The notes beneath the pieces are model-generated. The model was not told the DNA's origin, did not search any database, and saw nothing but the letters and a program-made list of their open reading frames with translations. Positions 1-64,000 of a DNA stretch of 64,000 nt are shown here, one piece after another. The stretch lies in assembly GCA_020073445.1 (NCBI GenBank), contig JAIQFE010000001.1, positions 434,001-498,000 on the forward strand, given 5' to 3'. The DNA is from Terriglobia bacterium (GTDB lineage Bacteria > Acidobacteriota > Terriglobia > Bryobacterales > Bryobacteraceae). Within the stretch, counting starts at the first letter, position 1, and the number at the start of each line of letters is the position of its first letter. The position numbers were made by a program, and so were the translations under genes.

Positions 1-1
1 G

Positions 2-271
2 TCCTATGCCCCTTATGAGAACGTTGCAGCGAAGGCGTACCCGAAGATCCTGGTCACGGCCGGGCTAAACGATCCCCGCGTATCCTACTGGGAGCCCGCG
101 AAATGGGTGGCTAAACTCCGGGCGCTCAAGAAAGACGATCGCCTGCTGCTGCTGAAGACCGAGATGGGCAGCGGGCACTTCGGAGCCTCGGGGCGGTATG
201 AACGATGGAAGGAAATCGCTTTTAACTACGCTTTTATCCTTCACGCCCTGGGTTTGGAAATGTCGCCCTAA
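2..271 (+). CDS. ptrB: Oligopeptidase B (S9A serine peptidase), C-terminal fragment
   Basis: The last 89 residues of an S9A peptidase; the gene begins upstream of the window. The fragment matches the end of the catalytic alpha/beta-hydrolase domain of oligopeptidase B: SYAPYENV, then [24 protein letters not shown], then [11 protein letters not shown]. The Asp of NDPRV (fragment residue 24) and the His of GSGHFG (residue 59) are the expected Asp and His of the Ser-Asp-His triad; the Ser lies outside the window. The enzyme cleaves short peptides after basic residues. Cell location cannot be judged without the N-terminus. The family call rests on the conserved [11 protein letters not shown] block. 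Confidence 0.88.
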
Positions 272-333
272 GTAGGTGATTCTAGGGTATAGCCTTCTTG
301 GAACGCCGCCGATCCTATCTCGAAGGAGTATTC

Positions 334-1296
334 ATGCGCTCTCTCGCACTCATTTCTTGTTTTCTCGTCGGATCCGCAGCCTTTGCTCAAGTGCCCGCAC
401 AGGACTGGCGGTTCGCGCACCCGGGAGCAACGCTGGTAGGCAGTTTTCGCCTCAAGGCGGTGCTGAATTCTCCATTGATGAGCACCCTGATCGCGGAGGC
501 GACCAGCAAGGATCCTTCCACCGGCATGATGGTTGGGCTGATACGGTCCTCGGTGGGCGGCGTTTCGGAGGTTCGCTTTTCCGTTCGCGATATGGGGAAA
601 GGCAAAGATCCGGACGTGCTGGCCTTGGTGACCGGCGTGGTGGACGATGCGATCGCAGGGGCTATTACGCAGGGAAAAACGCAAGGCAAGACTGAAGTTC
701 GCCGCATTGATGCGAACACTCTTTTGATAGGAGAAGGCCCGTCCCTCGACGACGCCGTGGCTCGCATGAGCAAACCCGCGACGGGGCTCCAGGCCCGCTC
801 ACTCGATCGCAGCAAAGCTCTGGCGAATCACGATCTGTGGATTGCGGGAACGATTCCAGAGATCCCCACGATGACCATTCCGATGCTCGATTCGCTACGC
901 GGATTGGCGCTGGGGATTACTATGCAGAACGATCTTAGCCTCGAGCTGGCCTTGGATATGGACAGCGCCAAGACGGCGGAAGATTTGGTCAGTTCGGCGC
1001 GGCGGACACAGAAACAGCAGCCGGGTCTTGGCGCGGCCCTGCAAAGCGAGGTGGACGGTTCCACGGCGCGCTTCCGGATCATGTTGCCAGGGGAACAGGT
1101 GATCCAGGCCGTCAAGCAGGGTATGGAGCAAGGCGCCGGCGCACAGTCTCCGCTGGCCGGTCTTTTCGGCGAATCGCTGCCGACATTCAAATCCAGCGCG
1201 CCCGCGCCTGCCGCACCGGCCAACCCGAAGGGCACCATCAAGATTTACGGCCTGGAAGAGGGCACGCGGGAAATTACCCCCGAGCCGCGACACTAA
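334..1296 (+). CDS. Secreted protein of unknown function
   Basis: 320 residues. The start is the ATG preceded by AAGGAG at about 322-327, which puts a clean signal peptide (MRSLALISCFLVGSAAFAQ, cleavage after AFA) at the N-terminus; an upstream in-frame start would bury it. The mature protein has no motif I recognise. It looks like alternating beta and helical segments with a run LIAEATSKDPSTGMM and a Pro/Ala-rich stretch (SAPAPAAPANPKG) near residue 295 before a short tail. Likely periplasmic or cell-surface. It lies 33 bp ahead of the DUF3467 gene and may share its transcript. No function is proposed. Confidence 0.75.
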   Translation: MRSLALISCFLVGSAAFAQVPAQDWRFAHPGATLVGSFRLKAVLNSPLMSTLIAEATSKDPSTGMMVGLIRSSVGGVSEVRFSVRDMGKGKDPDVLALVTGVVDDAIAGAITQGKTQGKTEVRRIDANTLLIGEGPSLDDAVARMSKPATGLQARSLDRSKALANHDLWIAGTIPEIPTMTIPMLDSLRGLALGITMQNDLSLELALDMDSAKTAEDLVSSARRTQKQQPGLGAALQSEVDGSTARFRIMLPGEQVIQAVKQGMEQGAGAQSPLAGLFGESLPTFKSSAPAPAAPANPKGTIKIYGLEEGTREITPEPRH

Positions 1297-1329
1297 GAGG
1301 AGCGGTTGTGCGTAGTATGCTGAGAACGC

Positions 1330-1626
1330 ATGAACCCACAACCCGCACCTTCGAAAATCCATCTGTCCAACACGCCCGACTATCGGGAAGCCTACGCGAA
1401 TAGCGTCCAGGTGCGCGTGAGCCTGTGGGATTTTTTCCTGCTCTTCGGCACGATCAATCAGAACGCGCCGGATAGCGTGACCATCCACAATCACCAGGGC
1501 ATTTTCCTGAGTCCGCAGCAGGCTAAGGCGCTCGCGAACGTTCTCAATCAGAACGTCAGCCAGTATGAAGCCACTTTCGGCGAAATCCGCCTGGAGCCGA
1601 AGCCGCCCGCCTCTTCCGTCCAGTAG
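1330..1626 (+). CDS. DUF3467 family protein
   Basis: 98 residues and cytoplasmic. The sequence follows the DUF3467 pattern closely: YREAYANSVQVRVSLWDFFLLFG near residues 19-41, then a beta segment (DSVTIHNHQGIFLSPQQAKAL) and a helix (ANVLNQNVSQYEATFGEI). The family is small, widespread and functionally uncharacterised. It stops 8 bp before the GTG of the GT39 gene, so the two are probably co-transcribed; nothing in the sequence links their functions. Confidence 0.8.
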   Translation: MNPQPAPSKIHLSNTPDYREAYANSVQVRVSLWDFFLLFGTINQNAPDSVTIHNHQGIFLSPQQAKALANVLNQNVSQYEATFGEIRLEPKPPASSVQ

Positions 1627-1634
1627 GCCGGCGC

Positions 1635-3110
1635 GTGATTTCCCGTCGCGCGTCCCATCTGATCTTTTTTTTCGCGTTCGCGGCGCTTCTGCTCGCGATG
1701 CATTTGCCGTTGCTGACGCTGCCCTTTCATTGGGACGAGCTGGGGCAGTTCGTGCCGGCGGCGCTGGATCTCTATCGCGACGGTGCATGGGTCCCGCATT
1801 CGACGCTCCCCAACGTTCATCCACCTGGCATCATGTTGCTCCTTGCCGGCGTCTGGAAAGTCTTCGGGTTTTCGATCCTGTCCTCGCGGCTGACCATGCT
1901 GGCCATCGCATCGGTAGGCGTGTATCTTTCGTTCCTTTTGGCGATCCGGCTGTCGCGAAAGTCGCCCGACGCACCGGCCATCGCGGCGGTGGTATTCCTG
2001 ATCGTCGCGCCGATCTTTTACACCCAGTCGATGATGGTCCTGCTCGACATGCCCGCCATGACGCTCACGGTTCTGGCGCTCCTGCTGTTCTTCGACGAGC
2101 GTTACGCCGCTTGTGCCCTGGCAACGACGGCGCTGGTTTTGGTGAAGGAAACCGCCATCAGCACGCCCATGGTCTTCGCTGCCTGGCTGTTGTTCCGCGA
2201 AAAACGCGTCCGCGAGGCGCTTTATTTCATCGCTCCCGCCGTGGCCCTGGGCCTGTGGCTGGTGGAGCTTCACCACGCTACCGGCAACTGGCTGGGCAAC
2301 GACGAATTCGCCCGGTTCAATGTGAGCCAGTCGCTAGGATTCAGCCACATCCTGTATGCCATCGGCCGCCGCATCTACATGCACTTTCTGAGCGACGGCC
2401 ATTTCCTTGGCGCTGCGGCTCTGATCGCCGGATGGCGCCTCCTGCGCGGCAAGGAATGGTCCATCGCGGGCCTGGTGGCGATCGCGCAGACAGCAGTGGT
2501 CACTCTGCTCGGCGGAGCGGTGCTCGACCGGTACATGCTGCCTGTCTTGCCGATCCTGTATGCGGCGTTCGCGGTGGCCGCCTCAGCCTGGTCGCGGCAG
2601 GTGCGGTTGTGCGTCCAGGCTGCCATGGCGACGCTCTTTATCGTGGGTTGGTTCTGGAATCCGCCGGTGCCGTTCCCGTACGAGAACAATCTCGCCATGG
2701 TGGACTTCGTCCGCCTGCAGCAGGCAGCGGCTATGTATCTGGAGAACTACGCGGCGGATCGGCGCATCGCTACTGCATGGCCGCTGAGCGATGCCATCAC
2801 CCATCCCGAGTTCGGATATGTCCGCAAGCCACTCAACCTGACAGTCGTCACGGGCGGGGTGCGCCTTTCGAACCTGGCCCGGTTGAATCCGAAGGATTTT
2901 GACGTGCTGGTGATGTACTCGGCGGAGTGGTCGGTGAAGGGAAGGGTGTTGGACATTCCTCCGATCCGCTCGCTGGTGCACTCGTTCCTGGATCCGAATA
3001 TCAACGCGACTGCGGACGAAATTCGCGCTACGCTCGGCTTTGTTCCCGTGTTGCGTTGGACCGGAGGCGGCCAGTGGGTCGAAGTTTACGTGCCTCAGTC
3101 GCAGAAGTGA
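1635..3110 (+). CDS. GT39-like integral membrane glycosyltransferase
   Basis: 491 residues, GTG start. It has about ten hydrophobic segments. After TM1 comes the first loop FHWDELGQFVPAALDLYRDG, where the WDE acidic pair is typical of GT-C (PMT/ArnT-type) enzymes that use polyprenyl-phosphate sugars. The loop HSTLPNVHPPG, with its His-Pro-Pro, resembles the substrate loop of this fold. The starting GTG is preferred because the next ATG (residue 23) would remove most of TM1. Acceptor and sugar cannot be read from sequence. A second GT-C protein lies at 59837. Confidence 0.75.
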   Translation: MISRRASHLIFFFAFAALLLAMHLPLLTLPFHWDELGQFVPAALDLYRDGAWVPHSTLPNVHPPGIMLLLAGVWKVFGFSILSSRLTMLAIASVGVYLSFLLAIRLSRKSPDAPAIAAVVFLIVAPIFYTQSMMVLLDMPAMTLTVLALLLFFDERYAACALATTALVLVKETAISTPMVFAAWLLFREKRVREALYFIAPAVALGLWLVELHHATGNWLGNDEFARFNVSQSLGFSHILYAIGRRIYMHFLSDGHFLGAAALIAGWRLLRGKEWSIAGLVAIAQTAVVTLLGGAVLDRYMLPVLPILYAAFAVAASAWSRQVRLCVQAAMATLFIVGWFWNPPVPFPYENNLAMVDFVRLQQAAAMYLENYAADRRIATAWPLSDAITHPEFGYVRKPLNLTVVTGGVRLSNLARLNPKDFDVLVMYSAEWSVKGRVLDIPPIRSLVHSFLDPNINATADEIRATLGFVPVLRWTGGGQWVEVYVPQSQK

Positions 3111-3142
3111 AGAATCGGGTGGGCTCCTATGGGCTGTACGCG

Positions 3143-4384
3143 CTACCGGAGGTAAACGATGGAGAGACCGGCGGCGATTGCCAAGAGACCTAGGCCCGCA
3201 ACGGCCAAGCTTCGAAAGCGCCCTTTCCCGAGAATAGCCGCCAGACCGAGTTTCAGGATATTGCTTGCCAGGATTCCGGATCCAGCCGCGATCGCGGCGG
3301 ACCGCACTTGATCGGCATCGCCAGCCACCTTGGCCATCGAGATCACCAGTGCGTCCACATCCGTCAATCCCAGGATGGCGCCGGAGAACAGAAGTCCCGT
3401 TTGGCCCCATCGTTGCTTCACTGCAGTAACCAGGAACAGCACGACCTGAAACAACGCCGCCATTTGAAGAGCGGAGCGGAACTGCAGGGGGTTGGACGTT
3501 TTTTCCGGCTCGCTTTGACCGGGTCCCCAGCGGCGAAGCCCGAACGCGGTAAATGCAGCCCCCAGGATTGCGGGCGCGAACAGGAAGGGAACCAAGGCCT
3601 TTCCAAACACCGGGTTGAGGAAGAATGCTGCTGCCGCTACCCGGAAACAGAGCATCGTTGAGGCGGCCACGACGCCCAGTGCCAGAGGGATTCGTGTTCT
3701 TGCTTGCGCGGAACTGATGCGGGAAAAGGAGAGCGTCACATTCGTGGAAGAGATGAGCCCGCCGAGCAGTCCGGCAATCACGTACCCTTTACCCTCGCCG
3801 AGAAAAGAGCGCACGATATACGCCAGGAAACTGATCCCGGAGAATAGCAGCACCATCATCCACAGTTCTCTGGGTCGGATTCCTCCCAGCGGCCCGAATG
3901 GCCCTACAGGCAGCAGTGGAAGAATCACCAGAGCCATCACCGCGAATCGGAATCCGGCTTTCAGACCCACGTCCGGGATGTGGGCCACCAATGAGTGCAG
4001 CCGCGATTTCTCCACCAGCAGGATCGCGGTGATAGCGATCATTCCGCTGGATAGCATCCAGAATCCGGTTCCTGCGAGCACCCCTGCCGTCACCACAATG
4101 AGTGCGGCTACCTCGGTCGTGGCATCGGTGTCGCGACGGCTGGCAGCTACATACCCGCTGATGATGAGTCCAATGGCGCCGGCCACAATCACCGTCGCGA
4201 GGGCCCGAAAATCGCTGGCCCACAGCCAGCCCGCTGCTCCGGAAAGTCCGCCCAGCAGTGTGAAAGTTCGAATTCCAGCGAAATGTGACTTGGGACCGCT
4301 CGCATGGCCGGACCATTCGCGTTCGACCCCAACGGCCGCACCACCCAGCGCCCCCAGGGCGATTCCTAGCGTCTCTGCGGGCAC
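3143..4384 (-). CDS. MgtC/SapB-DUF4010 family membrane protein
   Basis: 413 residues, GTG start, 11-12 hydrophobic segments. The N-terminal third carries the MgtC/SapB signature (LGALGGAAVGVEREWSGH, then FAGIRTFTLLGGLSGAAGWL). The rest matches the DUF4010 domain usually fused to it (GGLISSTNVTLSFSRIS near residue 205, and GLTDVDALVISMAK near 335). MgtC proteins are linked to survival in low magnesium and acid, but the molecular activity of the fused form is unknown. It converges on the GT39 gene with 32 bp between their ends. Confidence 0.82.
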   Translation of the reverse strand: MPAETLGIALGALGGAAVGVEREWSGHASGPKSHFAGIRTFTLLGGLSGAAGWLWASDFRALATVIVAGAIGLIISGYVAASRRDTDATTEVAALIVVTAGVLAGTGFWMLSSGMIAITAILLVEKSRLHSLVAHIPDVGLKAGFRFAVMALVILPLLPVGPFGPLGGIRPRELWMMVLLFSGISFLAYIVRSFLGEGKGYVIAGLLGGLISSTNVTLSFSRISSAQARTRIPLALGVVAASTMLCFRVAAAAFFLNPVFGKALVPFLFAPAILGAAFTAFGLRRWGPGQSEPEKTSNPLQFRSALQMAALFQVVLFLVTAVKQRWGQTGLLFSGAILGLTDVDALVISMAKVAGDADQVRSAAIAAGSGILASNILKLGLAAILGKGRFRSLAVAGLGLLAIAAGLSIVYLR

Positions 4385-4435
4385 AGTATGTTCACAAGTG
4401 TATACCCGCCATTCGTGATCCAGCGAGCCACCGGA

Positions 4436-6190
4436 CTATCCCCTAAGCGTTTCCCGCACTTTCTCGAGTAGCGTCCCGAGCGTAAACGGTTTCGCCAGGA
4501 ATCGTGCGCCCGCCGGGACTTTTTCTTCGCCCGTAAACCCCGAAATGAACAATGTCTTCAAACGCGGCGCGGATTGCTGCATCCGGCGCGCGAGTTCCGG
4601 CCCGTGGATTCCCGGCAGCATTACGTCGGTGATCAGAAGATCGATCGATTGCCCCTGCGCCATTGCCAAAGCCTCCTCCGCGCTCCCGGCCTCCAGCACA
4701 CGGTAACGCTCGCGTTGGAGAATTTTGCGGATCAGCTCGCGAATGCCGGCTTCGTCCTCTACCACCAGGATCGTGGCGGATTCCGTTGTGCGTGGTGGCT
4801 CCGCGTGAACCGCCGGACGCACCACTGCCGCGCCTTCGGGCTCGACCAGCGGCAGGTAAATCGTGAACCTCGAACCTTTGCCGGGCTCGCTGGCGAATGC
4901 GATGTCGCCTCCCCATTCGTGAACCAGGCTATAGGCGCGCGCCAGAGCCAGCGCCGCGGCCGCCGACGCCGGATCGCCGGTCTTGCTGAGCACTGGATCG
5001 AACACGCCTGCTGCCTGCTCGGCGTCGAGCCCGTGCCCGTCGTCGCGAACGGTGATGCGAGCATACTTGCCTGCGGCCAGTGCCGTGGGCGACAAATGCT
5101 CTGCGATCGTCTCGACGTCCCACGTGACGGTGATCCGCGCACGTTCCCGCGGAGTACTTTTTCGCGCGCCGGCAACCACCGCAGTGAGGACCTCGCCCAA
5201 CTGTCCTGGATCCGCCATCGCTATGATCGGCTCAGGATTCGCGGTTAATTCCACGGCGACGCGTTCTCCGGCGGCCGCAGCGAGTTTCGATCGCAGATTG
5301 ACGAGCACGTCTCCTACATTTATTCGCGATGCCGGTTTGCCTTGCCGCCGGGCGAACTCGGTCAGTTGCGCGGCGATCCCACTGATGCGTCGCGCGGCGC
5401 CCAGAATCTCGCCGGCCTCCTGACGCAGCGGATCGCTGGGCTTGAGCGCCTGCATCAGTTCCTCTGCATATCCGGTCACGATCATCAGAGGGTTGTTCAG
5501 GTCGTGTGCCAGTCGCCCGGCGAATCCGTACAGCGCCTCGAAGCGTCCGGCGGAGAGCAGTTGCCGCTCTAATTGCTTGCGACCGGTGATGTTGGTGATC
5601 ACGCCGGTGACGGTGTCGCCAGTCACACGAATCGTTTCCCTGCACCACAGCGTTCCGGAAGCTGCCCGGTATTCCGAACTGGCTTCTCCTCCCGTGTGCA
5701 ACACGCGACGATACAGAGCCATGGTGGCCGCGCGGTCATCGGGATGGATTCGTTCTTCGAAAAACTGCGGGTCGCTGAGCCAGTGCGACGCGGGATACCC
5801 CAGCGTTGCTTCCGCGTCGCCTTCGACCGACCGGAACTCGAGCGTCTCCGCGTCGGCTTGCCAGACGATCGCCGGCAGATCGTTAGGAACTCCGCCTGAC
5901 CCAGCCGAAACCTGTTGCGGCGGTTCCAGAACCAGCAGCGTTTCCGTTTCGTCCTCGTCATGCCAGGCGCGCACCGGAATTTCGGTGAATCCCCGATCCG
6001 GCACTCTGGTTCCGAAGCGCTTGCGGAAGGCCCGATTCGTCCACAGGATAGACCGGTCCTTCGAAACCACGGCCAGCGGAATGGGCAGCGCGGATGCGAT
6101 TTCGCGGTAATAGCCGAGCTGGGCCTCGAGGAGCGCCAGCAGACGTGCGACATCCTTGGCAGACCAGAGGCCGATGTCGGCGCGCTCCAT
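4436..6190 (-). CDS. PAS-PAS hybrid sensor histidine kinase with degenerate ATP-binding boxes and receiver domain
   Basis: 584 residues from the ATG at 6190 (a GTG codon lies just before it). Order: PAS (about 30-90), PAS/PAC (about 118-215), dimerisation/phosphoacceptor segment with FAGRLAHDLNNPL, ATPase-like domain (about 330-440), receiver (about 465-580). The receiver is intact: VVEDEAG, ITDVMLPG, FISGF, FLAKPF. The ATPase domain is not. The N box reads EVLTAVVAGARKSTP, where kinases of this type have Asn, and the G2 glycine loop reads DPASAAAALALARAY in place of a GTGLGL-type motif. A DDGHGLD G1 box and a recognisable C-terminal strand (GSRFTIYLP) remain. No membrane segment, so cytoplasmic. 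Possibly a pseudokinase; see findings. Confidence 0.85.
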   Translation of the reverse strand: MERADIGLWSAKDVARLLALLEAQLGYYREIASALPIPLAVVSKDRSILWTNRAFRKRFGTRVPDRGFTEIPVRAWHDEDETETLLVLEPPQQVSAGSGGVPNDLPAIVWQADAETLEFRSVEGDAEATLGYPASHWLSDPQFFEERIHPDDRAATMALYRRVLHTGGEASSEYRAASGTLWCRETIRVTGDTVTGVITNITGRKQLERQLLSAGRFEALYGFAGRLAHDLNNPLMIVTGYAEELMQALKPSDPLRQEAGEILGAARRISGIAAQLTEFARRQGKPASRINVGDVLVNLRSKLAAAAGERVAVELTANPEPIIAMADPGQLGEVLTAVVAGARKSTPRERARITVTWDVETIAEHLSPTALAAGKYARITVRDDGHGLDAEQAAGVFDPVLSKTGDPASAAAALALARAYSLVHEWGGDIAFASEPGKGSRFTIYLPLVEPEGAAVVRPAVHAEPPRTTESATILVVEDEAGIRELIRKILQRERYRVLEAGSAEEALAMAQGQSIDLLITDVMLPGIHGPELARRMQQSAPRLKTLFISGFTGEEKVPAGARFLAKPFTLGTLLEKVRETLRG

Positions 6191-6295
6191 CACATTCTAA
6201 GTGTGGGAGTTCAATCGGGATACGTACAGTGTACGGGCGGCAATCCGGTCATAGTACCTGCACCCGGATCGTTGGGCTGAGGGGGACCGCGAGTG

Positions 6296-7318
6296 CTAGT
6301 ACAATCTCACGCCGCGGTTTCCGGGTTCCCGGAACATGTGCACGGTATCGATGAACCGCACTTGCCGCGAAGCGTAGGTCATGGCCAGGGTGTGGGTCCG
6401 GCAGCCATCGCCGAAGAACCGTACACCGTGCAACAAAGCTCCATCGGTGACGCCGCACGCAGCGAAGATGATCTGATCGCCGGGAGCCAGGTCGCGGGCC
6501 GTGTAGACGCGCTTGGGATCGCGGATCCCCATGCGTTCCACGCGTTCTTCGAGTTCCTTCGTGTTGATTTCCAGACGGGCCACCATTTCGCCCGAAAGGC
6601 AGCGCAGCGCAGCGGCCGTCAATACGCCCTCCGGAGCGCCACCCGTGCCGAAAACAGCGTGGACGCCGGCGCCGCGCACCGCAGCGGCAATACCAGCGGA
6701 AAGATCGCCGTCCGGGATCAGCTTAATCCGAGCCCCGGCTCCGCGGATCTGCGCGATCAACTCTTCATGCCGCGGACGGTCCAGCACCATGATCACCAGG
6801 TCTTTGACCTGCCGGTCCAGGCAATGCGCGATGGCTTTCAGGTTGTACTTTACGGGAGCGTCGATATCCAGAGCATCGCGGCACGCCGGGCCGGCGATGA
6901 TCTTCTGCATGTAGCAATCGGGCGCATGCAGCAGGCCTCCCGGTTCAGAGGCAGCCAGGACGCATATCGAATTCGGTGTACCCTGGGCGCACAGATTGGT
7001 GCCTTCGAGCGGGTCCACGGCGATGTCCACACGGGGAAACTGAACGCCGTCGGGAGCCTTCGCACCCACGGGCTCGCCGATGTACAACATGGGAGCCTTA
7101 TCGCGTTCGCCTTCGCCGATGACGATGTTGCCCGCCATATGGATGGCCTCGAAGGCGTTCCGCATGGCGTGCACGGCGGCCTGGTCGGCGGCCTTGGCGT
7201 CGCCCTGACCCATCGTTCGGGTGGAGGCTATCGCCGCTTCTTCGACCACATGGACGAAATCGCCCAGCAGGTCTCGTTCAATACTGACTGGCGTGGTGGC
7301 GATGGTCGGAGCGCTCAT
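6296..7318 (-). CDS. glpX: Class II fructose-1,6-bisphosphatase (GlpX type)
   Basis: 340 residues, close to the 336 of E. coli GlpX. It hydrolyses fructose 1,6-bisphosphate to fructose 6-phosphate in gluconeogenesis; some relatives also act on sedoheptulose 1,7-bisphosphate. Family landmarks: [16 protein letters not shown] (about 62-77), the metal-binding DPLEGTN block (about 100), and later [16 protein letters not shown] (about 210), all in the usual order. Cytoplasmic. It is transcribed apart from its neighbours, with 102 bp before the kinase gene upstream on the map and 73 bp to the next gene. Confidence 0.95.
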
Positions 7319-7391
7319 AGTGTGGCGGTGCCCATATTAGCAAAGTATCGGCTTTGTTTCCTTGAACTATTCCGGGGAAGAGTACTTGTAC

Positions 7392-8216
7392 TCAATGGTC
7401 GGGACTGGGAATCACCGCCACGCTCCCCCCCATCTGAGCGTAGGTATCCCGTACGCGGATTACTTTGGTACCGGCGAATGTCACGAAGGTCACGCGGCCG
7501 GGGGGTTCGCCGAACTGCCAGGTCTCTTGCTCGACATCGTCCTTGGTCTCGCGGGTCTTGCGGAGGGGCCGGCCCAAGGCCATGATGACGGCCTCCTGGT
7601 CCATTCCCTCGATCGCCTTTTTCTCTTTAATCGCCTGCTGGGTCTCCGGCGGCAGCGTATCGATGTAGTTCTCAGAGGCGCTATGTTTCTCGAAATCCAG
7701 CACTGGCGACAGCAATTTCTTTAGTTGGGCCGACGTGATATCACCTATGGAATCCTTGAACTTGATCACGATCGCTGTGCCGCTGTGGGGCTGATTCGAC
7801 GGGGCCTGCGGATTGGACTGTGTGGGTGTCATGCCACCCATACTGATCTGGACCCTATCCCGCCATGACCCTTTGGTTTTGAGGCCATTATTTAGCTGCA
7901 GTGTGATGGCGTCATCGTCCACATCGACCTTGGTGATTTGGATCATGTCGCCGGCGCGCGCGGCCGGGCCGTCTTTGCGGACCGCATCTTCCCATTTTTT
8001 CTTGTCCCAGGTTCCGTTCTCTTCGAACGGCAAGGCCTTGCGGGAGTTGGGCAGGATAATCTTGGCTTTCGCGTACTCCGAAGAGAGCCCGCGCAGCAGC
8101 TCCACGCGTTGATCCTGGCTGAGTTTCTTGGTATCGCCATACAGGACGGTTACGGCGGGGAAAGTCAGCGCCAGGAAAGCCACTAAGACTCGCGGAGATA
8201 TTCGCGATACAGCCAT
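7392..8216 (-). CDS. Secreted protein with a BamE/SmpA-like C-terminal segment
   Basis: 274 residues with an N-terminal signal-like stretch (RVLVAFLALTFPAVTVLYG). The centre is a beta-rich segment (ITKVDVDDDAITLQLNNG, and GTAIVIKFKDSIGDIT) with a Pro/Gln/Asn linker. The last 75 residues read KAIEGMDQEAVIMALGRPLRKT, then ETWQFGEPPGRVTFVTFAGTKVIRVRD. This resembles the GM-x-x-x-V-x-x-x-LG-x-P opening and closing beta hairpin of SmpA/BamE folds. If correct, the protein is periplasmic; there is no lipobox. The resemblance is my reading of the pattern, and the protein as a whole is uncharacterised. Confidence 0.65.
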   Translation of the reverse strand: MAVSRISPRVLVAFLALTFPAVTVLYGDTKKLSQDQRVELLRGLSSEYAKAKIILPNSRKALPFEENGTWDKKKWEDAVRKDGPAARAGDMIQITKVDVDDDAITLQLNNGLKTKGSWRDRVQISMGGMTPTQSNPQAPSNQPHSGTAIVIKFKDSIGDITSAQLKKLLSPVLDFEKHSASENYIDTLPPETQQAIKEKKAIEGMDQEAVIMALGRPLRKTRETKDDVEQETWQFGEPPGRVTFVTFAGTKVIRVRDTYAQMGGSVAVIPSPDH

Positions 8217-8250
8217 TTCTTAATTCTCAAGAACGTCGCATCATTTCAAA

Positions 8251-9090
8251 TCAAAAACGTTCCGTTGCTTCTGACTGCGGAATCAGCCTGCGTAGCACAA
8301 AAAACAGCGCCACCACGATGCCCGTGGTAAGCACGCTGCCTTCCAGACCATAGCCGCCGCCGCTCCAGAGCACGCCCACGTTCCACGTCAGGGTATACCC
8401 AGTCACCCCCATTGTAAACCCGCTCAGGTTACTTCCGAGCAGCGGAAGTGTCACGTTCCACCCGAAATGCAGTCCTATCGGGAGCCATAGCGCTCCAGTA
8501 CGCCACACCGCGCACCCCAACAGGATTCCCCACGCCACCGTATTCACGATGGCCAGCGGGGTCGCCTCCGGATTCCAGGCGTGCATCAGCCCGAAGATCA
8601 CGCTGGTGGGAAGGATGGTCGCAAACGGGCCCAGCGATCGGATCAACAACTGGAACGCATACCCGCGGAACAGCAGCTCCTCCCCCATCGCTCCGAAGAA
8701 AATCGCAGCCCCGCCGAAGGCAAGGGACGCCCAGGGATGCGCCGAAACGGTAGCTGTATGCTCGAATTTCGCGATTCTCAGCGCCACCGGGACTACCACC
8801 ACGCACACAACGGCTGCAACTCCTGCCGCTGTGCCGGTAAGAAATTCGCGTCCAGCGGATGGACTTTCGCCCAGTCCCACATCCGCCAACCGGCCGCGCT
8901 CATAAATCCGGACTACCACTGCATTGGCGACCGCCGCCGCGGCAAACGCGGAAATCGTCGACGCCACTAAGATGCCGCCGAGCGGCAGCAGAATGGCCGG
9001 AAAAAGCAGAAGTCCGAGCCAGGCCAGAAGAATGTAAAGGCCGACACGTAGCAGCAATCCCTGCTTGTCGGGCAAAGCGCCATCGTTCAT
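8251..9090 (-). CDS. CPBP family intramembrane glutamic protease
   Basis: 279 residues, about eight membrane segments. CPBP/Abi motif 1 appears as GAMGEELLFRGYAFQLL (E-E-x-x-x-R), motif 2 as FGLMHAWNPEA (F-x-x-x-H), and a third conserved His in GLHFGWN. These are the catalytic Glu, Arg and His of the Rce1-like intramembrane protease fold. The start is the ATG at 9090, which overlaps the stop of the upstream membrane-protein gene (ATGA), so the two are translationally coupled. The substrate is unknown; relatives process prenylated or secreted peptides or act in immunity to bacteriocins. Confidence 0.85.
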   Translation of the reverse strand: MNDGALPDKQGLLLRVGLYILLAWLGLLLFPAILLPLGGILVASTISAFAAAAVANAVVVRIYERGRLADVGLGESPSAGREFLTGTAAGVAAVVCVVVVPVALRIAKFEHTATVSAHPWASLAFGGAAIFFGAMGEELLFRGYAFQLLIRSLGPFATILPTSVIFGLMHAWNPEATPLAIVNTVAWGILLGCAVWRTGALWLPIGLHFGWNVTLPLLGSNLSGFTMGVTGYTLTWNVGVLWSGGGYGLEGSVLTTGIVVALFFVLRRLIPQSEATERF

Positions 9091-9722
9091 GCGTTTCGGC
9101 TCCTGCCGCCCACAGTTGTCTTCAGCGCCACGAAAAGCAGGATGGAAGCCAAGAGCGCGATTCCCGCGCCGCGAACGGCCACGGCCGGAAGCCAGCCGGA
9201 GCGGAGGTAGAATGCCGCCAGCAGAGCCAGGAACATCAACCGGACCGCCGTTTTGGCGACACCCGGAGAAGTCCTGAGGGAAATCCACACGGTGGCGGTG
9301 CTGACTGCCCAGGAGAGCGTCAAGCCCAACGCTGCGCACTCCGCGAGCGACCGTAAATCCGGCCCCACAACGATTCTGGCGCTGCGCGATACGTAAACGG
9401 TGGTGATCCCGAGCACCAGCATCAAGCCCGCCACTAGTTCGCCGTAAAACACCGAAATCGCCACACGCGCGAGAGCTTTCTGGATGGTCGGGAATTTCTC
9501 AAACTCGGGCGCTGCCGCCGGCGCCGCGAACACCACACCCAAGCAGGCGTATGCTCCGAGTATTACGGAGTCCAGGAACTCCCTACCCTTTTGCCACGGC
9601 AGGAATACCCCGAAAACGCCGATCACAAGGACGTAAACCGGCAGGGACCGAATCCAGCTGGTGCCTTGAAATCCCAGCCGTGTGCGCAGATTGGATGCTT
9701 CCTCGGCCAGTTCTGCCTTCAT
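9087..9722 (-). CDS. Integral membrane protein of unknown function
   Basis: 211 residues from the ATG at 9722; an in-frame TTG at 9752 is a weaker alternative. A short charged helix (MKAELAEEASNLRTRLG) precedes about six hydrophobic segments, from SLPVYVLVIGVFGVFLP to ALLASILLFVALKT. No conserved catalytic motif is visible. It overlaps the CPBP protease start by 4 bp, so the two products are probably made in proportion and may work together, for example as protease and partner; that is inference from coupling only. Confidence 0.65.
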   Translation of the reverse strand: MKAELAEEASNLRTRLGFQGTSWIRSLPVYVLVIGVFGVFLPWQKGREFLDSVILGAYACLGVVFAAPAAAPEFEKFPTIQKALARVAISVFYGELVAGLMLVLGITTVYVSRSARIVVGPDLRSLAECAALGLTLSWAVSTATVWISLRTSPGVAKTAVRLMFLALLAAFYLRSGWLPAVAVRGAGIALLASILLFVALKTTVGGRSRNA

Positions 9723-9853
9723 TTGCCAAATCCCGTCCAGACATGGTACCAATCGACAAGACTGTAGGGAGTCGCCTTAAGGTGTGATAGGGCGATTTTT
9801 CGGGCCGGGAAGCTAATCGAGCGCCGTAGGCTGTCCGATAGCAACAGTAGACT

Positions 9854-10237
9854 ATGTTGGATCGCCGAGTTGAACCCAGAATGCTGTGCGCGGATCTGGT
9901 CGACATTCAGTGGAAAGACCCGAATGGACGCAGCCGCCGCGGCGTTGCAAACCTGGAAGACATTTCGCTTTCGGGCGCGTGTCTACAGGTAGACCGGCCG
10001 GTCCCCCTGGGCACGGCCCTGCATATCTCTTATCCCAACGGGGAATTAACCGGAAAAGTGAAATACTGTGTTTTTCGCGAAATCGGCTATTTCCTGGGGA
10101 TAGAATTTAGCGATGGCTGCCGCTGGTCTCAGCGCAGCTTCCGTCCGCAGCATCTGCTGGACCCGCGCCGTTTGGTGACGCGCAGCGTCAACCGGATCAA
10201 AGCCGAAAACGAAACTCCTCCGCCCTCGATTCACTGA
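9854..10237 (+). CDS. PilZ-like domain protein
   Basis: 127 residues. It opens with DRRVEPRM, a short basic RxxxR-type segment, followed by a beta barrel in which LEDISLSGACLQVDRPVPLGTALHISYPNG matches the PilZ core (D/N-x-S-x-x-G then a turn). PilZ domains bind cyclic di-GMP through the RxxxR and DxSxxG motifs; here they read RRVEPR and DISLSG, so binding is plausible. No ribosome site is obvious upstream of this ATG. It lies 109 bp ahead of the exosortase gene; an HD-GYP protein, which would degrade the ligand, is encoded at 22885. Confidence 0.72.
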   Translation: MLDRRVEPRMLCADLVDIQWKDPNGRSRRGVANLEDISLSGACLQVDRPVPLGTALHISYPNGELTGKVKYCVFREIGYFLGIEFSDGCRWSQRSFRPQHLLDPRRLVTRSVNRIKAENETPPPSIH

Positions 10238-10346
10238 ACGCCGCGCCCTTGGGCCGGTTTAGTATTGCTCCGGCTCGCAAGTACTGGTACCGAGGGTTCG
10301 TTCCTTCCCCGGATCTCACGCGGTATGCTGTAACTGAGCCGACAAC

Positions 10347-11273
10347 ATGGCCACCCTTGCCGATAAACTGCCTGAGCAAGCTCCTGCAAAGGCTCGCTCC
10401 ATATCCTGGCCCGCCGTGGCCTGGTTCGGCATCCTGTTGATCGCGGTTTATTTCCCGATTCTGAGCCATCTGGTTGCACAGTGGAGCACCGATGACGATG
10501 TGAGTCACGGGTTCTTTGTCCCCCTGGTCGCAGGCTACATCGCTTGGCAGAGGCGCGAGAAGCTCCTCGGCATCGAGTGGAAACCTGCCTGGTGGGGCGT
10601 TGCTCTTTTGATCTGGGCGGGGTTGCAGGCCTACCTGGGAATGCTGGGCGCGGAACTGTTTCTCCAGCGCACGGCTTTCCTGCTTTCGCTAGCGGCGATG
10701 TTGCTGATCCTGGGCGGGACCGGGCTGGTGCGGGAGCTGGCGTTCCCGCTGCTGCTGCTTCCGTTCATGGTTCCGCTTCCGACCGTGGTCTATAACCAGA
10801 TCACGTTCCCCCTGCAGTTGTTCGCGAGCGCGGTAGCGGAAAGGTCCCTGGAAGTATTGAATATTCCCGTGTTGCGGGACGGCAATATTCTGGAACTCGC
10901 GAGCCAAAAACTCTCGGTAGCCGAGGCTTGCAGCGGCATTCGCAGCTTGCTGTCGCTTTCGTTTCTATCTCTGGTCTACGCGTATTTTTTCGATCGAAAA
11001 GTATGGATGCGCTGGGTTCTGCTGATCGCCACTATTCCCATCGCGATTATCGCTAACTCGGCCCGCGTGACGCTTACCGGGGTTTTCAGCGAAATCGATC
11101 CGTCGCTGGCGGAGGGATTCTTTCACGAGGCGGAAGGGTGGGTGATCTTCGTGGTGGCGCTGGTTATTCTAGTGGTGGTGCACCAGGTGCTGAACTTCCT
11201 GTACCGTCGGCTGCGTCCAGAAACCGGCATCCCGTCGGAGCCAAACGTGCCGAAGGAGCAAGGTCTTGCTTAA
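10347..11273 (+). CDS. Exosortase (XrtA-like membrane transpeptidase)
   Basis: 308 residues, about eight membrane segments. Exosortases recognise C-terminal PEP-CTERM-type signals and transfer the protein during export, usually with exopolysaccharide production. The catalytic Cys is in VAEACSGIRSLLSL (about residue 194), the Arg in IANSARVTL (about 240) and the His in FFHEAEGW (about 260), so the Cys-Arg-His set is complete. The upstream loop TDDDVSHGFFVPLVAGY is the conserved exosortase periplasmic loop. The downstream EpsI-type gene starts inside its last codons. No protein with a PEP-CTERM tail is encoded in this window. Confidence 0.9.
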   Translation: MATLADKLPEQAPAKARSISWPAVAWFGILLIAVYFPILSHLVAQWSTDDDVSHGFFVPLVAGYIAWQRREKLLGIEWKPAWWGVALLIWAGLQAYLGMLGAELFLQRTAFLLSLAAMLLILGGTGLVRELAFPLLLLPFMVPLPTVVYNQITFPLQLFASAVAERSLEVLNIPVLRDGNILELASQKLSVAEACSGIRSLLSLSFLSLVYAYFFDRKVWMRWVLLIATIPIAIIANSARVTLTGVFSEIDPSLAEGFFHEAEGWVIFVVALVILVVVHQVLNFLYRRLRPETGIPSEPNVPKEQGLA

Positions 11274-11943
11274 ATTCCTGAACTCTCGGGCCGCCCGCAT
11301 TGTGACCGTCCTGCTGCTGGTCCAAGCAGCTCTGCTATATAGCGCGATCCGCCCGGAAATCGTTCCCCCCAGCCGCCCCCTGGATTCGGTTCCCACCACC
11401 CTGGGATCCTGGCAGCTGGCTCAGACTGGCGTCATCGAGCAGGAAGTCCTGGATGTTCTCAAGGCTGACGATATTCTGAACCGCGTGTACTGCACCTCCG
11501 CGACTGGGGATTGCGCGAAGACCCAACAGGGCGTGGCCGCGAACCTGTTCGTGGCGAGCTTTCGGACGCAACGTAACGGTAAGACGCCGCATTCGCCTAA
11601 GAATTGCCTTCCAGGGTCCGGCTGGGTGCCGCTTTCCTCCGGAGAAATGCCGATCGACGTCGGTCTCGCAGCGCCTATTTCCGTCAATCGGTACCTGATC
11701 GCTTACGGGAGCCAAAGACAGTTGGTCCTCTATTGGTATCAATCACGAAACCGGGTAGTGGCCAATGAGTACAAGGCCAAATTCTGGGTGATGGCGGACG
11801 CGATCCGTTTGAATCGCACCGATACGGCCTTGGTGCGCGTGATCGTTCCGCTAGTGGATCGGGATGAAGCGCAAGCCCAGGCCACCGCCACGGACTTTGT
11901 GAAATCGTTCTATTCGACCTTGCTCGATTACCTTCCAAGCTAG
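11266..11943 (+). CDS. EpsI/DUF3485 family exosortase-associated protein
   Basis: 225 residues, TTG start overlapping the exosortase stop by 8 bp. One N-terminal membrane anchor (IVTVLLLVQAALLYSAI) is followed by a periplasmic domain with family landmarks: LGSWQLAQTGVI, RVYCTSATGDCA, the loop TPHSPKNCLPGSGW (the conserved H-x-P-x-x-C-x-P-x-x-G-W) and LVLYWYQSRNRVVANEYKAKFW. EpsI proteins accompany exosortases, sometimes fused to them, and are thought to support the sorting reaction. The overlap makes co-translation with the exosortase likely. Confidence 0.88.
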   Translation: MLKFLNSRAARIVTVLLLVQAALLYSAIRPEIVPPSRPLDSVPTTLGSWQLAQTGVIEQEVLDVLKADDILNRVYCTSATGDCAKTQQGVAANLFVASFRTQRNGKTPHSPKNCLPGSGWVPLSSGEMPIDVGLAAPISVNRYLIAYGSQRQLVLYWYQSRNRVVANEYKAKFWVMADAIRLNRTDTALVRVIVPLVDRDEAQAQATATDFVKSFYSTLLDYLPS

Positions 11944-11949
11944 GCTGCT

Positions 11950-12378
11950 CTAGGTCGAAGAATCCGCGAGCGAAGAATCCAAAAGATAGATGCACCCGAT
12001 TCCGACCCCGTAAGCAAGCAGATCCAGGAAACTGAACTCCGTCCCCATCAGGCGCGCGCAAATTCGCACGATCAAATGCTCGCTCGCCAGCATGCGGGCG
12101 GGAATCATGGTCAGTTGAAACAGCTCGATGACCGTCATGATGGCCATCGCGGGTAGGGCCAACGCCGCGGTTCTCCACCAAAGCCGCAAAATCACGTAGA
12201 CCATCGCTGCGTACAAGGCATCGCCCAGGTATTTGTCGAAGATCACCACGCCCGTATGCACTGTTCGTGAGAGAATTCCTATCGCGATGATGCCAATCAG
12301 GCAGAGGACCCACGATGCGCGTGACTTCAATTTGGCGGCCATTTTCAACTGGCTGAGCGCAAAGGGCGGGGCGCGCAC
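11950..12378 (-). CDS. DUF2809 family membrane protein
   Basis: 142 residues from a GTG at 12378; an ATG at 12342 (MAAKLKSR) gives 130 residues and is equally possible, as neither has a good ribosome site. Four hydrophobic segments, with the family block DKYLGDALYAAMVYVILRLW (conserved D-x-x-x-D-x-x-A) and IELFQLTMIPARML. The family is of unknown function. It follows pgsA on the same strand after 51 bp and ends 6 bp from the convergent epsI-like gene. Confidence 0.75.
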   Translation of the reverse strand: MRAPPFALSQLKMAAKLKSRASWVLCLIGIIAIGILSRTVHTGVVIFDKYLGDALYAAMVYVILRLWWRTAALALPAMAIMTVIELFQLTMIPARMLASEHLIVRICARLMGTEFSFLDLLAYGVGIGCIYLLDSSLADSST

Positions 12379-12429
12379 CGCCTACGAATCTAACTATCAA
12401 CGCGCCGCGTTCCGTTTTGCGCGGAAGAA

Positions 12430-13089
12430 CTATTGTTGGGCGGGCGCGCCGCTGCGGGCCATAGCAGCCTGGGCGCGTTTCTTCTGTCGTTCGAACCGTA
12501 GCAGTTCCCTGCGGCGCCGCAACTTGACTCCCTCGTCCACCTTGCGCCAGAACTTGCCGAAATAAGCCGCCGCGGATACGAACCCAAAAATCACCACGGC
12601 CCACATCGCGAGCTGCCCGTAGTCGGCCAGTTGCGGCCAGCGGATACCGCCGATCACCAGGGCGATCGCGGCTACCTGCGTCACCATCTTGGTCTTACCC
12701 AGGTCGCTGGCGCGGATCGTGTAGCCGGAGGATGCGGCGATCGACCTCAGCCCGGTGACCGCGAACTCGCGGCCGATGATCAGAATCACCATCCAGGCCG
12801 GAACCAGCCGGATTTCCACCAGCGAAATCAGTGCGGCCGAGATCAGAAGCTTATCGGCAATCGGATCGAGCAGGGTGCCAACCGTAGTGACCTGCTTCCA
12901 GCGGCGCGCCAGATACCCGTCGATGAGGTCCGTCGCCGCGGCCGTCAAAAAGATCCCCAGGGCGAACAGTTCCCGCGGTACGGCGACCAGCCGCAGCCAG
13001 GCGACTCCGGAGCCGTCGGCAAGCAACGCGCCCACCAGCAGCGGCACGAAAAAGATCCGCAGCAGCGTCAATAAGTTCGGCAGGTTCAT
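12430..13089 (-). CDS. pgsA: CDP-diacylglycerol--glycerol-3-phosphate 3-phosphatidyltransferase
   Basis: 219 residues. It joins CDP-diacylglycerol and glycerol 3-phosphate to give phosphatidylglycerophosphate, the committed step to phosphatidylglycerol and cardiolipin. The CDP-alcohol phosphotransferase signature is complete: DLIDGYLARRWKQVTTVGT followed by LLDPIADKL, supplying the D-G, A-R, G and two D residues of the motif. Four to five membrane helices surround it; the N-terminus MNLPNLLTLLRI is typical. A basic C-terminal tail (RRRRELLRFERQKKRAQ) is longer than in E. coli. It lies 22 bp after hflX on the same strand. Confidence 0.95.
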   Translation of the reverse strand: MNLPNLLTLLRIFFVPLLVGALLADGSGVAWLRLVAVPRELFALGIFLTAAATDLIDGYLARRWKQVTTVGTLLDPIADKLLISAALISLVEIRLVPAWMVILIIGREFAVTGLRSIAASSGYTIRASDLGKTKMVTQVAAIALVIGGIRWPQLADYGQLAMWAVVIFGFVSAAAYFGKFWRKVDEGVKLRRRRELLRFERQKKRAQAAMARSGAPAQQ

Positions 13090-13111
13090 CCGATGTTAAC
13101 GATAATACCCT

Positions 13112-14428
13112 CTAGCGCAGGGCCAGCGCATACTGCCTCAGTTTTCGCCGGATGGAGGCGGGCGCCACCGCATCCACATAACAGTATTGGTCGTCGTACC
13201 GCGTGGCTAAGACGCGGGCGTGCTCATGCAACAGATGCAGCGGACCGCCTTCACCCACCGGAAAGCGAAACGAGCACTGGGCCAGCGGATCCACCGACAG
13301 GGTCTGGTCGATCTTCTGCAGCAATTCCTCGAATCCCTGGCCGGTGGCGGCTGAGATGGCCACCGCTCCCGCCGGTTGATGCTCTGGATCGCCCAGAATC
13401 CGCCGGGCGAGTGCTCCGGAGTCGGGATCACCCGGAATCAGGTCTACCTTGTTCAGCACCAGTATCTGCGGCGTCTCGCCCGCGCCGATTTCATTCAGAG
13501 TGGCGAGAACATGCGCCGTCTGCTCCTCGGCCGAGGCGGAACTTGCGTCCACCACGTGCAGCAGCAGCTCGGATTCGACCACCTCTTCGAGAGTGGCGCG
13601 AAATGCCCGGATCAGCGTCGTCGGCAAATTGCGAATGAACCCGACGGTATCGCTCACCAGCACGTGGCGTTTCGAAGGCAGCACGATATGCCGCACCGTC
13701 GGGTCGAGCGTGGCGAACATCTTGGCGTCGGCCAGTACGCCTGCTCCGGTCAGCCGGTTGAACAGCGTCGATTTGCCAGCGTTGGTGTAGCCCACCAGCG
13801 CCAGAGTCGCCAGCGGGACAGCCTGCCTCTGTTGCCGTTGCGTGGTGCGGCCGCCGCGCACGCGCTCCAGGCCACGCTCGATGGCCTGAATGCGCTGGTG
13901 AATCCGCCGCCGGTCCGTTTCGAGTTTCGTTTCGCCGGGTCCTCGGGTTCCGATTCCACCGCCCAGCCGGGACATCGCCGCGCCATGGCCGGTCAAGCGC
14001 GGCAGCAGATAGTTCAACTGTGCCAGCTCCACTTGTAACTGGCCCTCGCGGGTTCGCGCGCGGCGCGCGAAAATGTCCAGAATGAGCTGGGTCCGGTCGA
14101 GGACTTTCACGTCCAGCGCCTTCTCTAAATTGCGCTGCTGCGTCGGAGTCAACTCCTGGTCGAAGATCACCACGGACGCATCGTGAAAGTGGACCTGGGT
14201 TTTGAGTTCGTCGACCTTGCCCGAGCCGATGAGAGTGGCCGCACTGGCGCGCTGCAGCGTTTGGATAGAACGCTCGGCGACGGTCGCACCCGCGGTCGCT
14301 GCCAGGACCTCCAGTTCTTCGAGAGATTCTTCGGCGCTGATCAGTGAGGGGGCGGCGCGGGCATCCTGCGAACGAGCCTTGCGCCCGCTCAGCTTCAGGC
14401 CGACGAGGAGGGCGATTTCCGTGGACAA
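13112..14428 (-). CDS. hflX: GTPase HflX
   Basis: 438 residues, TTG start. HflX binds 50S subunits and splits stalled or heat-damaged ribosomes. The N-terminal domain carries the HflX glycine-rich and helical region ([11 protein letters not shown], and [20 protein letters not shown]). [21 protein letters not shown] leads into the G domain, with G1 GYTNAGKST (about 211), LDPTVRHI, G3 [10 protein letters not shown] and G4 NKVD. It follows hfq by 31 bp, the same gene order as in E. coli (hfq-hflX), and precedes pgsA. Confidence 0.95.
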
Positions 14429-14459
14429 GAGCCTTTTCCCGTTGGCCTGCTTCCGGATG

Positions 14460-14753
14460 TTAACTGGCCGGTTCGCCCGGCGTCCCGGGAGCGGCGTGCG
14501 CGCCCACTGCGGCGCTGGAGTGCGCTCCGGGCGGTCCGGAATGGAACGGCCGCGAAACTACAACCGTGGAGATCGCGTGCTTGAAAATGAGTTGTTCCTG
14601 GTTGTTGGTCTCGAGCACGACAGAATACTTATCGAAACTCTTGATCTTGCCCGAGAGCTTCACGCCGCTCATCAGGTAGATCGTGAGAAAGGTTTTGTCT
14701 TTGCGCGCGTTGTTTAGAAATGATTCTTGTATGTTTTGCGCTTGCTTTTCCAT
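14460..14753 (-). CDS. hfq: RNA chaperone Hfq
   Basis: 97 residues. Sm-fold hexamer that pairs small RNAs with mRNAs. The Sm1 region ([39 protein letters not shown]) and Sm2 region ([14 protein letters not shown]) are standard, with the proximal-site YKHAI-type motif as FKHAIST. The disordered tail after residue 68 is rich in Gly, Ala, Pro and His rather than the acidic tail of enterobacteria. A good AGGAG lies 6 nt before the ATG, and two alternative hairpins lie just upstream (separate entry). Confidence 0.96.
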
Positions 14754-14764
14754 GGGTAGCTCCT

Positions 14765-14798
14765 AAAAAAAGCCCACGGGGCACAATCAGCTCGCCCC
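14765..14798 (-). promoter_or_regulatory. hfq leader: two mutually exclusive hairpins before the ribosome site
   Basis: Read on the minus strand, GGGGC (94-98) can pair with GCCCC (78-82), or the end of the latter can instead form GCCC-CGT-GGGC (72-82), which is followed directly by seven T residues (14771-14765) and then AGGAG of hfq. The second form looks like a small intrinsic terminator or a ribosome-site-adjacent hairpin. The stem is short (4 bp), so this is tentative. Confidence 0.35.
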
Positions 14799-14861
14799 GC
14801 CGGGCGGAATTTCATGGCCGCTCACTATAATACCCTACGAGCCTCAGCCATGCGCTATGAA

Positions 14862-15545
14862 TTACTTCCTGGCTCGGACGTAAGTACTAGCGACCACGAG
14901 ATTTCCGGCCAGGTACTTCCAGGACGAGGGCAGAATCCATTTCGAAACCGGGACCTCAAAGCGGCGGCGCACGGTCTCACTTCGCTCCACTTCGAACGTA
15001 TGGCCGACCTGGCTCACGAACGCGGGAGCGGTCCAGTGGTGGGGATGAAGCCGGTCGATCCAAAAGAAGGGCCGGGCCCACTTCGGGAAGCTGTGGATCA
15101 TCAGCAGCAACGTTCCTCCCGGACGCAAAACCCGCCGGATCTCGGCCAGAGCGGCGGACGGGTCCTGCATATGATCGAGCGCGTTGAAGCAAATTGCAAG
15201 GTCGACGGAATCGGATGCGAGCGGGAGCGCTTCGCCTAGTCCTGCAAGCGACAATTGCGGGCCCTGCAGCGTCATTCTCGATTCGTATTGCAGCAAAAGA
15301 GGATCGATGCGGATGCGTTCGGCGGCATTGTCGACAAAGTGGATCAAGCCCACCGGGCCGCAGCCGATGTCGAGCACACGGCGGCCGGTGAAAAAATCCC
15401 GCGAGCAGCCGAAGCGCGGGAGTTCCTCAGACCAATACTTCGGGACGTCGAGATTCTGGTAGGGCGCGGCCTTGGTCCAGGTTTGCCAAAAATGGAGCTC
15501 GAGCCGTTGCGAAGCGCTCCAGCGATCCCGCGTGACTCCATTCAT
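14862..15545 (-). CDS. Class I SAM-dependent methyltransferase
   Basis: 227 residues, soluble. Methyltransferase motif I is RVLDIGCGPVGLIHFV (about residues 60-75), the acidic loop is RIDPLL, and motif IV/post-I is LAICFNALDHMQDPSAALAEIRRVLRPGGTLLLMIH, typical of Methyltransf_11 proteins. The C-terminal part (LHPHHWTAPAFVSQVG) may contribute to the acceptor site. The acceptor is unknown. It stands alone between hfq and a membrane protein gene. Confidence 0.82.
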   Translation of the reverse strand: MNGVTRDRWSASQRLELHFWQTWTKAAPYQNLDVPKYWSEELPRFGCSRDFFTGRRVLDIGCGPVGLIHFVDNAAERIRIDPLLLQYESRMTLQGPQLSLAGLGEALPLASDSVDLAICFNALDHMQDPSAALAEIRRVLRPGGTLLLMIHSFPKWARPFFWIDRLHPHHWTAPAFVSQVGHTFEVERSETVRRRFEVPVSKWILPSSWKYLAGNLVVASTYVRARK

Positions 15546-15595
15546 TCCGAGACTATCTTCTCACGTGGGCCTCTCATGCGGGCTTCTCACGCCGC

Positions 15596-16243
15596 CTAGA
15601 CGAGCCGATTCCAGTCAAACCACCAGGCCCACAACGGAATCAGCCAGATCCCCAGGCTGAACCTTGCCAGAAATTCCGCGCTCGGGGGTGGCGAACCGAA
15701 TGCGTTGGCGACATAGACCAGCGTCATAAAAACCACGAATGCCCAGAAGCCGTAGATGCCCGCGTGGTTCCGGGCGCGAGTCGTAGAGGCGTACATCCAC
15801 ACGCCGCACGCGAACATGACGCTCTCCACTGCGATGGTTCCGGCCACGGAATTCCAAAGTCCCAGACCGAAGAGCGCTGTTCCGCCAGGGTACAGGGGCA
15901 GATCCGGCCGGTGCGTGAAGAAATCCAGGACCCAGTGGCTGACCACGCCGAAGCCAACGACCACGGCGCCGGCTACGTAGCGCGTGGCGCCCCAATAGAT
16001 CAAGGCGAACAGCGCGCCCCACACGACCGACATCACCAGACTGTGCGAATAGGGATAAGAAACGAAATTCAGTGGCGTGAACGCGGTATTGCCTGGATCG
16101 ATCCGAACGTGCTCCCATCCAGCCAGCAAGAAGATCGGCCACAGTAGGTCGAGCGCCATGGGCGCGGCCATCAGCACGCCCAGCGACGCCCGCGGCGCCA
16201 CGCGTTTCGATGCGAAGCCGACTGCCATGTGGCCGATGAACAT
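15596..16243 (-). CDS. YdjM/LexA-binding type membrane hydrolase-like protein
   Basis: 215 residues, five to six membrane segments. It begins MFIGHMAVGFASKR and carries His/Asp clusters at membrane edges: YPYSHSLVMSVVW and GVVSHWVLDFFTHRPDLPL. The pattern H...H-x-x-x-D...H is shared with membrane-bound putative metal-dependent hydrolases (DUF457/YdjM-like). No biochemical role is known for close relatives. It is divergent from the photolyase gene with 35 bp between starts. Confidence 0.6.
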   Translation of the reverse strand: MFIGHMAVGFASKRVAPRASLGVLMAAPMALDLLWPIFLLAGWEHVRIDPGNTAFTPLNFVSYPYSHSLVMSVVWGALFALIYWGATRYVAGAVVVGFGVVSHWVLDFFTHRPDLPLYPGGTALFGLGLWNSVAGTIAVESVMFACGVWMYASTTRARNHAGIYGFWAFVVFMTLVYVANAFGSPPPSAEFLARFSLGIWLIPLWAWWFDWNRLV

Positions 16244-16278
16244 AGGACTCTGTTTCAGTGTAGGCTCAAAGGTTCACG

Positions 16279-17661
16279 GTGTCAGACGAGAAATCGGGTC
16301 ACGTTCGGTCGATGAACCTGAACGAGTACCCACTGCGTTCGGGCGGGCGATACGTGCTGTATTGGTCGCAAGTGAATCGCCGTGTCGATTCCAACCACGC
16401 CTTGTCGTTCGCGGCACATTTGGCCAACAGCCTGGGGCTTCCGGTGCTTTTCTATGAAGGGCTCACTTGGTCGCATCCCCACGCGAACGATCGTCTTCAC
16501 ACCTTCATTCTCGAAGGCATTCCCGACAACGCCGCGCGGGCCGCCGCGCTGGGAATGGGCTATGTCTTCTACTATCGCCGGCGACGCTCCGATCCGGACG
16601 ATATCGTTTATCGCATCGCAGCCGATGCAGCAGCATTAGTCACGGATGATTATCCGGGCTATCTCGTTCGCGATCATAATCGAAGCGTTTCCAGGAAAAT
16701 CGGGATTCCTTACTACGCTGTGGATGCGAGCTGCATTGTTCCTATGGAACACTTCGGCAAGCAGGAGTACGCGGCCTACACGATCCGGCCCAAAATCCAT
16801 CGGGTGCTTCAGGAGCACTTGAAACCTGTCGTGCCGATTCGCATGAAGAAACGCTGGACGGAGGCTTTGCCTTCCTTCCATACAGGAGTGACGCGCGAAA
16901 GCATCCCAGCACTGCTGGCGGCAAGCGAGATCGATCATAGCGTGACTCCTTCGGCTGAGTTTCGCGGTGGCCGGCGTGAGGCGAAACGGCGCTTACGGCA
17001 TTTCCTTACGCATAACCTCAAACGCTACGCACGGCTCAACCGGGAACCGTCCGCGCGGGCCACTTCACAGCTCAGCCCGTATCTGCATTTCGGCCACATC
17101 TCTTCGTTGGAAATCGCTCTGGCCGTCCAAGGCTACGCCGGCGAACACAAGCTGATCGCAACCGAATTCCTGGAACAACTGATCGTCCGCCGCGAACTGG
17201 CGTTTAACTTCGCCCGCTACGGCCCGAGCCCGGATTCGCTGGCGGCCCTGCCAACATGGGCTCAGACGACACTTAGAAAGCATGCCGCAGATCCACGGAA
17301 GCCCGTGTATACCCGCCGGCAGTTCGAACAAGCGGACACGCACGACCCGCTGTGGAATGCGACGCAGCGCGAACTCCTGCGCGATGGCGTGATCCAGGGA
17401 TATTATCGGATGTACTGGGGAAAGAAGATTGTCGAGTGGTGCGGTTCGCACCATGAGGCGCTCGAAATCATGACTCATCTGCACGATCGCTATGCCATGG
17501 ATGGGCGCGATCCCAATACTTACGCCAATATTCTCTGGTGTTTCGGCTTGCATGACCGGCCTTGGCCGGAACGGGCTGTTCTGGGCGCGGTGCGCTACAT
17601 GTCTTTGGATGGCATGAAACGCAAAACGGACGTGGATGCATATGTGCGGCAAACCACATGA
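16279..17661 (+). CDS. phr: Class II deoxyribodipyrimidine photolyase
   Basis: 460 residues, GTG start preceded by AAAGG. It repairs cyclobutane pyrimidine dimers using blue light and FAD. The class II layout is clear: YVLYWSQVNRRVDSNHAL at the start of the alpha/beta antenna domain, then a C-terminal FAD domain with SQLSPYLHFGHIS, ELAFNFARYG, YYRMYWGKKIVEW and DGRDPNTYANILWCFGLHDRPW. This differs from class I enzymes. An ATG at residue 12 is an alternative start. The next gene begins within its stop (ATGA). Confidence 0.95.
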   Translation: MSDEKSGHVRSMNLNEYPLRSGGRYVLYWSQVNRRVDSNHALSFAAHLANSLGLPVLFYEGLTWSHPHANDRLHTFILEGIPDNAARAAALGMGYVFYYRRRRSDPDDIVYRIAADAAALVTDDYPGYLVRDHNRSVSRKIGIPYYAVDASCIVPMEHFGKQEYAAYTIRPKIHRVLQEHLKPVVPIRMKKRWTEALPSFHTGVTRESIPALLAASEIDHSVTPSAEFRGGRREAKRRLRHFLTHNLKRYARLNREPSARATSQLSPYLHFGHISSLEIALAVQGYAGEHKLIATEFLEQLIVRRELAFNFARYGPSPDSLAALPTWAQTTLRKHAADPRKPVYTRRQFEQADTHDPLWNATQRELLRDGVIQGYYRMYWGKKIVEWCGSHHEALEIMTHLHDRYAMDGRDPNTYANILWCFGLHDRPWPERAVLGAVRYMSLDGMKRKTDVDAYVRQTT

Positions 17662-18503
17662 ACGTCGCTATCACCGGAACCTCGGGATTTATCGGACGCG
17701 CCGTCGCCGAACATCTTCGGAGTTCCGGTCATATCGTACGTGCGGTTTCCCTGCGCGGCGTCCTCCCGCCTGAGGCGCTTGCGGGCGTAAACGCGGTCGT
17801 TCATCTGGCGGGCGAGCCAGTCGCGCAGCGTTGGACCGCAGCCGTGCGTGAAAAAATCATGCGCAGCCGGGTGGAAGGTACCCGCGCGCTGGTGGCTGCC
17901 ATGCGCGGGCAGCCGCCTCAAGTCTTGATCAGCGCGTCGGCGGTGGGATACTACGGCTCGCGCGGCGACGAAATCCTGCTGGAATCCGCACCGCCCGCGG
18001 ATGATTTCCTGGGCAGGGTCGCGGCAGCCTGGGAAGAAGAAGCACAAGCCGCCGAACCCTTGGGCGTTCGTGTAGCCAGAATACGGATCGGCATGGTGGT
18101 GGGGCCAAACGGAGGCGCGCTGGCGCGGATGCTTCCTCCGTTCCAGCTGGGCGTCGGGGGAAGGCTCGGCAGCGGACGCCAGTGGATGTCGTGGATCCAC
18201 ATTGATGACCTGGTTGCGCTGATCGTTTTCCTGATGAAGGAATCCACCGTGCGTGGAGTATTCAACGCGACCTCGCCCTTTCCGGTGACCAATCGCGAAT
18301 TCACGCAAGCCTTGGCGGATGCCGTGCATCGCCCGGCGATCTTGCCGGTCCCCGCGTTCGCCTTGAGGTTGATTTTTGGGGAAATGTCCGAGGTCCTGTT
18401 AGCCAGCCAACGCGCGGTGCCCGACGCCGCGCAACGTGCAGGCTTCATCTTTCAACATCCGGACATCTTCGCGGCGCTGGCCCAGATTGTCCAGGGAGGA
18501 TGA
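17658..18503 (+). CDS. TIGR01777-type SDR epimerase (YfcH-like)
   Basis: 281 residues. The start overlaps the photolyase stop as ATGA, so the pair is coupled. NAD(P)-binding Rossmann motif TGTSGFIGRAVAEHL at the N-terminus, then VVHLAGEPVAQRWTAAVREKIMRSRVEGTRALV, the family block of TIGR01777 proteins, and SASAVGYYGSRGDE with the Tyr of the SDR active site. PWIHIDDL-like WMSWIHIDDL lies near residue 178. The substrate is unknown. The association with photolyase is also seen in other bacteria, where these genes often sit near UV-response functions, but a role in repair is not shown. Confidence 0.9.
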   Translation: MNVAITGTSGFIGRAVAEHLRSSGHIVRAVSLRGVLPPEALAGVNAVVHLAGEPVAQRWTAAVREKIMRSRVEGTRALVAAMRGQPPQVLISASAVGYYGSRGDEILLESAPPADDFLGRVAAAWEEEAQAAEPLGVRVARIRIGMVVGPNGGALARMLPPFQLGVGGRLGSGRQWMSWIHIDDLVALIVFLMKESTVRGVFNATSPFPVTNREFTQALADAVHRPAILPVPAFALRLIFGEMSEVLLASQRAVPDAAQRAGFIFQHPDIFAALAQIVQGG

Positions 18504-18507
18504 CCAG

Positions 18508-19155
18508 CTAGTCTTTCTTGTCCGATGCGGGTTGCCCTGACGCGGCGCGGTTGGGCTCCCACAACACTTCGGGCACGCCCAGCACGTGATTCGCCCAGCG
18601 GCTCCAGACGAACAGCGCGTCGCTTAACCGGTTCAGATACCGGATCGCGTCGGGCGGCGTTTCCTCGATGCGTGCCAGGGCCACGGTCAATCGTTCCGCC
18701 CGACGGCAGATGGTTCGCGCGGCGTGCAGCTCGGCGTTCAACCTGGTTCCTCCCGGCAGCACGAAACTGCGCAGCGCCGGAAGCTCCTCGTTCATCGCGT
18801 CGATCTCGCGCTCCAACTGTTCGATCTCGGCGGGGGTGATTCGAGCCTGTTTCGGGTGAAGATCCTTAGGCAGCGTCGAAAGCTGGGAACCAAGATTGAA
18901 CAGCTCATGCTGCACCCTGCGGAGGATATGTCCCAGTTTGCCGAGCCGACCGGCATTCGCAGTCTCCTCGCCGCAGGTCACGCAGGCCAGACCGATGAAC
19001 GCATTCAGCTCGTCCACAGTGCCGTAGGCTTCGATGCGAACGGAGTCCTTGGGGACTCTTTGCCCTCCCGCTAACGCCGTTTCGCCCTTGTCGCCGCCCT
19101 TGGTATAGATCCGGTTGAGCGCGATCCGCGGGTCGTCGAACGTTTTGTCCGGCAC
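18508..19155 (-). CDS. Cob(I)alamin adenosyltransferase, PduO type
   Basis: 215 residues, GTG start. It transfers the adenosyl group of ATP to cob(I)alamin to make adenosylcobalamin. PduO-type motifs are present: RIYTKGGDKGETALAGGQRVPKDSVRIEAYGTVDELNAFIG (ATP-binding N-terminus) and RSFVLPGGTRLNAELHAARTICRRAER, then YLNRLSDALFVWSRWAN near the C-terminus. The C-terminal 25 residues (EPNRAASGQPASDKKD) look disordered. No cobalamin riboswitch is visible. It converges 4 bp from the epimerase stop. Confidence 0.93.
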   Translation of the reverse strand: MPDKTFDDPRIALNRIYTKGGDKGETALAGGQRVPKDSVRIEAYGTVDELNAFIGLACVTCGEETANAGRLGKLGHILRRVQHELFNLGSQLSTLPKDLHPKQARITPAEIEQLEREIDAMNEELPALRSFVLPGGTRLNAELHAARTICRRAERLTVALARIEETPPDAIRYLNRLSDALFVWSRWANHVLGVPEVLWEPNRAASGQPASDKKD

Positions 19156-19161
19156 GTCTCC

Positions 19162-19977
19162 ATGTTAACTAAATGCCTCCGTGTTAACTCTGCGTTAGGA
19201 TGGGGAATTCTGAATCCCGTCTCGCCCTTTTCCTGGATCATCCTATTGGCCGCCGCTATGGCTGCGGGCGTCGCCAACGCTTTAGCCGGCGGTGGGACGT
19301 TCATGATTTTTCCAGCGCTGGTGTTCGCGGGCGTCGATCCCATCATGGCGAACGCGACATCTTCCGTGATCACGCTGCCGGGGGGAATTGCGTCCGCTCT
19401 GGTCTACCGGAGCGGCATGACCGTCTCGCGCAAACTGTTTTGGGTCCTCGTACTGATTAGCGTGGCCGGCGGCGTGGCCGGCAGCCAATTGCTGCTGCAC
19501 ACGCCTAGTGAACAATTCGCCAAGATCGTCCCCTACCTGATGATCGGCGCATCGCTGGTGTTCAGCTTTTCGAACCAGCTGCGCAGCTTCGCCAGCACCC
19601 ACACGTCGGAACGGAGCCACACCGGATTGTTATACGCCGGCACGCTGGCGATCTCCATCTACGGAGGCTACTTCGGCGCCGGCATGGGAGTGCTGATGAT
19701 CGTGCTGTTCCTGATCACCGCGAACATCGGCGTGCAGCAATCGGGCGGATTGCGAATGTGGTGCGCTACCGGAGTGAACACGCTCGCGGTGGCCGCCTTT
19801 ATCGCAAAGGGGATTGTCGTCTGGCGGGTGGCGATCCCCATGCTGGTCTGCACGCTGATCGGCGGTTACTGGGGTGCGCACGCCGTGCAGAAACTCACCG
19901 CGGAGACAGCGCGTCGCGTCGTGCTGGTGTTCGCATGGACCATGAGCTTGTGGCTGCTGGTGCGCTCCTGGCGCTAA
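19162..19977 (+). CDS. TSUP (TauE/SafE) family permease
   Basis: 271 residues, about eight membrane helices. The two TSUP repeats are visible: AAAMAAGVANALAGGGTFMIFPALVFAGVDPIMANATSSVITLPGGIASAL and IYGGYFGAGMGVLMIVLFLI. TSUP proteins export or import sulfite, sulfonates or other organic anions; the substrate is not predictable. The ATG at 19162 is only 6 bp from the divergent adenosyltransferase GTG, so the promoter must lie inside the neighbouring gene or the true start is further in; the next ATG (19258) would cut TM1. Confidence 0.85.
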   Translation: MLTKCLRVNSALGWGILNPVSPFSWIILLAAAMAAGVANALAGGGTFMIFPALVFAGVDPIMANATSSVITLPGGIASALVYRSGMTVSRKLFWVLVLISVAGGVAGSQLLLHTPSEQFAKIVPYLMIGASLVFSFSNQLRSFASTHTSERSHTGLLYAGTLAISIYGGYFGAGMGVLMIVLFLITANIGVQQSGGLRMWCATGVNTLAVAAFIAKGIVVWRVAIPMLVCTLIGGYWGAHAVQKLTAETARRVVLVFAWTMSLWLLVRSWR

Positions 19978-19980
19978 ACT

Positions 19981-20781
19981 TCACTCAACAACGCGGGAAT
20001 CCGCGGAGAACTTGTGATAGTCGCGATAGGTCACGTCCAGCTCCTGGCGGAAATTACGCAGATAAAACAAGCGGGCGTCGGCCCGGACGCTGATATGCGC
20101 CGGGAGCCAGACTTCCTCGTTTACGCGGACCTGGTCGAAATTCAAGATACTCCCGGCGGCGAGCTTTATCACGCCCAGTCCGAATGAGATGGGATCGATC
20201 ACTTCCACCTCAGCCTTGACCCATTGATAGTCGGCCTGATCCACCCAGATCTTGCCGCGCAAATGAGCGAGGATCTCGGCGCGCTTCATTTTTGGCCGAT
20301 AGCCGGATTTAGGCTGCGCTCCGATGATCCACACGGGACGGCCTTCGATTTGGTCGGTTCCCTCCACGGTGAGATCGAACGCTTCGGGAACTTCGCGCAA
20401 GTAGCTCCGCTCTTCGGCGCGGTCCTTCTCTTCCCTGGCTTTGTCGGATTCGGACTCGCGCTGGCGCTTGGCCGACTCTTTGTCCACTTTCTCCTGTTCC
20501 TTGCGGGCTTCCTTGGCAGGCAAGGGCTTGTCATCGCGTTCCACCAGCTTGCCGTAGGGACGCCCGCCCACGACCATGAACTCGTACGTCTGGACTTCCT
20601 TGGAGCCTAATTTCCCATTTCGAGCGTAGCGGCGGTCTTCGACCCGTTCGAGGAAGGTATAGTTCTTGAAGCGCTCAAAGTTGGTCGCATCGCGATCCAC
20701 GGAATGCCGGATGATCTCGGTGGCATCCTGCGCACCTAAGATCAACGCGAGGTTCAGCGCGAGCAGAACCGCTCTGGTCAC
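19981..20781 (-). CDS. Secreted LolA/MucB-like protein of unknown function
   Basis: 266 residues, GTG start with a short signal peptide (AVLLALNLALILGAQ). A highly charged middle (about 85-125, KEARKEQEKVDKESAKRQRESESDKAREEKDRAEE) is likely a coiled coil. The flanking parts are beta strands: YTFLERVEDRRYARNG, QIEGRPVWIIGAQPKSGY, LRGKIWVDQADYQWVKAEVEV and FDQVRVNEEVWLPAHISVRAD. This succession resembles the half-barrel of outer-membrane lipoprotein-sorting proteins (W-x-D, then a lipid-facing sheet). Periplasmic. The fold is inferred; the function is unknown. Confidence 0.65.
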   Translation of the reverse strand: MTRAVLLALNLALILGAQDATEIIRHSVDRDATNFERFKNYTFLERVEDRRYARNGKLGSKEVQTYEFMVVGGRPYGKLVERDDKPLPAKEARKEQEKVDKESAKRQRESESDKAREEKDRAEERSYLREVPEAFDLTVEGTDQIEGRPVWIIGAQPKSGYRPKMKRAEILAHLRGKIWVDQADYQWVKAEVEVIDPISFGLGVIKLAAGSILNFDQVRVNEEVWLPAHISVRADARLFYLRNFRQELDVTYRDYHKFSADSRVVE

Positions 20782-20788
20782 CTCTCAA

Positions 20789-21451
20789 TTATGACGCGCG
20801 CGCGGGAATGGCCCGCGGCCGGAGCGGAAGCGTGATGGTGAACTCCGCGCCTTTCGCGTCGCTACGGTTGGCGGCCCGCACATATCCGCCGTCGTGCTTC
20901 ACAATCGTATCGACGATGTGCAGACCCAGACCTCTTGAGCCGCCGCTCGAACTGGTGGTTACATGCGGCAGAAACAGATGCTCCAGCATCCCCGGCGCGA
21001 TGCCTGAGCCTTCGTCGCGCACGATAATTTCGATGTGTCCGCTCAAGATTCGGGCGCAGACCTGAATGGTTCCGCCTCCGGGCATGGCCTTCATGGCGTT
21101 CAGGAAAAGATTGATCAGCACCCGTTCCCAGGCCCAGTGTCCGCCCAGCTCGATTCCAGGTTCCACGTCGCAGGCAAAGCGGATCTCCGGCCCGCGGCCG
21201 GCGGCTACCGAATCTTCGACGAACGCGATCGCGTTGGCCAGGATCTGCTCGAAGGGCGTGTTCTCGCCGGTGCCTGCCTGGATCCCGGCGGCGATGTTTT
21301 TGCCTCGCTCGACGCTACGCAGAATCGCTGCGGAGAGCTTGGCGTAGCGCGGGTCGCCGGCGAGCAGGTCGGCGGCGTCCACCAGCGTCTGGAACACGTT
21401 GTTGAGGTCGTGTACCAGGCCGGAGAGAGTCAAGTCTTCGCGAGGCTTCAT
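20789..21451 (-). CDS. Small cytoplasmic sensor histidine kinase without input domain
   Basis: 220 residues from the ATG at 21451, which is 12 bp after the aroA stop. It consists of a phosphoacceptor helix (LSGLVHDLNNVFQTLVDAADLL, His about 14) and an HATPase_c domain: N box LINLFLNAMKAMPGGG, G1 RDEGSGIAP, LFLPHVTTS and G2 GSRGLGLHIVDTIV. All ATP-binding residues are present, in contrast to the kinase at 4436. There is no sensor, membrane or receiver domain, so its signal must come from a partner. It probably shares a transcript with aroA. Confidence 0.85.
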   Translation of the reverse strand: MKPREDLTLSGLVHDLNNVFQTLVDAADLLAGDPRYAKLSAAILRSVERGKNIAAGIQAGTGENTPFEQILANAIAFVEDSVAAGRGPEIRFACDVEPGIELGGHWAWERVLINLFLNAMKAMPGGGTIQVCARILSGHIEIIVRDEGSGIAPGMLEHLFLPHVTTSSSGGSRGLGLHIVDTIVKHDGGYVRAANRSDAKGAEFTITLPLRPRAIPARAS

Positions 21452-21462
21452 GTTCGGATCAT

Positions 21463-22737
21463 CTATGTACGCACAATCTGTAGCAGTGTATCGAAAAACT
21501 CGGGAAAAGACACGTTTGCCGATTCCGCGCCTTCGATGGCGCACGGCCCGTCGGCGGCCAGCGCGGCCACCGCGAACGCCATGGCGATGCGATGATCACC
21601 GGCCGAATCGATCTCGGCGGCGTGAAAACTCTGCCGGCCAGGAACGTGAAAACCTTCCGGATTGGTCTCGATTTTCACGCCCATTTGCCGGAATCCAGCC
21701 TCGATCGTGGCGATGCGGTCGGTTTCCTTGATGCGCAGCTCGCCGGCATCGCGCACAGTCAGACCGTTGCTGCTGGCGGCCCCGAGCACCGCCAGGGCCG
21801 GGATCTCGTCGATCAGCGCCGCCGTTAGTGCGCCTTCGATCACCCCGCCAGTTACCGCTGACGACTGTACGCGCAGATCGCCGATCAGCTCGCCTCCCAC
21901 TTGTTGCACGTCGAGCACGGTGATCTTGGCTCCCATCGACACCAGGAAATCGAGCAGCGCGGAACGCGTCGGATTCAATCCGACGCCGTGGATCACCAGG
22001 CTCGATTCCTTGAGCAGGATCGCGGCAACCAGAAAGAAGCAGGCCGAGGATAGGTCGCCCGGTGCGACTAATTCCCGCCCGCTAAGGCGCGCCCCGGCAT
22101 GCAGGTGGATCACTCGCTTTTCGATGTCGATTTCGGCGCCGAACTCCCTGAGCGCGATTTCGGTATGGTCGCGCGTGCGGACGGGCTCGCGGACGATGGT
22201 GTCTCCCTTCGCGAACAAACCGGCAAGAAGAACGCAGCTCTTCACTTGGGCGCTGGGCATGGGGAGCTGGTAATCGATGCCATGCAGGGGGCGGCCTTCA
22301 ATCGTCAACGGCGGAAATTTACCGTCGCGCGCCTCGATCTTGGCGCCCATCTCACTGAGAGGACCGATGATGCGAGCCATGGGACGCCGGGAAAGAGATT
22401 CGTCGCCGCCGATCCGCGACGTAAACTCCTGCGCCGCCAGGATTCCGGAGAGCATGCGGATTGTCGACCCCGAGTTTCCCGCATCGAGCATCGCCGCGGG
22501 TTCCCGGAGCGCACCGCCCTCGATGATTACGGAACCTTCTTTCCGCTCGATCTTCGCCCCCAGCGCGGCCATGCAGGCCAGTGTCGATTGGCAGTCGGCG
22601 CCAGTGGAGTAATTAGCGATGGTGCTGCGGCCTGCAGCGATAGAGGCCAGCATTCCATAGCGGTGGGAAATGGATTTGTCGCCGGGAAGAGTAATCACGC
22701 CTTCGATGGCTCGCGCCGGAGAGATAGTTTCGCGCAT
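21463..22737 (-). CDS. aroA: 3-phosphoshikimate 1-carboxyvinyltransferase (EPSP synthase)
   Basis: 424 residues. It transfers enolpyruvyl from PEP to shikimate 3-phosphate in the chorismate pathway. Motifs: LPGDKSISHRYGMLASIAAG (Lys and Ser of the shikimate-3-phosphate site), LDAGNSGSTIRMLSGILA (PEP site), AQVKSCVLLAGLFA, and EIPALAVLGA with the catalytic Asp block DEIP. Near the C-terminus GDHRIAMAFAVAAL follows. The Gly-Ala pattern around LDAGNSGST should be compared when judging glyphosate-tolerance class. aroB is encoded at 40512. The histidine kinase gene follows directly. Confidence 0.95.
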   Translation of the reverse strand: MRETISPARAIEGVITLPGDKSISHRYGMLASIAAGRSTIANYSTGADCQSTLACMAALGAKIERKEGSVIIEGGALREPAAMLDAGNSGSTIRMLSGILAAQEFTSRIGGDESLSRRPMARIIGPLSEMGAKIEARDGKFPPLTIEGRPLHGIDYQLPMPSAQVKSCVLLAGLFAKGDTIVREPVRTRDHTEIALREFGAEIDIEKRVIHLHAGARLSGRELVAPGDLSSACFFLVAAILLKESSLVIHGVGLNPTRSALLDFLVSMGAKITVLDVQQVGGELIGDLRVQSSAVTGGVIEGALTAALIDEIPALAVLGAASSNGLTVRDAGELRIKETDRIATIEAGFRQMGVKIETNPEGFHVPGRQSFHAAEIDSAGDHRIAMAFAVAALAADGPCAIEGAESANVSFPEFFDTLLQIVRT

Positions 22738-22884
22738 GAACTACTAGTGTAGATTGGGGATACTCGCCCGCGCCCGAAGGCCCCCCGGTTTCGCGCCTAG
22801 GGCAAACGCCTTAGCCCTCAATCCATTTTTCCCCCTAATTGTTTGTTACTGGTCCGCCGATGGATTTGGAAGTAAGAGGAGATC

Positions 22885-23994
22885 GTGTCGGCGCACACGA
22901 AAGTTGAAGTCACCCCGTTGCCGGTGCGGCAGGAGCCGCGGCATCCGCGATTCGAAAACGCGTCGCCGGACCCTGCTTACGCTCCGACCATCCTGATCGT
23001 GGATGATATCGATCTGAACCGGCGTCTGCTGCGCGGGATTCTGAAAGCCACGTCCTACCGCATTCTGGAAGCCAAGCGCCCGTCGGTGGCATTTTCCCTG
23101 CTCGATATGGAGAAGGTCGATTTGATCATCGTCGATCTCGTGCTGCCTGAAATGAGCGGGATGGAATTCTGCCAGATGGTCAAGTCTGACCGCCGAACGC
23201 AGTTGATCCCCATCCTGATGCTGACCAGCATCCAGGGCATCGAGAATGAGGTGGCGGGTCTGGAATCGGGCGCCGACGATTTTCTGCTCAAGCCCCTGCG
23301 GCCCGCGCTGGTACGCACGCGCGTCGGCACCATGCTGCGCCACAAAGCGCTGGTGGATTCCCTCGAAGAAGCCGAAAGCATTCTGTTCGCGCTGGCGCAA
23401 TCGGTGGAACATCGTGACCGCTACACCGGCCTGCATTGCGAACGGCTGGCGAGTTACAGCATCGATCTGGCGCACGCACTGGGACTGCCCAAACAGGAGC
23501 AGCTGGCGCTATTTCGCGGCGGATATCTGCACGACATCGGGAAGATCAGCATCCCCGACTCCATCCTGTTCAAACGCGGATTGCTCACCGAAGAAGAATG
23601 GGACATCATGCGGCAGCACACCATCCGCGGCGAGCAAATCTGCCGTCCGATGAAAACGCTGGCGCCTGTGTTGCCGATTATTCGCAGCCACCACGAACGC
23701 TGGGACGGAAGCGGATATCCGGACAGCTTGGCGGGCGAAGATATTCCGCTGCTCGCGCGGATTCTGCAAGTCGCCGACATCTACGACGCTCTGACCACGG
23801 CGCGGCCTTATAAACCGGCTTTTTCCCACGATCGCGCCATGGCGATCATGCTGGAGGAAGTGCGCCGGGGATGGCGCGATCCGGAGCTGGTGCCGCTGTT
23901 TGCCGAAGTCGTCAAGCGGCATGCGGAAGCCCAGGCGGACGAGCAGAACATGCAGCAGTCCCTGGAAGCGATGCGCCGCGAATTGGCGGAGTAA
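22885..23994 (+). CDS. Response regulator with HD-GYP phosphodiesterase domain
   Basis: 369 residues, GTG start preceded by AGAGGAGAT. Receiver (about 35-150): ILIVDDIDLNRR, phosphoacceptor in IIVDLVLPEMSG, LTS and LLKPL. HD-GYP (about 170-340): SVEHRDRYTGLHCERLASYS, LHDIGKISIPDSIL, IRSHHERWDGSGYP and ADIYDALTTARPYK. All metal ligands and the GYP motif are present, so it should hydrolyse cyclic di-GMP under control of an unlinked kinase. Cytoplasmic. The 147-bp gap to aroA contains no feature I can support beyond a weak AGGGC/GCCCT hairpin. Confidence 0.93.
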   Translation: MSAHTKVEVTPLPVRQEPRHPRFENASPDPAYAPTILIVDDIDLNRRLLRGILKATSYRILEAKRPSVAFSLLDMEKVDLIIVDLVLPEMSGMEFCQMVKSDRRTQLIPILMLTSIQGIENEVAGLESGADDFLLKPLRPALVRTRVGTMLRHKALVDSLEEAESILFALAQSVEHRDRYTGLHCERLASYSIDLAHALGLPKQEQLALFRGGYLHDIGKISIPDSILFKRGLLTEEEWDIMRQHTIRGEQICRPMKTLAPVLPIIRSHHERWDGSGYPDSLAGEDIPLLARILQVADIYDALTTARPYKPAFSHDRAMAIMLEEVRRGWRDPELVPLFAEVVKRHAEAQADEQNMQQSLEAMRRELAE

Positions 23995-24023
23995 CGCTCC
24001 GAACCAACTTAAGGGACACCCCT

Positions 24024-24989
24024 TTAGGGGAGAAGCACCGCGGCTCCGTCGATGGCGTCGTTCTTCAGCGCCAGCAAGGCTTCGTTGGCCTGTTCCAGCT
24101 TGAACACCGTGACCCTGGGCCGGAGCCCGATCTCGCTGGCCAGCTGAAGGAAATCGCGAGCGTCGGCACGCGTGACGTTGGTGACGCTGCGGATCTGCCG
24201 CTCCCCCCACAACAGGCTGTCGTAGTCGAATTCGGGAATGCGATCCAGATGGATGGCGTTGATCGCTACAACGCCGCCCTTACGAAGACTCGAGAGCGCC
24301 GTGACCACCACATCGCCGCTGGGGGCGAAGGTGATCGCGCGGTCGAGCGGAGCCGGAGGCCGATCGAGCTCGGAGCCCACCCAATCGGCGCCTAACGACT
24401 CGGCCAGCTTGCGGTGCGATGCGCCGCGTGTGGACACCGAGACGTGACAACCCCAGGCCCGAAGGACGGGCAGGGCGAGATGCGCCGATGCGCCGAAGCC
24501 GAACAGTCCCACACGTTCGCCGCGCTGGACGCCGGCCACGCGCAGGCTGCGGAAACCGATCACGCCGGCGCATAACAACGGCGCGATCTCTAGATCGTCG
24601 AGTCCGTCGGGCAAGGGGATCGCGAAGTCGGAGCGCGCCACCGCATATTCAGCGTAGCCGCCGTCCACCGTGTATCCCGTAAAGGCGGGCGAATCGCACA
24701 GGTTCTCTTCGCCGCGGCGACAGTACTCGCAGGTTCCGTCGATCCCGGCCATCCACGTTATGCCATAACGATGCCCCTCGGCTTCCCCAACGATCTGATG
24801 GCCCGGGATGACGTGATCGCGGAGCGGCTTCAGCTCGCCTTCGACGATGTGCAGATCCGTGCGGCACACCCCACAAGCCCGAACGCGAAGCAATATCTCG
24901 CCGGGCGCTGGTGAGGGGACAGGAATGTCGCGGATTTCGAGCGGGCGCGAGGCAATAGTCGCGGGATGGGGTAAAACTGCTGCCTTCAT
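24024..24989 (-). CDS. Zinc-dependent alcohol dehydrogenase, short form
   Basis: 321 residues, shorter than the usual 330-350. MDR-family oxidoreductase with catalytic-zinc ligands in ACGVCRTDLH and PGHQIVGE and a third Cys in LLCAGVIGFRS; the Rossmann loop is VGLFGFGASAHLALPVLRAWG. Two oddities: the segment between PGHQIVGEAEG and HRYGITWM lacks the dozen or so residues (G-x-G-V-x-x-x-x-x-G-D) that normally sit there, and the structural-zinc lobe reads GIDGTCEYCRRGEENLC, with three Cys and Asp in the first position. The start at 24989 overlaps the stop of the 86-residue gene (ATGA). Substrate unknown. Confidence 0.85.
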   Translation of the reverse strand: MKAAVLPHPATIASRPLEIRDIPVPSPAPGEILLRVRACGVCRTDLHIVEGELKPLRDHVIPGHQIVGEAEGHRYGITWMAGIDGTCEYCRRGEENLCDSPAFTGYTVDGGYAEYAVARSDFAIPLPDGLDDLEIAPLLCAGVIGFRSLRVAGVQRGERVGLFGFGASAHLALPVLRAWGCHVSVSTRGASHRKLAESLGADWVGSELDRPPAPLDRAITFAPSGDVVVTALSSLRKGGVVAINAIHLDRIPEFDYDSLLWGERQIRSVTNVTRADARDFLQLASEIGLRPRVTVFKLEQANEALLALKNDAIDGAAVLLP

Positions 24990-25246
24990 ACAGCTGGTTT
25001 TCGTTTGAGCTCGGTCATGACGCTGGAGACGAGTTCCTTGGCGTCGGTGATGCACTTGTCGATCAACTGAATGTCCATGGCCGGCTTGCCCGGCTGCCGC
25101 GCGCTCTGGCAATAGACGCCGTGCTGGCCCACCAGCACCAGGGCATCGGTGAGCAGATCCATTGTGACCGCCAGACGTCCCCGCTCCAGACCCATCTGGA
25201 ATTCGTGCTGTTCAAGGGAGTCTTTACGGTCGTTGAAGACGGACAT
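24986..25246 (-). CDS. Small helical protein of unknown function coupled to the alcohol dehydrogenase
   Basis: 86 residues with no family I recognise. Mostly helical by composition: DSLEQHEFQMGLERGRLAVTMDLLTDALVLVGQHGV, a short loop (CQSARQPGKPAM), then DIQLIDKCITDAKELVSSVMTELKRKP. No signal peptide or membrane helix. Its stop overlaps the dehydrogenase start by 4 bp, so the two are translated together; it might be a partner or regulator of that enzyme, which is inference from coupling alone. Confidence 0.65.
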   Translation of the reverse strand: MSVFNDRKDSLEQHEFQMGLERGRLAVTMDLLTDALVLVGQHGVYCQSARQPGKPAMDIQLIDKCITDAKELVSSVMTELKRKPAV

Positions 25247-25320
25247 GCTTTATAGTAATGCGCTTCATGTTACTTGTTTTCCTGAGATGTCTCGCAGGGA
25301 AAAGGCACTAGCAAAACAGA

Positions 25321-26106
25321 GTGGGCCGACTGTACAGCGTCGTGCGAAAACTGCGGCTGATAGCGCAGTCCGAATTGGCGGGCATCGAGAAGCTCCGTTA
25401 TGTGATGAACCCGTCTGGACGCGGGGCCGGCCTCGCGAGGTACCGGCTGCGAGGCAAAGTGTCGGTCGCGTTACGAAAGGCCACCACCGATTTCAAGGTG
25501 TTCGACGAGATGTTCGTGGAACAGGCCTACGCGCCGTGCGTCGAAGCGTTGCCCGGGGATCTCGGCCCCGTGGTGCTGATCGATCTGGGAGCGAATATCG
25601 GGTTAAGCGTGCTATTTCTCACGCGGGCGCTTGAGGTAGCCGAGATCGTCGCCATAGAACCCGACCCGGATAATTTCCAGCTGTTGTCCGAGAACCTGCG
25701 AAGAGCCGGATTAGCGAATCGCGCTACTGCGATCCGCGCCTTCGTGGGAGCGGAACACGCTTTCGCGGAACTGTACGACTCGGGAAACGGAGCTTGGGGA
25801 ATGCGCATGGGAGCGCCGTCCGACAACGGCATTCCCGTCCTTCCGCTCGCCGAGATCGCAGGTGCCAAGACCGGCCTGCCGATACTGCTCAAGTGCGACA
25901 TCGAGGGCGGAGAGCGGCAGTTGTTCCACCATATCCGCGACTGGGAGCACCTGATCCGCTACATTTTTCTCGAGCTGCACACCGAGTTCCTGCCGGCCGA
26001 CGAGTTATTCGCCTGTTTGGACTCGTCCGGATACCAGTGGACGGTCCATGGAACCGTACCCGCCGGGTCCAGCATCGCGCTCTTGCTGCTCGAGCGCCGT
26101 CCTTAA
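25321..26106 (+). CDS. FkbM family methyltransferase
   Basis: 261 residues, GTG start. FkbM proteins are SAM-dependent O-methyltransferases, often acting on glycans or natural products. Motif I is VVLIDLGANIGLSVLFLTRA (about residues 84-103), followed by EIVAIEPDPDNFQLLSENLRRAGL; the later family block is LPILLKCDIEGGERQLFHHIRDWE (K-x-D-I-E-G-x-E). A 70-residue N-terminal extension precedes the fold. Its stop and that of the convergent SBBP gene overlap within a TTAA, leaving no room for a terminator. Confidence 0.88.
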   Translation: MGRLYSVVRKLRLIAQSELAGIEKLRYVMNPSGRGAGLARYRLRGKVSVALRKATTDFKVFDEMFVEQAYAPCVEALPGDLGPVVLIDLGANIGLSVLFLTRALEVAEIVAIEPDPDNFQLLSENLRRAGLANRATAIRAFVGAEHAFAELYDSGNGAWGMRMGAPSDNGIPVLPLAEIAGAKTGLPILLKCDIEGGERQLFHHIRDWEHLIRYIFLELHTEFLPADELFACLDSSGYQWTVHGTVPAGSSIALLLLERRP

Positions 26107-29100
26107 GGCACTGTCCAGGTCCCGCGCGCAACCCACCCGGAGCTTGAGTTTGGTTCGAGTGCCTGCAGATAGACGGTTTTGAGGCCGCTGAAGGCCGGTG
26201 ATCTAAATACCACGTTGATCGTGAAGGTTACGGAGTTGAGGGACGTGATCATGACCGTATAGCCGACTGCGCACTGGCTGTTTTGCAGGTTGGCCGAGGA
26301 TCCAATGCCTTTCGTGCTGAGCGTGACGCCATCGTCGCCGTACAGGCCGATGGTGGATGTGGTGCGGTTATAGAACAGGTAGCAGGCGTTGGCCACATTG
26401 GCGGGGGAACCGGTGGTGAACAGCATGCTCATGCCGACAATGTTTGTTTGCGTCGCGGAATCGGAGACGGTGAAAAGGAAGTTCGGCGATAAATCCGATC
26501 CGGAGCTGGGATTGACGGAATCGGCTGTGGGTGCTCCACCGGTTACGGTCCAGCTCCCCACGTTGACCCATCCGGAATTTGCGGTGCCCTCGGAAGCGTA
26601 CAGATATGCATTCTTGGCTCCGAAGAAAGTGGCGTTGAAAGCGAGATCGACGGTGATCACCAGCGTCGTGGCCCCGGCCACAACGGTCGTGTTCGCGCCG
26701 AGCAGGCTGCACTGGTGGTTGGAAACCACCGTGGGAGATCCTGGGACTAGCGGTGCAGCGCCGTTGGCCGGGATGTCGTACGCCAGCGAAATGGTATTGC
26801 GGACGCGATCGAAAACCAGGCTGCACGCATTGGTGGTGTCCAAAGTCGGGGAGAACAGCATCGCCGCCCCCAGGATGTTGGAAGAACCGCCGAGATCGGA
26901 GACGGTGAAGCTGAAGCGCTGGCTGGGGCCGGTACCCGCGAAAGGAACCACGGAAGTTGCCAGGGGAAGCCCCCCCGCGGCCACGAAGTACGTGCCGCGC
27001 TGGATCCAGCCAGTGTTCAGGGTTTCCTCGGACGCAAACATGTAAATGTTCTTGAGTCCGACGAAGGCCCCTTTGAACGTAATCGACGTGGCCACGACTT
27101 GAGACTTTCCGGAAACAAACGCGGAAACGACACCGACGGAACATTGACTGTTTTGCAGAACGGTGGTCGAACCCAACGGCTTTGAGCCGGACCCCTGTGC
27201 ATTGTCGGAAAACAGCCGGATCGTTCCGGCGACGCTATCGTAAACCAGGTAGCAGGAATTGGCCAGACTCCCCGAGGCGCTGAATAGCATCGCCATGATG
27301 GTCAGGTTCGCGGCGTTTTGTGTATCAGAAAAGACAAATGTGAAGTTCTGGCTCGCGCCGGTGCTGGCGTTGGGAGACACGGAATCGGCGGTAGGCAGAG
27401 GCGGGGGGATGGTGACGGTCCAGGCCCCTTTCGCCAGGAAGCCGGTGTTGGTGACGGCATCGGCGGCGTAGAGATAGACGGTCTTATTGCCAGCGAAGCC
27501 GGGCTGGAACGTGAGGGAAACCGTGAATGTGAGAACTGTGCCGACCAGGCTGGCGGAACTGCCCGCTCCGTTCAGTATGCACTGGTCGTTCGCGGCGCTG
27601 CCACCGCCGGGCACGACCGAAAGGCCGCCGGCGGACGCGTCGTTATTCGCCAAAGTGAACTGATTCGTGGACGGATTGTAGGTGACATAGCAGGCCAGGT
27701 TGAGATTGGCTGTCGTGTTCACAAGCAGGGCCGTCGTGGTGAGGCTGCCTGCGCCCGCCGGATGCGAGTACTGAGCGGTGAAGGTTGCGATGTTGCCGCT
27801 GCCGGAGGATGGCGAAACCGAGCTCGCCGAGGGAAGCTGCGGCGGCGGGGCTGTCACGCCCAGGCGAGCGACCCATGCGGTGTTGCTGCCCACGTTGAAC
27901 GATTGGATCGCGCCCACCACATTCAGATCGAATGAGCTCGTTTGCCCGCCGATGAACATGTTTCCCGAGGTATCGACGGCAATGGCGTTAGCCTCATCCG
28001 CGCCTGTGCCTCCATACAGCGTGGAAAACGTGAGGCCATTGCCCAAGGGGTTGAGCTTGGAAACGAAGGCGTCGTAGAATCCGTTGAATCCGGCCTGAAC
28101 GCCGCTGACCATGGGGAATCCGGCCGATGAGGTATAGCCGGCCACGTGAGCATTGCCGCTGGAATCGATAGCGATGCTGCTGGCCCAGTCGAAGCTGGAG
28201 TTTCCGAGGTAAGTGCTATATAGTTTCGCGCTTCCCGCGGCGTTCAGCTTGGTCACGAAAGCATCCTGAGCTCCATTGAAAACTGTTTGGAACGCTCCGG
28301 CGGTCACCGGAAAATTACTCGAGTTCGTGACGCCGGCGATGTAGGCCGCGCCTGTGGAATCGACCGCGATGGCATTGGCTTGTTCGGGAGAGCCTATTTG
28401 GCCACCATTGCCTCCCAAATAGGTGCTGTAGACCAGCGCGGCAGGGCTGGTGGAGATCTTGGCGACGAAGGCGTCCTGGCTGCCGCCGTTGGCTGCCTGC
28501 AGAGGAGCAGCCACCGGGAAATTCACGGAGAGCGTACCGCCGGCGAGATAGATATTCGCGGAGGCGTCCACCGCGACGCCCCCCACGTGTTCGTCGTTGA
28601 TGCCACCGAGGTAGGTGCTGAAAGAAATCGCACCAGCCGGAGTGAGCCGGGTGACGAATGCATCGGCCTTACCCCCGAGTACGGTTTGCACCGCGTTGGA
28701 TAGCGGAAAATCGCTGGATTGTGTGTCGCCCGCGATGTAGGCATTACCCGCGGCATCCACGGCGATGGCGGTGGCCGCATCGTAGCTGGATCCGCCCAGA
28801 TAAGTGCTGTAGACCAGCAGATTTCCGATGGCGTTCAGTTTCACCGCGAACGCATCGCGGGTGCCACCTAGCGCCAGCCGGATCGACGCCACCAACGGGA
28901 AGTCGGTGGAAGCAGTGGAGCCCGTTAGATAGATCTGTCCGGCAGGGTCGACCGCGATCCCCGCGGCGCGATCGTCGCCGCGGCCGCCGATGTAGGTGGC
29001 ATAGAGCAGCGTGTTGCCGGCGGCATTCAACTTGAACACGAATGCGTCCACGCCTCCGCGATTGACTGCCTGAATGGCATTCGAAACCGGAAAGTCGATG

Positions 29101-29885
29101 GCTTCGGTCCAGCCTGCCGCGTACAAGCTACCGGACGCGTCGATGGCCAGCGCGGTAACAGCGCTTTGTGCGGTTCCGCCTAAGTACGTGGAGTACGAAA
29201 TCACGGGATCGATGACCAGCGGCAGGGTCGCGTCATAGTCGCCCAGATCGAACATGACGGTATTGCCGGGAAGAATGCGGTAGCTGGCGCGAACAGGATG
29301 CCGGACGCCCCGGGATTCCTGATATGACTCCTGATACGCTGTGGGCGCTTGATCACGGAACACGGCGGCATCCATGTGGACGATCAAGTCGCCGTGAGCA
29401 TTGATCGATATGCTCTCGGCATCCGGATACTCCAACCTTATCTGGCCAGGATCGCTGCCGGGCGCAACCAGAAATTCCGATTTGAGCTTGGGGGCATCGC
29501 CCGAGTAGGTCATGTCGATTCCCGGATACAGATTGCGGTAAACGATACCGGCGTACGTGGGTAAGCCGGTGTGCCAGGCGGCTGGATCGTCGCCAATCAG
29601 GAAATTGGCGCGCGCGAGCATCGCGGCTGTGCCCTCGATCGAGACACTGGGACTCGCGTCGGCGAAGCGCACGCGGATTTGCGTTTCCTGAATTCGGAAG
29701 AACGCGGAATCAAGAGCAAATCCGGCGGTCATCTCCCGCGTTTGCGCGATGTAGCGAATCGCCGGATCGGTTTGACCAGCGTTGGGGATGAAGAATAGTG
29801 GAAGCGAGCGTTCCGGGTTCGCCGCGAAGGTTGCAAATCCTGGCGCGACGGCCAGGAGTAGAAGAGCAATATTGGTAAGCCGCAT
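26103..29885 (-). CDS. Secreted SBBP-repeat protein with four tandem C-terminal domains
   Basis: 1260 residues. Signal peptide (MRLTNIALLLLAVAPGFATFA), then an N-terminal domain (DUF7948-like, FIPNAGQTDPAIRYIA) to about 225. Residues 225-678 hold seven SBBP beta-propeller blades marked by STYLGG-type strands (STYLGG, ATYIGG, STYLGG, STYLGG, STYLGG, STYLGN, STLYGG), each followed by DA/AFV-K-LN turns. From about 685 four repeats of about 144 residues follow (starts near 685, 827, 972 and 1117), each opening S-V-x-P-x-x-G and containing a C-Y/CS-L-V strand and an NxQC strand. It ends WVARGTWTVP with no sorting signal. Probably an exported surface protein; ligand unknown. Confidence 0.88.
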   Translation of the reverse strand: MRLTNIALLLLAVAPGFATFAANPERSLPLFFIPNAGQTDPAIRYIAQTREMTAGFALDSAFFRIQETQIRVRFADASPSVSIEGTAAMLARANFLIGDDPAAWHTGLPTYAGIVYRNLYPGIDMTYSGDAPKLKSEFLVAPGSDPGQIRLEYPDAESISINAHGDLIVHMDAAVFRDQAPTAYQESYQESRGVRHPVRASYRILPGNTVMFDLGDYDATLPLVIDPVISYSTYLGGTAQSAVTALAIDASGSLYAAGWTEAIDFPVSNAIQAVNRGGVDAFVFKLNAAGNTLLYATYIGGRGDDRAAGIAVDPAGQIYLTGSTASTDFPLVASIRLALGGTRDAFAVKLNAIGNLLVYSTYLGGSSYDAATAIAVDAAGNAYIAGDTQSSDFPLSNAVQTVLGGKADAFVTRLTPAGAISFSTYLGGINDEHVGGVAVDASANIYLAGGTLSVNFPVAAPLQAANGGSQDAFVAKISTSPAALVYSTYLGGNGGQIGSPEQANAIAVDSTGAAYIAGVTNSSNFPVTAGAFQTVFNGAQDAFVTKLNAAGSAKLYSTYLGNSSFDWASSIAIDSSGNAHVAGYTSSAGFPMVSGVQAGFNGFYDAFVSKLNPLGNGLTFSTLYGGTGADEANAIAVDTSGNMFIGGQTSSFDLNVVGAIQSFNVGSNTAWVARLGVTAPPPQLPSASSVSPSSGSGNIATFTAQYSHPAGAGSLTTTALLVNTTANLNLACYVTYNPSTNQFTLANNDASAGGLSVVPGGGSAANDQCILNGAGSSASLVGTVLTFTVSLTFQPGFAGNKTVYLYAADAVTNTGFLAKGAWTVTIPPPLPTADSVSPNASTGASQNFTFVFSDTQNAANLTIMAMLFSASGSLANSCYLVYDSVAGTIRLFSDNAQGSGSKPLGSTTVLQNSQCSVGVVSAFVSGKSQVVATSITFKGAFVGLKNIYMFASEETLNTGWIQRGTYFVAAGGLPLATSVVPFAGTGPSQRFSFTVSDLGGSSNILGAAMLFSPTLDTTNACSLVFDRVRNTISLAYDIPANGAAPLVPGSPTVVSNHQCSLLGANTTVVAGATTLVITVDLAFNATFFGAKNAYLYASEGTANSGWVNVGSWTVTGGAPTADSVNPSSGSDLSPNFLFTVSDSATQTNIVGMSMLFTTGSPANVANACYLFYNRTTSTIGLYGDDGVTLSTKGIGSSANLQNSQCAVGYTVMITSLNSVTFTINVVFRSPAFSGLKTVYLQALEPNSSSGWVARGTWTVP

Positions 29886-30003
29886 TCACGGGAAGGTTCG
29901 GCGAAAACGTGGCGGTCCCGCATATCTCGTGTTTTCCTCGGAAATACCTCCCCTTGACCCAAGACTGGTTTGTATTGCAGACTAGTATGCAAAAGGACAT
30001 CGT

Positions 30004-30651
30004 ATGGAGCCGCTTGTGGATGTTGACGCAGCAGCGTTGCGAGCTTCGCAGTACTGGATGGAAGACGGGCTGGTCGAGATCTTGCTCGGCCTGCTGACGT
30101 CTAGCCAAATGGCCATATATATGGTGGCAGGCGCTCTACCCCGTGGGCCACTTATGGATTTCGTATCCACCTTCGGCGCCCAGGCGCTCTGTCTCGCGAT
30201 CACGCTTTCGATCTTCGGCGGATTCAAAAAGCTGAAGGCGCGAATCACGTTTCCCCGGACCGGCTATGTCGCGCTTCCCAAGCGAAGCACGAAGTATCGA
30301 ATGTCCGTCTTTCTGATTGCGCTGGCCGTAGGCGCGGTCACCGTCGGGTTGGAAGTGTTTCGACTCTCGCAAACGGATTGGCTGAGCAGGATGGCAGTGC
30401 CGGCCTTCGCGGCCGTCTTCGCGATCTGCCTGATTAGCGGTGGTCTTCAGTACAAACAGGCGAGCATGCTTTGGGAAGGCTTACTCACGCTCCTGTTCGC
30501 CGCTGGATTGGAAGGGTTTACGGATCTACGGGGGATCAAAGGACTGGGAGCCTTGATGATTATGGCGGGAATCTCCATGGCGATCTTCGGCGCGTTTCGG
30601 CTCCGAAGGTTTTTGAAAGCCAACCCAAAGCCGCAGGAGACGGAAGCATGA
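30004..30651 (+). CDS. Integral membrane protein of unknown function, coupled to a winged-helix regulator
   Basis: 215 residues; AAGGA lies before the ATG. Six hydrophobic segments are likely, with a basic loop (KKLKARITFPRTGYVALPKRSTKYR) between the second and third. The N-terminal 25 residues (LRASQYWMEDGLVEILLGL) read like an amphipathic helix before TM1. No catalytic motif. Its stop overlaps the start of the regulator gene as ATGA. Membrane protein plus PF13601-type regulator pairs occur in other bacteria, where the regulator probably controls the pair; that role is inferred. Confidence 0.68.
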   Translation: MEPLVDVDAAALRASQYWMEDGLVEILLGLLTSSQMAIYMVAGALPRGPLMDFVSTFGAQALCLAITLSIFGGFKKLKARITFPRTGYVALPKRSTKYRMSVFLIALAVGAVTVGLEVFRLSQTDWLSRMAVPAFAAVFAICLISGGLQYKQASMLWEGLLTLLFAAGLEGFTDLRGIKGLGALMIMAGISMAIFGAFRLRRFLKANPKPQETEA

Positions 30652-30965
30652 GCGAACTGAACCGCGTCATTCACGAGCCCGCCCGGTTGACGATCATCGC
30701 GCTCCTGTCGAGCGTCAAAGAAGCCGATTTCCTCTACCTGCTGCGTGAAACCGGGCTCACCAAGGGCAATCTGTCTACCCACCTGATCAGGCTCGAGGAG
30801 GCCGGGTACGTCGAGATCGAGAAGACCTTTCGAGGTAAGATCCCGCTCACCCTCGTGCGGCTCAGTCCGGAAGGTAAGGCGGCGTTTCAGAGCTATCGTA
30901 AATCGATGAAAGATATTCTGGAGCCGTCGAAAATGAGGCGCGTTCCAGTTCAGTTGCCGACGTAG
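30648..30965 (+). CDS. Winged-helix DNA-binding regulator (PF13601-like)
   Basis: 105 residues. The whole protein is one winged helix: LNRVIHEPARLTIIALLSSVKEADFLYLLRETGLTKGNLSTHLIRLEEAGYVEIEKTFRGKIPLTLVRLSPEGKAAF. The recognition helix is TKGNLSTHLIRLEEAG and the wing KTFRGKIPLTLVRL. These compact MarR/ArsR-like repressors often sit beside a membrane protein they control. The start overlaps the preceding stop (ATGA), and the last 16 bp overlap the convergent moeB/thiF-like gene. Confidence 0.88.
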   Translation: MSELNRVIHEPARLTIIALLSSVKEADFLYLLRETGLTKGNLSTHLIRLEEAGYVEIEKTFRGKIPLTLVRLSPEGKAAFQSYRKSMKDILEPSKMRRVPVQLPT

Positions 30966-31972
30966 CGGGCGTACAGGCTGCGCGCGACCGCCGGATCGGT
31001 AGTGCCTTTGATGATGGCGCGGCCGTCGGGGAAAACGGTCAGCTCGTACGCATCGATGCTGGCGCGGACCGCGAAATCATTGGCGCGGACCGTCGCCAGC
31101 GGCGCGAGGCGGCGGGCCAGATCGGCCAAATCCACGGGACGGAAGCGCTCATGAATCTGGACGGCATTGCGGCCGCATAGGCTGATGGGCGCGCGGCGCT
31201 GGCCCGTCAGATGGACGAAATCGCGGCGGGCGCAGCACGGGCAATCGGGATCGCGCGCCGGGGAGGACGTCTGGCGGATCTCGCCCGACCAAACATCCAC
31301 AGTCGTCAGTCTTGTAGCGACGGACTCCGGTCCGCGCGCGAGCAGCTTCAGGGCGTCTCCCGCGGCGAGAGCGGCGATCGCCGCGGTCACGGGTCCCAGG
31401 ACGCCTTCCGTTTCGCAGGTAGGCTGCGATCCTTGCGGAGGCTCGGGGTAGACGCATCGCAGGCAGGCCGTGCGGCCGGGTACGATCGCCAGCTTCAGTC
31501 CATAGCTGCCTACGGCGGCGGCGTAGATCCAGGGAATACCAGCGCTCACGGCGTAATCGTTCACCAGGAATCGGACCTCGAAGTTGTCCGTGCCGTCCAG
31601 GATCAACCCGACGCCTTCCAAAAGATCCTCGATATTGGCAGGCGTGAGATCGGCGACCGTCGGCTCGATCGTTACCTCGGAGTTCACGCGAGCTAAGTGC
31701 CTCGCCGCGGCTACGGCTTTCGGCAAACCCTCGGCGGCGTCGGATTCTTCGAACAGAAACTGGCGCTGGAGGTTGCTCCACTCGACGAAATCGCGGTCGA
31801 CGATGCGAAGTTTGCCGACGCCGGCCCGAACCAGAATCTCGGCTTCCACGGTGCCGAGGGCCCCGCACCCGATGACGGCCACGGAAGCCGCCCGAATCCG
31901 CTCCTGGCCGTCAGGACCCAGCGGGGCAAAGCGGCTTTGGCGCGAGTAACGGGACTCGGTGGGGTGCGTCAT
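30950..31972 (-). CDS. MoeB/ThiF-type sulfur-carrier adenylyltransferase
   Basis: 340 residues. It activates the C-terminus of a ubiquitin-like sulfur carrier (MoaD, ThiS or similar) by adenylylation, in molybdopterin or thiamin synthesis. Motifs: SVAVIGCGALGTVEAEILVRAG, DRDFVEWSNLQRQFLF (R-finger block), LDGTDNFEVRFLVND and zinc Cys pairs CLRC and CPCC; the thioester-type Cys segment reads PTCETEGVLGP. The last 80 residues (FRPVDLADLARRL to YARYVGN) form an extra C-terminal domain resembling a MoaD/ThiS-like or rhodanese-like add-on in size, but I cannot assign it. MoeB or ThiF cannot be separated from context. Confidence 0.85.
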   Translation of the reverse strand: MTHPTESRYSRQSRFAPLGPDGQERIRAASVAVIGCGALGTVEAEILVRAGVGKLRIVDRDFVEWSNLQRQFLFEESDAAEGLPKAVAAARHLARVNSEVTIEPTVADLTPANIEDLLEGVGLILDGTDNFEVRFLVNDYAVSAGIPWIYAAAVGSYGLKLAIVPGRTACLRCVYPEPPQGSQPTCETEGVLGPVTAAIAALAAGDALKLLARGPESVATRLTTVDVWSGEIRQTSSPARDPDCPCCARRDFVHLTGQRRAPISLCGRNAVQIHERFRPVDLADLARRLAPLATVRANDFAVRASIDAYELTVFPDGRAIIKGTTDPAVARSLYARYVGN

Positions 31973-32047
31973 AGATACAGGCCGCTCGTTATTCCCTCAG
32001 GCGCCCTGCTCGCTGTCGCTCACAAGGATAACTTCGCTTTGCTCATC

Positions 32048-35000
32048 ATGATAACAACGGTGCTTGCGTTGGCACATGCGTTATTATTGAAAAACGTGCG
32101 ATTGCGGACGCTTGTCGCGCTTCTCGCCGGCCTGGCTCCAGCGTTCGGACCCGCGTTCGGCCAAGACACGTCCACGGGCCGCTGGGAAGGGCGGCCGATC
32201 TCGCGCATCGAATTCGACCCGCCCCAGCAGCCTCTGACGCTGGAGGAGTTGAACCGTCTCGTGCCGCTGAAAGCGGGCAGTTCGCTCCGCATGGACGACG
32301 TTCGTGATGCGATTCAGAAGCTCTATGCGACTGGCCGGTTCGCGGACGTAACTATCGACGTAAGTCCGGCAACCCAAGATGGAACGGGCGCGGCGCTGCG
32401 GATCTCCACCGAGCTGAACTACTTCATCAGCGGGGTGAACATCCTGGGCGAAAACGAACCCCCCAACCGCAACCAGCTGATTTCCGCGTCAAAACTGGAG
32501 CTGGGAACACTGTTTGCGGCATCCGACCTGGATCGGGCCATCGACAACATGCAGGAGAAGCTGCGCGTGAACGGGCTGTACAATGCGACCATTCAGCGCC
32601 GCGTGGACCTGCGCCCGGAGACCGAAGAGGCCAACGTGTATTTCGATCTCGACGCGGGGTACCGTGCCCACTTCGACGGCATCGAGCTGGCGGGGCAAAT
32701 CAACCGCCCCAAGGATTCCCTGATTAAAGCCACCGGCTGGCATCGCGGTTTTGGACCCATCCGGATTCCGGGATGGCGACTGGTGACGGAAAGCCGCGTC
32801 CAGACCGGTCTGGAGCGGCTGCGGAAGGACTTCCAAAAGGGAGACCGCCTGGAGGCGAAGGTCACGCTGGACAAACTGGATTATCACCCCGCTACGAACA
32901 CCGCCACACCGTACCTGACAATCGACAGCGGCCCGATCGTGGAGGTGCGCACCACCGGAACCAAGGTCTCCGGCGGCCGTCTTCGGGAACTGGTGCCGGT
33001 TTATCAGGAGCGCACTGTAGACCGGAGCCTGCTGGTGGAGGGACAGAACAACCTGGCCGAATACTTCCGGTCGAAGGGTTATTTCGACGCGCAGGTGGAT
33101 TTCATGCAGTACGATCCCGAGCCGAAACGCACGCTCATCGAATACAACATTACGTCGGGCGACCGGCACAAGCTGAAACACATTGAGATCACGGGCAATC
33201 GCTATTTCGACTATGCGACTTTACGCGAGCGGATGAACCTGCAAACTGCCAGTTTCCTGAGGCGGCGGTATGGGCTGTATTCAGAGCGGCTTCTCCAGCA
33301 GGACGAGCAAAACATCGCCGACCTCTACCGGGCCAACGGATTTCCCGACGTGATGGTGATGCATCCGCCGGTCCAGGATGACTACGGCGGCCAGCACGGC
33401 AACCTGGCAGTGCAGATTCAAGTGAATGAGGGCCAGCAGTGGCTGGTGAACAGCATGACGATCGAGGGTGTCTCGGCGGAAGACGAAGCGTATCTGCGTT
33501 CTCTTGTGCGATCCACCGAAGGTCAGCCCTACAGCGCCGCTAACGTCGCAGCCGATCGGGACGCGGTTTTGGGTTACTACTACAACAGCGGTTATCCGGA
33601 CGCGCAATTTGACAGCAGCCAGGATCCCGCGCCGGCCCCTAACCGGGTGAACCTTCGTTACAAGGTGGTTCCGGGGGAGCGCCAGTTTGTCCGCGGCACT
33701 CTGGTCCGCGGTCTGGAAACGACCAAAGCGTCGCTGGTGGCCAGCCGGATCTCGGTAGCGCCCGGCGACCCGATTTCCCAAACCCAGATCGCCCAGAGCC
33801 AGCAGAAGTTATACGACCTGGGAATTTTCGCCAAGGTGGAAACGGCGCTCCAGAATCCAGACGGCAAGGAAGAGAGCAAGTACGTCTTATTCCATCTGGA
33901 TGAAGCTCGCAAGTACTCGTTCAACTTCGGTCTTGGTGCGAACCTGGGGCGCATCGGGGGCGGCATCAACTCGCTGGATTACCCTGCCGGAACCCCCGGC
34001 TTCAGCCCGCGCGTATCGGTCGGCGTCAGCCGGATCAACTTTCTGGGACTGGGCCACACGGTGAGCTTGCAAACCCAGGTTTCTACCTTGCGCCGGCGGG
34101 CGCTGGCCAGTTACCTGGCGCCGCAATTTGAGGGGCATGAAAACCTCGCGCTGACGTTTTCGGCTCTCTTTGACAATTCGCACGACGTGCGAACGTTCGC
34201 GGCGCGGCGCTGGGAGGGCACCGTGCAGCTCGGCCAGAAAGTCTCTCGTGCCAACAGTTTCCAATATCGCTACACGTTCCGGCGGGTGACGCTGGATCCG
34301 AATTCGCTCAAAATACAGCCCCAATTGATCGGCCTGCTTTCGCAGCCGGTTCGCGTGGGGCTCATCGGCGGTACCTTCACACAGGATCGCAGGGACGACC
34401 CGGTCAACACTCACCGGGGGATCCTGAATACGGTCGATTTGGCCTATGCCTACAAAGGGTTCGGCTCGGAGACCGACTTCACGCGGTTACTGGTGCGAAA
34501 CGCCACCTACCATCCCATCGGGCGCGAAATCGTTCTAGCCCGCTCGCTGCAATTCGGCTACGTTCAGCGGTGGGGCGGGCTGCCGGAGATTCCGCTGTCC
34601 GAGCGATTCTATTCCGGCGGCTCATCCACCAACCGCGCGTTTCCGGATAATCAAGCCGGTCCGCGAGACCTCCTGACTGGGTTCCCCGTCGGAGGCAGAG
34701 CTCTCTTTTTCCATTCCACAGAACTGCGCTTCCCGCTGATTGGAGACAATATCGGCGGCGTACTCTTCCACGACATGGGCAACGTCTATACAGGCGTAAA
34801 CACCATCAGCTTTCGCTTCCACCAGCAAAACCTGCAAGACTTTGACTATATGGTGCATAGCATCGGCTTCGGATTCCGCGTCCGGACGCCGGTGGGCCCC
34901 ATCCGGGCCGATTTCAGCTACAGCCCGAACTCCCCGCGCTTCTTCGGATTTAACGGCACCATCAACGATCTGCTGAACGTGCCGCCGTCACAGGCCTTGT

Positions 35001-35080
35001 GCTCGTCATCGTCACCGATGTGCTCGAATCAGCACATCAACTCGTTTCAATTCCATTTTTCCCTGGGGCAGACGTTCTGA
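32048..35080 (+). CDS. TamA/BamA-like outer-membrane assembly factor with about seven POTRA domains
   Basis: 1010 residues from the ATG at 32048; a GTG at 32096 gives a cleaner signal peptide (MRLRTLVALLAGLAPAFGPAFGQ) and is a good alternative. About seven POTRA-like units span residues 55-630, each ending before a strand start such as ISRIEFD, ISGVNILGE, FDGIELAGQ, VRTTGTKVS, KHIEITGNRYF, NSMTIEGVS and VRGTLVRGLE. The C-terminal third is the 16-strand surface-antigen barrel (FYSGGSSTNRAFPDNQAGP, then GPIRADFSYSPNSP and FHFSLGQTF ending in Phe). E. coli TamA has three POTRAs and BamA five. The next genes, SurA-N and TamB, start directly after. Confidence 0.92.
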   Translation: MITTVLALAHALLLKNVRLRTLVALLAGLAPAFGPAFGQDTSTGRWEGRPISRIEFDPPQQPLTLEELNRLVPLKAGSSLRMDDVRDAIQKLYATGRFADVTIDVSPATQDGTGAALRISTELNYFISGVNILGENEPPNRNQLISASKLELGTLFAASDLDRAIDNMQEKLRVNGLYNATIQRRVDLRPETEEANVYFDLDAGYRAHFDGIELAGQINRPKDSLIKATGWHRGFGPIRIPGWRLVTESRVQTGLERLRKDFQKGDRLEAKVTLDKLDYHPATNTATPYLTIDSGPIVEVRTTGTKVSGGRLRELVPVYQERTVDRSLLVEGQNNLAEYFRSKGYFDAQVDFMQYDPEPKRTLIEYNITSGDRHKLKHIEITGNRYFDYATLRERMNLQTASFLRRRYGLYSERLLQQDEQNIADLYRANGFPDVMVMHPPVQDDYGGQHGNLAVQIQVNEGQQWLVNSMTIEGVSAEDEAYLRSLVRSTEGQPYSAANVAADRDAVLGYYYNSGYPDAQFDSSQDPAPAPNRVNLRYKVVPGERQFVRGTLVRGLETTKASLVASRISVAPGDPISQTQIAQSQQKLYDLGIFAKVETALQNPDGKEESKYVLFHLDEARKYSFNFGLGANLGRIGGGINSLDYPAGTPGFSPRVSVGVSRINFLGLGHTVSLQTQVSTLRRRALASYLAPQFEGHENLALTFSALFDNSHDVRTFAARRWEGTVQLGQKVSRANSFQYRYTFRRVTLDPNSLKIQPQLIGLLSQPVRVGLIGGTFTQDRRDDPVNTHRGILNTVDLAYAYKGFGSETDFTRLLVRNATYHPIGREIVLARSLQFGYVQRWGGLPEIPLSERFYSGGSSTNRAFPDNQAGPRDLLTGFPVGGRALFFHSTELRFPLIGDNIGGVLFHDMGNVYTGVNTISFRFHQQNLQDFDYMVHSIGFGFRVRTPVGPIRADFSYSPNSPRFFGFNGTINDLLNVPPSQALCSSSSPMCSNQHINSFQFHFSLGQTF

Positions 35081-35704
35081 ATGCTGGCCGGTCCCATAGT
35101 GATGATCGGGTTGGCGCTTGCGGCTTCGCCGGGCTTAGCCGAGACGCTGGACCGCATCGCCGTCAGCGTGGGTCAGGACGTGATCACCGAAAGCCAGGTA
35201 ATTCTGGACCTTCGTGTGGCGGCGTTTCTGGATCAGAAGCCGGTGGATTTGAGCGGGGCGGCCAAACGCAAATCGGCGGAACGGCTGGTGGACCAGCTCC
35301 TGATCCTGCGGGAAGCGGTGGATAGCCACGTGACGCTTCCGTCGGTGGAAGCGACCGCCGGCCTGGTCGCGCCGTATGCAGCCGAGAGCGGCTACCAGGC
35401 GAATCTGCAGCGCTACGGGATTACCGAGCGCGACCTGGGTGCACACCTGCTGGCGGGGCTCCGTACGCTGACCTTCACCGACCTGCGGTTCCGGCCGGAT
35501 GTTCAGGTTTCGGACGAAGACCTTCGAAGCTACTACGATAAGCTGCCCGATTCGGCCGCCGCGCCGAAACCGTCATTTGAAGACAGCCGTGATCAGATCG
35601 AGAAGCTGCTGGTGGAACAGCGCGTGATCGACGCTCTCGATCAGTGGCTGGACATGGCCCGCAGTGCGGTGAACATTCGATATCGAGACAAGGCATTTGA
35701 GTGA
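35081..35704 (+). CDS. SurA N-terminal domain chaperone without PPIase domain
   Basis: 207 residues, signal peptide ending ASPGLAE. The mature part matches SurA_N: ETLDRIAVSVGQDVITESQVILDLRV, then helices RLVDQLLILREAVDSHVTLPSVE and a C-terminal helix EDSRDQIEKLLVEQRVIDALDQWLDMARS. SurA of E. coli adds two parvulin domains that are absent here, leaving only the outer-membrane-protein-binding core. The ATG directly abuts the TamA-like stop, and tamB follows 13 bp later. It likely escorts barrel proteins to the assembly factor; that is inferred from the operon. Confidence 0.82.
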   Translation: MLAGPIVMIGLALAASPGLAETLDRIAVSVGQDVITESQVILDLRVAAFLDQKPVDLSGAAKRKSAERLVDQLLILREAVDSHVTLPSVEATAGLVAPYAAESGYQANLQRYGITERDLGAHLLAGLRTLTFTDLRFRPDVQVSDEDLRSYYDKLPDSAAAPKPSFEDSRDQIEKLLVEQRVIDALDQWLDMARSAVNIRYRDKAFE

Positions 35705-35717
35705 TGAGACGGTTTGA

Positions 35718-38700
35718 ATGAGGAAGTTTCGACGCATCGCGCTTTGGACGCTCGGGGTCCTCGCCGCCCTGGTGGTTCTGGCCAGCATCGCGGGCGTGTT
35801 GATCGTCCGTAGCGACCGCTTTCACCAATACGTTCACCGGCGCATCGTGGAAGAGATTGAGCGCGCCACGGGCGGCCGCGTTGAGCTGGGCGGCTATTCG
35901 CTCGACTGGCACAATCTGACGGCGCAGGTGCAACAGCTGGTGATTCACGGCAAAGAATCAACGGTTGAGCCGCCGCTCCTGCAGGTAGGCTCGGCGACTC
36001 TGGGCTTGCGGATTATTTCGGTGCTGGAGAAGAAGATCGATCTCGCTTCGTTACGCATCGAGCGGCCGCAGGCGTATTTTGTGGTCTACCCCGACGGTTC
36101 CACCAACTTTCCCGGACCGCCCGGAAGGTCCGACAAGCTGTGGTCGGAAGAACTGCTGAATTTGAAGGTCGGCACGTATGAAGTCGTCGACGGGCAGGTG
36201 GAGTATGAAGGCGAGCGGATTCCCCTGCACTTGAAGGGCGAGCATCTGCGGGCGCGCATGAGTTACGAAGCGCAGACTCCTTCCTACCGCGGCGACGTTT
36301 CGACCGATAACCTGCAGGTAACAGCAGAGGGATACGGACCGATCGCCACCAGCATGAGCGCGACGTTCGCGCTCGAAAAGTCGCGCATTGTTCTTCCGCG
36401 AGTGCACGTGGCGACCAAAGAGTCCTCCGCGGATTTGAGTGGCACTCTGGAGGATCCCAGGTCGCCGCGGGGGACCCTTGCGATGAAAGTCACAGCGTCC
36501 GTGCGGGAAGCAGTGAGAATATTCAACCTGCCGATTGAACCCCTGGGATCCGCCTCGTTTGACGGCCAGGTGAACGTTGCGTTCGACCAACCCTTGACGT
36601 CGATCTTGCGCGGCCACGTGGTCGCGCGAGGTTTGGGCTATACGCAAGACCGCTTAAAGATTCAGGATGCGGACGTGCGCGCAGATCTGCAGCTGACGCG
36701 CGACCGGCTGACGTTGCGGCAGATGACGGGAACAGCACTCGGAGCAAACATCGCAGGCCAGGCGAATCTGGAGCACGGCCAGCAATTTCACGCGGAAGGC
36801 ACCATCGACAATCTGGACCTGCGCAGAGCCGCGGCGATATTCACGGATCGTCCCGTAGCCTGGAACGGCACGATGGCGGGAACCTTTTCCACCGACGTGA
36901 CGGTGGGCCAGCGGGACGCGATGGCTCGCGCCGCTCTCAGTATTACCCCTGCTGCCGGCGGAACGCCGCCTGCTAGTGGATCTCCGGTGGAGGGTCACCT
37001 CGATGCAACCTACGATCAGGCGAGCGGGACCGTAGCGCTCGGGTCATCTTCCTTCGCCACTCCGGCCACGCGCGTGGAAGTTTCCGGCACGCTGGGTCAG
37101 ATGCTGCAGGTGCGGCTGCGGTCGACCGATCTGAACGATCTTCTGCCGGCGCTCGCTATGGCGGAGGACAATCCGCCCTCCGATATTCCGTTGAAGCTGC
37201 GCAACGGCAGCGTCACCGCGGATGGATCCGTAACGGGTCCGTTAGAACAGCCGCGATTTGTGGGGCAGGTCACGGTCAGCAACGGGGTAATCCAGGGGCA
37301 CGGATTCGACCGGTTCACGGGCGAGATCGACGCAACACGCCAGGAAATCAGCGGGGCGCGGCTGACGGTTTCTCGCGGCGCGATGACCGCGTCTGGAGCC
37401 GTCACGCTGAAAGCCCGCGAGGGCAGTTTCGACGATCCGAGCGTGGCGGCGCAGTTCGATCTGAAGAATGCTTCGGTGGGCGAACTGGCTCGGGAAGCCG
37501 GCAGCACGGTGGAGATCCAGGGGACCGGCTCGGCCGGCGTGCACGTGGCGGGAACGCTCCGGCGCCCGGAAGTGGAACTGGCGCTCGACATCCAGAAGCC
37601 CGCGGCGTTTGGCGAGCAGCTCGATCGCCTGCGCGCCGACGCACGCTACCGGCTCGGCGAGCTGGACATCGCCAACGGGATCGCCAATGACGGGACGTCG
37701 GAACTGCGATTCAGCGGGAATTACCGGCATCCGGAAAACGATCTGAAATCGGGTGAGGTGAGCTTCGATGCGACCGCGCAGAGCGTGACAGCGTCGCGGA
37801 TCGAACGTATCGCCAAGCTTTCTCCGCCGGTGGACGGCCAATTGGCCGGACGGCTGAGCGGAACGGGACGGGTCGCCAACGGAAATTTCGAGCTCACGGC
37901 GGCGACTGTGGATCTCACCGCGAAGGGCATCACGGTGGATGAGGAGCCCATTGGCGATCTCGCCCTGATGGCCGAGACCACGGGCTCCGAAATGACCGTG
38001 AACGCCAGCGGCAATGTCCGGGAATCGAAGGTGGAGGCTAACGGAAAGTGGCGGCTTCAAGGCGATGCTCCGGGCGAGGCCACCGTGAAGTTTTCGCGCA
38101 TGAGCCTCGATTCCCTGCACGACCTTGCGATGCTTGGACGCAGGGAGGATCGTCCGGAGGCGCCGCCTTTCGAAGGATTTGTACAAGGCGGGGCCACGGT
38201 CACGCTGGCCCTGCAAAAGCCCGAAGCGTTTCACGCCAAGGTGACTCTGGACACCGTCCAGGTCAATCCGCGGCCGAGCCAGGTACTGCGGCTCGGCGTG
38301 CAGCAACAGGATGTGATTCTGAAGAATAGTCAACCGCTGGTCATGGATATCACTAGCGACCGCGCTCAAATCACCCCGGCGCAATTCACAGGGAGGAATA
38401 CGAACGTCTCGCTGGAAGGCGGGATACCGTTCAAGGGAACCGCCGGCGCCGATTTTTCCGTGCGCGGAGACATCGACCTTGTGATTCTGCAGCTCATCAA
38501 TCCGGATTTGGCGGCCAGAGGAGTCGCGAACCTGCAAGTATCGATTCGCGGGAATTTGCAGAATCCCAATATGAATGGCCGCTTGCAACTGACGAAGGCG
38601 TCTTTGTCCTACCGCGATCTGCCCTACGTGGTCGACAACGCCGCGGGATCGATCGCATTTGACCGGAATCGCGCCACCATCGAAAAGCTGACCGCGGAAA

Positions 38701-39758
38701 CCGGCGGCGGAACGATCACGTTCACGGGCAGCCTGGATTTCGGTGCGGCGCTCGAATCCGGAACCGCCTTGGTGTATCGCCTGCAAGCCGAAGCGCGGCG
38801 AGTGCGCGTGCCTTTGCCGCAGGACCTGCGCGTCACCTTCGACGCGAGCTTACGGCTGACCGGGGCCTCGGAAGCGAGCACGCTCTCCGGGTCGGTGACT
38901 CTCAACCGCGCTTCCTTCAATCCACGCAGCGACCTGGGTCAGTTACTGGCCCAAGCTTCCGGGCCGACGCCCGTGCCTACCGCGCCTAACGAGTACTTGC
39001 AGGGCATGCGGTTCGATGTGCGCATCGAAAGCGCTTCGAACTTCCAGGTAGAAACTTCGCTGACGCGCGACGTGGAAGCTGAAGTAGATTTGCGGCTGCG
39101 TGGGTCGCCCGTGCGGCCTGTGCTCCAGGGTACGGTTTCCATTAACCAGGGCGAGGTGCAAGTTTTCGGGACGAAGTACACCATCAATCGCGGCGATATC
39201 CGATTCCTGAATCCGGTGAAGATCGAGCCGACGGTCGACATGGATCTTGAGACCAAGCTCAGAGGCGTAACGGTAAACGTGACCCTTGCGGGACCACCCA
39301 GCAACCTCAAGATGAACTGGAGTTCTGATCCGCCTCTTCAGAAAGAGGAAATCATCGCCTTGCTGGCAACGGGGCGCGACCCGTCCAACCCGCTGAACCA
39401 GGCGGCTCCCGGCGTCGCCGGCGGCGGTTCGACAAACTTTGCGGCAGCCGGTACGGGTCTGGTGGGGCAGGCGCTCAACTCGCAGCTCAACAGCCGGTTT
39501 CAACGATTCTTCGGAGCCACCCGCGTGAAGATCGATCCGACGCTGACCGGCGTCGACAACCTTCCGCAAGCGCGCCTCACGTGGGAGCAGCAAGTATCGA
39601 AAGACGTGACGCTGACCTACATTACGAACCTGAACCGCACGCAGGAGCAACTGATACAGGTGCAGTGGGATCTGGATAGGAACTGGTCGGCGATCTTATT
39701 GCGGGATCCGAATGGGGAGTTCGGGATTGATTTTCAATTCCGGAAGCGATTCAAGTAA
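35718..39758 (+). CDS. tamB: TamB-like translocation and assembly protein
   Basis: 1346 residues. One N-terminal membrane anchor (RIALWTLGVLAALVVLASIAGVLIV) is followed by a long beta-rich periplasmic region of AsmA/TamB type (ELGGYSLDWHNLTAQVQQLVIHG, and many GxLRxP/GTLxxP turns). The C-terminal DUF490 domain runs from about 1000 to the end, with RGSPVRPVLQGTVSINQGEV, KMNWSSDPPLQKEEIIALLATGRD and DNLPQARLTWEQQVSKDVTLTY. TamB proteins form bridge-like grooves spanning the periplasm for lipid or barrel-protein delivery, working with TamA. Third gene of the 32048-39758 operon. Slightly longer than the 1259 residues of E. coli TamB. Confidence 0.92.
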   Translation: MRKFRRIALWTLGVLAALVVLASIAGVLIVRSDRFHQYVHRRIVEEIERATGGRVELGGYSLDWHNLTAQVQQLVIHGKESTVEPPLLQVGSATLGLRIISVLEKKIDLASLRIERPQAYFVVYPDGSTNFPGPPGRSDKLWSEELLNLKVGTYEVVDGQVEYEGERIPLHLKGEHLRARMSYEAQTPSYRGDVSTDNLQVTAEGYGPIATSMSATFALEKSRIVLPRVHVATKESSADLSGTLEDPRSPRGTLAMKVTASVREAVRIFNLPIEPLGSASFDGQVNVAFDQPLTSILRGHVVARGLGYTQDRLKIQDADVRADLQLTRDRLTLRQMTGTALGANIAGQANLEHGQQFHAEGTIDNLDLRRAAAIFTDRPVAWNGTMAGTFSTDVTVGQRDAMARAALSITPAAGGTPPASGSPVEGHLDATYDQASGTVALGSSSFATPATRVEVSGTLGQMLQVRLRSTDLNDLLPALAMAEDNPPSDIPLKLRNGSVTADGSVTGPLEQPRFVGQVTVSNGVIQGHGFDRFTGEIDATRQEISGARLTVSRGAMTASGAVTLKAREGSFDDPSVAAQFDLKNASVGELAREAGSTVEIQGTGSAGVHVAGTLRRPEVELALDIQKPAAFGEQLDRLRADARYRLGELDIANGIANDGTSELRFSGNYRHPENDLKSGEVSFDATAQSVTASRIERIAKLSPPVDGQLAGRLSGTGRVANGNFELTAATVDLTAKGITVDEEPIGDLALMAETTGSEMTVNASGNVRESKVEANGKWRLQGDAPGEATVKFSRMSLDSLHDLAMLGRREDRPEAPPFEGFVQGGATVTLALQKPEAFHAKVTLDTVQVNPRPSQVLRLGVQQQDVILKNSQPLVMDITSDRAQITPAQFTGRNTNVSLEGGIPFKGTAGADFSVRGDIDLVILQLINPDLAARGVANLQVSIRGNLQNPNMNGRLQLTKASLSYRDLPYVVDNAAGSIAFDRNRATIEKLTAETGGGTITFTGSLDFGAALESGTALVYRLQAEARRVRVPLPQDLRVTFDASLRLTGASEASTLSGSVTLNRASFNPRSDLGQLLAQASGPTPVPTAPNEYLQGMRFDVRIESASNFQVETSLTRDVEAEVDLRLRGSPVRPVLQGTVSINQGEVQVFGTKYTINRGDIRFLNPVKIEPTVDMDLETKLRGVTVNVTLAGPPSNLKMNWSSDPPLQKEEIIALLATGRDPSNPLNQAAPGVAGGGSTNFAAAGTGLVGQALNSQLNSRFQRFFGATRVKIDPTLTGVDNLPQARLTWEQQVSKDVTLTYITNLNRTQEQLIQVQWDLDRNWSAILLRDPNGEFGIDFQFRKRFK

Positions 39759-39762
39759 GCGG

Positions 39763-40512
39763 CTATTTGTAACCCAGATGCAAGGCCACTGCGCCGCCGG
39801 TCATGCGCTCGAATTCTACCCGCGAAAAGCCGGCCCGCCGCATCTCCTGAGCCAGTTGTTCCGCGCCAGGAAATTTCCGGATAGATTCAGGCAGGTATGA
39901 GTAGGCCTCGGGCGATCCCGAGACGAGTCCTCCGATCCGAGGAAGCACGCGCGTGGAGAAGAATCCGTATAAGGCTCTGAACGCGCTGTTGGTGGGCTGG
40001 GAGAACTCGAGAATCGCGGCCACTCCGCCAGGTTTCAGCACCCGCAGCATCTCTTCCAGGCCGTTCTGATAGTTCGCCAGGTTGCGGAAGCCGAACGCCA
40101 CTGTGATCAGGTCCAGCGAATCGCCCGCCAGCGGAAGCGCGAGCGCGTCGGCTTCAAATACCGGCGTGCGAAAGCCGCGAGCCTCACTTTTATGACGAGC
40201 CTCGATTTTGCGGCGCGCCTCCACGAGCATGGGATGGCAGAAATCGCTGGCGAGCACGGACCTGCCTGCACGGGACTCCAGCGCCAACGCGACGTCGCCC
40301 GTTCCGCAGCATAGGTCCAGCACTTGTGCGTCGGGACGATCCAGGACCTCCGATACGCGCGCGACGGTGCGGGCGCGCCAGCGCTTGTCGAGATTGAACG
40401 AGAGCAGGTGGTTCAGCAGGTCATAGCGCGGAGCGATGCGGCCAAACATCCCGCGGACCCACTGGGACGCCGCTTGCTCGCTGGTCGCACCTTGAGGTGT
40501 GGTGCCTGTCAT
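39763..40512 (-). CDS. ubiE: Demethylmenaquinone/ubiquinone methyltransferase
   Basis: 249 residues. C-methylates demethylmenaquinone (menE/ubiE family) in quinone synthesis. Family motifs: GMFGRIAPRYDLLNHLLSFNLDKRWR, VLDLCCGTGDVALALE (SAM motif I) and ITVAFGFRNLANYQNGLEEMLRVLKPGGVAAILEFSQP. The ending EFERMTGGAVALHLGYK is the UbiE/MenG C-terminus. The start overlaps the stop of aroB (TAATG), so aroB and ubiE are coupled. The function with menaquinone is most likely in this group, but ubiquinone cannot be excluded from sequence. Confidence 0.94.
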   Translation of the reverse strand: MTGTTPQGATSEQAASQWVRGMFGRIAPRYDLLNHLLSFNLDKRWRARTVARVSEVLDRPDAQVLDLCCGTGDVALALESRAGRSVLASDFCHPMLVEARRKIEARHKSEARGFRTPVFEADALALPLAGDSLDLITVAFGFRNLANYQNGLEEMLRVLKPGGVAAILEFSQPTNSAFRALYGFFSTRVLPRIGGLVSGSPEAYSYLPESIRKFPGAEQLAQEMRRAGFSRVEFERMTGGAVALHLGYK

Positions 40513-41600
40513 TAGAGAGCCGCTTGAATTGATTCCAGCACCAAGCGATCATCGACGCCGGAAACGATGGCCACGTCGCCGATCTTCACAGGCAGCACGA
40601 AGTGAACCTGGCCTTGGACCGTTTTCTTATCGCTGCGCAGGCGCGCGGCCAGCCGCTCTGCCTCGATTCCGTCGAGCCCGGGAATAGGACCATACTTGGC
40701 GACGACGTTATGGATGGAAGCGGCGTCGGAAGCATTCAGCCGTCCGGCTTTCTCCGCGAGGATGGTCGCGGCATGCATCCCCCAGGCGACGGCTTCGCCG
40801 TGCAGAAAACGTTCGTAGCGTGTCTCGGCTTCGAGTGCATGGCCGAAAGTATGTCCGAAGTTGAGGATGCGGCGAAGATCGCCCTCGCGCTCGTCGGCCG
40901 TAACCACTTCGGCCTTGATGCGCACGGCCGCGGCGATGATGCGCTCGAGCGTGGCGGGCTCCTGCGCCAGCACGGCAGGCGCGCACTGATCCATCACGTT
41001 GAACAGCTCGGCGTCGCGGATCACGCCGGCCTTGACGATTTCGTAGAGCCCGGCGCGGTACTCGCGGGGAGGCAAGGTCCGCAGAACCTCCGGATCGATG
41101 AGCACGGCCAGCGGCTGATGAAAGCTGCCCAGCAGGTTCTTGCCGGAGACCAGATTCACGCCGGTTTTGCCGCCGACCGCCGCATCCACCTGGGCCAACA
41201 GCGTGGTGGGAACCTGGATCACCGGAATGCCGCGCATGAAGACAGCCGCCAGGAATCCGGCGACGTCGCCGACGATGCCTCCGCCGAAAGCGATGATGAC
41301 GCTCGACCGGTCGCCGCCGGCTTCGATCATCTGTTCGGCCAGCGCTTCCAGTTGGGACAGGCGTTTGTTGGGCTCGCCGCCCGGAAAAAAAAGAACCTTG
41401 TGCTTGTGATCGGCTATAGCTTGGTGAAGAGTTTTGCCGTGCAGCTTGAATACGTCCGGCGTCGTGACGACGAACACCATGCCGGACCGCGGCGGCAGGA
41501 AGTCGCCAACGCGGGCCAGCGAGCCGCGCTCCACGATGGCGTCATAGGCTCGCTGCGGCGTCTCCACGCGAAAGCTGGGCATATACGTTCGTTGTACCAT
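40512..41600 (-). CDS. aroB: 3-dehydroquinate synthase
   Basis: 362 residues from the ATG at 41600; an internal ATG at 41582 (MPSFRVETP) is an alternative. Converts DAHP to 3-dehydroquinate in the shikimate pathway using NAD and a metal. Signature: IAFGGGIVGDVAGFLAAVFMRGIPVIQVPTTLLAQVDAAVGGKTGVNLVSGKNLLGSFHQP, then EIVKAGVI, LNFGHTFGHALE and HGEAVAWGM (zinc His and Glu). It shares the CCATGG at its 5' end with the divergent antiporter gene, each start ATG covering the same palindrome. ubiE follows through TAATG. aroA lies at 21463. Confidence 0.95.
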   Translation of the reverse strand: MVQRTYMPSFRVETPQRAYDAIVERGSLARVGDFLPPRSGMVFVVTTPDVFKLHGKTLHQAIADHKHKVLFFPGGEPNKRLSQLEALAEQMIEAGGDRSSVIIAFGGGIVGDVAGFLAAVFMRGIPVIQVPTTLLAQVDAAVGGKTGVNLVSGKNLLGSFHQPLAVLIDPEVLRTLPPREYRAGLYEIVKAGVIRDAELFNVMDQCAPAVLAQEPATLERIIAAAVRIKAEVVTADEREGDLRRILNFGHTFGHALEAETRYERFLHGEAVAWGMHAATILAEKAGRLNASDAASIHNVVAKYGPIPGLDGIEAERLAARLRSDKKTVQGQVHFVLPVKIGDVAIVSGVDDRLVLESIQAAL

Positions 41601-42795
41601 GGGCCTGTTGACTCCACGGAAAACCCCTTCGTTTTTCCTGTTGCTCCTGTTGGCGGTGCCTCTGGCGGAGGTGCCACCCTCCACTCTGTTCTGGGCGGGT
41701 CCTGCGATTCTGGTGTCGGCGATCGCCATCGCCTGGGCGGCTGAGTCGGCGCAATTCTTCATCGCGCAAGGGTTCGCGTTGGCGATTCTCGCGTGGCTGC
41801 AAACACTGCCAGAGTTCGCCGTGGAAGCCGTGCTCGCCTGGCACCAGCAAGTCCAGTTTCTGCTAGCGAATCTCACGGGCGCATTGCGCCTGCTGACGGG
41901 CTTCGGCTGGCCGGTCATCTACTTCACTGCCGCGATGTTTCAACGCCGCCGCGGAGGCGCGCCGCTCAAGGTGATCCGCCTGCATGAGCACCACGCCGTG
42001 GAAGTAATGGGCCTGGCCGCGCCGCTGCTCTATATGGGCGCGATTGCATGGAAAGGATCCCTCACCATCTATGACAGCGCGGGGCTGATTCTGCTGTACA
42101 CGGCGTATCTGCTGATCTTGAGCCGCATGCCGCCCGAGGATCCCGAGACCATCGAAGACCTGGAGGCGATCCCGCGCAAAATCGTAACGTCGCCGCGCAT
42201 GCTGCGGATTGCGATCATCAGCGGCCTATTCTTAGCTGGAGGAATCCTGATTTACGTCGCCGCGGAGCCGTTTCTGGCGAGCCTGCTGGCACTTTCGGTC
42301 GCAGTCGGGATTCCGGCCTTCGTGTTCATCCAATGGGTGGCTCCCGTCGTCTCCGAGTTTCCCGAAATGGCATCGACGTTCTACTGGGCGCGTTCGGTGG
42401 ACCGCGCGCCGATGGCGCTGATGAACATGGTCTCGAGCAACATCAACCAGTGGACGCTTCTCACGGCCATGCTGCCCATCGTCTTGTCGATCAGCGTGGG
42501 CACGGTCACGCCGATCGTGTTCGACCCGGAGCAGCGGGTCGAGCTGCTGCTGACCTTGGGACAGGCCGTGGTCGGCATGACGTTCCTGATGAATATGCAA
42601 CTGGCCTGGTATGAGGCGGCCATCATGTTCGTGTTCTTCTGGATCCCGTTCGTCCATTCCTCCTGGGCGAAGCCGGTCACCATCCTGTATTTTGCGTGGG
42701 CCGGCGTGGAGTTGGTGCGCATGCTCGTGGGACATCGGCAGGTGCTTGCCCCGGGGCTATTTGTGCGTATCTGGAACGAGCACATCCGGCGCTAG
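41599..42795 (+). CDS. CaCA-superfamily cation/proton or sodium/calcium antiporter
   Basis: 398 residues, about ten membrane helices. Two alpha-repeat motifs face each other: FALAILAWLQTLPEFAVEAVLAW followed by LLANLTGALRLLTGFG (about 58-100), and IQWVAPVVSEFPEMASTFYWA followed by MALMNMVSSNINQWTLLTAML (about 235-300). Each has the PE and N residues of the ion-binding core. A cytoplasmic charged loop (RMPPEDPETIEDLEAIPRK) joins the halves. Direction and ion are unknown; it may exchange Ca2+ for H+ or Na+. The start shares the CCATGG with aroB. Confidence 0.78.
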   Translation: MGLLTPRKTPSFFLLLLLAVPLAEVPPSTLFWAGPAILVSAIAIAWAAESAQFFIAQGFALAILAWLQTLPEFAVEAVLAWHQQVQFLLANLTGALRLLTGFGWPVIYFTAAMFQRRRGGAPLKVIRLHEHHAVEVMGLAAPLLYMGAIAWKGSLTIYDSAGLILLYTAYLLILSRMPPEDPETIEDLEAIPRKIVTSPRMLRIAIISGLFLAGGILIYVAAEPFLASLLALSVAVGIPAFVFIQWVAPVVSEFPEMASTFYWARSVDRAPMALMNMVSSNINQWTLLTAMLPIVLSISVGTVTPIVFDPEQRVELLLTLGQAVVGMTFLMNMQLAWYEAAIMFVFFWIPFVHSSWAKPVTILYFAWAGVELVRMLVGHRQVLAPGLFVRIWNEHIRR

Positions 42796-42799
42796 CGCC

Positions 42800-43384
42800 T
42801 TACAGCGCCAGTTTCTGTTCCAGATCCCGCTTCACCCGCGGCCATTCCGAATCGAGAACGCTGAAGTAAACCGAGTCGCGAAGACGTCCGGTCCAGGTGA
42901 TCATGTGCTGCCGCAGCGTGCCTTCCTCGGTGGCGCCGATCCGGCGGATCGCGTTGCGGGAGCGCTGATTCAGAGAATCGGTCTTGAGCTCGACGCGAAT
43001 GCAGCCGAGCGTCTCGAAAGCGTGGCGGAGCATCAAGTATTTCGCCTCGGTGTTGACCGCCGTGCGCCGCCACGGTTGGGCGATCCACGTCGCGCCGATT
43101 TCGACACGCCGGTTCGCCAGGTCGATGTTCATGAAGCGTGTGCTGCCGACGACCTGTCCGTTCGGCGCATGCACGGTGACGAACGGCAACGCGCTCCCCG
43201 CCGCCTGGTGGTTCAGCGCAGTCTGAATGTAGTTGGCCATGTCCTCCGGCGTAACGACGCGATACGGGATCAGCTGCCAGAGTTCAGGATCGAGCCCTAC
43301 CGCGCACAGCGCCGCATGGTGGGTCTGTGCCAGAGGCTCCAGGCGGATGTGGCGGCCTTCCAGGGTGACCGGTGTCAGGTTCAA
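42800..43384 (-). CDS. GNAT family N-acetyltransferase (RimJ/RimL type)
   Basis: 194 residues, TTG start. The family pattern is clear: LEGRHIRLEPLAQTHHAALCA at the N-terminus, GSTRFMNIDLANRRVEIGATWIAQPWRRTAVNTEAKYLMLRHAF (strand 4 and acetyl-CoA site, Q/R-x-x-G/A-like PWRRTAVNTE), and CIRVELKTDSLNQRSRNAIRRIGATEEGTLRQH. Relatives acetylate ribosomal protein N-termini or small molecules. It is 4 bp from the convergent antiporter stop and 12 bp after the dienelactone hydrolase stop on the same strand, so possibly co-transcribed. Confidence 0.87.
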   Translation of the reverse strand: MNLTPVTLEGRHIRLEPLAQTHHAALCAVGLDPELWQLIPYRVVTPEDMANYIQTALNHQAAGSALPFVTVHAPNGQVVGSTRFMNIDLANRRVEIGATWIAQPWRRTAVNTEAKYLMLRHAFETLGCIRVELKTDSLNQRSRNAIRRIGATEEGTLRQHMITWTGRLRDSVYFSVLDSEWPRVKRDLEQKLAL

Positions 43385-43396
43385 ACGCCGGCCTGC

Positions 43397-44263
43397 CTAA
43401 ACACCCGCCCTTTTGAACCAGGCCAGCATCTTCTTCCAGGCGTCCTGCGCGTCGTCCTGTTTGTAGCTGGGGCGGTAGTCCGCATTGAAGCCGTGCTGCG
43501 CGTCCGGATACACGTTGATCTCTGAAAAGTCGTCGACGACTTTGAGAGCCCCGCGCATACGCTCGATGGATTCCAGGGGAATCCCCGTATCCTTGCCGCC
43601 GTAGAAGCCGATCACCGGAGCTTTCAGGACGGCGGCGTAATCAATCGGATTCCTGGGGGTCATGGCGTTCTTGTCGCCTTCCAGACGCCCGTACCAGGCC
43701 GCTCCCGCGACGAGCTTGGGATTGTGCGCGGCGTACAGCCACACGATGCGGCCGCCCCAGCAGAAGCCGGTGATGGCCAGCCGATCGCTGCTTCCGCTGT
43801 TCTTGGCGGCCCAGGCGACGGTAGAATCCAGGTCGCTCATCACCTGGCTGTCGGGCACCTTGGAAACCACCTTGTCGATGATCTCCTGAACATTCTCGAT
43901 CTTCGACACGTCGCCCTGGCGCGCGAACATCTCGGTGGCGACCGCCATGTAGCCGGACTTGGCCAGACGACGGCACAGGTCCTTGATGTGTTCGTGAACT
44001 CCGAAGATCTCCTGCACCACCAGGACCGTGGCGAACCGGCCGCTGCCGTTGGGACGGGCGCGATAGGCGGGAACTATCTTCCCGTCGGCCATGGGGATTT
44101 GAACCTCGCCGGCCAGGAGGCCTTTGGTATCCGTCGTAATGGTTTGCGCGGCAATGGGGTGCACCGCCAGGGCGAATCCCACAGCCAGCTTGCTCACCAG
44201 AAACTCTCGGCGGTTCTCCGGGAGAACGTCAGGGAGAAGGCTCTTGAGATCGGATGTAGCCAT
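43397..44263 (-). CDS. Tat-exported dienelactone hydrolase family protein
   Basis: 288 residues from the ATG at 44263. The N-terminus carries [25 protein letters not shown], a twin-arginine signal with hydrophobic core and AxA-type cleavage, so it is exported folded. The hydrolase fold has the nucleophile motif [14 protein letters not shown] (catalytic Cys), the Asp in YGGKDTGIP and the His in [12 protein letters not shown]: the complete Cys-Asp-His triad of dienelactone hydrolases. A longer frame from 44302 would push the Tat motif inside. The natural substrate is not known. Confidence 0.87.
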
Positions 44264-44316
44264 GGCGTTATTGTACGTTAGCCGGAACGTTACAGACTGC
44301 ACGCTATTATGGATCT

Positions 44317-45333
44317 TTGGGAGAGCCGCAGTCTCAAAAGACCCGCTGGGTCATTCTTGCCCTGATCAACCTGGCTTCGCTCGGATGCCTGGTTTGGGCG
44401 CTCCACGACGTAAGGTTCGGCGACCTGAAAGACGATCTGGCCACCATCGACTACGGGTGGGTGGCGCTCGCCGGCGCCATCGAGTTGATGGTGTATCTAT
44501 TCCAGGCAGTACGATGGCGCCTGGTGTTGCGCCCCGTGGTACCGCTCAGCTTCCGTCAGGCCGTTCGCGCCATCTTCGTGGGACTCTTCACGAGTGAGGT
44601 CCTGCCGTTCCGGGGCGGCGAAGCCGTGCGCTGCTTCCTGGTGACTCGCTGGACGAAACTCCCCTTCTCCGTCTCCGTGGCGAGCGTGCTCATCGAGCGC
44701 GTGTTTGACGGACTGTGGTTGTGGCTCGGGCTTTGGCTGTCTTTGAAATACGTCGAGCTGCCGAAGCAGCTGGGGTACCTGAATGACGGTCTCGGCTTGT
44801 TCGTGCTGGGCGGAGCCGTAGTGCTGGGGTTGGCGCTATTTCGCCCGCGGCCGCCGCGATCCTCGCTTCGGCGTCCGGGCTGGCGGCATCATTTGGCTGT
44901 GTTGATGGACGATCTGGCCCTGATCGGCCATTCCCGTTATCTCTACCTCGCTCTGTTTCAGAGCGTCCCCTATCTGCTGTTGCAGGTGATCCCGATCTGG
45001 GCCGCATTCCAGGCGTACGGCTTCGACCTCGGACTCGGCGCGGCCTTCGCTCTGATGTTGATCCTGCGGCTATCGAGCATCGTTCCGCAAGCCCCGGCGA
45101 ACCTGGGCCTCTTCCAGATTCTGACCAAGGAGTTCCTGGAGCGGGCGTACAACGTCGATTCGTCGGAGGCGGCGCGATTCTCGCTGGTTTTGTGGGGCGT
45201 GATCAAGATTACGCCGTTGATCGCGGGATTCATCGCGCTGGCGATCACGGGCGCGAAAATCCGCGAACTACAGAAGGCCGCCGCAGCCGAGGGTCAGTCG
45301 GGCGGAGCGGTTCAGCCGGTGAGTTCCCGATAG
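44317..45333 (+). CDS. Lysylphosphatidylglycerol synthase TM-region/UPF0104 flippase-like protein
   Basis: 338 residues, TTG start. Seven to eight membrane helices with the family blocks [50 protein letters not shown] (G/F-x-x-E-x-x-P-x-R-x-G-E) and [25 protein letters not shown]. The domain is the membrane half of MprF-like enzymes without the aminoacyl-transferase domain; such proteins are thought to move lipids or glycolipids across the membrane. The end overlaps the stop of the convergent GT4 gene by 22 bp. Confidence 0.83.
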
Positions 45334-46337
45334 ACCTCCCAAGTTTTGGCGAGCGCGGATTCCCAGGAAAATAGCAAAGCGCGCTCGCGACCGCGCCGGG
45401 CGAGATCGTTGCACAAAACTTCGTCTGAGGCTAACTGCACTAGCGCGTGGGCGACCTGCTCGGGATCGTCGGGATTTACGAGCAGTGCCGCATCCCCCGC
45501 CACCTCCGGCAGAGCCGACCGGTTGGAGGTGATCACGGGAACGGAATTCGCCATGGCTTCCAGCACGGGCATTCCGAAGCCTTCATCGAGCGAGGGGAAG
45601 GCGAAGATGCGAGCGCGGCGATAGAGCGCGTCGAGTTCGGCTCGCGTGACATACCCGAGCACGTCGATATTGGCCCTGCGCGGGCTGGTTTCCACCGCCT
45701 GAAGCTCTTCCGCGGCGCCAAAGCCGTCGGCTGCTCCAGCCAGCGCCAGGCGCCAGGAGGGAGGCATGCGTTCGAACGCACGGACCAGCGCCCGAACGTT
45801 CTTGCGCCGCTGGATGGCGCCTACGAATAGCACCAGGTTTTCGCGTCTCGTGTTTTGCCCGGCCGCGGGAGGCACATGAACGCCATGCGGGATCACTCGA
45901 ATGCGTTCAGGCTCGACACCCAGGAATTCTTCCACCTGATTGGCGGTGAAGCGCGAGACTGCAATGATCAAGTCGCTGTGGCGGCCGGCTTGCCTCGCCT
46001 GTTCAGTAAAACGTCCCCGGAACTCGGGCGTGGAGTACTCACCGGTGATGACAAACAGATCGTGAAAGGTGGTCACGGTCCGGCGAGCGGGTGCGTCCAC
46101 GCGCTGGTTCAGGGCGTGAAACAGGTCCGCCCTCGGCGCGCCGCGAAGGAGCCTGCGGGAGGCATTCCCCGGTAAGGGATCGCCGAAGGAGCGCAAGAAA
46201 CGGTGCGGGCGGTAGCAAAACAGGAACCGGTCTTGGGGATGCGATTTCGCCAGGCCAAAGAGGATTTCGCGCGAATAGACTCCGACGCCGGACAGATTCC
46301 GGCCAAGGCTATAGGTAGCGTCGAGAGCGACGTGCAC
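45312..46337 (-). CDS. GT4 family glycosyltransferase
   Basis: 341 residues, GTG start. GT-B fold: N-terminal LDATYSLGRNLSGVGVYSREILFGLAK, then the C-terminal nucleotide-sugar domain with LVLFVGAIQRRKNVRALVRAFERMP, VLGYVTRAELDALYRRARIFAFPSLDEGFGMPVLEAMANSVPVITSNRSALPEVAGDAALLVNPDD. The E-x-x-x-G-x-P-x-x-E motif is intact. Cytoplasmic; the sugar and acceptor are unknown. The start lies inside the end of the pseudo-receiver gene (29-bp overlap), making it the third member of the run sigma-54 activator, pseudo-receiver, glycosyltransferase. Confidence 0.9.
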   Translation of the reverse strand: MHVALDATYSLGRNLSGVGVYSREILFGLAKSHPQDRFLFCYRPHRFLRSFGDPLPGNASRRLLRGAPRADLFHALNQRVDAPARRTVTTFHDLFVITGEYSTPEFRGRFTEQARQAGRHSDLIIAVSRFTANQVEEFLGVEPERIRVIPHGVHVPPAAGQNTRRENLVLFVGAIQRRKNVRALVRAFERMPPSWRLALAGAADGFGAAEELQAVETSPRRANIDVLGYVTRAELDALYRRARIFAFPSLDEGFGMPVLEAMANSVPVITSNRSALPEVAGDAALLVNPDDPEQVAHALVQLASDEVLCNDLARRGRERALLFSWESALAKTWEVYRELTG

Positions 46338-47283
46338 TGACTGTCATGATCGCATTCGGCACGGCGCGTCTCGCCCCTACGACGCCGACGCGGTGGTGTA
46401 GGGGTCGGGCATGCCCGACCCTCTGGCTTGGGTACGCAGATTCAGGGCGGCCTCCTCGAGCAGAGAGTCGAGTGAAACCGGTTGCTGGGGGGTCGAACAC
46501 AGCGGATCCAATCGCGAGCCTGCCATCGGTAGCGGCGGTGTGGAGGCGCGTGGCGATTTCTTCGACGGGCTCGGCCAAGGTGTCGAGCACCGCCAAGCCG
46601 AAACGCGAGTGACTCAGCCGCGCCAGGAGAGGGGCCGGCCCGGCCAGGCGGCGGAGATCCTCGGCGGCTTCGACCAGGGCCAGATCGGAACGCTGGTCAC
46701 CGGGAGTGTATGTCCCGCCGCCCACAGCGGCAGACTCAGTTCGTTCGGCTATCAGGACTATCATTTTCCGGCTGAGGCGCTCGGCGAGAAGGCGATCGCG
46801 CTCCGCCAACGTCAGGAACGCGGGACGCGTGAGCAGGCCCGTGAGCTGATCCGTCATGGACGTCGCCCGCGCGGCGGCCAGCAGGCGATGCCGCTCCATG
46901 GCGTTCCGGATGGCTCGTGCGAGCGGCTCACAATCTACCTCCCTCTTGAGCAGGAAATCCTGTGCGCCATCACGGACCATGTGTTCGGCCAGGGAAGTTG
47001 CGGAAGGTTCGACCAGGAGGATGACGGGAATATGCGGGGCAGCCGCCTGGACCTTGCGGAATGTTTCGGCGCCCTGACTATCTCGGAGATCCGGATTGAG
47101 CAGGACGATATCCACCGCGTTGGTCGCCAGGATGGCCTCAGTGTCGACCCAGGTGGCCGCGTGGGACGTCTCCAGATGAACCCAGTCGCTCCAGCAGCGG
47201 GCGCCGTCCAATTCGGTCAGGACTTCGCTTAGAAACACCGTGTCTTCGGTTGCGGATTCGGCCAGCAGGACGCGCAAGGTCAC
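46309..47283 (-). CDS. Pseudo-receiver/pseudo-GGDEF protein
   Basis: 324 residues, GTG start. N-terminal domain (1-125) has the receiver fold, but the phosphoacceptor Asp strand reads DIVLLNPDLRDSQG with Asn where Asp is expected, and the Thr/Ser strand reads VILLVEPSAT; the Lys (DFLLKREV) is kept. After a helical linker, residues 145-275 look like a GGDEF domain (TDQLTGLLTRPAFLTLAERDRLL) whose active loop is LARLSHSRFGLAVLD instead of R-GGDEF. The last 50 residues run through a palindromic repeat (46374-46421) and look unlike the rest. It follows the sigma-54 activator gene by 49 bp. Confidence 0.78.
   Translation of the reverse strand: MTLRVLLAESATEDTVFLSEVLTELDGARCWSDWVHLETSHAATWVDTEAILATNAVDIVLLNPDLRDSQGAETFRKVQAAAPHIPVILLVEPSATSLAEHMVRDGAQDFLLKREVDCEPLARAIRNAMERHRLLAAARATSMTDQLTGLLTRPAFLTLAERDRLLAERLSRKMIVLIAERTESAAVGGGTYTPGDQRSDLALVEAAEDLRRLAGPAPLLARLSHSRFGLAVLDTLAEPVEEIATRLHTAATDGRLAIGSAVFDPPATGFTRLSARGGRPESAYPSQRVGHARPLHHRVGVVGARRAVPNAIMTVSARRSRRYL
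46374..46421. repeat. Compound palindromic element inside the 3' part of the pseudo-receiver gene
   Basis: CCCCTAC (46374-46380) is inverted as GTAGGGG (46398-46404) with 17 nt between, and overlaps a perfect 20-bp palindrome at 46402-46421 (GGGTCGGGC-ATGCCCGACCC). The composition and the unusual protein it encodes (RVGHARPLHHRV) suggest an inserted REP/MITE-like element rather than original coding sequence. Confidence 0.6.
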
Positions 47284-47332
47284 GCGAAGAAATAGTGGGC
47301 CGAGAGGCCCAACACTCTCACGGCTGGTTTAC

Positions 47333-48394
47333 TTAAGCTTCCAACTGATACTCTTTCAGCTTCCGGTAGAGCGTGGTGCGGCCGATGCCAAGCAAGTGCG
47401 CGGCCACGGACCGGTCTCCCTTGGTGTATTCGAGCGCGTTCACAATGGCGCGGCGCTCGAGCTCCAGCAGGGGAACTACGACGGGAGCATTCTGAACGGC
47501 CGGCGGATCCGCGGCGGAAGCGGTTTGGCAACCGTCGAGCCCGGCAGCGCCATCGGCGCCATCTGATTTGGGGGGCACGGCGAACTGAGTTCCGGCCGCC
47601 GCCATCAGATATTGCGCCTTCTTCTCTGTAAGGTAGTTGCGAAGGTTCGAGGGCAGATCTCCCAAATGCAGTAATGGCCCCGAATTGATGGCCGCCATAT
47701 GCTGCACGCAGTTTTCAAGCTCGCGAACGTTCCCTGGCCAATCGTAGGACAGCAGCACTTCCATCGCCTCGGCGGTGATGTTGTGATTCCCGCCGACGCG
47801 GGCTAGAAAATGGTTGATCAGCGCGGGGATATCCTCTTTACGCTCGCGCAGCGGGGCCAAACGAATGTTGATGACGTTCAGACGAAAATAAAGGTCGCGG
47901 CGAAAGCTGCCTTTTTCCACTTCCTTGGCCAAGTCTCGATTGGTGGCCGCGATAATGCGGAAATCCGAACGCCTGGTGATCAGCGACCCCACGGGCCGGA
48001 ATTCCTTCTCCTGAAGGACCCTCAGCAGTTTGGCTTGCAGGTCCATGGGTAGCTCGCCGATTTCGTCAAAGAACGCTGTGCCGCCGTTGGCCGCTTCAAT
48101 CAGGCCGACCTTGGCGTTGGCGGCGCCCGTGAAGGCTCCCTTCACGTGCCCGAACAGTTCGCTTTCCATGAGAGGGCCGACCATGGAGGAGCAGTCGATG
48201 GTTACAAAGGGCTCCTTGGACGCAGTCATGGCATGGATGGCGCGCGCGACAACTTCCTTGCCTGTTCCGGTTTCGCCCAGGAGCAACGCCGGCCAGCGGC
48301 ACTTGCCGAGCTTGTCGATCAGCCGAAGAACCTGGCGGGTGCGAGGCGATTGTCCGACCAGTACGTGGCGGGTTTCGTCTGCTTGAGCTTGCAT
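47333..48394 (-). CDS. Sigma-54-dependent transcriptional activator without an input domain
   Basis: 353 residues from the ATG at 48394. The AAA+ domain starts almost at once (HVLVGQSPRTRQVLRLIDKLGK): Walker A GETGTGKE, the sigma-54 loop GAFTGA (about residue 88), Walker B GGTAFFDEIGEL, then FRRDLYFRLNVINIRLAPLRER and WPGNVRELENCV. The C-terminal Fis-type helix-turn-helix is GDRSVAAHLLGIGRTTLYRKLKEYQ. No receiver, PAS or GAF domain precedes the AAA+ module, so control must come from expression or a partner. A G/C-tract palindrome cluster lies upstream (48495-48556). Confidence 0.93.
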   Translation of the reverse strand: MQAQADETRHVLVGQSPRTRQVLRLIDKLGKCRWPALLLGETGTGKEVVARAIHAMTASKEPFVTIDCSSMVGPLMESELFGHVKGAFTGAANAKVGLIEAANGGTAFFDEIGELPMDLQAKLLRVLQEKEFRPVGSLITRRSDFRIIAATNRDLAKEVEKGSFRRDLYFRLNVINIRLAPLRERKEDIPALINHFLARVGGNHNITAEAMEVLLSYDWPGNVRELENCVQHMAAINSGPLLHLGDLPSNLRNYLTEKKAQYLMAAAGTQFAVPPKSDGADGAAGLDGCQTASAADPPAVQNAPVVVPLLELERRAIVNALEYTKGDRSVAAHLLGIGRTTLYRKLKEYQLEA

Positions 48395-48494
48395 AGTTGT
48401 TCCAGGCAAGTTTTGACTCCTAAGCGGAGGCCGTTCAATATGTAGTGCGCGATCCACAGATAAACTCTACAACCGAAATGAAACGTTCTCTAGA

Positions 48495-48556
48495 CCCCCA
48501 TAACGAGGATTGGGGTAGGTATGTAGGGGGTAAGTAGGACCCCCAGTTGGGGGGTA
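48495..48556. promoter_or_regulatory. G/C-tract palindrome cluster upstream of the sigma-54 activator
   Basis: In the 181-bp gap between rlpA and the activator gene the sequence holds CCCCCA-GT-TGGGGG (48540-48553, perfect arms), preceded by GGGGG (48526-48530) and a spaced CCCCCA/TTGGGG pair (48495-48515). Three arm pairs share CCCC(C)A/TGGGG. This could be a set of activator binding sites used for autoregulation, or a repeat. No terminator T-tract follows. The function is inferred. Confidence 0.35.
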
Positions 48557-48575
48557 GCGGGCCGCGAAACGTATC

Positions 48576-49367
48576 CTATTCTTTAGCGTCTACCCAAACG
48601 ACGAACGCGGCGCCGGCCGTCTTCTCCACCTCGGCAGCCAGGGCGCTAGCTGCTTGAACGGTGAGGGCGTGTCCGACCAACACCCGCCAGAGCGACCGGT
48701 CTCCGTGTGGTTCGACGACTCGTGCATCGGAATAGGGGAGAGTCCCGCGCAAGGCTTCGGCACGCGAGGGATCGGCGAAGGCGCCCGCCTGAACGGCATA
48801 TCCTCCTGCGCCAGTTTGGGGATTTGCTAAGGGTTTCGCCCGAGGAGCAGTCGCTGCCACTGCGGTTCCATTTACCAGAGCCGCACTTACTGGAGCCGCA
48901 GCTAGTGGAGCGGCACTTACTGGAGCTTGGATGACCTTCAAGCGGACGCGCGCGGTTCCCGCCCGAACCATATCGATCTGGCGGGCGGCGCCCACGGACA
49001 GGTCGATGATGCGGCCGTGCACGAAGGGTCCGCGATCGGTGATGCGCACATCCACCTGCTTGCCGTTCGAGAGGTTGGTGATTTCGACCCAGGTCTCAAA
49101 GGGCAGAGCGCGATGCGCGGCGGTCAGCTTTTCCATATCGAAGATTTCGCCGGAGGCGGTCGGTCGGCCGTTATACGGCACACCGTACCAACTGGCGATC
49201 CCCGTTTCGGTGGATCCGATGCGCGCGGGCAGCCGCGCATTGGTGTGCCGCGCGCAGCCGGTCGCGACGATCATCAGTGCGAGCACACACGCGACGCATC
49301 GGACTGCGATGCGCGCGCGACCAGCAAAAATGGGCCTTCGAAGCACTAAAACAATTCTACTCGACAT
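48576..49367 (-). CDS. rlpA: RlpA-like septal ring lipoprotein
   Basis: 263 residues from the ATG at 49367. Lipoprotein signal with VATGCARH (Cys about 38). Double-psi beta-barrel domain (about 55-145): TGIASWYGVPYNGRPTASGEIFDMEKLTAAHRALPFETWVEITNLSNGKQVDVRITDRGPFVHGRIIDLSVGAARQID, with the RDRGPF-type motif (TDRGPF) and catalytic Glu/Asp region. A Pro/Ala-rich linker then a SPOR domain (about 185-263, GGYAVQAGAFADPSRAEAL) that binds denuded septal peptidoglycan. RlpA cleaves naked glycan strands at division. Earlier in-frame ATGs exist, but the signal peptide fits this start. Confidence 0.9.
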   Translation of the reverse strand: MSSRIVLVLRRPIFAGRARIAVRCVACVLALMIVATGCARHTNARLPARIGSTETGIASWYGVPYNGRPTASGEIFDMEKLTAAHRALPFETWVEITNLSNGKQVDVRITDRGPFVHGRIIDLSVGAARQIDMVRAGTARVRLKVIQAPVSAAPLAAAPVSAALVNGTAVAATAPRAKPLANPQTGAGGYAVQAGAFADPSRAEALRGTLPYSDARVVEPHGDRSLWRVLVGHALTVQAASALAAEVEKTAGAAFVVWVDAKE

Positions 49368-49442
49368 CGTTTTATCGATTCCAGGCCTCGCGAGAGCGGC
49401 ACGATGTCTCGTCGCGCCCCTCCCGCGCGGTTCATTTTTTTC

Positions 49443-49471
49443 TTGACTTTCCATGGATTCCACCTTATAAA
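49443..49471 (+). promoter_or_regulatory. Near-consensus sigma-70 promoter of the 21-codon gene
   Basis: TTGACT at 49443-49448 and TATAAA at 49466-49471 are separated by exactly 17 nt. Transcription would start near 49478, giving a leader of about 58 nt to the ATG at 49536. Right after the start point, GCGCT-CTCT (49484-49492) can pair with AGAG-(T)-AGCGC (49497-49506), forming a strong 5' hairpin with a TGGA-type loop and one bulged T. Confidence 0.75.
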
Positions 49472-49535
49472 GGGGACACGACCGCGCTCTCTTGGAAGAG
49501 TAGCGCTTAATCTGATGTAAAGGGAGAATCATTCG

Positions 49536-49601
49536 ATGAAGAACGCAACTAAGAAGAAAGCGGCTGCGAAGAAAAAGGCTGCTCCGAAGAAAAAGAAGTA
49601 G
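49536..49601 (+). CDS. 21-residue Lys/Ala-rich microprotein
   Basis: A 22-codon frame (with stop TAG) starting MKNATKKKAAAKKK and ending AAPKKKK. About half the residues are Lys and most of the rest Ala, like a fragment of a histone H1 tail or nucleoid peptide. AGGGAG (49521-49526) sits 9 nt before the ATG, an excellent ribosome site. The frame is framed by its own promoter and a strong terminator, so the transcript is about 190 nt. No family is known to me. It may act as a nucleic-acid-binding peptide, or the transcript may also work as an RNA. The frame is short, so chance cannot be excluded, but the signals around it argue against chance. Confidence 0.6.
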   Translation: MKNATKKKAAAKKKAAPKKKK

Positions 49602-49632
49602 CCTTAACGGCTCACTAGTTCGAGTTTCAACC

Positions 49633-49668
49633 AATCGGCCCCGAGCAATCGGGGCCGGTTTTGTTTTT
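49633..49668 (+). terminator. Strong intrinsic terminator of the 21-codon gene
   Basis: Stem CGGCCCCGA (49636-49644), loop GCAA, stem TCGGGGCCG (49649-49657), extended by A-T pairs at 49633-49634 and 49659-49660 across a T-G pair. The stem is followed by TTTTGTTTTT (49659-49668). This is a textbook rho-independent terminator and lies 31 nt after the stop codon. Confidence 0.92.
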
Positions 49669-49751
49669 ACAGGACTGGTTTGAAAGCGCAAAGGGCGCGG
49701 CGCGCACCGTTTTGCGCGTCCCCATGATGGAGCGCTGAAACCCACGCCCGC

Positions 49752-50636
49752 TTATAGCTGGAGCGTTTTCAAGTACGCGCGGAACGGGTCTCCCAGGTCA
49801 TGGCGCTTCAGCGCGAATTCCACCGTGGCCTTCAGGAAGCCGAGCTTGTCGCCCGCATCGTAGCGCGTCCCTTCGAAACGATAACCGTAGATCGGGCGGC
49901 TGCGAAGAGCGTGCTTCAGTCCGTCGGTAAGCTGCAGTTCTCCTCCGCTGCCCGGCTCAATGCTCTCCAGCGAGTGGAAGACTTCCGGCGTGAGCACGTA
50001 GCGTCCGATGATCGCCAGATTCGAAGGAGCGTCCTGGGGCTTGGGCTTCTCCACCAGGTTGCGAATCCGGTAGAGCCGGTCCCCGCCGCCGGCGTGGCTG
50101 ACCGGTTCGGCGTCCACCACACCGTACGCCGAAATGCTGTCTTTCGGAACTTCCATGAGGGCGAGCACGGGAGCGCCATAGAACTCGTACACATCCAGCA
50201 GCTGCCGCAAGGCGGGAACTTCCGCGTCGATCACGTCATCGGAAAGAATCACCGCGAAGGGCTCGTCGCCCACCAGCTCGCGCGCCCGCAGAACCGCGTG
50301 GCCCAGGCCGAGCGCTTCCTTCTGCCGGACATAGGAAACGTTGATCATGTCCGAGACGGCCCGCACGGTAGCCAGCAGATCCTTCTTCCCACGGGTTTCC
50401 AGTAAATGTTCCAGCTCGAAGCTGACATCGAAGTGATCTTCGATCGCGGTCTTGCCGCGGCCCGTGACGATGATGATGTTCTGGACTCCGGAATGGATGG
50501 CTTCCTCGACTCCATACTGGATCAGCGGCTTATCCACCAGCGGAAGCATCTCTTTGGGCTGGGCCTTGGTGGCGGGGAGAAACCGGGTACCAAGCCCGGC
50601 GGCGGGGAAGACGGCTTTGCGAACCTTTGCGTTCAT
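49752..50636 (-). CDS. galU: UTP--glucose-1-phosphate uridylyltransferase
   Basis: 294 residues. Makes UDP-glucose from UTP and glucose 1-phosphate for envelope and exopolysaccharide synthesis. Motifs: VFPAAGLGTRFLPATKAQPKEMLPLVDKPLIQYGVEEA (nucleotide site with K-E-M-L-P), FAVILSDDVID (metal site) and GGELQLTDGLKHALRS. Nothing unusual. TAGAAT lies just 9 nt before the ATG, which hints at a leaderless start, but no clear -35 accompanies it. The gene faces the microprotein terminator. Confidence 0.96.
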   Translation of the reverse strand: MNAKVRKAVFPAAGLGTRFLPATKAQPKEMLPLVDKPLIQYGVEEAIHSGVQNIIIVTGRGKTAIEDHFDVSFELEHLLETRGKKDLLATVRAVSDMINVSYVRQKEALGLGHAVLRARELVGDEPFAVILSDDVIDAEVPALRQLLDVYEFYGAPVLALMEVPKDSISAYGVVDAEPVSHAGGGDRLYRIRNLVEKPKPQDAPSNLAIIGRYVLTPEVFHSLESIEPGSGGELQLTDGLKHALRSRPIYGYRFEGTRYDAGDKLGFLKATVEFALKRHDLGDPFRAYLKTLQL

Positions 50637-50717
50637 AAGTTACTTATTCTACCGGTTGTCCATCGGCGGCGATTCGTGAATGATGTAGAGCGCGATGCAT
50701 TGACCGGCTCGAAACGA

Positions 50718-50746
50718 TTGACTCGTAACAATTGAGTGGATAGAAA
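50718..50746 (+). promoter_or_regulatory. Likely sigma-70 promoter of the GAF histidine kinase gene
   Basis: TTGACT at 50718-50723 and TAGAAA at 50741-50746 with a 17-nt spacer. Start near 50753, 37 nt ahead of the chosen ATG at 50790. The -10 differs from consensus by two bases, so this is moderate evidence. It favours the ATG at 50790 over a TTG at 50754. Confidence 0.45.
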
Positions 50747-50789
50747 TTATTGATTGGATCGCGGGCTGTCGCGGTCTTACGCTCGTACT

Positions 50790-52157
50790 ATGCGCCCGGA
50801 GGACAGCCCACCCGGCTCCACAGATGTTTCCCTGCTCCGGCGCGTCAGCCGGATCGTCAATTCGGATCTGTCGGTGGACGAAATGCTGGGTCAGATCGTG
50901 ATGCTGACCGCGCAAGTCTGCGCCTGCGATGCCTGCATCGTCTACCTTCTGGAATCGGCGACCGGCGATTTCGTTCTGCGTGCCTCCCAGGTTCCGCACC
51001 CGCGCATGGGAAACCTCCGGATGCAGCTGGGCGAGGGAGTTACGGGATGGGTGGCCCAGCACCAAGCGCCCGTCGCGCTGACCTCGAAAGCCACTGGAGA
51101 TCCCCGATTCAAACCCATCGCGGGTCTGGTGGAAGATACGTACCAGGCATTCCTCTCGGTTCCCGTCGTGACCCGCGGCAAGGCCATCGGTGTCATCAAT
51201 GTGCACCACCGGGATCCGCATGAGCACAGCGCCGACGAGATCGCCGCCGTAACGTTCATCGGCGAACAGACCGCCAGCGCGCTGGGGAAGATCCTGCTCG
51301 AAGACGAGAACGCCCGCTTAGCGGAACGCGATCAGGAATCGGAGCGCCAGCGGGCCCACCTGGAGGCCGAGGTGGCTCGAAGAACCGTTGAGCTCCAGGC
51401 CGCCAACGAAAAATTGCAGGCCGCCAAAGAGAAGGCCGAGGAAGCCGCCCGGCTGAAAGGCGAGTTCCTCGCCAACATGAGTCACGAGCTGCGGACGCCG
51501 CTCAACGGCATCATCGGCATGACCGAGGCGGTCCTGGACACGGAGTTGAACCCGGAGCAGCGGGAATTCCTGACGGTCGTCAAGGGCTCCGCTGACGAGC
51601 TCCTCAAAATCATCACTGACGTACTGGATTTCTCCAAGCTCGACGCCCGCAAGGTCGCCCTCAACTGGATCGAGTTTCATCCCCGGCAGGTCTTGGAGGA
51701 GACGGCCAGGTCAATGGCGTTTCTGGCATCTCAAAAAGGACTCGCGCTGCGCTGCCACATTGAGCCGAACGTGCCGGCTGCTCTGGTGGGGGATCCGCGG
51801 GCCTTCGGCCAGGTGCTGATCAACCTCATCGCCAACGCGATCAAGTTCACGGATGAGGGCGGGGTGACAGCCAGCGTTCGTCTGGAAGCGGAGGATGGGT
51901 CGCAGGTACTACTGCACGTCTGCGTCGCCGACACTGGCGTCGGTATCCCCGTGGACAAACAGGCCAGCGTCTTTGAAGCCTTCGTCCAGGCCGATGGTTC
52001 CACGACGCGGCGCCACGGCGGTACCGGCCTGGGTCTGGCCATTTGCTCGAACCTGGTTAAGCTGATGGGCGGCCGGATCTGGGTGGAGACGCAGGCGGGA
52101 CAGGGCAGCCGATTTCACTTCACCGCCGCGTTCGGCGGGTGTACGTCACTTCAGTAG
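50790..52157 (+). CDS. GAF-domain sensor histidine kinase
   Basis: 455 residues, cytoplasmic. N-terminal GAF domain (about 12-160: [21 protein letters not shown], and [34 protein letters not shown]), a coiled coil (about 175-220), HisKA with phosphoacceptor in [22 protein letters not shown], and HATPase_c: [29 protein letters not shown] and [18 protein letters not shown]. All boxes are intact. No receiver in the same protein or next to it, so its partner is elsewhere. The end overlaps the MerR gene by 12 bp, tail to tail. Confidence 0.93.
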
Positions 52158-52592
52158 CTCTGCGATTTCCAGCAATTCCTTGCGCACGGTTTCCAGCAGC
52201 GGCGATGGAACATCGAAAAAGCCCGTTTGGACCGGCTGGCTCGACAAAGCTGGTTTGGCGGGAGCTCTCTTCGACACGCCCGCCGGCGCCGGCGCGGCTG
52301 GGTCGCCATTCTTCGACCGGCCGTCCAGAAACTTGCGGGCGCCTTCGATGGTGTAACGCTTCTCGTACAGCAGGCGTTTGATCTCGAGTACCAGTTGCAC
52401 TTCCTTGCGGCGGTACAAGCGGTGCCCGGTTCCCGATTTTTTCGGATCGAGCGCGGAAAACTCCGTCTCCCAGAAACGCAGCACGTACGGCTTGATGCCA
52501 GCGAGGCGCGCTACTTCCCCGATACGAAAATATAGTTTGTCCGGAATCTCCTCCGGGGTGATGGTCATTGGCGCGATCTTGGGCTCGCTCAT
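52146..52592 (-). CDS. MerR family transcriptional regulator
   Basis: 148 residues. MerR HTH (about 18-85): [70 protein letters not shown], which is the short MerR_1 form typical of the family that controls cell-envelope or metabolic genes in Acidobacteria and Proteobacteria. No C-terminal ligand domain, only a Pro/Ala linker and a helix ([17 protein letters not shown]). The start is the ATG at 52592, 18 bp from the divergent rlmB start, so it may control that gene or itself. Confidence 0.9.
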
Positions 52593-52610
52593 GAGAGTAC
52601 CCTTATTCTA

Positions 52611-53336
52611 ATGTCCCCGCTCGCAGGAATCCATCCCGTCCGGGAGGCACTTCGTGCCGGACTTTCCCTGGACCGCGTCATGGTGGCCAAAGGGGCCGCC
52701 GGTCTGCGTCTCCAGGAGTTGATCGAGCTGTGCCGCGAGCGCAACATCCCGGTGCGCTTCGAGCCGCGCACGCAATTGGACCGTGCAGCGGGCAGCGCCG
52801 CCCACCAGGGAGTCGTGGCGTTTCGTTCGGCGGAGCCGTATGCCTCGCTCGAACAAACCACCTCCGGCCTCGGGCTGCACGTGGTCCTGGATGGCGTCGA
52901 AGATCCGCACAATCTGGGCGCGATCGTGCGCACGGCGCACGCGGCGGGAGCCGCCGCCATCGTGATCCCGGAACGGCGTGCCGCCGGGTTGACGGAAACC
53001 GTCGCCCGCACGTCGGCCGGCGCGGTGGCCTATCTTCCGGTCGTGCGCGTCACGAACATCAGTCGCGCGCTCGAAGAGCTGAAGGAGCGCGGCTACTGGA
53101 TTTACGGTCTCGACGAACGTGGCGACCAGAGCTATGACCGTGTCGAATTCAACACGCCCACCGCGATCGTCCTGGGCGGCGAGGGGAGAGGGCTGCATCA
53201 GACCGTGGCGCGCCATTGCGACGCCTTAGTTTCGATTCCCATGGCGGCAGGTCCCGCCGGCGGAGTTGCGTCGCTGAACGTGAGCGTTGCCGCGGGTGTG
53301 GTGCTGTTCGAATGGCGCCGGCGCCAATCAAAGTAA
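52611..53336 (+). CDS. rlmB: 23S rRNA (guanosine-2'-O-)-methyltransferase RlmB-like (SpoU/TrmH)
   Basis: 241 residues. Short N-terminal substrate-binding domain (IHPVREALRAGLSLDRVMVAKGA), then the knotted SPOUT domain with [105 protein letters not shown]. These are the three SpoU motifs, including N-x-G-x-x-R and the final SLNVSVA. RlmB methylates G2251 of 23S rRNA in E. coli; other TrmH-family targets are possible. Alone on its strand with the CxxC protein gene next. Confidence 0.93.
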   Translation: MSPLAGIHPVREALRAGLSLDRVMVAKGAAGLRLQELIELCRERNIPVRFEPRTQLDRAAGSAAHQGVVAFRSAEPYASLEQTTSGLGLHVVLDGVEDPHNLGAIVRTAHAAGAAAIVIPERRAAGLTETVARTSAGAVAYLPVVRVTNISRALEELKERGYWIYGLDERGDQSYDRVEFNTPTAIVLGGEGRGLHQTVARHCDALVSIPMAAGPAGGVASLNVSVAAGVVLFEWRRRQSK

Positions 53337-53377
53337 GCGTCGCGCCACGCGGCTGTTATATACTCGACGCAGCTACC

Positions 53378-53680
53378 ATGGATGCGCGTTTGGGCGACGT
53401 TATCGATGACTTTTGCGTAAAATGCCGGCGCCTGACGAACCACTCCGTTGTATCCCTGTTGAATGGCGCGGCTGCCAAGGTGCGTTGCCGTACCTGTTAC
53501 AGCGATCACGACTACCGCAACGAACAGGCTCCGCCCTCGAAGAAGGACCTCAAGAAAGCCGAGCTGTTTAACGCCGTGCTGCTGGGGGTGGCTCCTCCTC
53601 CGGCGGCTCCAGAAGAAGCAGCCGATGGAGTTGGATCTAAGAAGAGCGCCAAGAAGCCGGGAAAGCCGGCGGAAGCCTAG
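53378..53680 (+). CDS. Small CxxC zinc-ribbon-like protein with Lys/Ala/Pro tail
   Basis: 100 residues. Two Cys pairs, FCVKCRRL and VRCRTCYS, 20 residues apart, are spaced like a zinc ribbon. The C-terminal 30 residues (APPPAAPEEAADGVGSKKSAKKPGKPAEA) are low complexity and basic at the end. The middle (SKKDLKKAELFNAVLLG) is helical. No ribosome site stands out before ATG 53378. I know no named family; it could bind nucleic acid or metal. It lies 41 bp after rlmB and may share its transcript. Confidence 0.6.
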   Translation: MDARLGDVIDDFCVKCRRLTNHSVVSLLNGAAAKVRCRTCYSDHDYRNEQAPPSKKDLKKAELFNAVLLGVAPPPAAPEEAADGVGSKKSAKKPGKPAEA

Positions 53681-53690
53681 TTATCCCGTA

Positions 53691-55898
53691 CTAATTCTTT
53701 CGCAGCTCTTTTTCCAGATCCCGCAAAACCTTCGCGCGCTCTTCGCCGCACAAATCCTGCTGCAGACGGCGCAGCGCCACCCCGATCACGTCGCGGTGGT
53801 GCAGCTTCGCTCCAATGTGATCGGTCGCGCTCAATTCCAGCCACAAGTCGTGCAGCCGGTCCAAATCCTCGGGCCACAGGCGCGGCGGATGCGGACCCAG
53901 GTTCACGAAAGCCGACTCCCGGTCCGGACTGATCACTTCGAGAGAAAAGGGATGGCGTGGGGGCGGTAATTTTTCCCAGGCCCGGCCCATGCTGTGCGCC
54001 AGCTCCTCGGAACTCATTCGCGCACTGACGCCGGTCACCAGGCGTGAGGCCTGCAGGCTGCTCGCGGTCTGGACCATGGCCTCGAAGGGATCCACGGCCG
54101 GTACCACCAGCAGTTCCACGTGCTTGCCTTCCTTCTCTGCCAGCTCCACCACGTGGCTGAACAATTCCTTTTCGTAGTCGCTGAAGATCTGGCTCTCGGT
54201 GAGTTCGTACTCGCCTGCGCCCGTCGATAGAGTACGAACGCTCAAGACCACGATGTCGTGGCGGCGCAGATTCGTCTTCATCAGCACCTGGCGCAGGTGT
54301 TCCATGCGGCGGTAATCGCGAACCGCGACCAGCACGCAGCCGGGCCGCGCTTCCAGATGTGAGGAGGTGACCTCCTGCTGATGATCCAGGTTGAACTGCT
54401 CCAGTCCCTTCTTCTCGCCTTTGCTGCGGCGCTGGTTGATTTTTTCGGAGACGGTAAATGTCGCGAAGAGGAACAGCGTAAACGCCACCCCGTACTTGGT
54501 AGCGGTCTGCTTCGTGAACAGTATGCCCACCGCCACCAGGCCCAATACGATCGTGGTGAGGATCAGGCCGACCGGGATCTCACGGCCTCCGATGCGGATG
54601 TTGATGGGGGTCTTGTACTCCTGGTCATGGCGCTGGAAACGTAGCGCCGTGACCCCCAGCGCCTTAAAGAAGAAACTCCACACTACGCCGAAGGCGTAGG
54701 CTTCCGCCAATACCGTCATGTTGCCGCGGCTGTAAAGGATGCTGGCGAGCTGGAGAAGCGTGATGACGTTGATGATGTGATGTGTGGTCCCGTACTTGCG
54801 CTGCGGATGGCGGAACCAAGGCACCAGAACGCCATCCTCGGCCACGCGGTTCAGTACGCCGTTGGCTCCGATGATAGAGGTGTTGATCGCACCGGATAGA
54901 ATCAGCCCGCCCACGAACACCACGAAGATGTGGAACGCCAGCCGCATGGGATAGGGGCCGCTCAAATTCATCGCCAGGCCGCCGATCAGGTTGGCGAAAT
55001 ACTTGGGCCGCTCTCCGTCGGGAATAATCATCGCGGCGAACAGCGTTACGATGCCGGTGCCTATCAATGCGTAAATGCAGACGATATTGGCGGCGATTTT
55101 GAGGTTCTTCAGTTTGGGTGAAGCGATTTCACGGTAGACTTGGGCCAACGTCTCAAAACCGCTCATCGAGAGCAGAGAGTGCCCGAACGCGATGATGACC
55201 ATCACCACGGGCCATTGCAACCAGAAGGTGCCTTTGAGCCAGCCCTGCGCATCCTCGGAGAACATGATGTTCGAAGGAATCGGCGCCGGCGGCAGCTTCC
55301 ACTTATTCTGGAGCACCATGGTGATAGGGCACCAGATCAGCAGAATAGCCACCATCACGGTAGTGATTTGCATGATGCGCAGCGCCTTGCCGCTGGATTC
55401 ATGCACACCCTTGATGTTCATCCACCAGAAATAGACGGTTGCCACCACGGCGACTCCCGCGGCGAACAGGTCGACGTCGACATGATATGTGGTCAGCTCG
55501 TTGATCAGAGCGCCCAAATATTGGCCCGCACTGACGCCGCTGATGGGTCCGGTGAGGATGTAATCGAATACCAGGGCGGATACCGAGAGCTTGGCCATTA
55601 CCGGACCCATGCTTTCGCGCACCACCACGTACACGCCGCCTCGCACGTACATGCTGCAGCTTTCGAGGTAGATGCTGCGCACGGCGAAGCTGAACAGCAT
55701 GACGCCGATCACGAACCAAGGGGCGGCTTTGCCTATGGCCTGTTCGGCCGCACCGCCAGCGTAAAACGCCGACGACGCCAGGTCGCTCAAAACAATGGAA
55801 GCTCCGCGCCAAAAGCTGATGAAAGAAAGCGCAACTGTCGTGGCAACAACTACCTTCGACGACGTCGCCGAAGGGAGCTTACCGTTCGTAGGGGACAT
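53691..55898 (-). CDS. APC-family permease with C-terminal UspA-like domain
   Basis: 735 residues. The first 470 form 12 membrane helices of amino acid/polyamine/organocation type: VALSFISFWRGASIVLSDLASSAFY, LVFDYILTGPISGVSAGQYLGAL, GHSLLSMSGFETLAQVYREIASPKLKNLKIAANIV and IGANGVLNRVAEDGVLP-like segments. Residues 500-735 are soluble: HLEARPGCVLVAVRDYRRMEHLRQVLMKTNLRRHDIVVLSVRTL looks like a universal-stress-protein fold, with a final helical part. Such tails may sense nucleotide or regulate transport. Substrate unknown. It diverges from the ferritin-like gene with 121 bp between. Confidence 0.85.
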   Translation of the reverse strand: MSPTNGKLPSATSSKVVVATTVALSFISFWRGASIVLSDLASSAFYAGGAAEQAIGKAAPWFVIGVMLFSFAVRSIYLESCSMYVRGGVYVVVRESMGPVMAKLSVSALVFDYILTGPISGVSAGQYLGALINELTTYHVDVDLFAAGVAVVATVYFWWMNIKGVHESSGKALRIMQITTVMVAILLIWCPITMVLQNKWKLPPAPIPSNIMFSEDAQGWLKGTFWLQWPVVMVIIAFGHSLLSMSGFETLAQVYREIASPKLKNLKIAANIVCIYALIGTGIVTLFAAMIIPDGERPKYFANLIGGLAMNLSGPYPMRLAFHIFVVFVGGLILSGAINTSIIGANGVLNRVAEDGVLVPWFRHPQRKYGTTHHIINVITLLQLASILYSRGNMTVLAEAYAFGVVWSFFFKALGVTALRFQRHDQEYKTPINIRIGGREIPVGLILTTIVLGLVAVGILFTKQTATKYGVAFTLFLFATFTVSEKINQRRSKGEKKGLEQFNLDHQQEVTSSHLEARPGCVLVAVRDYRRMEHLRQVLMKTNLRRHDIVVLSVRTLSTGAGEYELTESQIFSDYEKELFSHVVELAEKEGKHVELLVVPAVDPFEAMVQTASSLQASRLVTGVSARMSSEELAHSMGRAWEKLPPPRHPFSLEVISPDRESAFVNLGPHPPRLWPEDLDRLHDLWLELSATDHIGAKLHHRDVIGVALRRLQQDLCGEERAKVLRDLEKELRKN

Positions 55899-56019
55899 CC
55901 GTAATCTATAATCGACTCCGCTCTATTCTAACCAAAGCCGGACGCGACCTATATCGAAATTTTGAATCGACGCGATTTCCTGTTGCGGGTCACTGTGTTA
56001 CAGGCGGTAGTCTAGCTAC

Positions 56020-56979
56020 ATGGCCAAGAACTTCAAGGATCTGACGGAGCGGGAGATCGTGGCGTTGGCGATCGCGCTGGAAGAAGAAGACGGCCGGATC
56101 TATGGCGACTTTATCGACGGGTTGCGCGATACCTACCCGGCATCCGCCAAGATGTTCGAGGAAATGCAGGCGGAGGAATCCGGGCACCGCGCCAGCCTGA
56201 TCGAGATCTATCGCCAGCGCTTCGGCGATCACATCCCCTTGATCCGTCGGCAGGACGTCAAGGGCTTCGTCCAGAGGCGTCCTATGTGGCTGGTTCGGCC
56301 CCTGGGGATCCACGCTGTCCGGAAGCAGGTCGAGATCATGGAGCTGGAAACGCGAAATTTTTACGAACGCGCCATGCAGCAGGTCAGCGACGCGTCGGTG
56401 CGCAAGCTGCTCGGCGATCTGGCCGATGCGGAGCGCAAGCACTCGGCCGCAGCGCATGCTCTGGGAGAGAAGATCCTGACCGACGAGGCCATCAAGAGCG
56501 AGGACGCGACCGAGCGCCGCCTGTTCGTATTACAGATCGTTCAGCCCGGCCTGGCAGGACTGATGGACGGCTCGGTTTCGACGCTTGCCCCGGTATTCGC
56601 CGCGGCCTTCGCCACCAAGAACAGTTGGGACGCATTTCTGGTGGGCATGGCGGCGTCGGTGGGCGCCGGAATCTCGATGGGTTTCGCGGAGGCGCTCTCC
56701 GACGACGGATCGCTGACGGGGCGCGGCAGACCCTGGCTGCGCGGATTGGCGAGCGGTTTGATGACAACCACGGGTGGGATCGGCCACACGCTGCCCTTTC
56801 TGATCGCCGACTTTCGGATCGCCTTTACCGTGGCTCTTGTGGTGGTGATCGTGGAACTGGCCGCGATCAGTTATATCCGGCATCGCTACATGGACACGCC
56901 GCTGTTTTCCGCGATGCTGCAGGTAATGCTGGGTGGAACGCTGGTATTTATCGCCGGACTGCTGATCGGCAGTTCGTAG
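56020..56979 (+). CDS. mbfA: Membrane-bound ferritin-like/VIT1 protein (MbfA type)
   Basis: 319 residues. Residues 1-150 are a ferritin-like domain with the E-x-x-H set: [53 protein letters not shown] and [13 protein letters not shown]. Residues 165-319 are a VIT1/CCC1 domain with five membrane helices ([38 protein letters not shown]). In Agrobacterium and Bradyrhizobium MbfA exports iron and protects from peroxide. The gene is alone on its strand; the 121-bp upstream region has a TTTTGAATC stretch but no operator I can name. Confidence 0.9.
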
Positions 56980-56982
56980 GCG

Positions 56983-57726
56983 CTAAACGCCTTCGAACAG
57001 TCGCATCGCCAGTGACTCGGGCAGTTCCGCCTTCAGGATCTTGGCCGCTGCTTTGCCGATGTCGTAGGGCACTCGCCTGTATTCGATGGTGCGGTCTTCC
57101 GGAGAATACAGAGCGTAAGCGGCGCGTGGATCCCCATCCCGCGGCTGGCCCACCGATCCAGGGTTGATCAAGTAGTAATAGTCCGGCTCGAGCTGCAACA
57201 CCCGATCCGGAACTATCCGTTTCACGCTCCTGGGGGCCAGCAGAAAGCCGCCCTGCAGGTGCGTATGCCCGAAGAAGGTGAGCTTCGTTTCCAGGTACTC
57301 GACCAGGAACTGAACATCCTCCACGCCCACGAGATACTCGTCCTCATCCAAGGGCGATCCGTGGACGAGGTCGAAACCGCCATCGCCGTTGTGCGTCACG
57401 CGCAGCGGCCCTCGCGCCAGATGCTCCAGGTAGTTCGAATTGGCGGGCGTGAGCTCGCCGCGAGTCCAGAGTGCCGACGCGCGCGCGGAAGGATTGAAGT
57501 ATTCGAGCATATCGGTGCCGGTGCAGGCACGGTCGTGGTTGCCGCGTACGATCGACACGACATTCGATTTGACCCATTCGGTCACCTGGTTCGGATCGGC
57601 GCCGTATCCCACCAGATCGCCCAGGCACAGAATCCGTTCATAGCGGCCGTGGGCATTCTCCAGCACGGCTTGGAGAGCCTCGAAGTTGCCGTGGATGTCG
57701 CTGAGGATCAGGTACGGCGCCATCAT
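56983..57726 (-). CDS. Metallophosphoesterase (YfcE/Ap4A-hydrolase-like)
   Basis: 247 residues from the ATG at 57726. Di-metal phosphoesterase motifs: LILSDIHGNFEALQAVL, CLGDLVGYGADPNQV, VRGNHDRACTG, LTFFGHTHLQGGF and NPGSVGQPRDGDPRAAY. Relatives cleave phosphodiesters or dinucleoside polyphosphates; the substrate is open. Its start overlaps the stop of the upstream phosphoesterase (ATGATGA), so the two enzymes are coupled. The end is 4 bp from the convergent mbfA stop. Confidence 0.9.
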   Translation of the reverse strand: MMAPYLILSDIHGNFEALQAVLENAHGRYERILCLGDLVGYGADPNQVTEWVKSNVVSIVRGNHDRACTGTDMLEYFNPSARASALWTRGELTPANSNYLEHLARGPLRVTHNGDGGFDLVHGSPLDEDEYLVGVEDVQFLVEYLETKLTFFGHTHLQGGFLLAPRSVKRIVPDRVLQLEPDYYYLINPGSVGQPRDGDPRAAYALYSPEDRTIEYRRVPYDIGKAAAKILKAELPESLAMRLFEGV

Positions 57727-58895
57727 GCACGACACAAGCGTAAGAGATTCACTTCCGGCGGAGCTCCCAGCCGCGCGGGCAGCGCGATGGTCCCGATGCC
57801 TCGAGAGACGAACACCGCGGCATCGTCGCGGCGGTACAGCCCATCGACGTAGGGCGTGAAGAAGCGCGCGATGTTTAGATCCTGGCGCAGAATCTCTATC
57901 CGCACTTGCCCGCCGTGGGTATGGCCCGCGATGGTGAGTTGATACCCTTGCCGCGCGGCCACCGGAAATACATCCGGGTTATGCGAGAGCAGGACATTGA
58001 AGGCGCCCGGCGCCACCATCCCCTCTGCGCCCACCAGGTACGGCTTGCGGCTCGCCTGGTAGTCGACACCCGCCAAATTCAGGGTAGCCTGGCCGAATTT
58101 CAACCCCTCGGCACGGTGCCGCAGGTAGCGGTGGCCCATGCGGGCGCCCTGCTGCTCGACATAATCCTCGGCGTTCGCATAGATTTCGTGATTGCCCAGG
58201 CAACCGAAGACGCCGGCGTCGGCCCGCAGGCGCGAAAGCTGCCTCAAGCATATGTCAAGCGGATCGCGTGCAGTGCTGATCAGATCGCCGGTCACCAGCG
58301 CCAGATGCGCGCGGGTCTCGTTGGCCATGTCGACGGCTCGGGCCAGAACACGTTCGCTGAGAAAAGGACTGAGATGGATGTCGGTCACCTGAACCAGGCG
58401 CAGGCCATCGAGATCCTTGGGCAGGTCGGGAAACATCAGATCCTGTTCCCGCAGCGACAAATTCACGCGCTGGATAAAAACACCGTAGCCTGTGGCAATC
58501 ACCGGAGTGCAGAATAGCGCGGCTCGTGTGGTGTGCAAAAACGCTCTGCGAGCCGGACTCTGCAGGGATTCAACCCGCAGCCAACGCCGCGAAATCAGAA
58601 TCGCGACCATAAGAAATATCGATACGAACGCCCAGGTGAAGATCAGCCCGCGCCCCCAATCTGCCCACCACGGCGGAAAAAGCCGGTTCACGCGGGCAAA
58701 GCGTAGCAGGAATCCTCCCATCAGGGCCGTAATGGAGACGAGGGCGCCCGCGGTCAACGCCCAGCGCAGGCGTAATACACGAACCCATGCCGGCCCCCAT
58801 AGGAGCAGCGCGGCGCCGGTGGCTTGCACCAGTATCACCGTGCTGAGCAGGATGAAGTCCGGCAGGTTCCGGAGGTCCAGGAGGCGGAGAAGCAC
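57723..58895 (-). CDS. Membrane-anchored metallophosphoesterase (YaeI/YkuE-like)
   Basis: 390 residues. Four membrane helices in the first 135 residues (DFILLSTVILVQATGAALLLW, ALTAGALVSITALMGGFLL, GLIFTWAFVSIFLMVAILI, ALFCTPVIATGYGVF) place the enzyme at the membrane. The catalytic domain follows: LVQVTDIHLSPFLSERVL, LALVTGDLIS, FGCLGNHEIYANAED, NVLLSHNPDVFP and LTIAGHTHGGQVR. The combination resembles YkuE/YaeI-type phosphodiesterases acting on UDP-sugars or lipids. It is the first gene of the pair and starts 64 bp from the divergent pfkB. Confidence 0.9.
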   Translation of the reverse strand: MLLRLLDLRNLPDFILLSTVILVQATGAALLLWGPAWVRVLRLRWALTAGALVSITALMGGFLLRFARVNRLFPPWWADWGRGLIFTWAFVSIFLMVAILISRRWLRVESLQSPARRAFLHTTRAALFCTPVIATGYGVFIQRVNLSLREQDLMFPDLPKDLDGLRLVQVTDIHLSPFLSERVLARAVDMANETRAHLALVTGDLISTARDPLDICLRQLSRLRADAGVFGCLGNHEIYANAEDYVEQQGARMGHRYLRHRAEGLKFGQATLNLAGVDYQASRKPYLVGAEGMVAPGAFNVLLSHNPDVFPVAARQGYQLTIAGHTHGGQVRIEILRQDLNIARFFTPYVDGLYRRDDAAVFVSRGIGTIALPARLGAPPEVNLLRLCRA

Positions 58896-58959
58896 TTGTC
58901 TTCATCTTATCGGCACGTCCAACCCTTCGCTGCAATTTGCCATCCGCTACAATCAGAAA

Positions 58960-59877
58960 ATGTCTCTGATCGTTGTAGGGTCCGTTGCCTATGATGGCGT
59001 GGAAACGCCGCACGGCAAGGTGGACCGAATGTTAGGCGGGGCGGCCACTTATATTTCCCTGGCTGCGAGCTATTTCACCAAGGTCGGCATCGTTGCTGTC
59101 GTGGGTGACGATTTCGCGAAGGAAGACACGGATCTGCTGGCCGGCCACGGCGTGGATCTGGAGGGTCTGGAGCGCGTTCCGGGGAAGACTTTCTTCTGGG
59201 CCGGCAAATACACGCCGGATATGAACGACCGCGAAACCCTGCAAACGGACCTGAACGTTTTCGCCGACTTCAATCCCAAACTCCCGGCCAGCTATAGGAA
59301 CGCGCCGTATCTGCTGATGGGGAACATCCAGCCACGCCTGCAGGCCGGCGTTCGCTCTCAGATGAAGAAGGTGCGTCTGGCCGGCGGCGACACCATGAAC
59401 TTCTGGATCAAGGATTTCCGGGAAGAGCTGCTGGCTACCATTCGCGGCTGGGATTTCCTGCTGATCAACGACGGGGAAGCGCGCATGCTCTCCGGGCACG
59501 ACAACCTGCGGAAGGCCGCCAGCACCATCCTGGGAATGGGTCCGCACACGCTGGTGATCAAGCGCGGCGAATACGGCGCGATGCTGTTCCGCCAGAATTC
59601 GTATTTCACCGTGCCAGGGTACCTGCTGGAGACCGTCTTTGATCCCACCGGCGCGGGCGACTGCTTCGCGGGAGGATTCATCGGTTACCTCGCGCAACAG
59701 GGTTTCGACCTGGAAAAGGACCACATCAGCCGCGGCGAGCTGAGCCGCGCGGTGATCTACGGTTCGGTCATGGGTAGTTTCTGCTGTGAGCAGTTCGGTG
59801 TGGAACGCTTCCGCACGCTCAAGCGGGCGGAGATCGATGCGCGGTTCGAAGAGTTCCGCACCTTCACGTCGTTCTAG
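58960..59877 (+). CDS. PfkB-family carbohydrate/nucleoside kinase
   Basis: 305 residues. Ribokinase fold: N-terminal MSLIVVGSVAYDGVETPHGKVDRMLGGAATYISLAASYF (sugar-binding motif), and the C-terminal anion hole and catalytic base FDPTGAGDCFAGGFIGYLA (Asp about 233). Between them LLINDGEARMLSG and LVIKRGEYGAMLF are typical. The substrate is not decided; sequence features resemble adenosine kinase and ribokinase. The GT39-like gene starts inside it, with a 41-bp overlap from the ATG at 59837, so they form an operon with dapF and the UDP-sugar dehydrogenase. Confidence 0.9.
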   Translation: MSLIVVGSVAYDGVETPHGKVDRMLGGAATYISLAASYFTKVGIVAVVGDDFAKEDTDLLAGHGVDLEGLERVPGKTFFWAGKYTPDMNDRETLQTDLNVFADFNPKLPASYRNAPYLLMGNIQPRLQAGVRSQMKKVRLAGGDTMNFWIKDFREELLATIRGWDFLLINDGEARMLSGHDNLRKAASTILGMGPHTLVIKRGEYGAMLFRQNSYFTVPGYLLETVFDPTGAGDCFAGGFIGYLAQQGFDLEKDHISRGELSRAVIYGSVMGSFCCEQFGVERFRTLKRAEIDARFEEFRTFTSF

Positions 59878-61351
59878 CGTAGCGGCCGTCGCCGTATTGT
59901 TGGCGGCGATCGGTATCGGCGCTGCGTGGTGGTGCTTCGCGCACGGATACACGCTGTATTATGGCGACGCGGAAGCGCACCTCAACATCGCTCGCCGGAT
60001 TCTCGATTCCCGCACGCCCGGGCCCGATCAGATCGGCACGGTGTGGCTTTTACTGCCCCACCTTCTTCTGATTCCGTTCGTCATGCGCGACGCCTGGTGG
60101 CACAGCGGCCTGGCGGGCGTTTTTCCATCGTTTGCGTGTTTCGTGATCGCCGGAACATTTCTGTTCAGCGCGGCGCGGCGGGTGTACGGTGGTTCGGGAG
60201 CCGCACTGGCCGTCGCCCTGTTGTTCGCGCTGAATCCGACGGCCTTGTACCTGCAAGCGACGCCCATGACCGAGTTGCCGTTCCTGGCTTCGCTCGCGGC
60301 GCTGCTGTGGGCCACGCTGTGGTTCCGCGATTCGCAATCGCCATGGGCGGTGCTGATCGCGGCCGCTGCCTCGAACGCCGCTTCGCTCACCCGCTACGAA
60401 GGCTGGTTTCTGATCCCGTTCGTGTGCCTGTTCCTGTTGGTGGCCGCGAAAAAGAAGTGGTGCGCGATCTTGTTCGCCGTGCTCGCAGCGGCGGGACCGC
60501 TGGCATGGCTCGCGCACAATCAGTATTACTACAGCAACGCGCTTGAGTTTTACAACGGACCCTATTCCGCGGCGGCGATCTACCAGCGCCAGCTCGCGCA
60601 GGGGGGATTTCGCTATCCGGGCGATCACGATTGGATCACGGCCGCGCGTTATTACTTCGCCGCTTCGCGCTGGGTGGCGGGATGGCCGCTGTTGGTTCTG
60701 GGGATTGCCGGAACGTTCGTCGCTGTTGCTAGACGTGCCTGGTGGCCGCTGTTCCTGCTGCTGCTCCCGCCCCTCTTCTATGTCTGGAGCATGCACTCCT
60801 CGGGCACGCCCATCTTTATTCCCGATTTAGCTCCATTCGGCTGGTACAACACGCGTTACGCGATCGCGGTGGTTCCCTTCGCGGCCTTCGCCGCGGGGGC
60901 GCTTGTGACTTTCGTACCGGCACGTTTCGAAATAAGAACTAGTATCATTTTGGCCCTTGCTATCACCGGAGTTTGGGGATTCAGCGGGCCTTCTTCGATA
61001 TCATGGAAGGAATCGGAGATTAATTCCGAAGCCCGGCGAGACTGGACCGCGCAGGCGGCTGGCTTCTTGGCACGCGAATACCGGCCGGGTTCGGGAATCG
61101 TTTTTCCCTTCGGTGATCTGACCGCAGTTCTGCGCGAGGCAGGCATTCCATTGCGCGAGGGTTTGCACGAAGGCAACGGTGTGGCGTTCGACGCTGCCAT
61201 GGCTCGTCCGGAGATCCTACTCCTCGAAGAGTGGGGGCTGGCATTTTCCGGAGACGTGGTGGATACCGCGCTTCACAAAGCTGGATACACGCTGCGGAAG
61301 CAGATTGCAGTGAAAGGAGCTCCGGTGGTGAAAATTTACCATCGGGAATAG
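59837..61351 (+). CDS. GT-C (GT39-like) integral membrane glycosyltransferase
   Basis: 504 residues from the ATG at 59837 (a GTG at 59786 is possible). Ten or more membrane helices. The first periplasmic loop has HGYTLYYGDAEAHLNIARRILDSRTPG, where YGDAEAHL supplies the acidic residues of GT-C enzymes, and the helix VRVYGGSGAALAVALLFALNPTALYLQATPMTELPFL follows. The C-terminal soluble part (about 420-504) contains a strand-helix fold (GSGIVFPFGDLTAVLREAGIPLREGLHEGN). Uses a lipid-linked sugar donor; target unknown. Overlaps pfkB by 41 bp and directly abuts dapF. Confidence 0.82.
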   Translation: MRGSKSSAPSRRSSVAAVAVLLAAIGIGAAWWCFAHGYTLYYGDAEAHLNIARRILDSRTPGPDQIGTVWLLLPHLLLIPFVMRDAWWHSGLAGVFPSFACFVIAGTFLFSAARRVYGGSGAALAVALLFALNPTALYLQATPMTELPFLASLAALLWATLWFRDSQSPWAVLIAAAASNAASLTRYEGWFLIPFVCLFLLVAAKKKWCAILFAVLAAAGPLAWLAHNQYYYSNALEFYNGPYSAAAIYQRQLAQGGFRYPGDHDWITAARYYFAASRWVAGWPLLVLGIAGTFVAVARRAWWPLFLLLLPPLFYVWSMHSSGTPIFIPDLAPFGWYNTRYAIAVVPFAAFAAGALVTFVPARFEIRTSIILALAITGVWGFSGPSSISWKESEINSEARRDWTAQAAGFLAREYRPGSGIVFPFGDLTAVLREAGIPLREGLHEGNGVAFDAAMARPEILLLEEWGLAFSGDVVDTALHKAGYTLRKQIAVKGAPVVKIYHRE

Positions 61352-62188
61352 GTGCAGATTCCGTTTACAAAAGCGCACGGAGCGCGCAACGATTTCCTGC
61401 TCACCTGGCGGGAACACTTGCCCATGCAAGCAGGCGATCCGGCCGCGCTGGCTCGCGCCATCTGCGACCGCCATACTGGCGCGGGCGCCGACGGCTGGAT
61501 TCTCGTTTCCGGCGCAGCTAACGGTTCGCCTGCTGCCATCGAGCTTTGGAATTCGGACGGTAGCCGAAGTGAGATTTCAGGAAATGGAACACGATGCGCC
61601 GCGGCTCTCCTTGTGCAGTCTGGAAAAGTTCAATCCGGAAAAGGCTGGTCTGGAAAAGCAGAGGATGAGGTTCGCATTGCAACGGGCGCCGGCGTCAAGA
61701 GCCTCCGCCTTCTGCATCGTCACGGATTTCATTACACGTTCGAAATGAACATGGGGCGCGCCGTCATCGAAGACTTGCATGCCATCCTGGTTCCCGGCCG
61801 TGAGTGCGTGATCCTGAACGTTGGGAACCCGCAATGTGCTGTATTTACGGGCGATTTCGAATTCGACTGGAGAACGCTGGGGGCCGAGCTGGAACGGCAC
61901 CCGCTCTTCCCCCATCGCACCAACGTATCCTTCATCCACGTGGTGGACGATCACACGCTGGATGTCCGGTTTTTTGAGCGGGGAGCCGGGGAGACGATGA
62001 GTTCCGGAACGGGATCGACCGGGGCGGCCGCTGCGGCGCTGGCCCGGGGTTGGGTGCGAAGCCCAATCCACGTCGATACCTCTGCCGGTCCTCTGGAGTT
62101 GCGGGTGGAAAATGACGATATCTACCTGGAAGGACCTGCCGAGATCGTCGCAGAGGGCCAGTTTTATTACGAGAGAGGACGAAATTAA
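61352..62188 (+). CDS. dapF: DapF-like diaminopimelate epimerase with Ser at the second catalytic Cys
   Basis: 278 residues, GTG start directly after the previous stop. Epimerises LL- to meso-diaminopimelate for lysine and peptidoglycan. The N-terminal half keeps KAHGARNDFLL, ELWNSDGSRSEISGNGTRCAAALLV (first catalytic Cys, about residue 80) and the DapF fold order (VGNPQCAVF, NVSFIHVVDDHTLDVRFFERGAGET). In the second active-site motif the usual GET-LACGTG is GETMSSGTGSTG, so the second Cys (about residue 216) is Ser. A 15-bp triplet repeat (61619-61658) encodes three SGK units beside the first motif. See findings. Confidence 0.8.
   Translation: MQIPFTKAHGARNDFLLTWREHLPMQAGDPAALARAICDRHTGAGADGWILVSGAANGSPAAIELWNSDGSRSEISGNGTRCAAALLVQSGKVQSGKGWSGKAEDEVRIATGAGVKSLRLLHRHGFHYTFEMNMGRAVIEDLHAILVPGRECVILNVGNPQCAVFTGDFEFDWRTLGAELERHPLFPHRTNVSFIHVVDDHTLDVRFFERGAGETMSSGTGSTGAAAAALARGWVRSPIHVDTSAGPLELRVENDDIYLEGPAEIVAEGQFYYERGRN
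61619..61658 (+). repeat. 15-bp tandem microrepeat inside dapF
   Basis: TCTGGAAAAG occurs at 61619 and 61649 and as TCCGGAAAAG at 61634, a 15-nt period encoding Ser-Gly-Lys every five residues. It lies just after the GNGTRC loop and is absent from the usual DapF alignment, so it is probably a small in-frame expansion. Confidence 0.6.
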
Positions 62189-62194
62189 CCTAAG

Positions 62195-63502
62195 ATGACG
62201 AATCATTACGAAGAGCTGCGGCGAAAAATCGAGAAGCACAGCGCCCACGTAGGAGTGGTCGGATTGGGATACGTGGGTCTTCCACTGGTGGTGGAATTCG
62301 CCCACGCGGGATTCTGTGTTACCGGAATCGATGTGCAGCAATCCAAAGTCGACGCCATCAACCGCGGCGAGTCTTACATTCAGGACATTCCCACGTCCGC
62401 GCTCGAGCCATATGTTAAGGCCGGCAAAATCCGAGCGACCACCGATTTCAGCGTGGTCAAGGATCTGGACACCATTAACATCTGCGTGCCGACGCCGCTG
62501 CGCAAGACCAAAGATCCGGACATGAGCTTCATCGTCAATGCCTGCCAGGAGATCGCGAAACACTTTCATCCCGGCACGCTGGTGATTCTGGAATCGACTA
62601 CCTATCCCGGCACGACCGATGAGCTGATGCTGCCCATGTTCGAAGAAGCCGGGCTCAAGGTGGGCAAGGATTTCTTCATGTGTTTCTCGCCGGAGCGCGT
62701 GGATCCCGGCAACCCCAAATACCAGACTAAGAATATTCCGAAAGTGGTCGGTGGCATTACGCCGGCTTGTACCGAAATCGGCGCGCTTTTCTACAAACAG
62801 GCGCTCGATACGGTCGTTCCCGTGGGATCCACCAGCGTCGCCGAAATGGTAAAGCTGCTCGAAAATACCTTCCGCATGATCAACATCGGTCTGGTCAACG
62901 AACTCGCGTTGATGTGCGACCGCATGGGGATCAATGTATGGGAAGTGATCGACGCGGCGGGCACCAAGCCATTCGGCTACATGCCGTTCTATCCCGGCCC
63001 GGGCCTGGGCGGCCACTGCATCCCCATCGATCCGTTCTATCTCTCTTGGAAGACCAAGCAGGCCGGCATCGAGGCGCGATTCATCGAGCTCGCGGGCTAC
63101 ATCAACGGCCAGATGCCGCACTTCGTCGTGGACAAGATTCAGAATGCGCTGAATGATCACACCAAGCCCCTCAAGGGTTCGCGTGTGCATGTGATGGGCG
63201 TGGCGTACAAGCGCGATATCGACGACGTGCGCGAGTCTCCGGCGCTCGACATCATCCATCTGCTGGGCAAGCGCGGCGCTCTGGTCAGCTACAGCGATCC
63301 GTTCGTGCCCCACATCAATGCCGACGGCACCGAAATGAAAGCGATCGACGTGGATGCCGGGGTGAGCAAGGCCGACTGTGTGGTGATCGTCACCGATCAC
63401 AAGAAGTTCGATTATCCGGCCCTGGTGAAGAACGCCAAGCTGATCGTCGATACCCGCAATGCCCTGAAGGGCATTGAATCGGACAAAATCGTCCGGCTGT
63501 AG
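62195..63502 (+). CDS. UDP-N-acetylglucosamine/UDP-sugar 6-dehydrogenase (WbpA/WecC-like)
   Basis: 435 residues. Oxidises C6 of a UDP-sugar with NAD, giving a uronic acid for surface polysaccharide. Rossmann N-terminus GVVGLGYVGLPLVVEFAHAGF, NICVPTPLRKTKDPDM, LESTTYPGTTDELM, FSPERVDPGN, and the catalytic Cys in GPGLGGHCIPIDPFYLSWK (about residue 273). The C-terminal domain has VAYKRDIDDVRESPALDII and YSDPFVPHI. The pattern SPERVDPGNPKY and the Cys motif fit the UDP-HexNAc branch better than UDP-glucose dehydrogenase; the exact sugar is inferred. Last gene of the pfkB operon, 6 bp after dapF. Confidence 0.93.
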   Translation: MTNHYEELRRKIEKHSAHVGVVGLGYVGLPLVVEFAHAGFCVTGIDVQQSKVDAINRGESYIQDIPTSALEPYVKAGKIRATTDFSVVKDLDTINICVPTPLRKTKDPDMSFIVNACQEIAKHFHPGTLVILESTTYPGTTDELMLPMFEEAGLKVGKDFFMCFSPERVDPGNPKYQTKNIPKVVGGITPACTEIGALFYKQALDTVVPVGSTSVAEMVKLLENTFRMINIGLVNELALMCDRMGINVWEVIDAAGTKPFGYMPFYPGPGLGGHCIPIDPFYLSWKTKQAGIEARFIELAGYINGQMPHFVVDKIQNALNDHTKPLKGSRVHVMGVAYKRDIDDVRESPALDIIHLLGKRGALVSYSDPFVPHINADGTEMKAIDVDAGVSKADCVVIVTDHKKFDYPALVKNAKLIVDTRNALKGIESDKIVRL

Positions 63503-63515
63503 TAGAGATTGCTGA

Positions 63516-63603
63516 AAACGGGGACAGGCTACTCTGTCCCCTCCAGCAAACTCCTGACTTCGCCCGACAGCGTGGGAGTGGACAGAGCTGCCTGTCCCCG
63601 TTT
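63516..63603. repeat. Nested palindromic repeat between the UDP-sugar dehydrogenase and ABC transporter genes
   Basis: AAACGGGGACAGGC (63516-63529) is inverted exactly as GCCTGTCCCCGTTT (63590-63603), 14 bp arms with 60 nt between. Each arm also folds locally: GGGGACAG-GCTACT-CTGTCCCC (63520-63541) and GGACAG-AGCTGC-CTGTCC (63580-63597). This is the two-hairpin layout of a REP-like or MITE-like element. It fills most of the 127-bp gap. It could also reduce read-through. Confidence 0.75.
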
Positions 63604-63629
63604 AGCTTCTCCTAAGCGATACTGGGCCT

Positions 63630-64000
63630 ATGCCCCAGCCGGAGACCAAGGCCGCTCTGCGTGTCCGCAACCTTCGGAAGACCTACAAGGATGTGGTCGC
63701 CGTGGATGGGATCGACCTCGACATCCTCGCGGGCGAATGCTTTGGGCTGCTCGGTCCGAACGGGGCCGGTAAAACCACCACCATCGAAATCTGCGAGGGG
63801 TTGACCGAGGCCGATTCGGGCGAAGTCGAGGTGCTCGGCCTGCACTGGAAGTCCGATGCGTCGGCCCTGCGCCAGAAGCTCGGCATTCAGTTGCAAGAGA
63901 CGCAGCTTGCCGAGAAACTCACCGTCTTCGAAACGCTACGCTTGTTTCGCAGCTTCTTCCGCCAGGGACCGGGCGCGGAGGACGCGATCCGCATTGTCCA
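63630..64000 (+). CDS. ABC transporter ATP-binding protein, N-terminal part
   Basis: The first 123 residues; the gene runs off the window. ATPase subunit with LRVRNLRKTYKDVVAVDGIDLDILAGECFGLLGPNGAGKTTTIEICEGLTEADSGEVEVLG, where Walker A is GPNGAGKTT and the Q loop region is LGIQLQETQL. The pattern (SGEVEVLGLHWK, EKLTVFETLRLFRSFF) is that of ABC-2/DrrA-like exporters rather than importers. The partner permease is outside the window. Confidence 0.9.
   Translation, partial: MPQPETKAALRVRNLRKTYKDVVAVDGIDLDILAGECFGLLGPNGAGKTTTIEICEGLTEADSGEVEVLGLHWKSDASALRQKLGIQLQETQLAEKLTVFETLRLFRSFFRQGPGAEDAIRIV

Follow-up and report, generated by a model that had tools for sequence, protein, structure and literature searches.

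A conserved small gene of Bryobacteraceae encodes a 21-residue lysine- and alanine-rich peptide with likeness to histone H1-like proteins

What is encoded in the short interval between two minus-strand genes of a soil bacterium of the Bryobacteraceae, and what could a product of only 21 residues do for the cell? We addressed this question in a stretch of 64,000 nucleotides of the genome, referred to here as the window. The original prediction had placed in this interval a complete small monocistronic unit, with TTGACT and TATAAA boxes separated by 17 nt, a hairpin, an AGGGAG site, a 22-codon frame beginning at ATG 49536 and a terminator. Direct re-reading returned this layout, including the 21 codons and the TAG stop codon of the frame (Table 1). 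The downstream GC stem had been described as 9 bp long; a terminator-like stem with a T-rich tail is indeed present, and the scanner assigns 12 pairs to it. No promoter is listed at the unit by the promoter scanner, because its rule requires a T at the last −10 position, which here is an A. The flanking genes are presumably an rlpA-like and a galU-like gene, both named after the original prediction, the former also from general features of its family. Since both lie on the opposite strand, the unit stands alone. As read from the sequence, it is confirmed as a complete monocistronic gene whose expression is predicted. The predicted 196-nt transcript has a folding z-score of −2.6 relative to shuffled sequences, and 2 of 200 shuffles fold as well.

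Table 1. Positions of the elements of the unit and of its two neighbours in the window.
Feature	Position	Strand	Remarks
Whole unit	49435-49670	+	T-tract, promoter, 5′ stem-loop, ribosome-binding site, 21-codon frame and terminator, read directly
T-tract directly upstream of the −35 box	49435-49441	+	UP-element-like; presumed role
−35 box TTGACT	49443-49448	+	Direct reading
−10 box TATAAA	49466-49471	+	Direct reading; spacer from −35 box 17 nt
5′ untranslated leader	49478-49535	+	Start at ~49478 predicted from the −10 box
5′ stem-loop at the front end of the transcript	49483-49507	+	Compensatory changes; hairpin at about 49484-49506
Ribosome-binding site AGGGAG	49521-49526	+	9 nt to ATG 49536
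Coding frame, 21 residues MKNATKKKAAAKKKAAPKKKK	49536-49601	+	Synonymous bias; stop codon TAG 49599-49601
Intrinsic terminator	49633-49670	+	Scanner: 12-pair stem 49633-49660, T-rich tail
rlpA-like lipoprotein gene (presumed)	48576-49367	-	Divergent neighbour, upstream of the unit
galU-like gene (presumed), UTP-glucose-1-phosphate uridylyltransferase	49752-50636	-	Convergent neighbour, downstream of the unit

The codons of the frame indicate that it is under selection as a protein. Among the 18 distinct 21-codon frames of the genus, third positions vary in 16 of the 22 codons, first positions in 4 and second positions in 2. With the window's frame as reference, and with 4 of the 22 genus loci dropped for being of other length, 78 of 100 changes are synonymous, compared with 37.1 for random placement (s.d. 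4.0, highest value 52 in 5000 draws); this excess is clear in direction but rough in size, because co-inherited changes are counted separately. Lack of a conserved frame in relatives had been named as the observation that would speak against a gene; the frame is conserved, and the claim stands. The 158 complete distinct frames that we read differ from one another by whole codons and remain lysine-rich up to the stop codon.

The window's peptide, MKNATKKKAAAKKKAAPKKKK, carries a charge of +11 on its 21 residues. Over 167 complete frames, which comprise 112 distinct peptides before removal of duplicates, the composition is 45% lysine, 36% alanine and 8% proline, with three acidic residues in total and arginine all but absent. 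Phe, Trp, Tyr, Ile, Leu, Met, Val or Cys occupy only 46 of 4284 positions past the third. Closely related species differ in whether AAP or APA is present. The N-terminal MKNATKK varies less than the remainder of the peptide; for the first five positions this constancy is partly imposed, since they are fixed in part by the search pattern (M, K or M, any, A, A/T or similar). With hardly any residue more hydrophobic than alanine or proline, the peptide should be an unfolded polycation. Its composition is that of the tails of histone H1, AlgP and Hc2.

Loci for comparison were collected through similarity of the DNA or of the leader. The 281-bp stretch around the unit has matches in 62 of 101 genomes (its own and 100 relatives). 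R1, a model that covers the leader plus five initial codons (79 positions, built from 48 loci), matches 218 of 237 Bryobacteraceae genomes, and 141 of the 148 of good quality, with two matches in three genomes (G102, G147 and G195) and one in all others. Five of the 218, from genus g8, match weakly (1e-4 to 7e-4), and the frames that we read come from a part of the 218 that does not include these five. The locus set numbered 171; L134 and L137 gave no frame under the pattern, and L141-L147 were excluded as other loci. Of the 169 loci, 9 duplicated the peptide and leader of another (3 were repeat fetches and 6 came from other genomes) and were removed, which left 160; two of these are cut by contig ends, so that 158 complete frames remain.

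A phylum-wide set of 396 genomes searched with strict filters yielded no R1 match outside the family, the matches being confined to the unit's own genus. With laxer filters, the single genomes of family f2 (same order) and of families f8 and f12 (same class) all match, with frames of 16-26 residues, while seven genomes (one each of f6, f7 and f11, and four of f3) gave no match. A class-level pattern search matched 87 of 399 genomes, this exact-match pattern missing variants and also picking up some unrelated frames; an order-level pattern, which misses even the window's own gene, matched 27 of 100.

The 19 family genomes without an R1 match, several of them incomplete assemblies, were searched again under laxer settings. 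Thirteen returned nothing at E values up to 1, and six returned weak matches only (E 0.001 to 0.94). No lysine-rich frame starting within locus bases 1200-1800 was found at those six loci, nor did closer reading of the weak-match loci in G119 and G106 reveal one. On these results, some genomes of genus g66 seem really to be without the gene, barring a strongly changed copy. As 7 of the 148 good-quality family genomes are without a leader match, the gene is not strictly essential. We take it to be, probably, a small housekeeping gene of Bryobacteraceae.

A viral source and a regulon with a common leader or promoter were considered and set aside. A single leader pattern gave 0 exact matches in viral contigs, and the genome holds one leader match and one match of the strict promoter pattern. 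The short ribosome-site pattern has two matches in the same genome, the second at C91:20854.

Selection is also evident in the control regions around the frame. In 159 of the 160 de-duplicated loci TTGAC is followed by the −10 box, the spacer being 17 nt long in 154 of them and 18 nt in 5; the sole exception, L140, has just 79 nt of contig upstream. A run of at least four T within 4 nt of TTGAC is likewise found in 159 of the 160 loci. Model R1, with which many of the loci were found, includes neither the −35 box nor the spacer. GGGAGA precedes the start codon in 154 of 160 loci. A terminator with exact stem and T-rich tail was detected in 149 of 166; in the other 17, several of them from the long-form genus g5, the stem is imperfect or the T tail weaker. 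Chance assembly of promoter, ribosome-binding site, frame and terminator is ruled out by this conservation in relatives. By eye, the terminator stem sequence (GGCCCCGA type) repeats in many loci, and the stretch from stop codon to terminator shows no evident sequence common to the family. In several relatives (for example L023, L111 and L121) an extra GC-rich stem is seen by eye in the counterpart of the gap 49602-49632.

Compensatory changes support the 5′ stem of the transcript. In an alignment fitted to this stem, 97% of the cells are paired and all five modelled pairs are changed on both sides, with 44 such cells compared with 10.7 ± 2.5 after shuffling; an unfitted MAFFT alignment has two-sided changes at three of the five pairs. 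A second stem, holding the ribosome-binding site in its loop, was rejected, with 2 double-change cells against 2.1 in shuffles. A search of the unit against Rfam 15 returned five matches with E values of 2.3-7.9, all below the gathering score, which rules out a known Rfam element. The fourth residue, alanine, is encoded by GCA in 146 of 169 loci, as against 130 of 1519 other alanines, and the message near the start codon is therefore constrained beyond its residues. Between the 5′ stem and the start codon, too, the leader looks more constant than would be required for an ordinary ribosome site. Taken together, the conserved RNA parts (5′ stem, ribosome-binding region, first codons and terminator stem) would fit roles in message stability, translation start and termination.

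Of the proposed rlpA-galU synteny, the rlpA half holds: of the 86 loci whose upstream flank is 700 nt or longer, a few repeat fetches included, 62 have rlpA divergently upstream. In contrast, galU directly adjoins the unit in convergent orientation, at a distance of 81-156 nt, in only 8 of 60 loci, representing seven genomes (L002 and L031 share one contig). In the remaining loci galU is further off or out of range, and its adjacency is restricted to some members of the genus; the synteny is thus only half conserved. The hfq gene said to be encoded in the window corresponds to an Hfq-like frame at about 14666 on the minus strand, recognized by a motif match only and located ~35 kb from the unit.

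Under the common promoter and leader, frame lengths range from 16 to 120 residues, and 141 of the 158 frames have no more than 32 (16-32 residues). All 15 loci read from genus g5, in which 19 genomes match, encode 46-120 residues with KKAAAPA-like repeats and begin with MK[NY]AT like the short forms. Long forms beyond g5 are one g66 locus of 52 residues and one g87 locus of 76. The 87-residue form at L133 retains the divergent rlpA (39% identity over 242 residues); at the other g5 loci the fetched flank is too short for this comparison, and no rlpA was found in the upstream flank of the 52-residue g66 locus, L170. The shared promoter and leader, together with rlpA at L133, place the 21-residue peptide at the short end of one orthologous series, the long end of which has the sequence features of a plain H1-like protein. 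Because families outside Bryobacteraceae have short forms, the short form probably preceded the long ones.

Further lysine-rich frames were noticed away from the unit. The window's own genome (L286; C39:118862-119347) and at least four relatives (L141, L142, L144 and L147) encode a longer, acidic-headed H1-like protein with a KAAPKK tail. In another genome of the same genus, L143 (G011) holds another short frame rich in lysine (MATKKKAPAKKK...), the end of which is rich in proline and glycine. An 85-residue lysine-rich relative at L199 (G035:C66), off the main copy, starts with MKLATKK and is without the usual leader upstream. Loci L134, L137, L146, L166 and L167, from other families of the order or class, have similar K/A-rich frames, of uncertain orthology, with 15 to >100 residues and behind different leaders.

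The resemblance to histone H1-like proteins that had been suggested for the peptide is borne out by its same-leader orthologues, H1-like repeat proteins that can be as long as 120 residues. Profile searches set a limit to this assignment. For the 21-residue form, neither Pfam nor NCBIfam gave a match. The 52-residue form matches Pfam HC2 (PF07382) with an E value of 1.2e-5 and 26 bits against a cut-off of 40, and the NCBIfam H1-like models NF038053 and NF038052 with 26.9 against 80 and 16.7 against 135; four other long forms gave no H1-type match. Because the 52-residue form also weakly matches unrelated K/A/P-rich models (extensin, valine-tRNA ligase, Rv3852 and Rpf), these sub-threshold matches show composition, not descent. 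Correction for biased composition may lower such profile scores. Two marks of H1-like proteins of the Hc2/AlgP type are thus present, K/A/P low complexity with near-zero acidic residues and in-frame change of repeat length, and a score above the curated cut-offs (PF07382, NF038053, NF038052) is absent. With those cut-offs unreached and the matches shared with unrelated models, the peptide is best described as a minimal H1-like variant, not a certified member, and DNA binding is predicted.

We consider it probable that the peptide is a minimal H1-like protein: a polycation, unfolded and made in abundance, with which DNA (or else RNA or polyphosphate) is coated. In this mechanism, a strong and constitutive sigma-70-type promoter would give rise to a ~190-nt mRNA, the 5′-terminal stem-loop of which would shield its front end. 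The open ribosome site would drive translation of the +11 polycation, and the terminator would end the message. Given a consensus-like promoter and a stable message, much of the peptide should be made; it would bind polyanions through its charge, most likely DNA, in the manner of a histone H1 tail, and may help to compact or lubricate the nucleoid. Repeat units would have been added in some lineages, up to 120 residues, with promoter and leader unchanged. DNA is most likely the main target, with polyphosphate and the ribosome as rivals. A bolder proposal, which we put forward only tentatively, is that this minimal H1-type chromatin unit of 16 to 32 residues shapes the nucleoid across the family, repeat number serving as an evolutionary dial of DNA or polyanion condensation. 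However, H1-like composition can come from convergence, and with only ~2 kDa and 11 lysines the affinity of the peptide for DNA may be too low for an architectural role. A longer, acidic-headed H1-like protein is already encoded in the genome, so the small peptide may also act otherwise.

Very small basic ribosomal proteins exist, such as bTHX, mycobacterial bL37 and eukaryotic eL41, and a lineage-specific ribosome-associated peptide neutralizing rRNA would agree with the size and charge of the product, with the consensus-like promoter and with a gene that is found, usually once, in nearly all genomes of the family, as well as with the steadier N-terminal MKNATKK, in so far as the search pattern has not imposed it. 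An embedded peptide should not tolerate expansion from 16 to 120 residues, AAP/APA swaps and scarcity of arginine, however, and neither neighbour in the window is a ribosomal gene. Small ribosomal proteins are fixed in length and sequence; here we find 16-120 residues and 112 peptides in 167 frames, and as repeat number and residue order vary so freely we regard a ribosomal role as unlikely. Little probability also attaches to a polyphosphate- or nucleoid-granule peptide that, like AlgP, would bridge polyphosphate and DNA or drive condensates. AlgP is located on polyphosphate granules and binds DNA as well (PMC9239181); the long g5 orthologues have AlgP-like KKAAAPA repeats, but the short form is without AlgP's separate N-terminal part.

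The suggestion that the transcript might equally well be a dual-function or regulatory small RNA, with the frame secondary, is not supported, and we consider it improbable. Compensatory changes in the 5′ stem, the steady leader stretch before the start codon, the GCA-biased Ala4, the terminator stem of GGCCCCGA type that recurs by eye and an hfq-like gene in the window are all in its favour. Yet codon-level selection is strong, no Rfam match reaches threshold, the stop-to-terminator gap shows by eye no evident family-wide sequence, and the second stem around the ribosome-binding site is unsupported (2 versus 2.1 double-change cells); the conserved RNA fits the signals of an mRNA, and the link to Hfq consists of an hfq-like gene ~35 kb away. 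Leader peptides rich in a single residue exist, and this one is cationic, so precedent and charge could suggest a leader peptide for a downstream gene or a secreted, antimicrobial peptide. Either is very improbable: with 46 of 4284 positions occupied by FWYILMVC there is no hydrophobic stretch fit for a signal sequence, and the directly following terminator and the opposite-strand neighbour argue against control of a downstream gene.

A literature search at the level of titles and abstract openings found no description of the gene, which may still have been published. The gene belongs to the core of the family, and its 21-residue form lies outside the Pfam and NCBIfam models. Annotation may pass over it because the frame is so short, and trypsin-based proteomics should miss a peptide so rich in lysine. 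The natural series of 16-120 residues under one promoter and leader offers a test of charge and repeat number against nucleoid compaction.

Among known systems, the acidic-headed H1-like proteins at L141 and L286, from the same genomes, resemble the peptide in their KAAPKK-type tails but differ in their acidic N-terminal part, their length of about 160-230 residues and their separate loci. The ribosomal proteins bTHX, bL37 and eL41 are alike in size and charge, but are fixed in sequence and length, whereas the orthologues of the window's peptide vary sevenfold in length. Chlamydial Hc2 and the Burkholderia H1-like proteins (HC2, NF038053) share lysine-rich repeats and in-frame length polymorphism; in Hc2, repeat number varies through in-frame gain and loss and the protein has 165-237 residues (PMC2848022), compared with 16-32 in most loci read here, which fall under every cut-off tested. 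Of the compositional relatives found that have a known phenotype, AlgP of Pseudomonas aeruginosa is the closest. Its KPAA-repeat tail and the KKAAAPA of the g5 orthologues are both K/A/P repeats, but AlgP has a tail of 154 residues besides a separate N-terminal part (PMC9239181), while the window peptide is without such a part and about one seventh as long as the tail. Known H1-like proteins have long repeat tails (154 residues in AlgP, 165-237 in Hc2), and set against them the 16-120-residue series makes the minimum useful length of such a protein testable.
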